From contig NC_091120.1 of the NCBI RefSeq assembly GCF_040183065.1, positions 73,448,708-73,512,707 of the forward strand: a stretch of 64,000 nucleotides of DNA, given 5' to 3'. This document shows, piece after piece, positions 1-64,000 of the stretch (the first letter of the stretch is position 1; each line of letters begins with the position of its first letter). The notes below the pieces were generated by a model. The model saw nothing but the letters and a program-made list of their open reading frames with translations, searched no databases and was not told the origin of the DNA. The DNA comes from Periplaneta americana. Its lineage: Eukaryota > Arthropoda > Insecta > Blattodea > Blattidae. The translations under genes and the position numbers were made by a program.

Positions 1-193
1 AGACACAAAGGGATACTTGCGCTTATGTCCAAATGTTTTCAGATAATTTCAGAAAGTGGTCTTACCTTAAACGCATGCAAATAAGATTCTTTTCGTTGCT
101 TTTATGAAAACAGTATAAATGAATTTGATATGATATGGTTGGGATATGTTGATAGATTAATGTTTAACTCTCTCATTACAGACAGCATAATTA

Positions 194-431
194 TGAAGAG
201 TTCATAGCCATAGTGGGCAAAGCTCCATTTATTAAAAACGGAGAAAACAAGAGTTAAAATTAAGTGAATACCATAATTCAATGAAATAAATAGCAAGTAA
301 TATAAAGTATGCACATTAAAACTAAATGATATGTAAATCTTCATTAAACTTTGGTAGTCACTTAACTTTAACCCTTGTTTTCTCCGTTTTTAATGAATGG
401 CGCTTGACCCACTATGGCTGTGAACCCTTCA
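194..431. mobile_element. TA-flanked MITE with ~70 bp terminal inverted repeats
   Basis: The left arm (194-267) and right arm (360-431) are inverted copies sharing the motif AGCCATAGTGGG and a stretch around ACGGAGAAAACAAG. TA dinucleotides flank both ends (192-193 and 432-433), as expected for Tc1/mariner-type insertions. There is no coding capacity. The family is inferred from structure only. Confidence 0.7.
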
Positions 432-435
432 TATA

Positions 436-1406
436 CAAGGTGGAAGGAAACCTATTATATTAATTCACATTAATATGAGGAATCCGAATCACGCGAAGTG
501 GGTAGGCACTGTATACACACATACACAATTCATAGTGGTAATAGATGAAGTCAATGCGAACAAGTTTTGTCAAATACCTACGTTTTTTATACGTCCAATA
601 ATTTCGAGAATACGAAATGTAACGTGTTACAAAGCTACAACGCTCCATGAGGTCATTGCTTCCAGTGGGGTTGAGCGTAACTGTAATCATCCATTCCGCA
701 AGACTTACGAAAGGAGAATGTAAACCAAAAACGTCTCATCACATACTTTTCAATCAAATTACTGTAGATGAAAACAAAGTATTGAATCAATTAATTATGC
801 AAATTGTTTGGTTTTTAACATTCTTTATTATGCTATGACCACTTTAACTCTAAAATTTAATACCATGAAACTTATTTAACATTCACAGTATCTGTTGATT
901 TCTATGCTTTTTACGTAATTAAAAACTAGTAAAGAATGTACATTCTTATAAAACAAAACTATTTCGATTCAAGATTCCTTTACATTAATTGATACAAACT
1001 CAAAATAACATTAATTACGAATACACATTCTGTAACTCAATCTTCATTTAAGTTATTATCTTTGAAGAAATTAGAAGTTAATTCAGAAACGAAATTAAGT
1101 TTACAGTAATGTTGAGTAATGTGTTAAGTGCTACGAATGTAGACTACAGTAATGTGATGGAAACTATCTTATGAGACGTTTTTGTTTACATTCTCTACTC
1201 GCAAATCTTGCGGAGAGGATAATTGTTGTTACACTCATCCCCACTGCAGAGCAATGACCTCAAGGAGCGTTGTAGCGTTACAACACGTTACATTCATATT
1301 TTCAAAATTATTGGACGTATCAAAAACTTATTTGACAAAACTTGTTCGCATTGACTTCATCTATTACCTCCATGAATTAATGTAATAGGTTCCCTTCCAC
1401 CCTATG
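436..1406. mobile_element. TA-flanked 971 bp non-autonomous element with long inverted repeats
   Basis: About 240-310 bp at each end (about 436-745 and 1165-1406) are inverted copies, with GGTGGAAGG near both tips and AGACGTTTTTG at the inner edges. TA flanks both ends (434-435 and 1407-1408). The left arm carries about 70 bp (around 465-530) missing from the right arm. It abuts the preceding MITE with only TATA between them. No open frame is recognisable; small ORFs here are not conserved proteins. Confidence 0.7.
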
Positions 1407-1434
1407 TATAAAGTACTGAGGCACTGCAAAAAAA

Positions 1435-1790
1435 AAATCAAATTATTACATAGGAAGAAAGGAAATAATAAACGAAAGAAATAAGGAAAGAAAAAAAAGA
1501 GAAAGATAAAAGAAGAAATAGATAAAAATGAAAGCAAAGACAGAAATGAAGAAAAGAAGAAAGGAAAGAAAGACAAAATACAGAAATAAAGGAATAAAGA
1601 AAGAAAGAACAAGGATGGAAATAGAGAAAGGAAGAACAAAGAAAAGAGAAAGCATGGAAGAAAGAAAAGTAGATGGGAAGAAAGACAGAAAGGATGAAGG
1701 GAAGAAAGGCAGAAAGGAAGAAAGTATTGCAAAAAGAAATACATGAAGGAAGAAAGAAAGAAATGAAGGAATAAAAAACAAAAAAGAGAG
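1435..1790. repeat. Purine-rich (GAAA-type) low-complexity tract
   Basis: Plus-strand A/G-rich, imperfect AAAG/GAAA repeats. Long open frames on both strands here, rich in K/R/E or F/L/S, are artefacts of the composition. Confidence 0.9.
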
Positions 1791-2285
1791 TAGTGGTAGT
1801 AGTGACTGAGGAGATAAGATTGCCATAAAGCAGCTCTGTGTTTTCATACTCATATTTAACACAATTCTCATATATATATTCATAGCATCATATTTAAAGA
1901 TACTTAAAATACTCACTAATCATTTGATATATAAATCATAAATTCATAACATCCATTTTCCACGCAATTTTGTAATAATATACTTCGCATTTCATACACA
2001 ACATAAATCGCCATATTGTAAACAGTTAACCTCAAATCAACACTTTGGTCACTATTCCCGACCTTTTCTTCTTTTAACTTGAGTAATTCTTAACTCATAA
2101 GTTGACTAATTTTAAGGCTCTTTGTTATTTGTAAAGTTGAAATATTTAATTGATACATAAGTAGGCTTAATTGTAACACTAATATAGAACGTGTTTACAT
2201 ATTTTAACAAGGACTAGGCTAAATTATTAATAGCACATTTCAATATAAATACTATTGTTGGTTAAGAAATTGCGTGTGTTAAATA
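1791..2285. other. AT-rich sequence, no gene seen
   Basis: Lies between the end of the direct repeat and the first LINE 5' UTR monomer. It may be the distal LINE 5' UTR or its target; I see no duplication marking the LINE 5' end. Confidence 0.5.
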
Positions 2286-2612
2286 ACATAAATAGTGAAG
2301 TTGCATCAAGACTGAAATATAAGTGCAGTGAAGTGACGTATCGTGTAGATTAACGTCGACAAGTGTTGTACCGGATAGTGAAGTGATAAAGTGTAGTGTT
2401 GGTCCATTGAAATATTGTAGTGTGGGGATACTTCAAAGTAGAAATAATTTAAAACATAAATAGTGAAGTTTCATCTAGACCGAAATATAAGTGCAGTGAC
2501 GTGTCGTGTAGTTTCAACGTCGAAAAGTGTGGTATAGTGAAGTGATAAAGTGTAGTGTTGGCCTATTGAAATATTATAGTGTGGTGATACTAAAGGGTAG
2601 AAATAACCTAAA
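2286..2612 (+). promoter_or_regulatory. Two tandem 5' UTR monomers of the LINE (~168 and ~159 bp)
   Basis: Copies at 2286-2453 and 2454-2612 share ACATAAATAGTGAAGTT, AAATATAAGTGCAGTGA and AGTGAAGTGATAAAGTG in the same order, with scattered differences. They end about 75 bp before ORF1. By analogy with monomeric promoters of some LINEs they may drive transcription; that role is inference. Confidence 0.8.
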
Positions 2613-2686
2613 ACTAATATACGTAAGTACATTAAATTGAAAAGTGAGTGAAATTGAATTTGTAAATAAGGTACAGTATATACATA

Positions 2687-3745
2687 ATGTGTGCTATGGC
2701 TGCTCTGTCTGGAAACTGTCGTAGTTGTAGAAGGATTGTAGTGAAAGGATTGGTATGTAATAATTGTAATTTCTGTTTTCATTGGAAATGTATAGATATA
2801 GATCCTGATAATTTTGTTGACAAAGGTAGTTGGGAATGTAGTGATTGTATATATGATAGAAAGATGCGCGATCAACTGGAGAGAATCAGAGCCCTAGAAT
2901 TGGAATTAGATGAGGCAAAGTGTGAAATTAATAAATTGAGAGCTTTGAAGGATAGCATTAGTGTTTCGAATAAAGAGAGATCTCACACTTGGATGAAACC
3001 GAAGAATTCCAAATCTAGGAGTAGACGTTTCTCTGCGGATGATGCTGCATCAATCAAACTGACCAACAAATTCAGTGCTCTTCAAGCAATGAATGTTGAT
3101 CAGGAGAACTCAGACCCAGTATCGACACTAGTAAAGGTAAGTCAGAAAACAGATAAGGTTAATGATTGTAGGAGTAAAGTATTGATTTTAGGAAGCAGCC
3201 ATGCAAGAGGTATTTCCTCACTTTTGAAGTCGAAACTGGGCGATGAGTTTGAAGTATCTAGTGTATGTAAGCCTAATGCTCCTCTCAAGAATGTTGTTGA
3301 GGATATGATGAAATTGAGTTCAGAATTTTCTAAGAGGGATCATGTAGTTATAGTGGGTGGGCCAGGTAATAGTATTGATAACGATTGTAACTATTCTATT
3401 GAGAAAGATGTCAACAACATAATTGAGATGAGCAGCCATACCAATGTGGGATTTCTCAGTCTTTTCAGCAGGTACGACAAGCCGTATCTTCACAGGAGGG
3501 TGCGGAGCGTGAATATGCGGCTTGAGCGGGCTCTGATGAGACCTGGGGCATCACACATTGGTTTGATAGATGTAAGCCCTATAAGAAGGTATGAATATAC
3601 GTCACATGGCCTGCATCTGAATGGTAGAGGCAAGGAGCACCTTTCGGTTCTTATTGCTAATAGCATCAGAGGCAGCCATGTTAAAAAGCAGAGTTGTAAT
3701 ATTCCTGTGTTAGTTAATGCTAGGGCTTCTCCTTTTTTAGGTTAA
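2687..3745 (+). CDS. LINE ORF1 protein: PHD finger, coiled coil, SGNH/GDSL esterase-like domain
   Basis: 352 aa. The N-terminal PHD-type zinc finger has C11, C14, C24, C27, H32, C35, C51 and C54 in C4HC3 order. Residues about 60-95 are heptad-like and charged (coiled coil). The SGNH-like domain begins with VLILGSSHARG (G169, S170-S171) and ends with HGLHLNGRGK (H310 likely catalytic). The usual Asp three residues before the His is His307 here, which as far as I recall is common in arthropod ORF1 homologues. In CR1 elements such proteins bind nucleic acid and help form the retrotransposition particle. The start is the first ATG; a second Met lies three codons on. Intact. Confidence 0.85.
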   Translation: MCAMAALSGNCRSCRRIVVKGLVCNNCNFCFHWKCIDIDPDNFVDKGSWECSDCIYDRKMRDQLERIRALELELDEAKCEINKLRALKDSISVSNKERSHTWMKPKNSKSRSRRFSADDAASIKLTNKFSALQAMNVDQENSDPVSTLVKVSQKTDKVNDCRSKVLILGSSHARGISSLLKSKLGDEFEVSSVCKPNAPLKNVVEDMMKLSSEFSKRDHVVIVGGPGNSIDNDCNYSIEKDVNNIIEMSSHTNVGFLSLFSRYDKPYLHRRVRSVNMRLERALMRPGASHIGLIDVSPIRRYEYTSHGLHLNGRGKEHLSVLIANSIRGSHVKKQSCNIPVLVNARASPFLG

Positions 3746-3765
3746 ACCTCCCACCGGTAAGGTGT

Positions 3766-6699
3766 TTGAAACAAGTTCAACTAAATTGTAAATGCTCTGA
3801 TGTTTCTAGTAATGAACACAGTAACTTCACTATTTTCCATCAAAATATTAGGGGATTAAAACAAAAAACTGATGAATTGATCACTTCTTTAGCAACTCAA
3901 AAGCATAAACCTCAGATATTATGTATAACTGAACATCACATGAAGCAACAGGAAATACTACAACTGTCTTTACATGGATATGTATTAGGTTCCCATTTCT
4001 GTAGACATGTCTTCCAAAAAGGGGGTGCCTGTATTTTTATCAGAGAGGATCTATTATTTAGTAAAATTGATATATCTGATTTTTGCCTTGAACAAGATAT
4101 TGAAATCTGTGGAATACAAATTGGTTATGAGATATCAAATTTAATTATCTTATGTGTTTATAGGGCGCCAATGGGAGATTATAAGAAATTTACAACTAAC
4201 TTAGATTCATTATTGAAAAGACTTTATAAACCACATACCGAATTTGTAATCTGTGGTGACATAAACATAGATTATCTATCAGAAAGCTCACGTAAAAGAA
4301 AATTAAACTCACTTCTTGAAACTTATAATCTTAGTCACACAGTAAGTTTTCCAACCAGAACACAAGCTGGAAGTAGTACTGCCATTGATAATATATTTAT
4401 AGATAAAAGTAGATTGAATTCCTATTCAACAGTACCATTAGTCAATGGCCTGTCTGATCACGATGCACAAATTCTAAGTGTTTTCAATATGAGTGAAAAA
4501 TTCCAAAGTGTTAATCTAAAAATAAAAAAAAGGATTATAAATGCTGAATCTCTTCATCATTTAAATACATGTCTACAAAATGAATCTTGGGAAAATGTAT
4601 ATAGTACCGATACCATTGATATTAATACTAAATTTAATGCATTTTTCACTACATTTACGAATTATTTCAATGAATGTTTTCCAGTCAAGGTGGTGAAAAA
4701 ATGTAAAAGTAAAAACACGTGGATAACTCAGGGAATTAAAATATCATGTACTAGAAAAAGGAATCTATATTTAATGAGTAGGAATAGTGATGATCCTCAT
4801 GTTCTTAATTACTACAAGAATTACTGTAAAACTTTGACAAAAGTTATAAAAGATGCAAAGAAAATGTATCTGAATGAAAAAATACAAAATTCAGATAATA
4901 AGATTAAAACTATTTGGGATATTATTAAAAATGAAACTAATCGATATTCAAAGAGTGAAAATATTACTTGCATTAAAATCAATGATAGTAAAATAGATAA
5001 CCCAAAATCAATTGCAAATCATTTTAACGACTTCTATATAAATATTATTCAGAACTTAAACATTCAAGATTGTGCAGAAGATGCTGCACTTGGTTACCTA
5101 ACTGATGCATTTAACACTGAGTTTTTAGGTCTCAAATTTATTCCCACTACCGCAGCAGAAATCATGCATGTGATAAAACAACTAAAAACAAAATATTCCT
5201 CTGGATATGATGAAATTCCAAGTAAGGTTCTGAAAGCTTGTTCTGAAATATTATCCCCTCCGTTAAGCTATCTATGCAATTTGTCAATGCAATGTGGTAT
5301 TTTTCCAGAAAGACTCAAATATTCAATAGTAAAACCAATATACAAAAAGGGAGATAAATGTACTATTGCTAATTACAGACCCATATCATTATTAACAACA
5401 TTTTCAAAAGTGTTTGAGAAAGTTATGTATAATAGATTATATCATTATCTGGAGTCCAACAATATATTAGTTTTAGAACAGTTTGGATTTAGAAAACAAA
5501 AATCGACAGAGAATGCTGCTTTTAGTTTGGTGGATGAAATACTAAATTCATTAAATTCGAAACTACATGTAGGTGGGATTTTTTGTGACTTGGCTAAAGC
5601 ATTTGATTGTGTAGACCATAGTATATTAGTAAAAAAATTGAAGTTTTATGGCATTAAAGATGAGATGTTGGGTTGGTTTACATCGTACTTATCAAATAGA
5701 AAACAAAAAGTAGAAATAAATGTACCAAATAGTCATAAAGTTACTTATTCAGAATTTAGAAATATTAAACATGGTGTTCCGCAGGGGTCAATTTTAGGTC
5801 CATTGTTGTTTCTAGTTTATATTAATGATTTAGCCTTGACCATAAACAATTCATCCCATGTAATTTTATTTGCAGATGATACAAGTGTAATTATTTCAAG
5901 CAAACAATACGATCATTTTATAAACACTTCTAATACAGTGCTGAATCTAATGAATGAATGGTTCCATGCAAATAAACTAGCACTTAATGTTGATAAAACC
6001 AGTGCAGTCAAATTTAGTACACACAATAGTGCTCAGGTTTCCTACAGTATTCGATTAAATGGAACTCATCTCAAAGAATCTATAAGCACAAAGTTTCTTG
6101 GTTTAGAATTGGATAATCACTTGAACTGGAAAACGCATATAGAATGTATTACTCGTAAATTGAGCTCTGCCTGTTATGCATTAAGATCCTTATCTACTAT
6201 TGGTGATATAAACTTACTCAAAATGTCATACTTTGCATATTTTCACTCTGTAATGAAATATGGCTTAATATTCTGGGGTAACTCGTCTGAAGCTAAACAC
6301 GTTTTTGTTTTACAAAAGAAAGCTATAAGAATAATGGCCGGTGTGCATAAAAGGACCTCATGTAAAAATATTTTCCGAAACTTAGAAATCTTGACTTTAC
6401 CTTGTGAATACATTCTTTCCGTAATGATGCTGTATATTAAGAACCAAGATAAATTCAGTACTAATCAAGACATTCATCATTTTAATACAAGACATAAATC
6501 AGATCTTCATCTACCCTCTGTTAGTCTAAGCTGTTTTAAAAAAGGAGTTCGCTATTCATGTATAACAGTCTTCAATGCACTGCCTAATTATCTTAAAGAT
6601 TTGAAGAACAACGAGAAAAGGTTCAGAAAAGAATTAACCAAATTTCTACATACTCATACCTTCTACACAATTGATGAATTGTTTATGCTTGTGAATTGA
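3766..6699 (+). CDS. LINE ORF2 protein: AP-like endonuclease and reverse transcriptase
   Basis: 977 aa, no stops. The endonuclease occupies about residues 20-240, with FHQNIRGLK, CITEHHM (catalytic Glu), FVICGDINIDYL, AIDNIFID and GLSDHDAQ. The reverse transcriptase spans about 520-790, with NYRPISLLTTFSKVFEK, FGFRKQKSTENAAF, DLAKAFDCVDHS, GVPQGSILGPLLFLVYIND and the active-site FADD (A703, D704, D705). A C-terminal region of about 190 aa lacks RNase H. It nicks target DNA and reverse-transcribes its own RNA. It starts 20 bp after the ORF1 stop, so re-initiation is likely. The length matches full CR1/L2 ORF2 proteins. Confidence 0.93.
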   Translation: MKQVQLNCKCSDVSSNEHSNFTIFHQNIRGLKQKTDELITSLATQKHKPQILCITEHHMKQQEILQLSLHGYVLGSHFCRHVFQKGGACIFIREDLLFSKIDISDFCLEQDIEICGIQIGYEISNLIILCVYRAPMGDYKKFTTNLDSLLKRLYKPHTEFVICGDINIDYLSESSRKRKLNSLLETYNLSHTVSFPTRTQAGSSTAIDNIFIDKSRLNSYSTVPLVNGLSDHDAQILSVFNMSEKFQSVNLKIKKRIINAESLHHLNTCLQNESWENVYSTDTIDINTKFNAFFTTFTNYFNECFPVKVVKKCKSKNTWITQGIKISCTRKRNLYLMSRNSDDPHVLNYYKNYCKTLTKVIKDAKKMYLNEKIQNSDNKIKTIWDIIKNETNRYSKSENITCIKINDSKIDNPKSIANHFNDFYINIIQNLNIQDCAEDAALGYLTDAFNTEFLGLKFIPTTAAEIMHVIKQLKTKYSSGYDEIPSKVLKACSEILSPPLSYLCNLSMQCGIFPERLKYSIVKPIYKKGDKCTIANYRPISLLTTFSKVFEKVMYNRLYHYLESNNILVLEQFGFRKQKSTENAAFSLVDEILNSLNSKLHVGGIFCDLAKAFDCVDHSILVKKLKFYGIKDEMLGWFTSYLSNRKQKVEINVPNSHKVTYSEFRNIKHGVPQGSILGPLLFLVYINDLALTINNSSHVILFADDTSVIISSKQYDHFINTSNTVLNLMNEWFHANKLALNVDKTSAVKFSTHNSAQVSYSIRLNGTHLKESISTKFLGLELDNHLNWKTHIECITRKLSSACYALRSLSTIGDINLLKMSYFAYFHSVMKYGLIFWGNSSEAKHVFVLQKKAIRIMAGVHKRTSCKNIFRNLEILTLPCEYILSVMMLYIKNQDKFSTNQDIHHFNTRHKSDLHLPSVSLSCFKKGVRYSCITVFNALPNYLKDLKNNEKRFRKELTKFLHTHTFYTIDELFMLVN

Positions 6700-7435
6700 A
6701 TTATTCTACTTAAATGACATGTACAATTTTATATAGCTCAACTAAAATATGTTTTTATATTGACTTAATCTGTTTACTATGTATTGTATTTTTTGTTTAG
6801 CATAACTGATGAATTGTATGTACTGTAAATTGAATAGTATACTGTATAGGTCAACTGATGAATTGTTTAAGCTTATAAATTGAATTAATCTACTTCATAT
6901 GAATTGTATAGCTTAACGAAAATAAGTTTGTAAATTGAACTAATTTGATTGTATATGTTTGTATAGTTTGGCTGATGAATTGTATATGTTCTTAAATGAT
7001 TACTAGTCAGTGTAGCTCTACTGATGAATTGTATACAGACCTACTGTAAATTGAATGGTAATATGTATAGCTCAACTGATGAATTGTTTATGATTATAAA
7101 TTGAATTAATCTACTTGATATTAATTGCACAAATTTGTATAGCTTAATGAAAGTATGCTACTTTGTATTGTATATATTTGTATAGATTTGGCCGATGAAT
7201 TGTATATGCTTTAAATTGAATAGTAATCTATATAGCTCTACTGATAAATTGTTTGTTTGTAATTTGAAGAAGTTTGCATGATATGTATTATCAATTTCTG
7301 TATATCACAACTGGTTGAATTGTTTATGCCTTAAATTTAATTAAATTGTTTTGTATTATAATATAGCTCAACTTATGAATGATCGTTTGCGTTTGTAAAT
7401 TTAATAATCTGATTGGCTATGTATTGTATACTTTT
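6671..7435 (+). repeat. Degenerate tandem repeats in the LINE 3' UTR, related to the end of ORF2
   Basis: The motif CTGATGAATTGTTTATGC followed by AAATTGAAT and ATCTACTT recurs about nine times (near 6671, 6805, 6850, 6970, 7020, 7075, 7190, 7238 and 7310), with a larger spacing of about 180-225 bp. The first copy is the coding end of ORF2 (IDELFMLVN and stop). The array looks built from duplications of the ORF2 terminus. Confidence 0.75.
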
Positions 7436-7439
7436 AGTA

Positions 7440-7735
7440 GAGCCATCGATGTTGGTCAGTCGACAGACTCGCTGGGCTGCTGATCCGGAGCTGCGTTCGG
7501 GCTTGGGTTGGACCCCCCTTTGGACTTTGGTTTCTTCGGAGGTTTTCCCCAGCCGTGGGACTGAAGCCGGATGGTCTATGGCGAGTCCTTGACATCAACC
7601 CCTTTGATTTGATTACCCCCTTTGATTTGATTACCTGGTTGGGTTTTTCCGAGGTTTCCCCCACCGAAAAGGCAAATGCCGGGTAATATTTTGGCGAATC
7701 CTCGGACCTCATCTCATCTCACTACATCTCGCCAA
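7440..7735 (+). mobile_element. tRNA-derived SINE in the LINE 3' UTR
   Basis: GC-rich segment unlike the LINE around it. It has a tRNA-like head ending near a box-B-like GCGTTCGGGCTTGGG, then the SINE body with TACCTGGTTGGGTTTTTCCG, AATGCCGGGTAAT and GGCGAATCCTCGG. The 14-base motif CCCCTTTGATTTGA is duplicated inside it. Related bodies recur elsewhere in this window. No clear target duplication. Confidence 0.7.
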
Positions 7736-7942
7736 AATGTAAAAAAATGTAAAAAAATGTAAAAAAATGTAAAAAAATTGTACAAAATTGTAAAAATTGT
7801 AGAAAATTACTAAATTGTAAAACTATAAAAATTTGTAAAAATTGTAATTGTAATATTGTAAAATGTTGACATGTTCCACATCTTAAAGCTTCATTGCTCA
7901 TGTAAGATCTATGGAATAAAATAAATGAATGAATGAATGAAT
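7736..7942 (+). repeat. A/T-rich simple repeats and microsatellite tail of the LINE
   Basis: Repeats of TGTAAAAAAA grade into ATTGTAAA units, then a short unique stretch with CTCATGTAAGATCTATGG, then AATAAAATAAATGAATGAAT. L2/CR1 elements typically end in such short repeats. Confidence 0.75.
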
Positions 7943-8331
7943 TCCTGCCACTACCGGCGTTATCGTACGTATCGGTACGTACTCTTCAGAATGAACGCCG
8001 TACTTGCTAGGCAACTTCTCTGCCTCATAGGTTATACACCTCTGCGGAAGTGTAGGAAGATCGAATTCTCTAGGCTCATCGGCTAGCCACATGACGGCAT
8101 ACAGCGAGCCATGACACACTTTGAACTGAACACCCAGTAGACACAAAGGGATACTTGCGCTTATGTCCAAATGTTTTCAGATAATTTCAGAAAGTGGTCT
8201 TACCTTAAACGCATGCAAATAAGATTCTTTTCGTTGCTTTTATGAAAACAGTATAAATGAATTTGATATGATATGGTTGGGATATGTTGATAGATTAATG
8301 TTTAACTCTCTCATTACAGACAGCATAATTA

Positions 8332-8569
8332 TGAAGAGTTCATAGCCATAGTGGGCAAAGCTCCATTTATTAAAAACGGAGAAAACAAGAGTTAAAATTA
8401 AGTGAATACCATAATTCAATGAAATAAATAGCAAGTAATATAAAGTATGCACATTAAAACTAAATGATATGTAAATCTTCATTAAACTTTGGTAGTCACT
8501 TAACTTTAACCCTTGTTTTCTCCGTTTTTAATGAATGGCGCTTGACCCACTATGGCTGTGAACCCTTCA
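8332..8569. mobile_element. TA-flanked MITE (copy B of 194-431)
   Basis: Same arms and TA flanks as the element at 194-431, shifted by 8138. Confidence 0.7.
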
Positions 8570-8573
8570 TATA

Positions 8574-9544
8574 CAAGGTGGAAGGAAACCTATTATATTA
8601 ATTCACATTAATATGAGGAATCCGAATCACGCGAAGTGGGTAGGCACTGTATACACACATACACAATTCATAGTGGTAATAGATGAAGTCAATGCGAACA
8701 AGTTTTGTCAAATACCTACGTTTTTTATACGTCCAATAATTTCGAGAATACGAAATGTAACGTGTTACAAAGCTACAACGCTCCATGAGGTCATTGCTTC
8801 CAGTGGGGTTGAGCGTAACTGTAATCATCCATTCCGCAAGACTTACGAAAGGAGAATGTAAACCAAAAACGTCTCATCACATACTTTTCAATCAAATTAC
8901 TGTAGATGAAAACAAAGTATTGAATCAATTAATTATGCAAATTGTTTGGTTTTTAACATTCTTTATTATGCTATGACCACTTTAACTCTAAAATTTAATA
9001 CCATGAAACTTATTTAACATTCACAGTATCTGTTGATTTCTATGCTTTTTACGTAATTAAAAACTAGTAAAGAATGTACATTCTTATAAAACAAAACTAT
9101 TTCGATTCAAGATTCCTTTACATTAATTGATACAAACTCAAAATAACATTAATTACGAATACACATTCTGTAACTCAATCTTCATTTAAGTTATTATCTT
9201 TGAAGAAATTAGAAGTTAATTCAGAAACGAAATTAAGTTTACAGTAATGTTGAGTAATGTGTTAAGTGCTACGAATGTAGACTACAGTAATGTGATGGAA
9301 ACTATCTTATGAGACGTTTTTGTTTACATTCTCTACTCGCAAATCTTGCGGAGAGGATAATTGTTGTTACACTCATCCCCACTGCAGAGCAATGACCTCA
9401 AGGAGCGTTGTAGCGTTACAACACGTTACATTCATATTTTCAAAATTATTGGACGTATCAAAAACTTATTTGACAAAACTTGTTCGCATTGACTTCATCT
9501 ATTACCTCCATGAATTAATGTAATAGGTTCCCTTCCACCCTATG
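8574..9544. mobile_element. TA-flanked long-inverted-repeat element (copy B of 436-1406)
   Basis: Identical to the element at 436-1406, including the extra ~70 bp in the left arm, so the duplication came after both insertions. Confidence 0.7.
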
Positions 9545-9572
9545 TATAAAGTACTGAGGCACTGCAAAAAAA

Positions 9573-10003
9573 AAATCAAATTATTACATAGGAAGAAAGG
9601 AAATAATAAACGAAAGAAATAAGGAAAGAAAAAAAAGAGAAAGATAAAAGAAGAAATAGATAAAAATGAAAGCAAAGACAGAAATGAAGAAAAGAAGAAA
9701 GGAAAGAAAGACAAAATACAGAAATAAAGGAATAAAGAAAGAAAGAACAAGGATGGAAATAGAGAAAGGAAGAACAAAGAAAAGAGAAAGCATGGAAGAA
9801 AGAAAAGTAGATGGGAAGAAAGACAGAAAGGATGAAGGGAAGAAAGGCAGAAAGGAAGAAAGTATTGCAAAAAGAAATACATGAAGGAAGAAAGAAAGAA
9901 ATGAAGGAATAAAAAACAAAAAAGAGAGAAGAAAAAGAGAAAAACAGAAAGGAACTGAGAAAGAATGGAACAAAGAAGATAGAAACAGATATAGGAAGAG
10001 ATA

Positions 10004-10039
<36 letters not shown>

Positions 10040-10040
10040 A

Positions 10041-10091
<51 letters not shown>
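9573..10091. repeat. Purine-rich tract ending in pure (AAAG)n
   Basis: Imperfect AG-rich repeat becoming near-perfect AAAG from about 10000 to 10091. The long minus-strand open frame of F, L and S is an artefact. Confidence 0.92.
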
Positions 10092-10124
10092 GAGTGTTCA
10101 ACTGTTAGGTTACCCAGTGTCTGT

Positions 10125-10285
10125 GAGAGCGAGGTGGTATTTTGACAAAATGAGACTGAGGATTCGCCATAGATTACTTGTCATTAGCCTAACAGAATGG
10201 GAAAAAGATTAAACCAGGTGATCGACCCAAGCGCTATTCGAACACACAATACGCTCGAGCTAAAGGGTAATAAGTAGTAACTTAA
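10125..10285 (-). mobile_element. SINE relic, same family as 7440-7735
   Basis: Read on the minus strand: a diverged box-B-like GTTCGAATAGCGC, then the SINE body; the plus strand shows GAGGATTCGCCATAGATTAC. It begins just after the AAAG microsatellite. Confidence 0.6.
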
Positions 10286-12505
10286 AACATATGCATCTAA
10301 TACGGTTAAATAGTCATAGAATGAACGTAATAGCAACTCATAAACATTAATAAATGTAAATAAAATCTATGCAAAATGCGTCATGTAAATGTGTAAAATT
10401 TTAGACAATGTCATATTTAATTGAGGAAACAAACTTTCGCATATTTAGACATTATTTGCGTACTAGCTAGTCAGACAACTTTATTTACTTCTTTAATAGT
10501 GTGCAACTGGATAACTCAAGCCTCGGCTAGTTACGTACCGTTACCTAATAAAAACCATGAAATACACTACGAAACTACTCCGAAAGTGGGCGATGATTTC
10601 AGAATTATTACAGTGCTCTTAGACAAATTTTGCATAATAAGTAAAATACGCTGAGTTCCTAATGATTTCTACCACAGAATTTTAAGATATTTAAAGCTAC
10701 TATTCTCATGTTTTTATCTGTTATTTAATAACACTTTCAATTACAGTACTGTTATCTACCGTCTGTGGAATTGGTGATAGACGAGATATGACCAGTGATT
10801 ACCTATGTGTTACCTGATATTAACTATGATAAACACGTAAACATAATAATTGTAAAATACGATTTAATTCCGATCGGCCAATAATTTTCCGAGTTCGCAC
10901 ACAAACATACGCATACAAAATTGGTTCTGAATTGATATTTATTTTGATTTGTATTAAAACTTTCGGTCGAAGTCTAATCAGAATTTAAAATTACCGTACA
11001 TAGACTTCAATCCAAATTCTATTAAGTCTGACAATGTTTTTGAGTCACTACAAATACTACAATACAATGTCGTTGTACTTAACAAAAACGACTTGACGTA
11101 GGCCTATATAAGTCTTACTGCTTACTTAAGCGTTTATATTCAGCGTCATATAATATTAAAAGTTTCAATAAATTAACTCTTTAGGTTAGACTGTGAATTG
11201 TAACCAAGTTTAGTGGGATACAAATTTTTATCAGGTAATGGCAAATTTGGCAGTTGTTTTGAGAGGTTCAAAATAGCATCAGAGGATAATTCTGTGTCAT
11301 TACAGACACTGTTAAATATTTGTTATTTTATGTCCTAAATTTGAAACAAAATATTTTGAGTTGTAGGTTAGATTTATGTAATATTACATTAACAACAGTA
11401 CTGCAAATAATCTAGCATATGTTATCAAGATTTTATTCGGTATGTACCTATATTACGTAATTATTTGTGAACGTAAAATGGAAATATTTACTTGAAATTT
11501 ATCTCATAAAAATTTAATTACCGGTATAGGCCTAACCAATTAAATTTTTAACCTCAACATGCTTATGTGGGGTAAAATAGGATCACATTTATCAATGGAG
11601 AATAAATTAATAATAAAGCTAAGTAAAAGAGTGAAGCGTGGCTGTAATGCCATCTTGTTCTTGCGGAAGAAGAACCTCTGTAGTCAGGAATATTCTCAAT
11701 AAAAACAATTTTAAAGAAAAGGAGTCCTTTGATGTCAACGCATAAATTATAGATTACTGTCGTACGGTATGACTGTTAAAATCTATCATCGTTTAAAATT
11801 TTTTTAACATACTGCGGAAATGTTATTTTCTTTGTATATAGCCAGAAAGGACTTAGACTGATATTTCATACATAATATATGTAAGATACATTTAGCTGCC
11901 TCAACTTATCACAGTGACGAGTAAAGAATGCTAAACAACAAATAATACTCAATATAATATTAACTATAGAGATAACTTCTGTAATAAAACTAATCTGTAA
12001 TAAAAGTAACGTCTTACTCTTTTTGAAGAAGAAAACAGTGCACTGTAAGACCTCCTTGTTTGAGATAAGACTAATCCGGTGGTTTGTCTTGTCAAAAACC
12101 ATGTTAATGCCATGATATTGTACTTTTAATAATTTTAATTCATAACTGAAAATTTAAATCGCCTTATTGCTTGAGATGTGCTAAATAATTTAGGTTTCCA
12201 TGGTAGGAAAACGTAACATTAATTATTGCGTGTGTCTGTCGTATTTTGTTTAATCTTCCGGCTATTTGGTACCGGTATTCGTTAATTTTATGGTCTCTGT
12301 TAATAACACTGTAAATTGATACACCAAAGTAAAATAAGTTACTTCATCCACAGCAGAAGTACAAAATGTAATGAAATTCGTTAACAAAATGAATTTCATA
12401 ATCGCAATACTTTACCCAATACACTTAAATCAATAATATTAGTACCTACTTGTTTAATATTATTTTCAATTATGTAAAGTAGGACAGCATGAGTCAGAGA
12501 ACTTT
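10286..12505. other. AT-rich non-coding stretch
   Basis: Short ORFs only, none with recognisable motifs or codon bias, and no clear repeat structure. I see nothing I can name here. Confidence 0.5.
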
Positions 12506-12507
12506 TT

Positions 12508-12600
12508 GTGATCCTCGACAGTCTAGTGGTTACCGTACTAGTCGTTTAATCTATGTTCAAACCCAGCCGACGACGATACAATTTTGATGTAGAACTACGT
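12508..12600 (+). repeat. tRNA-like SINE head, degenerate
   Basis: A box-A-like CAGTCTAGTGGTTACCG is followed about 35 bases later by a box-B-like GTTCAAACCC. No aminoacyl-stem pairing persuades me that this is a working tRNA. Confidence 0.4.
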
Positions 12601-12654
12601 CTTTGTATTCAGCACAGTAGGTCACTGACTACTGGGTAACTGTAATATTGTTTA

Positions 12655-13205
12655 CCGTTGTGGCTGAGGGGTTAGCGAGTCTAAGTCAGAACCTAACAGG
12701 CCCAGGTTCGATTCCGGCCGGGACGAGTTACCTGGGTGAGGTTTTTCGGTTTTTTTTTTCGGGGGTTTTTCCTCACTCCTATGGATGAATATAAGGTAAC
12801 TGTATCAGACGATTGGAACCCACTCATCTTCGCCACTTCCTTTTTTCCCCCTATCATCCCGTTACTTCTTCTGGTTTTCAGATCGCTCTACAGGCGGCCC
12901 CCCCGAAGCTGCTGGCTCTCTCCACCAGCCTTCGTGGATTGTATTCATGTGATGATGGATAGCTTCTGCAACGGAACCCGGAGCAGACCTTCTCGGGGGA
13001 GGACTTCCGCCTCATACCGTTCAGGGAGCCTTGGGAGGGGGGTTGCCGAAGCAGGAGTGGTACATGGACTCTGTTGGCGTAGGGGCCGATCGTTAAGGGT
13101 ATCGGTGCGCGTAGAGGATCGGGGGCACGCAACTCATCCCATATAGGGCGTTTACAATAGACCTCAGGTCGTAGTGCGTGGTATGTTCCTTCCCTCCCTC
13201 CTAAC
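12655..13205 (+). mobile_element. tRNA-derived SINE, ~550 bp, GC-rich
   Basis: The head has box A (TGGCTGAGGGGTTAGCG) and a perfect box B (GGTTCGATTCC). The body has GAGTTACCTGGGTGAGG and ends near TTCCCTCCCTCC. Base composition differs sharply from the AT-rich flanks. Predicted peptides on either strand have no family resemblance. Confidence 0.7.
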
Positions 13206-14210
13206 AAGAAAAAAATATATAATACTTATTTTTCTTTTGTTTTATTATGAAAGACAAATACATTAATTTTACAAACATAATTCAGATTGTACGTTTTGTG
13301 TTAGGAATGCCTGGCACAAATGCATAATCGGAAATAATGTTTTCATTGATGAATTCAATTTGATCTGACGAAAGGAATTAGTTTTCAGTTAAAACCATAG
13401 GGGCCATGTTAATCACAAAATGTCATTTCAAAAATGTGTCTTGCATGGACTTCGATAGTTTCCTGAAGGAAAGGCCAACACTTCTAGAGCAACTTCACTC
13501 ACCAAAGAAATATGATGCAGATTTACAGTTGATCTTCATGGAGAATGTTAAAATAGTTGAAAGGTAATATAAGGAAAAAAAGTTTTGTTATGAAACAAGT
13601 TTAGAATACAGAGACATGGATGTGATGTAAGGTCCAATTAATCTGAAGTAATTTTAAACAGATAAGTTAACCCAATTAAGCCAGACAATGTCAACAATAA
13701 CTTAAGCCAAGTATCCATGCTACTCTATTACGTACTTGCATAATTATTATAGTCTAGTAGTCATTGTAAACAGTGTAGTACCTATTTATTATTTTAAAAC
13801 AAATAAAACTGCTTACTGACATTATATAAACGCAAGTAATAATGAATGTTTAGATAAAATATTGATTCATATCAATTTTAATAAGTGTCCCGTTGTTTTT
13901 TTTTTTTTTTTTTTCATTTTGGAAATCTGGTCACCCTAGTGTACGCCTGTTCAGCTGTTCCCGGTTTCAAGAGAATGTATCCTTTCAATATGAAACGAGG
14001 ATGGTAACAAAATTCCTTTAATTATTTAATAACATCAATACAGCTTCAATCTAAAAGCTGCAGTAATTGCGAAAAATGTGTATTTTATTTATGAAAGATT
14101 TATACCTTATTCTTTCATTCTCTTATTACGTTTCTTTGTTTCTGTTATGTAAGTACGTTACTCGGTTCGGAACGAACATTACTAACATTCGACGAACGTA
14201 ATAATATTGA
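13206..14210. other. AT-rich stretch with a possible hAT-type end near 13942
   Basis: Reading in from 13942 on the minus strand, CACTAGGGTGACCAG with a following poly(A)-like run resembles a hAT terminal repeat, but I found no partner end or transposase. Otherwise nothing recognised. Confidence 0.3.
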
Positions 14211-16196
14211 CAGTGTCGCATTTAGGCCTAGGCAATCTAGGCAGTTGCCTAGAGCGGCAATTTCTAGGGTGCGCATTTTCTCTCTCTCATTTCCTGCTTT
14301 CTCTCCCTTTTTTCATTTTCATTTTACAGTGAAATTTATTTTTAGAATACTTTTAGTAGATATATATTCGGAAGTTTGTTTGAACACCTTGTGGAAGTCG
14401 GATATTGTTTTGTTATTGCATTGTCGCGGTCACGGCGAGAGTAAAAGAAAAGTGTGCAGCTGCATTTATTATATTCTAATGCCGATATCACGTTATTATA
14501 CTATGAAACTGCATAAATTTAGCTGATTTTATAAACAAGAATGCATTCTGGGAAATCAAATTGGATATGTTTACTATTTATCGCTATGAATAGTAACCAC
14601 AACTCACAGTTACATTTCCAATGTAATACCTTATCGTCAATAATACTATTTAATCACTTTCCAGTATGTTTACTATATAGGCTAATTCGATATGAAATAT
14701 TTATTTCGCAAAGAGTTGGAATTTATTTTTCAATTTACTTTAAAGTAAGAAATACTCGTAATATACCACCAATAAAACCAATGCTTAAAAATAAACCACA
14801 GCCTACCTTTCAAAAATCAATTTTGTTTCAACAATGAATAAGTTTGAATTTACAGAATGTTTCCTTGCATCGAGTCTGATAATATGCTTCGTCAGATCGA
14901 CTCGACATCCAGTGGAAGTTCATGCCTAAAATGACAAGGGGTTCACTACTTCTACGATATTGCATAGTTTTCCAACAATTTAAACAATATCTGATTTCTG
15001 AAAAATTAGGTACTGCACTTCTTTAAAGTAGATAATTACCTAAAATGAGCCTGATGATGATTTATCTTGGAAAAAACATAGCGATTTTTCCTTACATTAT
15101 CATTCTGTCTTTCAATATTCTGCCTGAAAGCTGAACTAAGCTGTTGCCTAATTTCTGTTCTTCCAATGACTGACAAATCTAGGCAAGCATTCTTATGTGC
15201 AGTAGATTGCTCATGCTTCTTAATGTTCTGTGTCAAATGGCTTAAATCTGACACACCAGCGCATGTCCAGCTTGTACCTTTACAGCAAATGGCAGGCACA
15301 GGAAACAAAATAATTTATTTGTAGATTCACAACCGCAAATCCAGTTGTTTCTTTCATATTTTTTACATTATAAGCCCTGAAAAATATCTTACCTCGGCTT
15401 GTTTGTGCTTCTTTTAAATCCAGTTAAGGTAATGGCCTTACAAGCTTCTTTATTTTACACTTATCTTCCAAGATTAAAACTGAAAAATTTGTTTGTAAAA
15501 GATATTGAACACTATTCATTTTCTTTGGAAACGAACACTGGTCACACTAACAGATGAATGTATTAAGATTCAAGCATCAAGAACGACCATTGTTCCGTTT
15601 CCGCTATAGCGGTCGGACAGCTGCTCTCAGCGCAGTGTGCTGATCTATTTACCAGCGCATGCACATGTTTCCCCTGCAGCATTCCCACCCTCACCTTTCG
15701 CCCCTCATGCAAGTCCAGAAGCTGGCTCGGCGAAGTTCAGAGGAGAAATTGAACCTCCTAAGCATGTATTCGATCTCTGCGATTCATAGGTTTTCATAAG
15801 ACAAAAATACATCAGAGTCGCAGATAAACTTATTAAAGATGAGCAAGAAACAAAGAATGATAGTGTAATTGTAAATACATTTATTTAAATAATTAAATTG
15901 TTTTTCCTAAGCGTTTTCTGAGCCATTGCACGCATAGGACGCACCGCCACTGATGACGTCATCAATGCTTTCTCTGAAGAAAGTGCGAAGGATACCTTTA
16001 TAATTCACAAGTAAGAAGCATGTATTATTTTGATTCCAGTAATATATATTTTTTTCTAAATTGCAAGATTTCGTTTAGAACTAATTTAAAATAAACATGA
16101 CCTGAATAATACCTGCTCATAAACTGTTTGTGGGATTTGTGGGGCGGAAAATTTTAGCACAGCCTAGCGGCGGCACTATACCTAAATCCGGCCCTG
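14211..16196 (-). mobile_element. hAT transposon relic (ZMYM1/TTF-finger type), ~2 kb
   Basis: The left end starts CAGTGTCGCATTTAGG. The right end, read inward, starts CAGGGCCGGATTTAGG. The 8 bp flanks AATATTGA (14203-14210) and ATAATTGA (16197-16204) match at 6 of 8, which fits an aged hAT target duplication. Inside, on the minus strand, lies a fragment of a zinc-finger-MYM/TTF-type hAT protein. Most of the transposase is missing. Confidence 0.7.
15036..15400 (-). pseudogene. Fragment of hAT transposase, TTF-type zinc finger region
   Basis: The minus strand reads NWICGCESTNKLFCFLCL, then, after a frameshift near 15310, SWTCAGVSDLSHLTQNIKKHE, CLDLSVIGRTEIRQQLSSAF and ENIERQNDNVRKNRYV-like sequence (Q in place of the first E). 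This is the order of the TTF finger and following helices in ZMYM1-like hAT proteins. It lacks the RNase H-like catalytic domain. Confidence 0.7.
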
Positions 16197-16224
16197 ATAA
16201 TTGAGTTGCATTTTCCACTATAGT

Positions 16225-16227
<3 letters not shown>

Positions 16228-16293
<66 letters not shown>
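16228..16293. repeat. (TTA)n microsatellite
   Basis: About 22 uninterrupted units; the poly-Leu frame across it is an artefact. Confidence 0.95.
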
Positions 16294-16295
<2 letters not shown>

Positions 16296-16309
16296 TTGTG
16301 TTCGCACCT

Positions 16310-16565
16310 CCTCCCTTAAACTCATGCTTAGGACTCGTGTTAGGCCTACGGAATGCGAGCTAGTTCGATTCCTCTTGTGGCAGAAATTTTTTCATGAATT
16401 TTGGCCAGTATAAGGACCGGTGCCCATCCAGGATCTTGTTGAAATTGGGGAGCTACGTGCGATCAAAGACATTTTATAATTTAACGGTAGGTAGTGAAAT
16501 CCGGTTACTGAATGGACTATGACAGCTAACTACGCGATACCTCCGTCCTAGTTGGATGATCGTTA
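16310..16565 (+). mobile_element. SINE relic of a second family
   Basis: Contains GTTCGATTCCTCTTGTGGC, GGACCGGTGCCCATCCAGG, GGGGAGCTACG, GAAATCCGGTTAC and CGATACCTCCGTCC in the order I recall from a widespread insect SINE. A box-B-like sequence is at its left. Confidence 0.55.
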
Positions 16566-17150
16566 ATTTGATTATATACTTTTAAAATGCATTTGATTAA
16601 CCAATTTCAACTGGATATGGAACGAGTCACTTCCTAGGGCCTACGTGAAGTTAATGACTCAATGAAGAATGATGAGTTATAGTGTCACTCTGCGGTGCAT
16701 TTTACTGTAAAAAAACTTTTTCTTCTTTTTTTTTTTAAGATGGAACATGGCATTAATGCTGCGAATAGCGTGGTAGGCTTTTATTTTGTAACATAATATT
16801 TATTTTAATTTATTAACATTTTAAGTACCAGGTCACAAGGACCGTTGCCTTTTTACAATGAGAATAACAGAAGATAGAAAAATGGTACAAATTTATAACA
16901 AAAGTGAGCAATCAAGACAAGAACTCCATCAAAGACAGAGATTATCAACTTCAACAAAATAAAATATGAGTCTTAGAAAAGGTAAATAAAATAAAGTATT
17001 AGGAAAAAGTTCTCTTATCAATAGATTGATGTGAGCTCTTGAGGAATGGAGTAAGGATGATCTCTTTAACGTGGTAGGCTTGTTGCAACGAGCTAGAAAA
17101 AAAATATATTTTCTTTACTTGTTGGCCTATTGCTATGGTAACATCGGTTG
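16566..17150. other. AT-rich sequence, no gene seen
   Basis: Simple-sequence runs and short ORFs only; nothing recognised. Confidence 0.45.
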
Positions 17151-17159
17151 AGTTGCCAA

Positions 17160-17701
17160 AGTTAAGCCTGGTTCAGACGGTGCGTGTTACTGTGTTGGAT
17201 TCCAAGGTGGCTGCGCGGATGGGTAGCCTGCGTGCTGACTGGCTGGTTCCCGTGTTGCCTACGGTGATGGTAATTGTTCACACGGAGCTGGCTCTTTTCA
17301 CAGTTCAAATTGGAAAATCATCTGCTGCTTCATCTGTTGCCAACACTCATGGTCAGAAAGAAACTAATCCGTGAGTGGAAAACAACTGAAGTCCTACGTT
17401 AGCAGTAGTAAATGTCGCAATGAAGTAATTAAGCCATAAGTGCAAAACAGCTAAAGTCCGATATTTAATTGTTGTTTCTTAGAAACTAAAGAATATAGAA
17501 AAAACAGGTTTAGTTGGAAAACAACGAACATGGCGACATAGTTTCAGTGGTGATATTATATGATCATCTTTGGTTTCCAGCCTGCAAACCATCACGAAAA
17601 ATAGCAATACCCTCGAAATCCAGCAAGCTAGACATCCACGGAGCCACCAGAGCGCATTACTTCCGGTGAGTGACCACGCAGGCGATCCATCCGCGCAGCC
17701 A

Positions 17702-17702
<1 letters not shown>
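17160..17702. mobile_element. Fragment of an inverted-repeat element (possibly PIF/Harbinger-like MITE)
   Basis: GGTGGCTGCGCGGATGG with CCTGCGTG near 17205 recurs inverted at 17664-17702. The left tip reads AAGCCTGGTTCAGACGGTG, a style seen in PIF/Harbinger-like ends; the matching outer right end is replaced by the TA/CA microsatellite. The class is a guess. Confidence 0.4.
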
Positions 17703-17739
<37 letters not shown>

Positions 17740-17751
17740 CACACACACACA
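17703..17751. repeat. (TA)n(CA)n microsatellite
   Basis: About 17 TA units followed by about 8 AC units. Confidence 0.95.
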
Positions 17752-17806
17752 CCGTACTTTTTGGATAACGCTTTGTATTCTCTGTCTCTATGCTATATGG
17801 TGGTAT

Positions 17807-18767
17807 CACAGTCTACTATATACAGTCGCGAAGCTTAAGGTGATTTTTTGCAAATCTCGTGATAAAGCGCTCCAAGCGGTTAGCAACTAGAAACAATAGA
17901 CTGTCCACGGTCGACTTTGGACTGAATCGTATTTCCATCGAGTGCTAGCTCGTTGCGTATTTCATATTGATGCTTGTGAAATGTTCGTTATTGGTTGTAA
18001 TGAAAATGTTTATGGCTAAAATACAATAATTAGAATAATAATATTTTACTAGAGACGTAGAAAAATTAAGTTTGTTTTAATGAAATTTATTGATCACGTT
18101 TTATTTTCAATTCTGGTGGGATTATTATTGCTTAGGCCTTCTCTTTTTTCAAAGGATATGTTTTTAATTATAGCTGTTAATTTTGTTGTTATTTTTATTT
18201 GTTACTTTACTAGAGATGTAGAAAAAGTCTGTTACAATAAAATTTATTAATCACGTTTTATTTCCAATTCTGATGTGATGATTATTACTTAACCTCATCC
18301 CACTTTAACTACGTAAGCCTACACTACAAGTACCGGTACACGTAAGTTACTCCATTAATTCATATTTCTATTATTATTGTTGTAAAGGGAAATGATAATA
18401 TTTATTGGTTTCATAGTTAATTATCGCTATAATCTTGAATGAGTGAAGCGATTATAGTACATTTCAGTTCGTTTTGCACAAACAAAAATAATATTAACTT
18501 ATTTCTTGCAGGTATCTTCGAGTTTATGGTGGAATTTAATATACTTCATTAAAATAATAAATTAACTTTATACATTTAATATTTCAATAATGGAAGGAAG
18601 GTGTTAATTTTTCCAAAAGAACACAACGAAAGTGTAACATATTTTGTCGGCTGCTAGGAGAGAGATCTGCGATGATGAGGCAATAGTAGCGATCCTAGTG
18701 GTGGGCAACTATCCATGTTTGCATTTTTACTACATATTGACCTTCGCGACTATATATAGTAGACTGT
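17807..18767. mobile_element. hAT-like non-autonomous element with 8 bp target duplication
   Basis: The ends are CACAGTCTACTATATA and its inverted partner TATATAGTAGACTGT. GGTGGTAT lies directly on both sides (17799-17806 and 18768-18775). Inside are two diverged direct repeats of about 90 bp (18045-18140 and 18207-18295) that share CTAGAGA-GTAGAAAAA and ATCACGTTTTATTT. No coding frame. Confidence 0.7.
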
Positions 18768-18775
18768 GGTGGTAT

Positions 18776-20599
18776 ATCAAATACTGTAGAATGACATTTT
18801 TACTTACCATGTTGGCCACACTGATTAGAATGGTATTCATTAGTCAATTGATATCGTAATGGAAAGTATTCAAGATACTTGAGTTTTTTAAGGTTTTTTT
18901 TATACCTTCGTATGTTTTGTCTTTACGTCGTTGTACGATGGTTGTAGGTGTGTGGGTCAATGAATGGTGAAATGAAAGTATGCACAGTATATACCTAACT
19001 ACGGTTCAATTAGTAGTACGAGTGCGTTGTTAAAAAAAAAAGAAGAAAAACCAGAGAGACGAAGATACTACGGTTTTACACATGGTTTAATAATAAGTGG
19101 TAGTAATTAATACGTGTAAAAATGTGATTAGTTTTGTATTTCGTAATTGCATTGTCCAAGAATTTGAAGGTAACAGTGTCAATATTAATTATGATTAGAT
19201 TTATGATAAAATGGAAGTTTGTAAACTTTTTTTTACCTGTATTTGTGATGGAAAATAGTGTATTAATATGTGGATGTAGTGTTTAAGGTTATTTCGATAC
19301 GTTGCTTTGTCTTGTTATTAGCTAAATGAGTCGCCTAGAGTCAAATTTTACTTTATCCAAAGATCTGATTTGTTAGAAAAAACCAAAAACTAGTGCAGTA
19401 GTTGGATAAATTCTACCTTGACTCCAAACGAGCAGTTTATCACATTCCCTGCTAAATTCTGCATTGAAACATACCTTAATCTCATATTTCATAATTTGAG
19501 GAAAGTGCAGTTTGATTCTAGAAGACTCGAATGCATTAGCCCTATAGCATAATATACAACCTGCTTTTGTTGTTTGAAAACATTATACTTGGATGTCTAG
19601 TGAACCTTATTTTGTGTATAGCAGGCATAGTTATATGAAGTATTTTGCATTGTGTTTATGTTGGTTATGTTTTTTAAGCCTAGATTTTTGTGTGGGAAGT
19701 GTTAGAGCAAAGTTACAGGCAGAAGTTATTTTGATCATACAGGTTGAACGAAAGGGTGCAACGTCAGTGTGCCGTCCCTTCCAGAATGGAATAAAATTGT
19801 TAACTTAGTTGTTAGACTATAATGCGAGTATTGCAAGATTATACATAACAGGTTCTTCGGAAAGAAAGGAGAGGAGGTCAGGAATTCCAATAATCGTATA
19901 CAGGTTGTATTTTTTTTAATTATTTAAATACCGACATACTGTATGCATAACTTACCTAGACTAGATTAAGACTTCTGTCAAGGGTTAATGACCTATCGCC
20001 TAAAAGGAATACAGGAATTGGTGTTGTCCACTTACGTTTGTATAAAATGAGTCTTAATGATGTTTTACGTCGTACGTAATAACTTAATTAGGCCTAAATT
20101 TGAAACACGAATAGCCTATCAAGTGGGTAGAGCCAAGTTCGAGAAGTGAAATTTCTGAATTATTCATTTGCCTTTTTTCACACCTCATTCACTCTTTCCT
20201 CGTAAACCTTTTGGTCATCTGGGTTTGTTTACATGACTTGTTGCCAAGACACTTGAGATTTTTCGTTCTTTGACAAATCTTGTAAAAAGATATAATGTAG
20301 CATAAGTCTAGGCCAAGATTATTTTTTTATATTTTGCATATACCATTTGGGAGACTTCTTTTCCTTTCGAATTGATATTCACTGTCTTAATAAAATTATA
20401 CCAATGTGATAATTGCAATTAAACTTGTGAAACATGGAGGTAGAGAGAAGGATTTTCTAGAAAGTTTTCTGTTATTCTTATCGAAATTCTGGAGTGAATT
20501 CTACAACACTTCACATACCATAGGCAAGAATGCAAAAATGAAAAAGGAAGTTCCTTGTTGCATAACATTTTAAAATTGTGTGATTTCTTTTGTATTGAC
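18776..20599. other. AT-rich non-coding stretch
   Basis: Short ORFs with no recognisable domain. No clear element ends seen. Confidence 0.45.
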
Positions 20600-20663
20600 A
20601 GAAAAGCTCACTTCTTTTGTCTTGTACAGAAAAATGATAGGCCTATAATAATAATAATAATAC

Positions 20664-20700
<37 letters not shown>

Positions 20701-20895
20701 TTATTTATTCTGATGTTAAGGCCATCAGGCCGTGTCTTCCACACCACCAGAAATATGTATACACTTCTTTCGTCTTTTGACTTGTACAAAAATGATATAA
20801 GCTTAATAATAATGATACATTTATTCTGGTGGTGTTAAGGCCTCCTCTTCCACGCCACCAGAAATATGTATACCTACATACAGCGAAAAAAAAAA
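20600..20895 (-). repeat. Two tandem copies of a retroposon 3' tail
   Basis: CACCAGAAATATGTATAC and CTTGTACA-AAATGATA recur in the same order about 120 bp apart, together with a (TAA)n stretch and a poly(A)-like run. On the minus strand the sequence ends GGCCTTAACATCAG then AATAAATAAATT, which looks like a LINE or SINE 3' end. Confidence 0.5.
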
Positions 20896-22130
20896 ACAAA
20901 ACAAAACAAAACAAAAAAAAACAATAACGTTCATTCAAACAAAATAAGAACAGGCCTATCTTAAGAAAATAATTTGTTTTTTAACTTTTATCAATAAACT
21001 ATGTAACTTCATAAATAAATGGCAATTTCATTTTTTCACCAACCATGAAAGAGTTCCAGAAGTCGTTTCAGTATATTTCACAAGTTCTGCCACAATTAAC
21101 TTGTATTACGAATGTGATATTACATTTCCAATTTAGCATATTTCTCAAACTTCCTCTGCTCTAGTTCATAATTTTCTGTTGTGAAAAAGTAACTATGTTG
21201 ATCGTGTGTGTTCACTTTCCAACCGAGTGGTCGTGGTTCGATTCCGGACTAATTGCTCCCCCTTTTTTTTTTTTTTTTTTAGTAATTTTCATTAATATAA
21301 CAAAATCATAGGGCTACATGACAACAAGTGCAGCCTTTTCACTACCTTGGCTTGAAGACTGTTTTTGGTTCACTAATGCTTTACGTTTGATTATAATATA
21401 AATTTGACGAGCTAATAAAACAGGCGAAATAATTATACTTTCAAATATGTGCAGCTTCAACATTAGATGATGATGCATCTGATGAATCGAAACTATGTTG
21501 ATTTATTTTCTGTTTCAATTGTTATTTCTGTATCCAAAGTGTTCGCGCGAAATTTCTTATTTTGTCCATAAAAGTTCGGAGATGATAGCCTCTTATTATC
21601 ATATCATCTACTAAGCTGTTTGAGTGCATTGTGGAAAACTCTATTTAGACCTGTAGCCTACTATTCCTTTACTTGGAAACCTTTCTTTGAAAGAAAAAAA
21701 GAAAAACTAAATCGTTCACAGTGTCATTAAAAATATGTTTTACAACTTGATCAGTGATATTTCACATCATTCCAGTTGTATTAAATATAAACAGTCTCTT
21801 TTGGAACGAAGTTCAAGAGAAATAATCTGCAAGAGCTGACTTGGTTTAATTTTAAATGTATGGCATTGATACACACTTAGGCTGTGTGTGTTGTACGAAC
21901 GTGATTTTGTTTAATTAAGTTAAATTACTAAGTTATGTTGGTATATTATGTGTGAGAAGTAAGAGTAAATTTAATTAGAGCTACACAATTACAGTTATTA
22001 ATCTTGGAAGCATTTCGTTTTGTCTACAGTGAAACATATTCAGTTATATTCAATTCAGTAATTATTTCATGCCTTCTACATGAACTACTTAGAGTTGACG
22101 TGAAGTAACTGCTAGTGATTTAAGAGAGAC
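20896..22130. other. AT-rich stretch with one possible tRNA-like SINE head
   Basis: Near 21220-21250 GTGGTTCGATTCCGG resembles box B and is followed by a run of T, but I see no good box A. Nothing else is recognised. Confidence 0.3.
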
Positions 22131-22140
22131 ACATTACGCC

Positions 22141-22490
22141 ATGTACGAGGAAGTCAATGGAGTATCTTCAGAGCAGTCTTGTCGAAGAATTGATATCCTT
22201 GCTATCCCTTTCAATTCCTCAGTAGAATACATTATTGACTCAACTACCGGAACAGAGATTCACGAGGACCAATCTTCTGACGTTCATAGAGAAAAATGTC
22301 GCGTTTACGAAACAATTCTTTATTAGCTACAAGGAAAACACGACTTATTATTATCCATCAAGATGGTAGGTTTGATGATATGGACACGAGGTACAAATCA
22401 CTCACCTCTGTAAATTTCTGTCACAAGTTTGGTCTCCCTTCTGATCTTATGATGACTGTAGCCGCAATGCTGTTGTAAAAGGTTCTCTTT
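22141..22490 (+). pseudogene. 3' coding fragment of a non-LTR retrotransposon
   Basis: The frame reads YEEVNGVSSEQSCRRIDILA, then EYIIDSTTGTEIHED and REKCRVYETILY. After a frame change near 22320 come VNFCHKFGLPSDL and VAAMLLKGSL. This matches the extreme C-terminal domain carried by a large insect LINE group (YEEV..S.EGS.RRIDIIA...PT.RFE...). Only this tail remains. Confidence 0.6.
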
Positions 22491-24884
22491 GAATTTTGAA
22501 ACATCACTTGTACTCTTAATGTACTCAGTATTTAAATTTTTTCTAGTTTTTATATATTTAATCTTATTACATTGCTCTCTTTTGTGCCAGTTGCAGTTAT
22601 GTTAATTTCAGAGTCCATTATTATCATATTATACAAAATTGTTTATTATTGCTCATAACTTATTATATATATCTTGCTTTTACACTAGAAGTACATACAG
22701 GCCTACTGTATTAGAAAATGCATCCAAAACTAACAGAGATTTTGACTTTAGGCCTAATAACAGATTTAAAAACATGTCATGGTTTTTGTCTTCCTTCATA
22801 AAATCGGGTTTAATTACCTGCAGTACTTTTCATACTTATGATTCATGACTTTCTTGCCCTTAGCAAATTTTCGGGCACCCCTCCATCAAAAAGAGTTTCA
22901 TAATGAAATGTAAATTTTCACATTTTCATGTTTCTATTTTAATGGACATTGATTGATCCAAGCGGTTAATTTTGTGAAAACTTGTAGTCTGGAGGAAAAA
23001 TAAAGTGAAATCATGAACACATTAAATAGAAATCTCTAGCATGCAGCTTGTTACCATAATGTGCGATTCAAATCCTGGCAAAAAAATAAATAATTAAAAT
23101 AAAATTTAACAGAACCCTTGACAGAAGGTCGGAATACCCCAGCAAGCTGTGCCATACAGAAAACTACTGAGTTAATATAATGTTGAAATATTAATGTACC
23201 TAAATGGGGAACTTTAGATTATGATGTAATTTGAGACAAATGTATTTGTGTTGTTTCAGTTGACATTCATTTGTGCCATTCTTGCACTTAATCATTTACG
23301 GTTACCACTTAGATTAGGTTAGTTTTTATGTATAGGTAACTGAGATGTGAAGTGCTCTGGAGTTGTGTGAGCGACTCCTTCAACAATGGTTCTGGAAATT
23401 TAATTCTATTTTAGGAAATGGCTTTTGTATTACAGCAGTTACCTTCCTTCAAATTCCACACTTGATTACACTTTCATTGCTTTTCGCTTATGAATTGGAC
23501 CTCAGCAACATTATACTACACTTAGGAACACAGCCATCATGTGTCATCTGTTTCACGCAAAAATGGTAAAAATGAATGTTAGTTGAATCGTCCATCTGTA
23601 ACATTAAATATGAGTATTTGAGAATTATATTTTGTAGTGCTGGGGCATACTACTGTATTTTTTTATGCATACCATTAAAATTTTAATATACATCTTGATT
23701 ACACACTTTTAATACTTGTATCACTAATGATGTGTTAAATTTGTTAAATATATAACACTACCGATCATAAATACACCCTCACCAAGACACCAGAAAGAAG
23801 AACTGGAAACAAGCTCAAGACCTCACTAGAAAGCAGAAGATGGCGGAAACAAGCTAAAACTAGTCGTTAATTAAGGTAGAAGTTTCAATATTAACACAGG
23901 AAAGTTAAAAAGTTATTTATTTGATAAATTTAACAAATCATTAGTGTAATTAAAAATATATATGTATATGTAAAGGCCTATTATGTTAAATTTTTTTTTT
24001 GTTCTTTTGTTGTTCTTTTATTACATGGGTGATTAAAAGTGTTATAAACTGCAACACCAAAAAAAAAAAAATAATAATATTAATGCTTTGGAATATATTT
24101 CTATGGATAATATAGTGTGTCCAGTACAGCTTGAGTCCTATCTTTTAATTCAGAGCGGGTAGAAAGTATTCTACTCTGCAGTTAAACATGCTTTGAATTC
24201 AGGAAGCAAGTAATCATGAATTGTTATTGCACCTGTCACTATGTACAAAAACAAGATTAAATTCATATCTCATGCATGGAGCTACATTACATGATGCGAA
24301 AGAAGGGTTTAATGTACGATCATTGTACCTAGAATAATTAGACTGTACTTCATGAATGGATATAATGAAATATGAAGTTACGTTAATGTTGTGTTTAGAT
24401 CATTCTTTAAGGAATAAATTAGAGAAGAGAAACTGTACAGCCATTTAGTGGAAAGCATTGCATTTATGCACACTTCAGATCATTGAATGAATGAAATTAT
24501 GAGTGTTTGGTGATTGCGTGTTCAACTGAGAACTTTAGGTGTCATGATCCCCATTGAAGTCCTTGAAAATTGAGGAATACTTCTCATGAATTAAAGAAAA
24601 TAATATTAGAATTGAAATATATCTTGAGCAGGAATTATGTCGTGTGATTTAGGACATACTTAGTGGTGCAAGGCATGTTTCCCAGAAGTGTTAGTTACTT
24701 TGATCTTAGACTGTAATACATAATAACTTACGACATAATTTGTACTTCTTGCTGCTGGCGAACCAGTCAGAATTTTAGTAGATGGTAGATTTGTCCACTG
24801 CTATAATCCAAAAATACCACAACAGTCAAAAGGCTCAAGTGTTGTTTGGACATCCTGTATATCCTTGTACATTTATTTAAATTG
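22491..24884. other. AT-rich non-coding stretch
   Basis: Many short ORFs with no recognisable motif. Nothing supported. Confidence 0.5.
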
Positions 24885-25860
24885 TACGAGCCTTGCTTGA
24901 AAAGTAATGCTCCATGTTTTTTATATCAGAAAATATTTATTTTGCCATCTTGGAAATTATATAAAGCAATGTTTTGTTGATGAATATTCCCATTTTTCAA
25001 TACTACCCTGTCCAATAGTATGGCCTTCTGGCAATGAAAATGAGTGCATATATAGCTCATCAGTACCAGTCTTTGTTCTGTTCATAACCCACTGCCTGAG
25101 TCATCCTCAAATCTCATTCCACAAAGAGAATCTTTCAGTGAACTGAAAAGGTGGAAATTTTAGGGAGCAAAGTCAGGGTAAAACTGTCAAACCAAGTTTT
25201 GTGATGGCTCATCAGGTCCTCAAACTTACGTGAGAACATAATATTGTCATACTGAAGGAGAACCTCTGCAGAATTTTCGTGAGATCAGATCTGTCGGTAA
25301 TGCCTCTTGAGAAGTTTCAACATCTTACTGTAGTGTTCTGTTTTGATGGCTGTCTCTTTTGGTATAACATCAATTCATATAACACCCAAAATATAGAAAT
25401 TGTCATTTTCTCAGCAGAGTAGATAGGGAATGATACAATTGCATCATTTGTCTGTTCAAAATGGTGGATGCCTTTTTCATCAGCTGTAACAGTGTAGGAC
25501 AAGAAAGGCTGCCCATCAATTTCAAAATGTTCTAATAGCTGAGCAGGAATGCTTTTTATTTGAATTTTTTTGCTCAACTGTGAGATTTTGTGAAACCCTC
25601 TTTCACACACTTTCGAATATCTGAGAATCCGCAGATTTTACAGACACTCTCTCTCATAGTTGAAAGATTCAGCCCCAGTTGACGGCTTGTGATATGTCGC
25701 TTCTTCTGAATGATAGCTTCAGCATGATGCAACATGTCTGGTGGAATGACTAGAGAATGGCAAATCATGGAAGTTGGTTTGTCTTGTCTCTGAAGTCTTC
25801 TCTCCTCCTGTCTAGTAACCAATCGTGCTTCTACCCACTGCAGAAGTTCTACAGATTTTA
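24885..25860 (-). mobile_element. Degraded mariner transposon
   Basis: The plus-strand left tip ACGAGCCTTGCTTGAAAAGT and following AATGCTCC match a mariner-type end. The minus strand holds mariner transposase pieces: an HTH-like part (AIIQKKRHITSRQLGLNLS), then LLEHFEIDGQPFLSYTVTAD, where the catalytic GDE or CDE motif reads ADE, and KGIHHFEQTNDA. At least one frame break separates the pieces (near 25600), and the C-terminal catalytic Asp region is not clear. The right end is eroded. Confidence 0.65.
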
Positions 25861-26357
25861 TAAATGAATGTGTATAACAATTTCATTTTGAGCTACAAGG
25901 AATAAAATTCTATCATACATTCTGTTGTATAATGAACATCACTCCCAGATGCCATTTGAATACACTGCTGCAGCAGTGCTACGTAATGAATGGAATGAGT
26001 TGTAACTACTTTTGTAACACTGAAATTTGGTATATCTAAAATTTCACGTTCTTAACATTGTTCTTGGTACATTCCTTTCTGGGCAGCTCTTGGTTATTAA
26101 TCCTGAGAATATGATTAAACTGTGTTATATTCTTAAAAGATATTAGTTGTTGGCTTGAACAGATGTAGTTTCTTATCTTTTTTTTTACTATTCTAAACAA
26201 TAGGAAGTTAATGTGATCTTGTGCCAGTTGGGTACAAAAAATAGCTTGTTTAACAGTAACTGTGCTCTTTTTGATCATATTAATGCTCATAAATATATGT
26301 TCATATTTGAAACAGCATTCCATTATGAATGTACTTGGCTGATTTTGTTAGGATATA

Positions 26358-26538
26358 CTGTGGATTCCACATTGGGACCATGAGTTTTGGTCTAATAAAG
26401 CTGCGTGTTAGGACCAAGCTTAGAGGGAAAAACACAGTACACATCAGTATATGTATCTAATTTCAGTTAAGAGGACCAGCTGCATTATTGGACCAAAATG
26501 CATGGTCCCAACGTGGTCCTATTAAGCAGAATCCACTG
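26358..26538. mobile_element. Short pogo-like MITE
   Basis: The ends CTGTGGATTC (left) and CAGTGGATTC (right, read inward) continue into inverted TTGGGACCATG and TTTTGGTC. The left arm has lost about 16 bp. TA flanks both sides. It sits about 80 bp upstream of the Merlin-derived exon, so it could influence that promoter or splice site. Confidence 0.6.
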
Positions 26539-26628
26539 TATGTAAAATTTGAATGATTTTTGTACATGAATTGCTTGCTTGACATTCAGAATTATATCTT
26601 GAGCTTTGTTTACACAGTATTCAACATT

Positions 26629-27546
26629 ATGCAATTTGAGGAGCTGGAATTAGCAGTAGAGAATGAAGCAGCTGCAATAGAGTTTGCAGTGAAGAGAAAT
26701 TTATTACCTGAAAAGAAAACTCTTTGCCCTGTTTGTTTCATTGGTAATGTTGGCTGGTATAAACGCTCCAATGAAGGACTTAAAGTGCCATTTTCATTGA
26801 GGTGTTCAAGAAAAAAGTGTCGTAAAAAGTGGTCAGTCACAAAAAATACTTGGTTCTTTGGGTCTCATTTAAGTGTACGCCAAAACTTCATGTTGATATA
26901 TTTTTGGATCAGAGGAGACAATATCAGTGAATCAGCTGAACAATTGAAATTGAGCAAAACAACTGTCCTAGACTACTATCAGTTCTGTCGTGAAGTATGT
27001 TACGTGATTGTAAGTAACCGGACAAAACCTATAGGTGGACCTGGCCATGTAGTAGTGATCAATGAATTTCATGTTGATAGATTTATTGCCTCCCAGCGCA
27101 AACGTGTCTGTTTCCTTGAAGGAGTAGACAAAGACACTGGTGATTGTTTTTTGCTTGAAATTCAAAAGAACAATGCCGGAACTTTGATTCCACTAATCAA
27201 AACTTTTGTTCTGCAAGGTTCCAAAATATTAACTGATACTTGGGAATCTTATAGCAAGTTGAAGAGTGAAGAGTTTCAGAAAGAGTTTGTTGACCATATA
27301 GAATTTGTGGAGTCGAACAATCTGGAAGGGAAAACTAACAAAGTGAAGTGTATGTGGCGTACTGCAAAACGTTTTGTTGATGAAGGTCAGGAATCAAAGT
27401 CACGTGATCTGTGTTTATTTCAATATCTCTACTTCCATCCCATGGAATATATGACCACAGGGGAAAAGTTTGATAGATTTCTGGAAGACGTTGCTAAAGT
27501 TTACCCTGGTCCATTCAGAGACCCATTGACAGCTGTTGTGTATTAG
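26629..27546 (+). CDS. Merlin (ISXO2/IS1595-like) transposase-derived protein with altered catalytic triad
   Basis: 305 aa from ATG 26629; an in-frame ATG at 26560 would add 23 unrelated residues. I prefer 26629 because a splice acceptor (TTTACACAG) ends at 26617. A zinc ribbon has C33, C36, C59 and C64. HTH-like LKLSKTTVLDYY is at about 106-117. The RNase H-like core reads VVVINEFHVDRF, GVDKDTGDCFLLEI, ILTDTWESYSKL and TNKVKCMWRTAK. Merlin proteins usually have IDE, D and NTIE there. Here the first Asp is N145, the second D203 is kept and the Glu is K240. There are no stops or frameshifts. A strong donor (AG|GTAAGC) lies 2 nt after the stop. I see no Merlin terminal repeats nearby. A catalytically dead but open frame suggests a domesticated host gene; a recently dead transposon copy is the alternative. 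Confidence 0.8.
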   Translation: MQFEELELAVENEAAAIEFAVKRNLLPEKKTLCPVCFIGNVGWYKRSNEGLKVPFSLRCSRKKCRKKWSVTKNTWFFGSHLSVRQNFMLIYFWIRGDNISESAEQLKLSKTTVLDYYQFCREVCYVIVSNRTKPIGGPGHVVVINEFHVDRFIASQRKRVCFLEGVDKDTGDCFLLEIQKNNAGTLIPLIKTFVLQGSKILTDTWESYSKLKSEEFQKEFVDHIEFVESNNLEGKTNKVKCMWRTAKRFVDEGQESKSRDLCLFQYLYFHPMEYMTTGEKFDRFLEDVAKVYPGPFRDPLTAVVY

Positions 27547-27550
27547 AGGT

Positions 27551-28541
27551 AAGCCATTTATTTATTTTTCCATTATTTCCAAATTTTAGTGATATGACTG
27601 ACCACTGTGGCACGAATATCTAGTTATAGATTTGGAGCGTTCGTACCATAAGTGGATAGTCTTGTATTGCTTTATGAAACATTAGGAACATAACTTAATT
27701 TTGGAAAAGACCCTAGTTTTTTTAATTAGCAATAGTATGTTCTCTTATGGTGGTGGGAAAGAATGCAAGATTAGAAATACAACATAAATATATTTCTTCA
27801 GTAAACTTCTATTAACTTCTTGCTTTTCTTTTGTTGTCATAGGTGATTAGTTTAACTAAAAAAAAAAAATGTAGAGTTCAATGATCACATTGTGCTCAAT
27901 GCTATGATGTCAGAGATGGAATTTAAATATTAACTTAATATAAGATTAGTTTATACTTCTAAGATGGTTATTTTTTTCCAGTCAAAGTTAATTACTACAG
28001 ACTTATACTGTAGAGCATTCTTCACAAAAAAAAAAACAGTAACAAAAATACTAAAAGGCAATAATTTCGAATAGTCTGCATATAGTTCAATATGCTGCTT
28101 AGAGTCCCGTTCATTTGTCCTTTACTGTTCTTCTGGTCAAGAAAAAAGCTCCACATTGTAGGTTGTACAGTAGTAGGAAATAATTCTACATACTGTTTTC
28201 AGTAAACAATATAAAAAATATTTGAAAATTTGGTTCAGTGTCACATTCAACTTGTGGGACAATACTGAACAAATGCGTCTAGTAAATCATTACAATATGA
28301 ATTTACAAATAGTATCTTCGTATCAACATCAAAATCTTAACTAAAAGTAACAACTTGACTATAGAAAAAAAAAAAAAACATAAGAAAGTATCAGTTAATG
28401 CTGTAGAAAAATAGTAAGAATAAATTACTTTAATAGTTTCTTGTACTTATTATTTAAGATTTTGTATTAAACTTTTGCTTTTCTTAACCATTCGGCTTCT
28501 CTTACGTTGTTGAACCTGTAGTTCAGTGTAGTATATTCAAC
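27551..28541. other. AT-rich non-coding stretch
   Basis: Probably intron or intergenic. Poly(A) runs, no recognisable element. An acceptor-like TTTTTTTCCAG near 27975 is followed by a short open frame I cannot support as an exon. Confidence 0.4.
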
Positions 28542-28596
28542 ATGGCGACAACAGCAAGTAGTAGGCCTATTTTAAGTTCTCCCCTCCACATCATAG
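28542..28596 (+). CDS. Possible first coding exon of an unrecognised gene
   Basis: ATGGCG in good context (CAACATGGCG) encodes MATTASSRPILSSPLHII and one extra base, then a consensus donor G|GTGAGTGG. It could pair with the terminal exon at 31610, but direct joining puts that exon out of frame, so at least one further exon of length 3n+2 would be needed; I did not find one. No family recognised. Confidence 0.3.
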
Positions 28597-29087
28597 GTGA
28601 GTGGTTGCCCTATAGAAGCAAGTTTCATATTTTACAATCAAATTCTGCTGCCAGCTGATCATGACATATTGAAAATAACGTGTGCTGATGAGGGAGGGAG
28701 GAGAGAGCAGAATGATATTTTACTTTTTTCTTGACCTGATTAAGAGTATAGTGCAATTTCTGTTCCACAATGCCTCCTAAGAAAATAGTAATCTTATTAT
28801 GTAGGACATCTGCATTTATGAATGCTCAGTAGTGATTGCATGGCATGTTTTTTATATATATTGCCTGCACTGGTGTTGGTTTTTAATTCATGTTCACCTT
28901 ATTTAACACAAAATTCTCAAAATTAGAATTCCCTACTTTCTGATGTGTTCCTCATCTATTAAAAGTATTCCTTAGTTCATATCTTATCTCTAGCCATAAC
29001 ATTCTGTACAGCCTGATGAGCTTTAAATAGTAAGAGAAGAAGTGTTGGAATTTGCTCAGAATTTGTGTAACTCGGATATTAAAACTA

Positions 29088-29554
29088 TGAGGGTTGAGGT
29101 ATAAGTAATGGTATTTTTTTTTTGACAATGTGGACACAATTCGAGATTTTTTAATATGAAAATGAAATGGTAGGCAGGGTATGTGTATTAGGAGGGTAGG
29201 GATTAAACATCCATAAATAACACTCGTGTTTATTACGGTAGTTGGAGTAACATTACAGCACACACACCCATCAGATCACATCCATTTTACACAGTGGTCG
29301 ACTCACAACTGCATTGTGCATAACTGCAATCTAGTGATGCGACCACATCTACGTACTCGCACCATGAATGCATGTCACAGCTGTTGATTCACAACTGAAT
29401 TCATATCGCTCTCTCTGTAGTAACCATAATCACACTGCCATCTAGTGATGCGACCACATACAGTTGATGTCACTTGATATACGACATCTCGTGATACCAT
29501 CAATTAACTTTGAAAAAAAAAAAATAGTAGTCATAACTTATGCCCCAACCTTCA
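29088..29554. mobile_element. Mariner-type MITE, 467 bp
   Basis: The ends TGAGGGTTGAGGTATAAGT and (right, inward) TGAAGGTTGGGGCATAAGT pair over about 45 bp and are flanked by TA. The sequence CTAGTGATGCGACCACAT occurs twice inside (about 29329 and 29442). Non-coding. Confidence 0.65.
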
Positions 29555-30767
29555 TATTGTATTGGTTTGCTATGTTGTTCACAATAAAAAGAATACACAT
29601 TAAACATCAAAGCATGTAAGTTTTTTTTTTCACAAGCTTGACTTTCGACAGTTACGTTTTAAGATATGTAATTAGAAATATATTACAATTGTGTTTAGTC
29701 AACTGTCTGAAGACTGGATATAACTCCATAAGTGACACTCATCACTCATGAGACAACTAAGCGTGGCCAGTTCCTTTATTGTACACTGTGCATTTCTTCA
29801 TGCAGCAAAAAGAGAGTCGAAAAAAACTCATCCAGCTAGCTGACTGTAAAATGGTGGACAATTAATATTGGCTACTGTTACTACAGTAATAAATTTAACT
29901 TTAACAGAACCGAATATGTTAAATTGTTTCGATTTCCACGATAATGATACAGAATTATTATTAGTATGAGATTTTAACAACAATAAACATTGCAAAAGGC
30001 CAAAACATTCATTCCGCCATGATGGATCGTGCAGCAAACTTAGAGTGGTAGTTGGAGTTGCTGCATGGTTGCTGAAAATAAAGTGAAACATATAAAGGAA
30101 CTGACTTGCTGCAGTGTTTCACATTTCGCTTTAAAAAACTCACAAATCCATTGCTCACTACTAATATATTCAACTAATCAAACTTAAGATATATACAACA
30201 ATTGTTCTTCCTCTGAATTATTATTTAATGTTAGAACGTGCTTACATTATGTAGGTACAGTATCAAATTGTAATAAAAGGATAAGATCACAGAGATCATA
30301 ATACAATACTGATGTCTCGGTTTCTCACATTATCACTTCCTTGTCTCATTACATAATCTGACAGTGTCGAGTTTGCACATTCCAAGTTGAGTGAAAATTT
30401 TTAGCTGTGGATTTTCTCTATGACAGTAAATGAATGAATTCTTTTATAATATCTTATAGTAGTAAATGAATTAATCTTTTATGATATCTTGTGGTTGCCA
30501 GTTAATAAAAATGTCTTCTGGCAATGTTGATAGCATTGCAAACGACTAGTCCAGTGGTGAGGCTGCATCTCACAGCCTTTAAATCTACTCCTCTTGATTA
30601 ATATATTTATTGAAAATTATTACAATTATTATGTATGATACAACCATTAAAATTATGATAATGATTATTAGAGCATGATCATAGAAATAAATTAATTGTT
30701 CTGTAATAGGTGATGCTCTATCTTGTGAATTTATATTGGCTCAGATCTTAAGACCTAAATTGAAAAG

Positions 30768-30823
<56 letters not shown>

Positions 30824-31609
30824 CATCATCATCATCATCATTTAATTCAGTACTAAACTTAAGGACGTGTAATTGAATTTCGATATCCTGTAAGTGCACA
30901 TTTAAAAATTTTCAAATGCTAGAATGTAAGAAAATAGACTCAACTATGTACTTGTTAAGAGTCACTGTGATAAGTTATTGGACGTTTATATTCCGAAAAT
31001 GCGTCATGTACTAATAGTGGCTATTCTGTTGACAATTGTTGCTACTGTGATATGAATCATCTCCCAGCAAGCAAGTAGTCAGTGCCTGTTAAAAATATAA
31101 GGAAATGATGGCCAGATGCAGTTGTTAGTGGAGTACTATTCTGTACCAATATTTCAACATAATTTTGTGCTCTGTAGCTGTCATTGTTTCTAATAGAAGT
31201 AATTGTTCCTACATGTATGATATGGCGGAAAACCCAAGGGTATTATGCCACATAACATTTAAACATTTACGAAAATTAAAGTGATGCATTAAGTTAATCT
31301 GTAAAATAATAATTTCAGTAGCAGTAATATATTTAATTATATGTATTCTGTTATACAGTGTGAACTGTAAGTAATGTCATTAATATCAAGAGGTTATTCC
31401 TTGAGTTATTTAAAACAGAAAGGTTTAATACAATTTTGCTCCTTTGTGCTTCCTTTATGAGAAAAAATTTATTTTATATTAAACATTTCATAGTGTATTT
31501 TGGGAAAGCTATTGAATTAATTCCCAATATGCTCAGTCAGTTTAAGAGAGGAGTGTATTATGATAATAAATGATTGAAAGAATTTTAGTTTTGTCCTTTA
31601 AACGTGCAG
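29555..31609. other. AT-rich stretch with (TTA)n/(TCA)n microsatellite
   Basis: A TTA run with TCA extension lies at about 30768-30840. No supported exon or element otherwise. Confidence 0.5.
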
Positions 31610-31756
31610 AAATTTGATCCAAACCAATGGAAGTTTTTGTTCCGCAAAGAAATTTTAAATCCCGCTGTGCTGCGACAATATTGTAAAGCTGCCTGGACAG
31701 ATGCAGCTCGTGTATGTAAGGAATGGATGAGACAACGAGACCGATTACTACTTTAA
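31610..31756 (+). CDS. Probable 3'-terminal coding exon of an unrecognised gene
   Basis: An acceptor (CCTTTAAACGTGCAG) is followed by 48 codons and a stop: KFDPNQWKFLFRKEILNPAV, then LRQYCKAAWTDAARVCKEWM, then RQRDRLLL. The composition is typical of a real soluble, basic, tryptophan-rich C-terminus, and AATAAA follows at 31859. I cannot assign a family. Its upstream exons are unknown; the ATG exon at 28542 is one candidate. Confidence 0.5.
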   Translation, partial: KFDPNQWKFLFRKEILNPAVLRQYCKAAWTDAARVCKEWMRQRDRLLL

Positions 31757-31858
31757 AACTTAAAGTGGGAGGTAATTATTTCTAACTGGGTGAAGAAAAT
31801 GCTTGTAGTACGACAAAAGGAGATTTTTTTTATAATTAATTATATTTGTACAATATAA

Positions 31859-31864
31859 AATAAA
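31859..31864 (+). promoter_or_regulatory. Polyadenylation signal AATAAA
   Basis: About 100 bp after the stop of the exon at 31610-31756, a typical distance for a short 3' UTR. Confidence 0.45.
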
Positions 31865-32702
31865 CTTTTCTTATTGGCTGTGTTCACCAAATATGTAATT
31901 AAACTTAAGTTGAAGAGTTTGAAAATAAAATTGTTTGTACATCAGCATTATGAACAGTCTTTATCATTAGTGAAAATCATGCTTAATATGCCACATTATT
32001 CTACTAGTGCCATAAAATATTACCATGACAGTAAAACGTCATGAATTCTATTAAGAAGGCTTAACTTGTATCATAAAGTTAAAGTTATGAAACAATTTGC
32101 CAGTGCTATAAAATTTAATGTATCACATTAGTTATAGCAACCTCTTTTTTCATAGACCATGATATCAAACAACACATAATTACAAATCTGATATTTCTTC
32201 ATTAATATTCTTTTATAATACTGTTGTACAAAAAAAATAGTGTATGAAACTCATTTTATAATGTTATACAATTAATACATTCGTAAAAGGTATGAAATTC
32301 AATACATTCATTTCATAACATTTACTCGTGTAATAAACTATAACATTATAAACTTGTTTCATAATATTACTATTTTAATTTTGTTCGTTACTTCAATGTG
32401 AATTAAACATATGGTATTTTTATTTATTTATTTTTTTTAGAGTTTTAAATGTTTTGAAATTTTGTTTTTATAACGTGAAATATGCATCATTACTGTTCAC
32501 GACCTCTAGAACATTAAATTGAAATGAGAGTGTAGAAATATTTCTTAGTGTTATCCATTTAGTTTGAAAGAAGCGTGTCTTATTGCCTATGTTCTCTCAA
32601 CATTCAATTAAAATTAGGTTATAGAGTTTATTTTAAATTGTCCAAGATTTTGTTTAACTTGAAACAAGCAGCAGTGTTCATCCTCCATTATCTAACTTAG
32701 TC
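31865..32702. other. AT-rich intergenic stretch
   Basis: No recognisable feature. Confidence 0.5.
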
Positions 32703-33180
32703 ATCATCATCAACTTTCAGGTTTAGGCCTTCAGACCTGTTCCGTCCTCAGGGAATATCATCAGTCCATCTTGTTCTTGGGCGCCCAACATCTCTACGTC
32801 CTTTGGGTTATAATTTAGCATTATTTTGGGAAGTCGCGTTTCATCCATTCTAATTATGTGGTCATGCCAATTTCTCTTCTGTTGTTCTACTTTGTTGTTC
32901 ATGTTAAATATGCTCAGCTCTGTTCTGATATCAGTGTTCTTTTTGTGGTTTAGGAGAGTAGTCCCTGCAACTGATCTTAGGAATTTCATTTCCGAAGTCT
33001 CTATTTTCCTCTTATCTTTCCTATTTAAGGTCCAATTTTCGCATCCATACATTAGGACTGGTGTGACTACTACTTTATAAAATTTCAGTTGCGTTTCTTT
33101 TGTAGTTTTCTGTCGTAAGTGTCTCCTGATAGTTCTGCAGATTCTCCCAAATTTCTGAACTTTCATATTTATATATCTAA
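32703..33180 (-). pseudogene. LINE C-terminal fragment
   Basis: The minus strand reads LKFYKVVVTPVLMYGCENWT, KRKIETSEMKFLRSVAGTT, DIRTELSIFNMNNKVEQQKR and WHDHIIRMDETRLPKIM. This is the region after the reverse transcriptase in RTE/CR1-like insect LINEs (usually YGSECW...F.R...G.T...R...I...L....). The 3' end is near 32703 and the reverse transcriptase is absent. Confidence 0.75.
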
Positions 33181-33449
33181 CATAGTTTAAACACAAAAAT
33201 TAAATGGTATATCATTTGTATTTTTTTTACGAGTTTAATTAAATGCAATGTACATGGCATGATGGCATTGATCTTCAACAACCCAGGTTTGTTCAGAGCA
33301 ACACAACTGCCAGCTGGTTGTAGGGCGCAACATTGCAAGTTCTCATAATGCATGTATTTTAAAATGCACGTTTTTCTGGAAAACTATTAAAAAATATTTA
33401 TTGACATTACTTACGGTTCACTCTATATATGTAAAACTTTGTTGCCTTG

Positions 33450-33452
<3 letters not shown>

Positions 33453-33487
<35 letters not shown>
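33453..33487. repeat. (TA)n microsatellite
   Basis: About 18 TA units just upstream of the SLU7 start exon. Confidence 0.95.
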
Positions 33488-33491
<4 letters not shown>

Positions 33492-33580
33492 CCAATACCA
33501 AGATACACACACCCTCAGCTTGATAAATTTACGATTTCTTATTTACAGGTTCTTGAAGGATAATATTGCAGTTAGTCACG

Positions 33581-36500
33581 ATGGCGACTGCGCATAATGT
33601 TCCTGTTTCTGAAATAATTAGAAATAAAAGTAAATTTGAAGAAGATGAACCAAAAAAGAAATCTCGAGAAGACTGGAGGAAAGCCAAAGAACTTGAAGAA
33701 GCGAGGAAGGTACAGTTACATGAATTATATTATATTTGTAACGAAAGGTATTTAGGAAAGAAATTTTGCGACTTCAAGAATATATCACTATACTGTCAAA
33801 AAGGTGGTAGCATACAGAAGAAACATGCAGTTCTCACATTAAGAAAAAAAATAGCTTATTAACATTGATCCTGTTTAAAAATATTTTGTGAAGACAAATT
33901 ACAATAGAGATTTTTTTCGCTGTAAGATGCATATTTGTTTAAAAATATGGACAACAATAACAAATTATTGTTGCTATTATTCTTCAACTTTTGATATCAT
34001 CTGATGAGGTGAGTGCTGTTTTTTGGAACTTAATATTGTATTAACTTTTAATTTAGGCTGGAACTGCTCCTGCTGCAGTGGATGAGGAAGGAAAAGACAT
34101 AAATCCTCATATTCCCCAATACATATCTTCAGCTCCGTGGTATTTTGGAGCTAAAGGACCAACACTAAAACATCAAAGACCACAGCCAGAAAAAGAGAAG
34201 CAATTCTCTAAACTTGACGAATGGTACAAGAGGGGAGTGGACACTGTGAGTAATTTTCAATGTATTGTAATTAGTGCTGATATATTGTGTAATAATTGTT
34301 ATACTTACTATAATATGTAACAATTGGTAATGATCTGCACAAGGTAACGAATCTGCATAATATTGGAACTTAAAAAAAAAAAAAAAGTTAAACTTTGGTT
34401 ACAGTAACAAAATATTCATCAGAATTAGCTTTCATATTAAACATTCTTATCAAATCATCTGTTTTTGCAAAAGAAGTGAGATGAGAATATATAGAAAGGC
34501 TGCAAAAGAACAAAAGTCATATCTTTAATAAAATGAATCCTTTTGTTGAGTGCTTATGTGCAGTGAAAGGAAGTACATTATTTTCTTTCTTTAGTCCTCT
34601 TTAGCTGTGAAGTACAGAAAAGGAGCGTGTGAGAACTGTGGTGCTATGACACACAAAAAGAAAGATTGCATGGAGAGGCCGCGTAAAGTGGGAGCTAAGT
34701 TTACTGGTAAGTGAAAGTGTATTAATATTGTTTGTGTTGCGCTGTGTTGCTTCTCTAACACCAGATTTGTTATGCACAACAACTTAAATCGGATGACTTA
34801 CAGAACGGAGGGCTACTGCATTCGACTCCCACCGAAGACCATACTTATACTTATCAGGATTTCTGACTTGGGTACTCTAGACACAGGAATAAAGTTATCT
34901 GTATACAGTGTGTACTCGAGACGTCATGAGGGAGGAGGAAGTATATGTACAGTCGGTCTAGTTGGAGTCCAGTATGTGATATTGCTGACTGGCATGCTTT
35001 CTATCACAATACAGAGATAGTTAAACTGGTTTATTTTACTAAGACGAGCAATTAGCTGTATTCCTTAAGCAAAGTAACTAAACACACTCATTTTACCGTT
35101 CTTTAAATACTTTTCGCATATATTAATCTGTTGACTGGAATTTCTATTTGTAGAGCGAACTTGCCGAAAACATGGATTGCATAGCATTCTACGCTCATCC
35201 ATTGTTGCATCCATTAGCATGACCTACAATTTAATGCAACCCATTGTATTTTCACTGATTGTTCTCAATGTAACAACTTGTTCATAATTTTTTAGAGGTT
35301 TATGAAAGATCTGATGATGGTTTAATTAAACCGAAAACGTTTATCGATATGCTAAAATAAAAACATAGTGATTTTGTAATACAATTACATAAGTTTTGAT
35401 GGCCTACTAGTAATAAACTGTGATTAGTCATACAACTTATCGGACCCAACATTGTTATAAAAAGAAATTAAAATGTTTGCAGTTAATTTCGGAAGTACAA
35501 GACTTGTTAACTGCTTTCTTAGTTGGCAGTAAGAAAGATTATAGTGCCAGGCCATTGATATGTAGAGATATATACTCAAAATAATAGCAATATAAATATA
35601 TATCATAGACATTGACACATAAGTACTGAGTAGACATATATGGAACATAGCACACAATGTTTTTCTTGTTGTTATAGGAGCAAAAATTGCCCCAGATGAG
35701 TTTATCCAGCCTGAGCTGGCAATGGATTATGATGGAAAGCGAGATAGATGGAGTGGCTATGATCCATCAGAACATAAAGCTATTATTGAAGAATATCAGA
35801 AGATTGAAGAAGCAAAGAGGCATCTGAGAGCAGAAAAGTTGAATTCTAACGTAGATGGAGATGTTGAGGTATGTGAAATATTATATTATGAATACTATAT
35901 CTATAAAACTTCATTCAGTTTTTAGAATATTATAATTCTTCATAAAATGTAATTTTATCATTATTTTTGGTGTGGTGAGTGCTTAGTACAATTATAAAAA
36001 TAATATATAATTTCTGTAGTTAAATTTTAGGCACAAAAAATATGAATACAGTAAAACCTTGCAAATCTAACTTTCAGGTAAAGCTCCCTGTGAAGCAGAC
36101 TTGAATAAGAGAAAAATTGTTCCAATGCTGTAACCATCTGAGCTACCCAGGAACTTCACCTGACACCGTCTCAATTGATTTCTGCGTTTTGTCAGCCCAC
36201 TCGAGTTATGTGGTTACAAAGGGAAAAATTGAGATGGTGTCAGGTGAAGTTCCTGAGTAGCTCAGTTGGTTAGAGTGTTGATGCATTCAGCCAAAGGTCC
36301 CGGGATCAATGCCCGGTTCCGGAACAATTTTTCCCTTGAAATTATTCACAGTAAAATCTTATTTTAATGTTCCTGTAAATGTGGTAAATGTGCATTTTTA
36401 TTTATTTTTTGTAGTTGGCTTTTTGTTAATATATATTTTTTCTCCATCATGGTTTTTGTCTTACTTCAAAGCTTTCTTGTTAAACATTATAATCATTTTT

Positions 36501-39500
36501 CCTGTGGTGTTATTCAAATCTATGTACGTAATATTGCAATAAACTTATAAAAATAATGGCACTAGGAAACCGTTATGACATTGAAGTTCATTTGAAACAA
36601 TAAGGATGTTGACAAGATACATTTTTCAAAGTAGAAAATGTTTATTTTCTAAAATAAATGTTAATATTTTAATTAGTTTTTTGAGAATTAAACCATGATT
36701 GATATGTCTCATAAATAGGGGGCGGATGTTGATGACCTAAAAACCTACTTAAAATGATCAATAAAATGTCCTTAAAATGGAAAAATGACTAAAATTAAAA
36801 GAAAATAACATTTACATATTATTCACCGTACTCGCATCACAACTTCTTAAAAATTATTCACCTTGTTTCAATGACTGCCCTGCAAATGTCGGAGAGAGGA
36901 GGCAACTTCCTGGAATTTGACTAATATAAAGGAAAAGAGCATGCAACAAAATGAAAGTTTTAAGGAAAAACTATAGGTTTTAATGAGGGTTTACAATGTG
37001 TTTCAATCAGGGGTGGTCTGTATCAGTGCTTTCATCCTCCGCCTCCTCCTCCTCCTCCTCCTCCTCCTCCTCCTCCTCCTCCTTCCACTCTTCACTTTTG
37101 TTACCAGACCTTCCAGATGGGAAGTGTAAATGACAAAAAAAATTGTGGGTGCAACGTGCATTTTTGCAATCTTTGTGTTAAAAGTACTGTCTACTGTAGT
37201 ACATCCCTTCCTAACCATATTGGGGACACAATGTCCTATTGTCCAGGAAACGGTGAAAGTTTCCCCCCTTCCAAACATAAATTTTAAAGACACCCTCCTA
37301 CAAACAAAAGAATAATGGCAGTTTGTTCCAAACCGTAAAACTTGAACTTAACTGTTATTCACTTATTTAGTAGGTAATTACTAGCAGGGCCTACTATTGA
37401 TCTGTTTTTTAGAAAAAGATTTAACAGGTCTAGAAGTAAAGAAGGAAGTAAAGTTTATTCAGAATGATCTAAAAGTTCTTCAAAATATTCAAAATGACCA
37501 AAGATGCCAGAAAAATGTAAAAATGACCTCTTAGTTCAAAAACGTCAAAAAATGCAATATAAGAAATTGATTTTTTACGTTGATATTAACATAGAAAGGA
37601 TTTTTATATTAATAGGCATTGTCCTAATGTGAAAAATAAAATGATGACTTTTCATCAACATCCGACCCCTACTCATAAATATTTAAAAGAAGCTAACATT
37701 GTTGAGGTATTTACATTTGTTTCAATTACTGTAACCGAATAATTTAAAATTAAATTATTTAATCTGAAGTACATATTTTATTATCAGGTAATTTAATTTG
37801 CTTAACTTTATTTTGATAATGTTACAGCCAGAAGAGGTAGATAAAGAAGATGAAGACAAATATGTAGATGAAGTGGATATGCCTGGTACTAAAGTGGACA
37901 GTAAACAGAGAATCACAGTTAGAAATTTGAGGATACGTGAAGATACAGCCAAATATTTACGCAATTTGGACCCCAATTCGGCTTACTACGATCCAAAGAC
38001 ACGTTCAATGAGGGATAACCCACATGCTAACTCTTCACTTGGAGACCAAGAGTAAGTAATAGCAAATACCTTACTATAATAATATCGGACAGCTGTATAC
38101 TAGCAGCATTGACGTAATTCAATCCCACTCTGCTAGATGTCAGGTCCGCAATATTTCGCACTCAAATATAATAAATAATAGCGTAAACTTGTATAATACT
38201 GAGCGATTCCCCTTAACGGATGAATGGACAAATCTGCAGTATGCAGAATATAGATACGAGTAAATTTAATGTTCATGAACCTAAATGAAAACTTTGAGAA
38301 CAAGGTCACAAATAAAAAAAAATAAATAAATATAGGAACTTTGTCGAATGTGAATATTACCTCTTTAATCATTACTCTTGTACGTACTGTACGCTAAGAA
38401 CAAGATGTGCAGCCACGAATGTATTTTTTTTATAGGGAAGGGACTATCGAGCTTGAATTCCTCTTATTTTTTTTCTCTAGTTGGAGAAAGATCAAATGCA
38501 ATGTTTGATAAGATGATATAATATGATTGCAGTAGTATTACGATTATTTCTGTGTTTTGTAGGTAGTATTTATTTATATTTTGGAGCAATTTGTAATGCT
38601 GTAATTTTGTAGCAATTATAAACAGCACATAATATACACCCTGACATTTTAACACAGCACTAATAAATTAATAAAACTGATAACTAGCCCAGCAACAATA
38701 TACATTGCAGTTGATTACAACTTGTTTCGCGAGTATCACCACACCGGCCGCCTAGGTAACAGCAATTTAATTAGTTAAATTTTTAAGGTTTAAAGCATAT
38801 ATTCAGAATTTTTTTGTTTTATTAATATTGCTATGTTTACATTAGTAAAGATAAATTCATTTACTTTATGTATATGTACGATAAGCTATAAAACTATGTT
38901 TATAACGAAAATATATATTTTTCAAAACAAAAGAAATGTTCATAGTCCTTTCAAGCATTCATGTCACCAGTCCAACCAATGTTACCATGTCTTATACTGT
39001 ATAATACCCCATTTTGGTATTATACTAAACATTACGGCTGTGGTATTAAATGACACCACAACTCTAACAATGACCATTTTTAGTTTACAAGTAGAGTTTT
39101 GCACTGTTTAGAAATGAAGTTTTAATATTTTTAGAAAATAGTTTAAGGTTACTGAAGTTCAGAATTCATTCTTCTCCTTCTTATGAATCTCAAAACACTG
39201 ATCTAAATCTAAACTTTTTATTCATTCTAGTGTTGATTATGCAGGAGAGAACTTCGTACGATTTTCTGGAGATACACAAACACACTCTGTTGCACAGCTG
39301 TTTGCATGGGAAGCCTATGAGAAAGGTGTTGATGTACATCTACTGGCAGAACCAACTAAATTAGAGATGCTTCAGAAAGAGTATGACAAGAAGAAGGACC
39401 AGTTCAAAAGCCAAGTTCAGGAGAGTATTCTTCAGCAATATGGTGGTGAGGAGCATCTCCAAGCTCCTCCGAAATCCCTTCTGCTTGCACAAACTGAAGA

Positions 39501-42500
39501 CTATGTTGAATATTCTCGTTATGGCAAGGTTATTAAGGTGAGATAAGTTTTTAATTTTGTAACTGTTCTAACAAATTTCTCAAGAAATCTCGTAATTTTA
39601 CGAATTATTTACAGGTACCTAAAAGCTAGTTAATTGAGATAAATTAGAATGTATGCTGTCGTAAAATCTTAATAAATTCATTTGAAACCCATTTTATGTA
39701 TTTGCCAGAAATAGTAACAGTATTGCAATAAATTTGGTTGTTCTGTAACTTGAAAATTATAAATGACCAATCAGAGAGAAAAATTTAGGTGCTCTTTAAA
39801 CATATTACATATATATGAAATTAAAATTACAGTGGTTTAAGGTAAGAAACATTGATGAAAAGTTTAGCTTAGGTAGGTGACACACATTATCTTGCAAAAC
39901 GTCCAATCTTCCTGTTTTTTGAAGTTTGAGATGCTGGGCACAAAATTACCAACATTAATACAGATCTGTTTGTAGATTTACCAAAAAAAAAAAAATCTAG
40001 TCTCGATAGATAAGACCAAACATGATTGCAGCTCACCATGGTGCTTTATGGCAGATAGTGAAGTGCACGCACATGCATTAAGAATCCTGTGTTATAAGAA
40101 AGAGACTTTCATCAAATGCAATGTGATCTTAGATCAAAAAGGCTACTTCAGATAATACTACCATGCTGAGAGCTTCTACGATTAATAACAAACTCTCAAC
40201 CTTAAAGGATGTATGAACATTCGAAGTTAGTGTGTACCACTTTTGTGTTTACTAAAAGTGTGAGAGAGAATTATTTGGTAATTTTAAAAACTTTGTTTTG
40301 CAGTTCCAATTTTTATGAAGTTGACTGATACTGGTATGTTCTTTACAGGGTCAAGAGAAACAAATAATTCGTTCCAAATATGAGGAGGATGTATATCCCA
40401 ATAACCACACAGCTGTGTGGGGATCCTATTGGCACAATGGACGGTGGGGATTCAAATGTTGTCACTCATTTATTAAGGTACGAACCTTCTCTTGATCATG
40501 TTTGTCTAATGTGTCTCTTGTGTTTTCGTAAATTCGACATGGACAAACTTTCGTAAGTTCTATTTGATGCATTACAAGGGGGCATGAGGAAATATACAAT
40601 AAAACTACATTTATGCATTCTTATGGGCTCTGAAGAAGAAAATGCATAAGTGAGAAAGACTTATAGCTGAAATGGCATTTAGTAACATCTCAAATGGCAT
40701 TTGAAACATGGGAGGGACGAGTTAGGTCAATTTAATGAAAATGTTGCATACGGAGGTAGGTTTTAGTATTAAGATTTGGAGAGAAATTTATCCAGACACA
40801 GTAAGCTAATAAGAGGGTAAGGCAAGGATGTAATCTGAGCCCATATTTATCCAGTATAATATATTTTCTCTACCCCACATATTTCTCTCCTGAAATAGCC
40901 TATCGTAATAAAAAATATGGGTGCATGGCTTATTCGAAGTGAAGTTGTCAACATTGTCTGCTTTTTCCTCCTGAGCAACTTCTGCATTTAGGTTAGCAAT
41001 ACATATGTCAGAATCAAGCTCAACTGACATAGGTATAGTTTATGCATCTTATATTCTCATACCACTAAAGGTATGAGATTGCAATCCTTTATTTGCAATA
41101 AAAAACTTAAAACTATCAAAGAAGCAGAGGAACAAGGAAATCATGTGTTACAGCCCATTAATTTTATGTAAGTGAAAGCTGTGTCAGAGACTGAAGGAAA
41201 AAGAGGGAACTGTTATCGAACAATGGAAATCATGTAGTATCATACAAAATAAAGGTAGTTAATTTACTGATGCATGCTATTAATATCGCAGGATATCATG
41301 TAAACAGTCAATTAAGCAAGACAACTGACATGCGTGCAGTTGGGTTTGACATGCGTGTTGTTGTAGGATGAAATTTATTGTTAAACTGTATTTGTGTTTA
41401 ATTGTTTGTAATTTGTTGTGAATATGTTTGCAGAAAGTTTTATTTTTGCAATTTGTTCATTCAGTGTTCTGCCCAAGAGTGGGTCTTGCATTACAAACTG
41501 GGCTACAAACCCAATCTTGCCTATTTTCTGCCTTCCTCTTTGTCTCCTCATATGGTTCATATATCTTAATGTCGTCTATCATCTGATATCTTCTTCTGTC
41601 CCGAACTCTTCTCCCATTTACCATTCCTTCAAGTGTATCCTTCAGTAGGCAGTTTCTTCTCAGCCAGTGACCTAACCAATTCAGTTTCCTCTTCCTGATC
41701 AGTTTCAGCATCATTCTTTCTTCACCCATTCTTTCAAACACAGCTTCATTTCTTATTCTGTCTGTCCACTTCACACATTCCATTCTTCTCCATATCCACA
41801 TTTCAAATGCACTTAAAAACAAATTTCAAGTTCCCATATGAATCAATAAAGCGAGTTATAAAAAGAATAGGTTACAGCAAACAGGCAAAACATCAAAATT
41901 CAAAATGGAAAGAATCATTCAAAGATCCAAAACTAATTCCTGATCTACCTCGAAAATCTGCCGTGGCCATGTTTAGATTGATTACTGGTCATGATTGCCT
42001 CAGTAAACACCTCCATCGTATTGGAGTACTGAATTCACCTAAATGCTTACTGTGCACCAGAGAAGAGGACATGGAGATGGAGCACCTGGCTAATTGTGAA
42101 ACTCTTAGGACATTTGTGGACCTTCCATCAAAATATTGGGAAGCAAGAAGGATGATGACTTCATTGTTAAATCCAGAGCATTAGATACACACACACACAC
42201 ACATTTCAAATGCTTCTATTCGCTTCTCTTCACTTCGTCGTAAAGTCCATGTTTCTGCCCCATACAATGCCACATTCCACACAAAGCACTTCACTAGTCT
42301 CTTCCTTGGTTCTTTTTCCAGAGGTCCGCAGAAGATGCTCCTTTTTCTATTGAAAGCTTCCTTGGCCATTGCTATCCTCCTTTTGACTTCTGATAGCAGC
42401 TCATGTTACTGCTTATTCTAGCCTAAACCCCATGACCTGATTTCAAAGAAAATTGATTTGAAATGTATAAATGGCATTTTGTATGAAGGAAAGAATTTAT

Positions 42501-45500
42501 GAATACGAAATAAATTAACATGGAAAATATAGGAATTTTTGCAGGGTCCTCAGGAAAAAAATGAATGTGTGACACACACACAAGTTTTACTGTAATTATG
42601 AGTAAATACCATGTGTACAAATCAATTTCATTGGTAATTAGTTGTTGTGTATCTCAATTTTTGATGCCCGTGCATCTTACTTTAACCGGTTCAAACCTAC
42701 CCATGCAAACGACAGTTGCTGTTTTCTCTCTCTCAGAAAGCAGGTTGGCTCGCTTTTCTCCCTCAAGGATTAGATGGCAAAGAGATAGCTCTAACGCGTC
42801 CTCCGTCACTAGCAGCAGTCATCCAACCGGCCTATGCTATGGTTGTCTTTGTTCGGATGTGTCCATACACGGCCACCACTCGGGAACAGGGAGCCCATTT
42901 GCGCCCCTGTGCTCTTCCTACATCGCTGAATCTCTCTCACCTTTTTCGTACTCCATAGTTATTCCTTTCCTCCTCTGTCACTACAGACATCCACTTTCTT
43001 ATTTTCCCTGCCCTTAACAGTTCATGCCTCAGCTTGTGAAACCAAGTCCTCTCCTCAACACACCCTCTAGAGTCAGTAAGTCGCGAGTTCGTTCTGTTTG
43101 ATCCGTCGATGATAGAGGTCACCCTTCCCCGCTCTTGAAGTCGGTAAGTTGCACAGTACGCTGTGTTGATCCTCCGATGCTAGGAGCTTGTTCTCGAAGT
43201 CGGTAAGTCGCACAATACGCTGTGTTGATCCTTCGAACTAGGGAACTAACCTTCTACCTGATTCCATCTCATCATCCTGACCCCCCCCCCTCAACACACA
43301 TGAGAGCAAGCCGATTTTTCCTAGGCACTCCCGTTACCCTTTCCTCCCTCTCACTCAAATCGAACTTTACTATCACCCATCATAACTCTCCCCTCATCGA
43401 AGCCTCAGGACGAATTTCTATCACGACTCCCCATTACTCCTACCACAGAACTAGGAGGGAACCACAGTTATACTTTTCTTATTATTTCTGTAATAAACAA
43501 ATGTTACTTTAAAACAGTCTTCCCATAGTTTCGTATCATCACCCCACCCACCATCTACAGCCACCTTGTCACGTCACTCCCATTTTCCCTCCCCCACCTC
43601 GACTACACGTCAGAGAGGAATGACCACAGAGACCTGCGTACGACAATAGTTGTATCATCATATTGATAGCCGTGCAAATCTTGGATTTAAAATATCTGCA
43701 TAATAAAATTTAAAAAAAATTTAATGATCTGCAACAAGATATGGTAGCTATCGATACGATAAGAATTTATTGAAAAATAAATAATATACAGTGATATAAT
43801 TATATATTATAAAGTCTGTACATCTTTCCATAGAAGAAGACTAAAAATAGCAAGATAAATAAAAATGAAACCATGAAAAGAATTCATTCTAATATAAAAA
43901 AAATCGAACCCAGAGTCACTCTTCAAATGCAGCCTGAAATTGAAATTTTGTCTGGAATTTAGGTTAAGTTTAGATTTAAGACCTCTCATGATGCCCCATA
44001 ATCATATGTGGTCATCCTATCATACCAGCAGGGTAATGTAACACTGCCTTTCAGGTGCCCCAAACTCAAAAATGAGTTACATATAAAACATTGCCAGGAG
44101 AGAAAACCTGAAAATGTCGAAAAAGAACCTAGTGGCATTAAGAAGCGGGAATACAAATTGCTTGTGACATTAATTTGAATATGTTTAATATTATACATAT
44201 AAAAAACTTGTCATCATTTGCTTTAATAGATCTTTTACTGTAAAGAATTACCCAGAGTTTGTGATGTGCTGTGGTAGTAATGAAGGAGTAATGGAATGGG
44301 AATGAGGGAGGAATAGTGTTAAGATAAAAATCAGTCCACAGCTGTTTTTTTCACCATAAATCTCACCAGATCTATTGAGATTTGTTTATTTTTTAAACTT
44401 CATTTTCAGGTACTGATATGTATTGTATTTACTTTTCTGCATTTATTAAGGAAATTATAACTGTACATGAAGCAGTGTTGTTTATTGTACTTTGCATGTA
44501 AAATGTCTGTACTTATTTTTGAGTTGCTTGAGTTTGTATTTATAGATAGAACAAAAAAAAAAAAGGATGTAATTTTTAAACATAATTGCAACCTTATTTA
44601 TTTTTAAAATACGTTGTCTTGCAAATGTTATATATTTGTATTTACTTTTCTGTTCAGAATACTTATTGCACTGGTGAAGCAGGGAAAAATGCATCATCAG
44701 ATGCTCCTGGACCTCATACAGGAACTTCTTATGAAGTTGACCATGAGAAAGAAGAATCCAGTAGTTCGGAGAGTTCATATTCCTCATCAGAGGTAAGGGC
44801 ATACAGCATTCTTTATAATTAATGTCGTTATGAGTTTTTTTTGGGGGGGGGGGGCTTAGAGACCATGTGCTTAGTGTATAAATGATATAAGCAAGTAGTT
44901 AAATGTTACTTTATATATCTCTGTGTTATTGTAAATGGTATTTTACTGTATTACGAATTGTAGAAAATTTCGTATTTTGAATTTGTAATATTACAGAGAG
45001 GAGATTGTAATATGTGCAGGTCTCAAACTAAGTAGAATATGCTTGTATTTTATTTAATTGCGTGTATGTATGTGTACTTATGTTTTATTAATCTTATTAC
45101 TTTGTACAATATTTGCAGGACGAATCTGAAAATGAAAAGCATAAACCATCTACCTCTGAAAGTAACAAAAAACAAAAGAAAAAGAGGAAGAAAGAAAAGA
45201 AAAAGAAACAAAAAGAGAAAAAGAAAAGGAGACTCTCTAAAATTAAGAAAGCGGATGTAGAAGATAAACTAAAAGCTGTAAGTATCTTTTTCATTTAATG
45301 TACTGGTAATTCTTAAATATGAAGTTATATGCAAGTAAATGTGTTAATTTTTATTCACTTGTTAACTTCTTCTTAATGTAGGCATTGGCACAAGAAGAAC
45401 TCCATCAAAAAGAAGCAGAACGTATTCTTTCTATGGATGAAAGGAAAAGGCCATATAACAGTATGTTTGAAGTTAAGAAACCAACAGATGAAGAAATGGA

Positions 45501-45558
45501 AGCATATTACATGAAGAAGAAACGAGAAGAGGATCCTATGGCTCAGTTCATGGGTTAA
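33581..45558 (+). CDS. SLU7: SLU7, pre-mRNA splicing factor (ten coding exons, 583 aa)
   Basis: SLU7 acts in the second catalytic step of splicing, helping 3' splice-site choice in the nuclear spliceosome. Exons, all GT-AG and in phase: 33581-33709, 34057-34245, 34595-34706, 35678-35868, 37828-38051, 39231-39537, 40349-40477, 44658-44792, 45119-45277, 45382-45558. The product is 583 aa; human SLU7 is about 586. Landmarks: [20 protein letters not shown]; a CCHC zinc knuckle [14 protein letters not shown] (C118, C121, H126, C131); [47 protein letters not shown]; a Ser-rich stretch; a Lys/Arg tract in exon 9; and the C-terminal DPMAQFMG. An acceptor at 33548 puts 32 bp of 5' UTR before the ATG, so a non-coding first exon lies upstream. 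A weak ATTAAA at 45707 is a candidate poly(A) signal. Introns hold foldback, MITE and LINE insertions, but the coding frame is intact. Confidence 0.97.
36107..36338. repeat. Palindromic repeat with tRNA-like inverted ends (SLU7 intron 4)
   Basis: The right arm contains a tRNA-like unit: TGAGTAGCTCAGTTGGTTAG (box A), then GGGATCAATGCCCGG (box-B region), then GGAACAATTTTTCCC. The left arm is its inverted partner with the box-B part deleted; ACTTCACCTGACACC and its complement GGTGTCAGGTGAAGT lie at the inner edges. The architecture matches the loci at 48.4 and 52.3 kb, but the sequence family differs. Confidence 0.65.
36717..37671. mobile_element. Non-autonomous DNA element with 9 bp target duplication (SLU7 intron 4)
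   Basis: The ends AGGGGGCGGATGTTGATGA and (right, inward) TAGGGGTCGGATGTTGATGA pair. CTCATAAAT flanks both sides exactly (36708-36716 and 37672-37680). Nine-base duplications are typical of MULE-like elements, so that class is possible. A (CCT)n run lies inside at about 37037-37082. No transposase recognised. Confidence 0.65.
41456..42420 (-). pseudogene. LINE C-terminal and 3' fragment in SLU7 intron 7, interrupted by another LINE
   Basis: The minus strand reads [39 protein letters not shown] and [13 protein letters not shown]. After the interruption come [38 protein letters not shown] and [19 protein letters not shown]. These are conserved tail motifs of an insect LINE family. The 3' end carries ACTCTTGGGCAGAACACTG and then GAATGAA-like sequence. 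The reverse transcriptase is missing. Confidence 0.75.
41811..42199 (+). mobile_element. 5'-truncated LINE tail nested in the minus-strand LINE
   Basis: The frame from 41807 reads [37 protein letters not shown] and [11 protein letters not shown], the region after RNase H with a CCHC-like knuckle in I/Jockey/R1-type LINEs. It stops at 42182 and ends in an (AC)n tail. CACATTTCAAATGC is duplicated on both sides (41797-41810 and 42200-42213), a 14 bp target duplication that splits the host LINE frame. Confidence 0.8.
42661..43682. repeat. GC-rich island of unknown origin with minisatellite (SLU7 intron 7)
   Basis: About 1 kb of C/T-rich sequence in an AT-rich intron. Three diverged copies of a ~62 bp unit (about 43071, 43136 and 43196) share AAGTCGGTAAGT and CGCTGTGTTGATCC. 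AATAAA lies at 43492. Imperfect flanking repeats (TTGATGCCCGTGCATCTT at 42661 and TTGATAGCCGTGCAAATCTT at 43663) could be an old long target duplication. It may be a retroposon or a solo LTR fossil; no protein resemblance. Confidence 0.4.
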
Positions 45559-46199
45559 ATAACTGTCAGTGAGCAAGAAGTGTTTATTTAACACTGGAAC
45601 ACTTAATGTGGTTTACTGTTTCTGCTGAGCACTGTTGAATTCCTTACCTGCTGTGTACAGAATACTTTCTGTACTATACCAATTGGATGGTAATTTACCC
45701 ATATAGATTAAATTTTATATTCATGTATAATTGTATTTTGAGAGCAGCAGGATTGCAACAAAATACTGCAGCTGGATTACTCTTAGTAGGATATCTATGA
45801 GAGGACAATTAAGGTTGTAAATATAGTTTACAGTTAAATGAAATTTTTACATCACCCCTATTACACCACCCCTATGTAATACGTCTTCTTGACTATTTGG
45901 ATGAGAGGGTGGATGTGTTTCGGTAATTATATGCAACTATTTACCAATATATGTGTGTATCTAATGCCTACCCACTTCATTTCCGTGATTCAGGTTAATT
46001 ACCAATATATATTTAGTTCAAACATAGGTTTAGTTGCTCCGCGATTAAAGGGTATTAACAAAAATATGATGATGATCATGATACATTCAAACTTATGTTT
46101 AAAATTAGACCATAAACTGGGGTAACTTTGATACTTCTTTCTCGTTGTTAGGTGATACTGCAAAAATGTGCCAGTTTTTTTAGATTTAAAAACTATATA
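45559..46199. other. SLU7 3' UTR and downstream flank
   Basis: The 3' UTR probably ends soon after the ATTAAA at 45707. At about 45943-45990 TATGTGTGTAT and GCCTACCCACTTC with CGTGATTC match, in reverse complement, the extra segment in the left arm of the elements at 436 and 8574, so this is a dispersed short repeat. Confidence 0.5.
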
Positions 46200-46297
46200 C
46201 AGTGCAACCTCGATGCATCATTCCTGTTATCGTCATTTTCCCACCTTTTTCGTCCGCTTTTTTTTGGTCCCCTTTTCATCCACTTTTTTGGCCCCAG

Positions 46298-46341
<44 letters not shown>

Positions 46342-46898
46342 TTTTCCAGTTTCGTTACTGGAACAGTTGTTGTATCTCATCAATCATTGAGAAATCACGG
46401 TTGTGATGCAATATTTTCTTGCATGGATAGTTTTCTTTTACTTTGAAAGGGTGAACTTTTTACTTTCCATTATTATCTTCGAAGCAAGAAGATTGCGAAT
46501 TTATGTCAAACTTTGTGGAGAAACTCAAAATGTAATATGCCACCATTATAATATATAACGTGATTTGTCATCTTAGTGCAGTGCTCGAACTCTCCATGTG
46601 CATTTGATCTAGTCTGTTAATACGGAAATTAATTACTATGTGCGTGATCTGTGCTATGACGACAGACATTAGATTCTGAAAAGAAATGCAGTTTTATACA
46701 GTAGAATTCCTCGTATCCGGCAACTGTGGGACAAAGCCAGTGCCGGATAATTTTAAAATACATTTATAGGTTATGTTAGGATGCTGTATTGCCTAAACTT
46801 TTTTTTCCATGTTGAAATGTAGTAATTTTCATAGAGATATTTAAAAGTAAAGTTTTGAAATATGTACGTTTATTTTTAGTACCGAATACAGTAATGTA

Positions 46899-47283
46899 CA
46901 GTAGTGGCAAAAAAAAAAAACCGGACCGACCCTTGTAGCTGATTTCAGAGCCTTGTTCACAGTGACAGCACGATAAACTGGTAATTAAGACTTTCGTGGT
47001 TCGAGTCCTGCCTGGGAAGGAAACTTTTTTTGTTTCTTATTCAAATTTATTCCCAATACTTTTCAATTGCAGCGATATTTTACAACTTAATTAACTGATT
47101 ATTCCCAGAACATGAATTTTACCAGCTTATTTTCTAATTGCTTTCGAAATGGGCTACACCAGCAGTCGAAACTACAATTTCAATAGATTACTTGCTATCT
47201 TGTGAATGCGGGCATGGCATGCGTAGTGGCTCATTTTGGGGACTTTGATTATTCTGTCGGTCCGGGTTTTTTTGGCACTACTG
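46899..47283. mobile_element. TA-flanked MITE nested in the pogo relic
   Basis: The ends CAGTAGTGGCAAAAAAA and (right, inward) CAGTAGTGCCAAAAAAA continue to inverted CCGGACCGAC. TA flanks both sides. A box-B-like GTGGTTCGAGTCC lies inside. 385 bp. Confidence 0.75.
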
Positions 47284-47804
47284 TACATTCATCAGTTCAT
47301 AATTATTGTAATACAGTAATACATAATAGCATAAAAAATACTAAAAGTTTTTGTAACCTTAATGGTGGCCATATCACATGAAGAGCAGTGTAGCCAATGT
47401 CGCAACTATGATGTAGCGTTTGATTTGAGTGTAAGAACATTTAATTTGCGTTTTGCAGAATCCATTGTGCAACAGCAGTGCTTAGCAGTAATAGCCATGA
47501 TACTATCTGTCACTCGAATGAAACGTTTACGCGCTATAGGAACAGAGAATTTCACATTTTCCTATTTAGACTTATCCAACACCCCTTCAAAACGAGCGAG
47601 TTCAAGTGTTAAATTGAAAGGTATCGTCTCTGCACATTTTTGCAAGACCCTAGTGACAGCTTACCTGATCTACTCCAAGGACATGGGATTTTCTGTTTTT
47701 TCACGCGTGAACACTGTAAAGAGTAAACACAATATGTGGCATGTGCGATCCACGAAAACCACTCACATCTTTGGCTGACTTTTCCCTTTCGAATCAGTGA
47801 CTAC

Positions 47805-47809
<5 letters not shown>

Positions 47810-47858
<49 letters not shown>
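47810..47858. repeat. Poly(T) run of ~49 bases
   Basis: An uninterrupted T tract inside the pogo relic; possibly the tail of a lost minus-strand retroposon or microsatellite growth. Confidence 0.9.
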
Positions 47859-47861
<3 letters not shown>

Positions 47862-48239
47862 TAGCCCCAAAAGTGCCATTGTTTTGGTATTGCCAGTTAT
47901 TTGGGTGCTAGATACGGGGGATTTTACTGCAGTAACTTATTAATTATTCAGATTTTTGCACACAAGAATAATGTGGAGGTAAATAAACGCTTGATATTAT
48001 TGTGGAATGTGTTACGCAATCATCTTACCTAATGAGATTTGTTGTCTTAATGCTGCGATTTGTTCAGAGTCAGCTGTGCTTCAACACAGATGCCGATCTC
48101 CACAGTTTCAAGTGTTTCTGTTCATTGTTTATGTTCAGTACATGTTTATATGCTTAGACACGTACAGGAGAAATATCTTTGTAGGGTTACTAAAGAACTA
48201 GACAAGTCTTGGCATTATTTTCATGCGATATGATACAGG

Positions 48240-49035
48240 CAGTGGTGGCTCGTGAGCTTTCACATTGGGTATGCACACATGTATTATCTTTTTTACAAAA
48301 TTATCATAACTAATGATTGTAGTACATATCTTTACATCAGGTGTCGGTAAATAAGTTAGTAATTAATATTAGAGGAGAAAAATCCACTCCAGCACTGGGG
48401 ATCGAACCTGGTTCTACGTACCAAGCGCTCTCACTATTGAGCTATGCCGAAGTCCAATCCACAGCACCGGATCGAACTTATTAGAGGAAAAAAATAATCT
48501 TTAGTAAATTCTTCTAGCAACAGTGCATATTTCTGTACAGATTACTGTGCATATTACTGTGGAATCCTGGCCACCAAGTCACTCAACTGACTGTGCTCCT
48601 TGTATAATGGCAGTTGACTTAATAAAATGTCAACATACATGCCCAACTTAGAGTCAGGCCACAAAGGGAAAACACTGGAGGAGAGGAGTTCGATCAGGTG
48701 CTTTGGATTGGACTTCAGCATAGCTCAATGGTGAGAGCGCTTGATACGTAGAACCAAGGACCCATGTTTGATCCCTAGCTCCGGAGTGGATTTTTCTCCT
48801 CTAATATTAATTGTTACCATAACAGATGTATTCTGTAGGACGAATAAAATAATAATCCTTAGTAAAGTCGGTAAATAAAGTTCATCCTCCTGTCCTTCTT
48901 CTCAGCTAAAATGTCTATCACCTGTTCATTGAAACTTTTCATACTTCTCACTAGTTCCTTCTCAATCAACAACATGGCAAATGCACTTAAACGTTTTGAG
49001 GATTGGCCAGTTTTTCTGGGCATGTCTTCAATTGT
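48240..49035 (-). pseudogene. hAT transposase C-terminal relic
   Basis: The minus strand at 48883-49035 reads EDMPRKTGQSSKRLSAFAML, LIEKELVRSMKSFNEQVIDI and LAEKKDRRMNFIYR, matching the C-terminal dimerisation end of ZMYM1-like hAT proteins (LS.LAM.SIE...V...F...I..FA..K.RR). The plus-strand left tip CAGTGGTGGCTCGTGAG is a hAT-style end. The palindromic repeat at 48358-48866 splits it. The rest of the transposase is absent. Confidence 0.55.
48358..48866. repeat. Palindromic repeat with tRNA-like inverted ends, inserted in the hAT relic
   Basis: The left arm (48361-48480, minus sense) and right arm (about 48690-48810, plus sense) carry the same tRNA-like unit (AGCTCAATGGTGAGAGCGC, then GTTTGATCCC) ending in TGGATTTTTCTCC. 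The right half is longer and matches, inverted, the body at 52.3 kb. GTCGGTAAATAA(A)GTT flanks both sides (48343-48357 and 48867-48882), a target duplication of about 15 bp. Confidence 0.75.
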
Positions 49036-49499
49036 TAAAAATTAAATGCATCGATTATGTGAGTATTTCTCTCTTAAATTGTCCAGGGAACAGTGGGATG
49101 CGTCCATAACTCTGTTGCGTTTATTATATGCCTAAATACGGTAATTTTTATGGCTTCCCGGTATCATCATTTTCTTGTATTTATCATTTTTGTCCCCTGT
49201 TCCCTTAAAAAATGATGGATCGAGGTTTCAGTGTACTGTATGTTAAAACTGCAGTCTGGTTTCAATTTTTTAAATAGGCATCTCATAGGCACCCATATGA
49301 CTGGGTCACTATGATACCCCTTGTGAAGGTTACTGAGGCTAAGGTATCGATGTCACCTTGTATTGAATTTGGTCTGTCAGATTTTTAATTATTAGCTGAA
49401 TGTAGGTCAGTGGGGTGACTTTGATCTCCTTAAATTTCTGCTGAATAAATGGAAGATTTTATTTAAAATGAAGATAGGAAGTATAATACTATATACATA

Positions 49500-49624
49500 T
49501 AAACTTTAAACTCTGCATACTAAGAAGAAGACAGAAAATAGAGAAGATTCTCCAATGCTGGGTTTACAGTGAAGGACCCGCCCTAAGGCAGAAGAATGAA
49601 TGAATGAATGAATGAATGAATGAA
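49500..49624 (+). repeat. LINE 3' end with (TGAA)n tail, same family as 41456-42420
   Basis: The sequence reads AAGACAGAAAATAGAGAAG, CAGTGAAGGACCCGCCC, AAGGCAGAAGAATGAATGA. The encoded KKTENRED matches the KRKAENRQD end of the 41.5 kb LINE. Confidence 0.6.
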
Positions 49625-50884
49625 GCTCTGCTTATACATATTATGTGACTACCCTGGGCTAAGCAAACAGAATCAGTCCTGTAAGAATAACAATATTGAA
49701 CATTAAATATCTGCAAATATTAGTGGACAATAAATTAATGGAAACAAACTTGGAAAATATAATTTTCTACAGCATTAAATATAAATTGCCCTTTGTCTAT
49801 TAATTTTAAGCTTATTACTACCAGTTCCTGGTTGCTGCACTCCTACATTACTACAGCATAATAGTATACATCAGATTTCCTTTCTCCTCACATGAACTTC
49901 ACTAACACAAAGATTCCTATTTGATATCAGGAGAGGTGTGAAATTATAGAATTAATTTTTTGTATTTGTAGCAAAAATGTTTTTAAAAATAGCACTTACA
50001 GTATTAATTATTTGAAGAAAAATCATTTATTAGCTGAAACCTGTTTGCTATTTAATGTATTTGAGAGGAGTAAATGGATATGATATATAGCGTAAATGGT
50101 AATGAACATGCCTTATTGTTGCAATGTTCAGTTAAATAACACTATAGTTTCAGTTATTTGCCGAAAAAGAAAGAGACAAACCAACAAACACTGCAAAGAA
50201 GAAAAAAAAAGGCTAAACTAGTGCATAGATACTTCCCTTCATACTCCACTTATACACCAACTGTTTACAGCTCTTCCTCAGTCATACCAACATAACTTCG
50301 GTGGCATTACGAAACATATGCTAGTGTACACTCGAATTTTTTTATCATATGCCTTGCATATACGAATCTCTGACAGGTTAAGTTAGGTTTGTTTAGGCTT
50401 TTGGTATGCCTTGTGTATACGAATCTGTGATTGTAAGTTGAAATTTCTTTATTATAAAGATACGTACTGGTAATTATTAATAATAAAAACATTTTGAAGT
50501 TAAATTTAACAATCTGTCACATAAAATGCTTAATCTGTACATAAAATTTAATTTTTCAGATGCATTTCAGTTCAGGTGATTAGTTCAAATTACAAACAAA
50601 GTTCACTATTTGCAACATTTGCGAACGTGTTGCAAGCTTATGTGTGTTTTTTTATTATTATTACATTCTGGTTTAAAATAAGAACTTCTATATTTTGTAA
50701 TGTATATATGATATTGTATTAGAAGAGGAAGTAAAAAAACTATGTCGGAGAAAATGTTTTATATCCTTGAATAAAATAACTAGTATCTGTACATCATTTT
50801 TCTTTTTCTTTTTTATCTCTCATTATGAAGTACCTTAGCACACAAGAATTGACTTTGAATCTAGTCTGATTACATAGTTGTTTT
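49625..50884. other. AT-rich intergenic stretch
   Basis: No recognisable exon or element. Confidence 0.5.
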
Positions 50885-51020
50885 TTTTTTTCAGTTTTTT
50901 CTCAAACTGTAAGACAAATGTCAGATAATCATATGATGAACTCTCAGATTCACTATTACCAATCCAATCTATCCTAGATAATCACAAAGTTGATATAACG
51001 TCATTCATTATATTAACTAA
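50885..51020 (+). repeat. Diverged SINE body
   Basis: CTCAAACTGTAAGACAAATG, TCAGATAATC, ACCAATCCAATC and GTTGATATAACGTC follow the order of the main SINE family here, but the tRNA head is missing. Confidence 0.45.
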
Positions 51021-51813
51021 TAAGTACAGACTCTCACAAAATATTTCATTTTGATTGACCAAGATTTGAACCTGAAGCTACAGAACAGTAAGCTAACATT
51101 TTATTTCCTACTTTAAAGAGTGTGAAGTTGCCTAATCAGACAAGACAAAATAGTCTTGTGCTGTAAAGTTGGATAAAGTTGGTGCTTGGGTGTAAATGTT
51201 ACTCTTGGATCCAGGAGCTTGCAAGGTGGAAATAAATTATGCGTCTGGGAAACATATTTTTAAAGAAAGACAAAAAGGCTCTTTTATTTCTAATTACTTA
51301 GAAATAATGAATTTTGTAATCCTAATTCTTCTGAAAAATTAAAGCATTCTACTTAAAAAAAATCGAGAGAGCCTCCTCCTACATCCTTGGCTATTGACAA
51401 GGTTTTTAATATACACATTTCACTAATAATAGCAAAGTCAAACTCTTATCGTTCACATAATCACACAACTTTGTTTCTCCTGTTTGTCAGTAAAAACTTC
51501 TGCAATCACTATTCATTTATTGAAGGCACACTTTCTTCTTATGATAGTCATAGTCACAGCTTTCAACCATTCGTATTTTTTTTCTGCTGCCCGATTGTCG
51601 TTTTCTTCATCATATGCAATAATTTTTAGTTTTTTCTTTGTTATGAAGGAACGAGAAGGTGGGAACTTGATGGACATCCTGCACAAAGGATATATAGTAT
51701 TTAGTAACTCTTGGCTAACTACATGACCTTCCAATATGTTTCACACATACTGATTTTCAGTGATACTACATTTTTTAAGTGTTCAGATTATTCACCCATA
51801 CGGTAAATTTCTA
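51021..51813. other. AT-rich intergenic stretch
   Basis: Short ORFs on both strands at 51390-51730 have no recognisable domain. Confidence 0.45.
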
Positions 51814-51865
51814 ATTCATCCATTCCTAGTTTTCTGCCCAAGGGTAGGGTCCTTCACTGCACTTG
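51814..51865 (-). repeat. LINE 3' end fragment
   Basis: The minus strand reads GCAGTGAAGGACCCTACCC, TTGGGCAGAAAACTAGGAAT, the same terminal sequence as at 49556 and 41456. Confidence 0.5.
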
Positions 51866-52263
51866 TATATAAATTTTAAGTTATGTGTAATTGTTTTAGT
51901 GAAATTTGTTACAGCTATTTGTTACATTAAAGAGACATTATCAGGTGCATATTAAGAGGAGACCTTGACTCTGAAACTCCCTAATTAAAAAAGAATAAAG
52001 AATTTATTAATAATTTTTGTAACATTTCGAGGTTAAATCAACTTTTGTAGATGTACGATATTTCCGTATGTAATGACAATCTTGTTTTAATGTTTTCCTG
52101 TTTGTTTTGCATACTTTCTTTTTCTATGCAATTACATTATTAAATATTAATTTATGTAATTAAGTTATATCAAAGACTTTGATTGCTTAGGTCCTCTTGA
52201 CTAATTACATTCAATAATCTGTTCCTTCTCGTGTTCAGTCCCACATATCAAAGCAAAATTTGA

Positions 52264-53045
52264 CGTTTAATATTTTAGGAGAAAAATTCGCTCCGGTGCC
52301 GGGGATCGAACCCGGGTCCTTGGTTCTACATATCAAGCGCTCTGACCACTGAGCTACGTCGAACTCAATCCACAGCACCAGATCGAACTTTCCTCCGATG
52401 TTTCCCCTTGTGGCCTGACTCCAAGTTAGGCATATATATTTTGACGTGTATCCAATGTCAACTGCCATTATACTAGGAGTGCACTCAACTGAGTGACTTG
52501 CTGGCCGGGAATCCGCAGTTATTATGCACTGCTAGCTAAGAGAATATTATAGATATATTAATTTGTCCTACAGAATTTATCTGTAATATTGACACTTAAT
52601 ATTTTAGGAGAAAAATTTGCTCCTGCGCTGGGGATTGAACCCGGGTCCTTGGTTCTACATACCAAGTGCTCTGACCACTGAGCTACGCCGAATTCAATCC
52701 ACAGCATCGGATCGAACTTTTCTCCTTCGATGTTTCCCTTTGTGGCCTGACTCCAAGTTAGACATACATATTTTGACGTGTATCCAATGTCAACTGCCAT
52801 TATACTAGGAGCGCACTCAATTGAGTGACTTGCTGGCCGAGAATCCGCAGTTGTTATGCACTGCTAGCTAAGAGAATATTATAGATATATTAATTTGTGG
52901 CTCGGTGGTCAGAATGCTTGGTACATAGAACCAAGGACCCGGGTTCGATCCCCGGTGCCGGAGCGAATTTTTCTCCTAAAATATTAAGTGTCAATATTAC
53001 AGATAAATTGTGTCGGACAAATTAATATATCTATAATATAATAAT
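52264..53045. repeat. Tandem-plus-inverted array of tRNA-like palindromic repeat units
   Basis: Two ~329 bp units in tandem (52269-52597 and 52598-52899), then a short inverted arm (52899-53045). Each unit opens with AATATTTTAGGAGAAAAATT and a minus-sense tRNA-like sequence. Read on the minus strand that sequence gives TTCGACGTAGCTCAGTGGTC (box A), TGTAGAACCAAGGACC and GGGTTCGATCCCC (perfect box B), with plausible D, anticodon and T arms and a wobble-rich acceptor stem. AAAATTTGA flanks the block (52255-52263 and 53046-53054). Confidence 0.8.
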
Positions 53046-53054
53046 AAAATTTGA

Positions 53055-53741
53055 TGTGTCTAGGAGCAGAGGAATATGTTCCATATGAATAAATAGGTGT
53101 ATATTGTAATATAGGGTTGCAAGGGATAGTGAAGTATATTCCATAACCTCTCCTACTTAGATTCCATCCTCACCTTCGCGTGGTGCAGCCTGTTTTTAAC
53201 AGACTAGGCTCTGAGGACTGAGTCACAGCGGTATAAATATTCCATCAAAAATGGAGGAAATAAATATTAACTTCAAAGTGATCTGTTCAAAATAGACAAT
53301 GACTCCCTCAAAAGTTGGTAAGCGGCACACTTTTTTATTTTTCACTTTAGATGGAGGGGTCAAAGAGAGAGAAATGTTTAGAAAGAATGAAAATTAGTTT
53401 TAGAGGTGATTGCTATTCGAAAACTTTACTAGTTTTCGAGTTATGGCAAGTTAAAGGAGCGTTTTTGCCTGGCAGACTTGCGTATGCAGAGAGACTAAAC
53501 TTTTGTCTGTCAGAACTGCGAATTCATAGAAATGATTGATCACAATGATTTAAATTTTGTTTTCAAAATGTTTCCATTGATTAAAATTTTCGAGTTAATC
53601 GTGAGTTTTTCAATTTAATTAAAATATTTATATTACATAAATAACATATATGCTCATTAAACACTAGTATGATATACTTTGAAATTCAGAAAAATGAAAA
53701 CAGTGTCATAGTAGTCGTTATATTTATTATTGGTATTAGTC

Positions 53742-53777
<36 letters not shown>

Positions 53778-55370
53778 GTGAACTGAAGCTGCCTGTTTAA
53801 TTTTCCTGACCTGGCACAAGAGCCATTCCACTTCAAACCTCTCTATTTCCAATTTGTTTTTTTTTGGGCACGTTTAATTCTAAAATAAATTTGATCTGTG
53901 TATATTTTTTTCTAGAAATCTAATTTCGGTAGATATTAAGTTACGAAATTTTCGAAAAATCGTTTGTACCAATTCCTTGCATCCATATTCTACATATCAG
54001 GATTTGTTATTCTACATATCAGGATTTGTGGCTTGTGTCCTTTCACTGAACCCCTCAATTTCAGAAGAGACATATGTTTAAGTTATTGACAATATAAACG
54101 AACATGCTGAGTATTTACTAATTATATAAAATATGCTTATTTAAATGCATGTGAGAACATTGTGTTTTTCATTAAATTATTATTGCTGAATTCCACCAAC
54201 AAGTTACGTAATTTCTGGCATGAACAAAATGCCACCACTGGATACTGCTTATATCTGCCAGCAGCCATGAATGCACCAGCGTTCTTGAGTGCAAGAGACG
54301 TTAGCCCAACAGTGTTGATGACAGCTGCTGTATATCCTCAGCAGTAATTTCCTTTTCGAATGTATTGTTATCCAAGTGACACATCTCCTCCTTTCCCAAT
54401 GTAATCTACATGAAGTACACTGCCAAGAAGAAAATTTAAGTTTTGTATGACACCATTGAGATACCACCTTAAAATTTGGACTGAGTAGCTAGAAGACATG
54501 ATAAAAAAAAACCTTCAGTTATGTCATGTTGTATATCAAATGAAAGCCCTAAGTTTATGGTGGTTAGCAATTTATGGGGTTTTTGGGCAATTTCAAAAAA
54601 GTCATTATCATAAAAATGGGTTGTTGGAATTAAAAAAAATAATATTTAAAAATTATTATCTTATGGTATGGTATAAATATACAAGAAACTAATGAATTCC
54701 ATGTTGTCACATACCAAAATAAATTCTTCAGTGGTTGATTTGATGTGGAATGACCCTAAAAGGTAAATTTGATTTGAAGTTACATTTATAACATTTAACC
54801 AACCAGTATTCAAATGTAAAGATTTTCAGTTGCTATATTTGTATTACTCCTTATAATTCAAAGTTACAGAATCTTCATTTAGATGTACGTACAATTTAAT
54901 ATTTCATTTTGATCCCTTGTAAAAAGTTTCAATCTATGTAACTTCCTTGTGATTTCCAGGTATCTAAACGTGTTTAATTTTTCATTGTTCTATACTATAT
55001 TTTAGGAGTATTTGAATTTATTGAATATGTGCATTAAGTGAGGTTAGTATAAGAAAATGAAATGTGTAAGGAACAGATTTCTGTATGACCAATGAATGTT
55101 GTCATACTCATTCCATTTTTTAATTATAAATGATACGCATTTTTCGTGACAATGGATGAATGGAATTGTGGAAAACAAAGTCAACCTTTAATGCTTGCAC
55201 TGTGGAGATAAATGACGGAAGTTTTTGGAACTCTTTTTTTATTTTCAATATCAGAGAATGTTGATAGCTAATGTGACTCCTGCATATTATGATATTCTCA
55301 CAGGGACATAATTAACAGAATTATTTCAACACATTTAAAGAAAAGCACATTTATGCAATGCTGAATATTC
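53055..55370. other. AT-rich intergenic stretch, (TTA)n at about 53745-53776
   Basis: ORFs at 53351-53539 and 54162-54470 show no family resemblance. Nothing else supported. Confidence 0.45.
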
Positions 55371-55376
55371 TTTATT
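55371..55376 (-). promoter_or_regulatory. Candidate poly(A) signal of LAP3
   Basis: AATAAA on the minus strand about 125 bp beyond the LAP3 stop codon. Confidence 0.55.
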
Positions 55377-55499
55377 ATTTGATCATTTTATACCAACCCC
55401 TGATTTCAGTTACAAAATATAATTTTCTACATTTATGGCATAGATACGGCAGTATGACTTCACATGAAAGTCTTTTGGTATTAGTTCGCAATAGTAAGA

Positions 55500-58400
55500 C
55501 TAACAACTCTTTGACCCTTCTTCAAGATTAGAAATAAACTCTATCAGTGTTCGTGCTGGGCGTCCTGTCATTCCTTTAGACAAGTATGGCAACTTGTTTG
55601 ATGTCGACATTACACCTGCAATGTCCATATGAATCCAGTTTCCACTTGGAATGAATTCCTGAGAAAAAGAGATAAGCTTAGAATTACACGACATAGCATC
55701 AGTACTCCGTGTATAAAATAGTGAGTAAAGAAAAATATCCTGTTAAGAAAGTGTGATGATTTTATACTATACTAAGTCATACCTTAAGAAAAGCAGCTGC
55801 AGTACATGACCCTGCACCAGCGACTTTGGAAACATTAAGCAAGTCTGCTGATTGAGTATCTGAAAACAGTTCAAGAAAGATTTGTATTAAATTATGTGTC
55901 TTAAAAGTGGACAGGAATTAAAAGAAATAAGTTTCCATATCTGACTTATTTTGTTGGAGTAATTTAAGTTACTTATTTGATATTGATTTAATTTCCTTTG
56001 GTTTATTTTATTGAGATTATGAATTTGTGTATTAATAGTTACAGCAAGAGAATCTATTTTTCGTTATGGTTATTATGAGAATGTATTATATAACAAAATT
56101 GCTTCTTCTGCTTTTTAGTTTATTGTTGTTTAGTAGGTTATTTTACGACGCTCTATCAACATCTTAGGTTATTTAGCCTCTGAATGAGATGATGGTAATA
56201 ATGTCGGTGAAATGAGTCTGGGGTACAGCACCGATAGTTACCCAGCATTTGCTCATATTGGATTGAGGAAAAACTCCGGAAAAAACCTCAATCAGGTAAC
56301 TCGCTCCGACCAGGATTCGATCCCGGGCCACCTCGTTTCGCGGCCAGGCTTGCTAGCCATTACTTCACAGTTGTGGACTTTTTAGTTTATACATCGTATT
56401 ATATTGAAATATAGATTTTAAAATATTCGAGTAACTTTCACTGAATTCTGAAATTAAAATTCGCAAATAATTATTACAAAATTGAAACTTAATCACTCTG
56501 CAACTAGGAAATATTTAATACAATGCTATGCTTCAAAATGCCTCCCATTCATTATGTAGTGAAATTCGAAAATATGTATATAATAGAATTTAAACCACTC
56601 GTACACATCCAATTATGTGAAAACTGCTATTATCATCCTAATATTGAAACAGAATAAAGATAATAAAGATTGCATATCATACAGATACAGATGCAGATGG
56701 TAGAGGGGCAGAGAAGGCCTGATGACCTTATCTCTACCAGGTTAAATAAATACTACTAAATACAGATGAGTTTCACTAACATCTTGTCTTTCAAAACTCC
56801 TAGAACTCATAGTGAATCCCAGAATGGTCTAGTACCTCTAATAAAACCACTTTATAAGCTCATACCAATTTGGATTCCAATCAGCGCACATTACAACTGA
56901 TACTCTACTCTATTTCACGGAACACATTTATGAGGTTTTAAGAACAATAAAATAATAGTACCAGTCATGATTGACTTTGAAGCAGCTTTTCATAATGTCC
57001 CTTCTTCTTCCTCAGTTTAGACTGCTAGCAAAGCGCTTAGGCATTAATGGCCCATTGTAAGCCGCATACATCAGAAATCAACTGAGGAGACCACAGTAGG
57101 TGACAAGCTTCATGATGCTACTAGATTTTATTTGATAATGCCCCACTAATTGTACAAGTACATGAGCGCAGCTCTGGATCAGCAGACAACTGTGCCTTCC
57201 ACCTGAGCTATGCAGGTGGCTTTAACAGATAATGAAGATGAATAAAGAGATGAGAAGAAAAATTGCACTTCTGTCTGATTACCTATTTATTGAAATGTCA
57301 GGCATATTATTTATGTTAATTTAGTTTTAATTATATGTATTAAAATAGCAGAGAATTTGATGAACCTTATAAAACAGTATGTTTAATTATATTAATACAT
57401 ACCAGTCATGGCCTTAGTGTAATGTTGCCACAGTGGCATTCTCCAAACCCTGTCTCCCGTTAATGCACCTGCTTGTTGCAGCTTTTGGAAAAGTGGTGTA
57501 GAATTACTATACACACCAGCAGCTGCAGACCCAAGTGCAATTCGTATAGCACCTGTAACATGATTATCATTTTCAAGTCATCCGTCAACAACTCTTCATT
57601 TCTCGAAATATGTAATGTTTTTTTAACTGTGAAGAAAGTTATAAACATGTTAAAAAACAATGTCGCAATATAAGTGTATACCCTTCTTTATAATTTATTA
57701 ATGAAATATTTGTAATTTTAATATTAGGAAAGTAAAGAACATTTCTTTCTTTCTTTCTTTCGTTTAACAACTCCCGTTTAGGTTCATTTATATGACCCAT
57801 CCCACACGGGCCTTACAGGGCTGCGACATTTTTTTTTTATTGTCAGGAGAGGAATTAATCTATTGGGTCACATACATACTTTTTTGACCACACAAGGACA
57901 TGGAGGGCCTCCTCAGATGTGGGATCAGTGCAATGCCAGGGCCACCTCTGATACAACACAAACATTTAAGACATTACACACCATTTACTCACATATATGA
58001 AAGGATTAAGGGAAGGATCACTATCCTTGGCCGGACTTTCAAGAGTTACAATCCCAGCATTTGCCTGAAAATGACTGACGAAACCATGAAAAATCTCAGG
58101 ATTGCCAGTCCCTGGGATCGAACACACTACCACTTTGCTAGCCCACTCGGTCAAAGTAAAGATCATACAAAATATACAGATCATTTTGTACAGTTCAATG
58201 AGTGTCAAATTTTTCATCTGAACAAAAACTATACTGCTAAATTCTTGTGAGAGGGAGGTAGAGACTGAATTTCAAATTATACGGCACCAAATTTTTTAAG
58301 CGAAAACTCAATAGGGTGATCGTTACCCACTGCACTTGACTTTCACGATACAGTAAAATCTCAATATAACTCTGTTAAGGACGAGACGAAAATCATGCTA

Positions 58401-61266
58401 TAAGCGGGAAAATTGTTATATGCGGGAATTTTTATTTAACATACGTTTTCAACATACAACACATAATGAAAATGGTAGTATAGGTATTCATGTTATTATT
58501 TCCAGTCCATGCGCATGTCATTCTCAATGTGGCAGAGATTACGAAATGAATCATCCTCCAGCACAGCTGACTTCGTTGGCAGAGACAGCAGTAACAGAAT
58601 TTCACATTTATCCGGCGCTGAAAACATCTTTCTTTTCATTGCTGGCACCATAATGAAAGAAAAGCAGACAAACAAACAAAACCACTATGAACACAAACAG
58701 GTAGACTGGACTAATAAGCTGGCACCTAACAGTGGAATGCTGACGTCACTACTCTTGACACTACTACATTTACCAGACGTCCAGAAAATTCTGGACATGC
58801 CTTACATTTTAACCTTCTGTCCGGTGTCCGGTGGGAATTTCAGAGAAATCTTGAATGTCCTACACTTTGAGAAACAAGCATTCATCAGTTTTAAAATGGA
58901 TTAATGACTTGGGAAAGAAAGGAATATTAGCCCCAACTCACCACTGCAACATGGCTGTCATCAAAAATCATAGTCATTCTTCCTTATACTGTGGTCATTC
59001 AGTAATCTTTGTCATATGGCAGTGGACACCAATACAAACACTACATTGGTTCATTGTTTTCTGGCTGTCTCAGACTGCTGAAGCACGAAACTTGTGAATA
59101 GTGGTTCAGTTGTAACAAGTGCGTCAAGATGTCGAAAATGTAAATTCATTGATGCATTAGTAAAATAGTATACATGTTCACAGCAAAGAGAAATGAACAC
59201 GAAACATAGTATCTTATTTGTCCTCCAGCAACATAATTAGGCCTATGATCTTATTATGAAGCTTATCTCTAAATTATGTTTATGTTTTGGTGTTAATCGA
59301 GCCACATGGGCTGCCGCATTACCCACACGCACAGACACAGAGGGAGGAAGGGAGAGAGAGAGAGAGAAAACCTTTAATTATACATTTATAACACTGACAC
59401 CTTCTCTTAACTCTTACCTGTGAGTGTAGCAATATCAACAGTCAACTGGGGATTAAATTCCTGGGCATAGCAAAGAGCATCTGCTAGTATCAATCTTCCC
59501 TCAGCATCAGTGTTGTCGACGATGATGGATTTGCCATTCATAGCATGCACAACATCCCCAGGCTTCGTGGCAGATCCACTTGGCAAATTCTCTGTTAGAG
59601 GTATCAGTCCTAATAAAAGACAGGAATGGGGAAAAATTAAGATTTCACCAATTTTTTCATTCCCACTCACCCTCCATGTAAAAACAACTTACGGTACTGA
59701 GAAGTCCACCATTGTGGAGTAACGGTTAGCATATGTCTGACCATGAAACGAGCAGGACTGGGTTCAAATCCTGGTTGGAGTTTTTTCCGAGGTTTTCGCT
59801 CAACCAATTGCAGCAGAATTGCTGGATAACTTTCAGCATTGGGCCTTGGATTTATTTTGCCATCATTAATTAAAATGTCATTATTATCATTACCATAGCC
59901 TGGGTTAAGTTCATGGAGGAGTATGTTGTATACATACATTAGTGCATCTGTTCAGTGACAAACTCATTCACATAACAGGAATGGTAAGCACAATAAGCCT
60001 CAGGCTGCAATGCAAGCCTTTGGGCCCTTCCTCCATAGAAAAGTACTGAGAACACACACAAGGTTGTCTGCAGTTAAATGCAGTTATTCAAAAATAAATA
60101 GTTTTAACACTTAAAAATTTGTTAGCTTTGCTTTCCTTTTAAATGAAACTTGTGTATCGGTAATATTCTGATTTGATGCGTCCCGCTAACATAATCACGT
60201 TAATTTTCATTATCATGCTTTGCAGTTTTAACTTGTCACAAATGAATTAATTTCTTTGATGAAAGTAATGAATGACTATTATTGATATCAGATCTCAGTG
60301 GTCATTTCTGATATTTATAATCTTTTCAGCTTGGAACATTTAGTGTGTTCATGTTTCTGATCTGTATAATAAATCTGGTATGAACAGTTTTTGTAAAATT
60401 TAAAAAACGTTTGCTCTGACTTTCTTCAGAAGAGTTCTTATGGTCGTGTTTAGCAATTTTTAACATTTGATTTACTTTAAAAATCTTTAGGGAAAACGTG
60501 AGTAAAACTGCATCCTATGTAAAATGTCATTTATTACAATTTTTCTTTTGAGGGAATTTATCCCCACGAAAGTCAAGACCTTAGTTTCTTCGAATCCTGC
60601 TTGGGTTTTTTCCCCTGCATTTTCAACTGTAAGGTGAATGTCAGGTAATTCAAACCAAATCTTCAGTCTCATCTCGCTATTAGCAATTCCACCAATGCTA
60701 GACAATGTTAAAGTTCATACAGAGTTGTTAAATAAACGATAAAACACTATAGACAAATTTATAAATAAATGGGCACAAACTCTGTACAATAATCGTGTGT
60801 GACAAAGAGTATGTAAGCCTATGTGAATATGTATGTATGAGTACTCTCTAATTCTATGTATGTAAACAAATTTTGGTCACATTTCGTACACACATAATGA
60901 TATAGGATACCTCTGTGCCAATGGAACCTTAAATCTAAAAATGTGAAAAAATATTTCGTTTTCATCTTTTCTTTTTAGCATATTCAATTATGAAAATCAG
61001 GTTGTTAATTTTTTCAGATTGCTTTAATAATTAATCTAAATTTAATTTCTGTCTAGGTTGTTATATATTTTTACAGTGTTCCCTCTATTTCATATTGGTC
61101 TTTGTTTGCCATAACTCACCTATAAGATTAACTTTGAGTTTGAGGCGAGCAGCAGCATAAATAGCTGCCACAACACAAGCTCCTCCTCCCATGTCAGCCC
61201 TCATCTCATCCATTTTAGCTGGTGGTTTCAAGCTAATGCCACCACTGTCGAAAGTTACACCTTTAC
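55500..61266 (-). CDS. LAP3: Cytosol (leucine) aminopeptidase, peptidase family M17, 3' half (five exons)
   Basis: Exons in gene order on the minus strand: 61266-61120, 59609-59418, 57552-57403, 55859-55783, 55658-55500 (stop). Together they encode about 241 aa, the C-terminal catalytic domain; the N-terminal half lies beyond 64000. M17 enzymes are hexameric, two-metal exopeptidases that remove N-terminal residues such as Leu. The visible metal and active-site motifs are complete: [10 protein letters not shown] (Lys, Asp), MRADMGGG (Asp) and [10 protein letters not shown] (Asp, Glu, catalytic Arg). Also seen are [50 protein letters not shown] and [13 protein letters not shown]. The first three exons begin and end in phase 1 and all junctions are GT-AG. 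It converges with SLU7. The final EEGSKSC is lineage-specific. Confidence 0.96.
56124..56377 (-). mobile_element. tRNA-derived SINE with 13 bp target duplication (LAP3 intron)
   Basis: Minus strand: tRNA head with box B GGATCGAATCC, GAGCGAGTTACCTGATTG, TTTTTTCCGGAGTTTTTCC, AGCAAATGCTGGGTAACTA, then GTTGATAGAGCGTCGTAAAA. CTTTTTAGTTTAT lies on both sides (56111-56123 and 56378-56390). A nearly complete, fairly young copy. Confidence 0.9.
56760..57060 (+). pseudogene. Decayed LINE reverse-transcriptase fragment (LAP3 intron)
   Basis: One frame gives [19 protein letters not shown], then, past stops, [18 protein letters not shown] and [12 protein letters not shown]; a neighbouring frame gives [15 protein letters not shown], then [12 protein letters not shown]. 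These align with RT motifs I-III of insect LINEs (PISLTSCL.K..E, QFGFR, FIDFEKAFD.V). Several stops and at least one frameshift. Confidence 0.7.
57730..58175 (-). repeat. SINE-like tRNA-derived repeat (LAP3 intron)
   Basis: Minus strand: box-A-like GTGGGCTAGCAAAGTGG and box B GTTCGATCCC, then a body of about 400 bp ending at a CTTT run on the plus strand (57744-57763). ORFs across it are not conserved proteins. Confidence 0.5.
58352..59100. mobile_element. Possible pogo/Tigger-like relic, one end only
   Basis: CAGTAAAATCTCAATATAAC followed by GCTATAAGCGGG and GTTATATGCGGG resembles Tigger-type ends. I could not place the opposite end or a transposase, so the right limit is arbitrary. Confidence 0.35.
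59705..59900 (+). mobile_element. tRNA-derived SINE (LAP3 intron)
   Basis: Box A GTGGAGTAACGGTTAGCA and box B GGTTCAAATCC are followed by the shared body GTTTTTTCCGAGGTTTTCGC and GCTGGATAACTTTCAGC. More diverged than the copy at 56124. Confidence 0.7.
60560..60735 (+). repeat. SINE body, tRNA head mostly lost (LAP3 intron)
   Basis: TTCGAATCCTGCTTGGG, CAACTGTAAGGTGAATGTC, AGTCTCATCTCGCTA and CCACCAATGCTAGACAA follow the order of the main SINE family here. Confidence 0.55.
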
Positions 61267-61387
61267 CTATATGGAGAATATGAAACACAGAGCACAAGAA
61301 CTCGTGTATTATTTTGAACATGATTAACATATGAATTTGAGTTTGTAAATAATAAATGAAAGATTCAACATTTATAAAAAATATATA

Positions 61388-62271
61388 CAGTCAACTCTGG
61401 ATATAGTGAACCTTAAAAATTGAAGTTACAAGAGTTGTATCATGAAAAATTCTTATTTGAAGTCAGACGTTGAAAGAATGTGTTGAAAACAACATTTTAA
61501 GTTTCTTACTCCTTTAGTCAAAGGACAAAGGTAGGATTAGTGATTCCTAGACAATGAGCTGTACTGTAAATCCAGGCAACATGTGACATTTTTGCCTCAC
61601 TCCACTGTCGAAGGGTTGCCATTCTGTTCTCAGGCACACTACTGTACTGTTATTTCTAATCCTCCACTGTCAAAGTATTGCCTTTGTTCTCAGAAAAATT
61701 TACATTATGATGGATAGCATTGAAATAACGGAAAATGAAACTCCTTTTATTAAAAGGGGATGAACATTATGTCCAGAGCGTAAATTTAAGTAAGATTCTG
61801 ATGGCTTTCAAACTCCATCAATCCCCTCTCAGTTTCCATTAAGTGACCTGGGAAATTCCAAGGCAGAGTATGCAGTTATACCATAACAGCATTTGTCATT
61901 TCTACCTGATCAGCTTGTTTCTAGTGTTCGAACAGTGAATGTAGGTCTACTGTATAAAAATGTCGAAGCGTAAAGTGTTTTCTTTTGAAGATAAGGCGAA
62001 TATTATAAGTGACAATGAACGTGGTCTTTCGCAAGTGGATGTGGGTCGACAGCACAGTTTAAGTAAATCAATTACGAGTAACAGTATACAATGTAATCCA
62101 TTCCACAAAAATGAAATATTTTAATTACTGTATAGTATTTTATTTTCTTGTTCACAATTTCATTCATTCGTCATTTAAGGTTAGGGAGAGTCACTTCGGA
62201 TTTAGTGAACCTCGGATATAGTGAACGAAATATGCAAGTCTGCAGAGGTTCACTATACCCAGAGTTGACTG
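61388..62271 (+). mobile_element. Pogo/Tigger-like deletion derivative keeping the N-terminal HTH
   Basis: The ends CAGTCAACTCTGGATATAGT and (right, inward) CAGTCAACTCTGGGTATAGT are both flanked by TA (61386-61387 and 62272-62273). Inside, 61960-62124 encodes MSKRKVFSFEDKANIISDNE, RGLSQVDVGRQHSLSKS and a stop after 54 residues: the CENP-B/psq-type DNA-binding helix region without the DDE domain. It lies in the intron just upstream of the LAP3 catalytic exon. Confidence 0.8.
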
Positions 62272-62273
62272 TA

Positions 62274-64000
62274 TTACTTAACAGCCTTCATTAAAAATAT
62301 GACCGCGAAAATTAAAAGTACCTAATGTGAAAGCAACATACATTTTGAATCTATATAAAGATTATAATTTATGAACTGTTCCATTACAGAAAGGAAAGAA
62401 AGAGGATATTGTACTCCAAAATAAAAACGTTTCTTTTCCTGCTATTAATGGAAACTAAATGTAAAGTGTAACGCTTATATTTTCGTGTATTTCACTTTTT
62501 TTGCTCCTAGTGATAAATTCAATTTCCTTCGTTTTAATCCTTTAATGTTTTCAAAATAACCATAGTTATTAAATTAGTTATAATAATAAAGACATCCCTA
62601 CCATCATAGCACAGACATCCCACAGACCAAATGTACAAGATCATAAGCATCAGTAAGACCTCTGACAAAGAAGCACAACAGCTTCAAAATGGCCATTGAC
62701 ACATTTAAGGTACAGTACATTACCTATTTTTTTTCTAACAGGCTTACTTTAACACTCTGAGATGTTAAAGTTGTTATCATATTTTATATCAAATGAAGGA
62801 CGCAAGCTTAATTTTTCTTCTGTTTTTATATCCGTACCATGGTTCAAAATGGGTGGGTGTCCATTTTTGCCATTTTCTGATTTTTACACATTTGACACAT
62901 AAAAATTACAGCTTTATCAGCTCTCTAATGGCAGTAGTCCAGTTCCTAATCCTTCTCGAGAAACACAGTTCTGCATGAGCTTATGTCCATTATATGGTTG
63001 AAGCACATATGACACAAATGGACTCCAGCCCTAATATCTTACTACCTTATGGACTCCCGCCTATTTATGATATAAATTTGTGGACTCCGTCTCTTGTGAT
63101 CTAATATTTTGGTATTAATATAACATGCCCTCAACAATAGCTCAAACTTACGTTAGTTCAGCCGCTAACAATGGAATTCTCTTATATTTAATTTCTTTCA
63201 ATGCAGAAGTGTGTCATATTCCATTCAGAACAAAAGTGCAACCAACTGAGAACCCATTATCATCAATGTCTTCAGAAATTAGTGCTGGGAAGGAGAAAAT
63301 CATATCTGAGAACAGAATAGGCGAACATTTTCGTAATGAGTCCAACTATGAAGATTTTAAAGATTACTATTTGTTTGATGATGATAATATAGAGGACCAG
63401 AATAAGAGCCAAGTGATTCCACATCATTTGCTGACGATGGTAGTAATGGTTTGCTGATTCCTTTGGAAGACAAAACTAGAAAGACAACTGTCAGAAAGAG
63501 GAAAAAAGTCCACAAATATTGATGAAGAGGGAATGTTGTAAAGGAAAGAGATTTCAAGATGTTCACGAATCGTCCATGAATTATTTTGGAATATAATGCC
63601 CGTAGCCTCATATATCTCACTCTGAAAATTCGTCCGTCATTGGAAACCATCAATCACAAGTATCTTTTATGTCGCATTTGGAAGCTGATTCAGTCTATGC
63701 CATGAAATGGAAACTCAAGATTTTAATGATTTCACGTTCCTGATAAAAGTCATGTAAATCATCCTTTGCCTTAAGGAAAAAGAATGTTAATGGTGGAGCT
63801 ATTCTTCTCACAGAGGTAGTGTATCTGCAAGTTGAAAAACAAGATCTTGGAATGCTGAAGTTCGAAACTGACTGAGGAGAATTTCAAAATAGCTGATCTT
63901 CGTAGGTCCCCTAGGAAGATATTTGTTTTAACCAGAATGCCTTCCTTAAGTGAGAGACGACTTGAGAGCAATAAGATGTATGAAGTACAAGGACCTTATG
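62274..64000. other. LAP3 intron or flank, nothing firmly identified
   Basis: An open frame at 63125-63457 (plus) encodes an acidic 110 aa peptide (DFKDYYLFDDDNIEDQNKS), followed in other frames by basic RKRKKVHK. It could be a relic of an unrecognised mobile-element protein, but I cannot name it. No upstream LAP3 exon was found. Confidence 0.35.

Follow-up and report, generated by a model that had tools for sequence, protein, structure and literature searches.

The closest described relatives of the gene reported here are the Merlin transposases and the bacterial IS1595 transposases (PF12762), which have in common with its protein the domain, the zinc ribbon, the length, the second Asp of the catalytic triad and the GG(x)G, W and H landmarks. 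Putative domesticated Merlin genes have been described from the protists Stentor, Symbiodinium and Perkinsela, their frames being preserved without identifiable repeats or target duplications and DDE being unconserved in several Stentor genes and in some from Symbiodinium; the portions of that work used here name no insect case of Merlin co-option (PMC8101967). Domesticated PIF/Harbinger genes are known from insects, among them two co-opted genes of cockroaches, BPLG1 and BPLG2, for which the sections of the source drawn on here give as criteria synteny, purifying selection and the absence of related copies and of terminal repeats (PMC9710019). Merlin is not among the aphid transposase-derived proteins catalogued in the parts of PMC9783078 consulted. 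In the open-licence literature, Merlin co-option thus appears as a proposal for protists, with no animal case found, and such a case may be published elsewhere.

In this study, we analysed a gene in a 64,000-nucleotide stretch of the Periplaneta americana genome (the window), which we consider, with a probability of roughly two in three, to be a domesticated and catalytically dead Merlin gene that would act through binding of DNA or of partners. Unlike Merlin and IS1595 transposases, it has two of the catalytic acids replaced and lacks both the RKYxRG loop and the NHS motif; neither terminal repeats nor close copies were found for it. It differs from the protist genes, as far as these are described in the portions of PMC8101967 used, in belonging to an animal genome, in having a roughly dated flank and in being accompanied by further dead frames. 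Like BPLG1 and BPLG2 it is transposase-derived and without related copies or terminal repeats, whereas those two genes are from another superfamily and, in the sections of PMC9710019 drawn on, are also backed by interspecies synteny and measured purifying selection. As we picture it, the host gene would descend from an ancient Merlin (IS1595-related) transposase and its protein would fold and bind DNA via the zinc ribbon and a helical region, while the dead RNase H domain would dimerise or recruit partners, so that the protein would serve in chromatin or in regulation as a factor that does not cut. The gene model comprises the following features.

26629..27546, plus strand: coding frame of the Merlin-derived protein, 305 residues plus TAG (Pfam PF12762, E 6e-9)
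26618..27548, plus strand: putative exon, with an acceptor ending at 26617 and the donor GTAAGC at 27549 (splice-site scores)
27549..27842, plus strand: possible intron in the 3' UTR, the acceptor-like site ending at 27842

The frame runs from the ATG at 26629 to the TAG at 27544-27546 within an open span of 329 codons from stop to stop. The 305 uninterrupted codons claimed from the letters alone are therefore real, and the longest opening in any of the six frames of 60 random windows of equal trinucleotide make-up was only 190 codons. Of the two splice sites proposed in the same reading, the donor (GAG|GTAAGC, 2 nt past the stop codon) is indeed strong, ranking in the top 0.14% of the window's 3648 plus-strand GT sites (0.078 per kb), whereas the acceptor, 11 nt ahead of the ATG and called good, is only moderate (top 3.2% of AG sites); the weights behind these scores are generic metazoan ones. 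The gene would be spliced, with one exon carrying the entire coding sequence, and an AATAAA at 28419 lies downstream of the acceptor-like site. A stop codon so near the last exon junction is unlikely to trigger message decay. Pieces of a gene that we take, from its motifs, to be SLU7 lie on the same strand at ~33.6 to 40.4 kb; we rejected the frame as an exon of SLU7, as those pieces start only at ~33.6 kb and a stop codon closes the frame.

Elsewhere the window holds an intact LINE (2666-6699), whose 991-codon endonuclease and reverse transcriptase frame follows a Cys-rich frame of 359 codons that has no Pfam match. Two tRNA-Tyr genes or tRNA-derived repeats lie ~330 bases apart on the minus strand (52290-52363 and 52619-52692), and a pyrimidine-rich simple-repeat stretch, giving long spurious minus-strand frames, occurs twice (1364-1919 and 9502-10180).

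The assignment of the protein to its family is based on a match of residues 156-248 to Pfam DDE_Tnp_IS1595 (PF12762; E 6e-9, 36.5 bits against a cut-off of 27); the NCBIfam IS1595 model also matched (2.3e-9), yet its 37.5 bits fall short of the cut-off of 75. Three regions can be distinguished.

26725..26820, plus strand: zinc ribbon C33-x2-C36 ... C59-x4-C64, all four Cys kept (alignments)
26869..27015, plus strand: helical, helix-turn-helix-like stretch, residues 81-129, presumed to bind DNA (structure model)
27049..27381, plus strand: RNase H-like domain, residues 141-251 (Pfam, structure model and PDB fold matches)

Alignments bear out the intact zinc ribbon that had been claimed, with C33, C36, C59 and C64 all present, and residues 33-80, which include it, are strongly basic (11 K+R, 1 D+E). 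A structure model built from the protein and 27 bacterial relatives shows an RNase H fold (pLDDT 79.3, pTM 0.71), and a PDB fold search with it returned transposases and integrases, the ISCth4 transposase being best (E 1.8e-5), followed by IstA and retroviral integrases, all with TM-scores by query that are low (0.24-0.36). A viral origin was rejected, the retroviral matches being attributed to the common RNase H fold. Searches of viral contigs and phage records found no relatives, a PDB sequence search gave just two weak, implausible matches, and plasmid records yielded three distant IS1595 copies. A scan of genome contigs for relatives gave 51 loci, every one with a bacterial title and none on an animal contig.

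The positions concerned in the loss of the catalytic site are these.

27061..27063, plus strand: N145 (AAT) at the position of the first catalytic Asp (alignments to relatives)
27073..27081, plus strand: in-frame deletion of 7-8 residues that removes the basic, conserved RKYxRG loop following N145 (alignments)
27235..27237, plus strand: D203 (GAT), second catalytic Asp, kept (alignments to relatives)
27346..27348, plus strand: K240 (AAG) at the position of the third catalytic Glu (alignments to relatives)

In pairwise alignments with L005-L033, the 29 closest relatives retrieved from the same genome, position 145 is D in all 29, position 203 is D in all 29 and position 240 is E in 28 (L025 is gapped there), confirming that N145, D203 and K240 align with the D, D and E of the triad, as had been claimed; these relatives keep their catalytic residues though many copies carry stops. 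In the structure model the RNase H domain has N145 on strand 1, D203 comes directly after a later strand (199-202), and K240 begins the last helix of the domain after a loop (233-239) with pLDDT <50. E143, H218 and N222 are also changed, with VDH-I replacing VNHS (alignment A1), and the alignments indicate that, together with the loss of the RKYxRG loop, the damage to the predicted catalytic site is greater than two acids. D145 is kept in at least 90% of the 27 bacterial relatives (alignment A2), while the third position is absent from their near-invariant list, and the loss at 145 is thus the stronger sign. The first Asp codon is GAT or GAC and the third Glu codon GAA in the six relatives checked; we rejected the possibility that both acids were lost through single G-to-A changes, as the AAG of K240 is two changes distant from GAA.

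The AAT of N145, one change from GAT, is also what might be expected of an old and decaying transposon relic that is still open by chance, its acids lost randomly and its stops yet to come, which we regard as an unlikely explanation of the gene. In its favour, 30 of the 80 sites invariant across five clade representatives are changed in the protein and 50 are kept, and the evidence for selection on the gene is indirect. Among sites invariant in eight wider representatives the protein keeps 19 of 29, while each of those eight, left out in turn, keeps 29 of 30-39. Every alignment gap of the frame relative to its relatives has a length that is a multiple of 3, but this is already implied by the open frame.

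Evidence against a decaying relic comes from simulations of neutral decay, in which none of 400 runs stayed open at 72% residue identity (mean 6.2 stops) or at 62% (mean 8.3 stops), with 400 runs for each. A copy with 31% identity (C1:128895736) carries 10 stops. The argument from neutral decay is weak if the loss accrued while the element was active at the rate of L046 and L053, whose retention of clade sites is 0.74-0.76; little decay then remains to be explained, and at 87% identity 3.5% of runs were still open. A second, rougher clock is provided by a repeat in the upstream flank.

26358..26538, no strand: MITE-like palindrome bounded by a terminal TA on either side, 79 bp before the putative exon

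This repeat has at least 39 further copies that cover most of its length with 83-91% identity (median 86%), equivalent to ~7% divergence per copy on the presumption that the copies radiated together. At 7%, a neutral frame stayed open in 4.6% of 2000 runs when only stops were counted and in 0-0.3% once indels were included at assumed ratios of 0.05-0.15, so that 0-5% of neutral copies would be expected to have stayed open since the repeat inserted. This clock is valid only if the Merlin copy was there before the repeat inserted, which is likely if a younger copy would still show ends, and also because the 5' end of L006 and L011 lies roughly 600-700 bp ahead of their frame, farther out than the repeat sits here. 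Fourfold sites are saturated between the gene and L011 (9 of 34 alike) while 39% of residues match, which counts in favour of a host gene; dS was not estimable against six of eight relatives and was an unreliable 2-3 against L025 and L033. Overall, the neutral simulations make an open frame in a dead relic improbable.

Many near-identical copies with Merlin terminal repeats and an intact DDE had been named beforehand as an observation that would speak against domestication, and the 3.23-Gb assembly (91 contigs) was searched for such copies and ends. In a whole-genome protein search in which 129 of 713 candidates were scored, the next best match after the gene itself had ~40% identity over nearly its full length, and the highest identity among the matches listed was 45%, on a 124-residue piece; a whole-genome DNA search with 1001 bases of the gene region matched only itself. 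No near-identical copy was found by either search. A scan of 2.5 kb on each side of the gene for GG..CC ends with an 8-9 bp target duplication found none, its score of 21 falling within the null range (19-24). The same scan was positive in seven of 21 control loci (L005, L006, L011, L019, L022, L033 and L053; scores 31-34) and found no ends in the 10 loci tested that have a dead triad, nor in L024, L025, L034 and L046. A further scan, covering 38 loci, again placed the gene at background level, with scores a little above it for L112 (25) and the dead-triad L115 (24). The missing ends count for less than they might seem to because the scan misses some intact-triad, multi-copy families: L034, L105/L106 and L116/L117 score just 19-21, and L112 no more than 25, even though L105 and L106 are 97% alike across ~2.7 kb.

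The same lack of a sibling in the protein search, where 129 of 713 candidates were scored, and in the DNA search would fit the recent horizontal transfer of a single Merlin copy from a divergent lineage, with the triad lost after arrival, and the long branch of the gene in the tree (1.07) could lie in another host. A recent arrival would be expected to have terminal repeats and a target duplication, which were undetected within 2.5 kb by a scan that misses some families, and the upstream repeat, ~80 bp before the exon and ~7% diverged per copy, occupies the expected 5' part of the element. We consider such a transfer very improbable. The prior description of the gene as a likely domestication is therefore supported by the lack of near-identical copies, the lack of detected ends and the expectation that a neutral relic would be broken, and domestication is in our view the probable interpretation.

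The distribution of retained sites bears on what a domesticated, non-cutting protein may do. The protein keeps 22 of 28 clade-invariant sites in residues 1-140, 20 of 39 in residues 141-250 and 8 of 13 in residues 251-305, while leave-one-out retention among the five clade relatives is 72-90%, 85-95% and 76-100%, respectively. The contrast between the N half and the RNase H domain is modest (Fisher p 0.039; 0.005-0.109 across other reference sets), and the mobile-type L033 has the opposite contrast, its RNase H domain being better kept than its N half (p 0.018). Together with the basic zinc-ribbon region, the better-kept N half favours a role in binding without cutting, as judged from the protein sequence.

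Frames of this kind are not confined to the window. Among 69 other Merlin-type loci that were read, 18 are open frames in which one or more catalytic acids are changed (L036, L037, L038, L042, L043, L045, L047, L048, L049, L050, L051, L107, L108, L114, L115, L118, L122 and L123); the loci were hand-picked, L034-L053 and L105-L124 leaning to open frames, and 18 of 69 is therefore no rate. The 18 frames span 252-354 codons from stop to stop and are spread over several clades of the tree, some of whose deep supports are low. L114 and L115 each have one stop within the matched span in the whole-genome protein search, and L111, whose third residue is changed, has one stop in frame as read.

For pairs in which both members have the loss, which is then probably older than their split, dN/dS was 0.21 in L049/L050, 0.31 in L107/L108, 0.30 in L107/L123, 0.39 in L108/L123, 0.38 in L036/L043 and 0.44-0.45 in L036/L038. 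These values were judged against the mean of simulated neutral pairs, which is below 1 (0.64-0.95). Of 60 neutral pairs simulated for each, none was as low for L049/L050, L107/L108 and L107/L123 and one was as low for L036/L043; for L036/L038 there were 12, which is not significant. L049/L050, L107/L108, L107/L123 and L036/L043 were expected to have 4.8-8.4 stops and have none. A pair with one dead member, L109/L122, gave 0.60. Intact-triad pairs of mobile type gave 0.20-0.73 by the same method, and a low dN/dS alone is thus no mark of a host gene. Taken together, the pairs suggest that purifying selection can act on dead Merlin frames in the P. americana genome; this raises the prior probability for the gene in the window without testing it.

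The DNA similarity of L049 and L050 (83%) and of L107 and L108 (91%) barely extends past the frame, and the loci lie at different places, as if the frames had been copied through RNA or as if only selection had retained them. Another locus, L024, has a 344-codon open Merlin frame with an intact triad and a negative end scan; it may represent co-option at an early stage, a copy that has been truncated or a locus whose ends the scan missed, and it demonstrates that an open frame without ends is no proof of co-option.

Merlin families that look recently mobile are also present in this genome: L005, L006, L011, L019 and L022 have ends that match, target duplications that are exact over 8 bp and copies ~94-99% alike. 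At L033 one Merlin insertion lies inside another from its own family, and both are flanked by separate, exact 8-bp duplications.

L033:981-3713 and 1184-2697, numbered on the reversed sequence (locus minus strand): the nested insertions

Dead but folded transposases may poison active ones. The presence of families with such ends, duplications and closely similar copies is consistent with the host gene repressing resident Merlin elements in a dominant-negative manner, either by binding to the element ends or by forming mixed complexes with the active transposase. The 39% identity of the protein to the nearest mobile family makes common end recognition or mixed dimers doubtful, and we rate this role as distinctly unlikely. 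A wider proposal, that the genome keeps a set of dead Merlin genes, independent in origin and under selection, that regulate or antagonise still-mobile Merlin elements, is tentative and on the whole doubtful. If the gene in the window is indeed a domesticated, catalytically dead Merlin gene, its occurrence beside Merlin families that look recently mobile would allow a direct test of why hosts keep dead transposases, and specifically of whether they are kept for DNA binding or as brakes on live elements.
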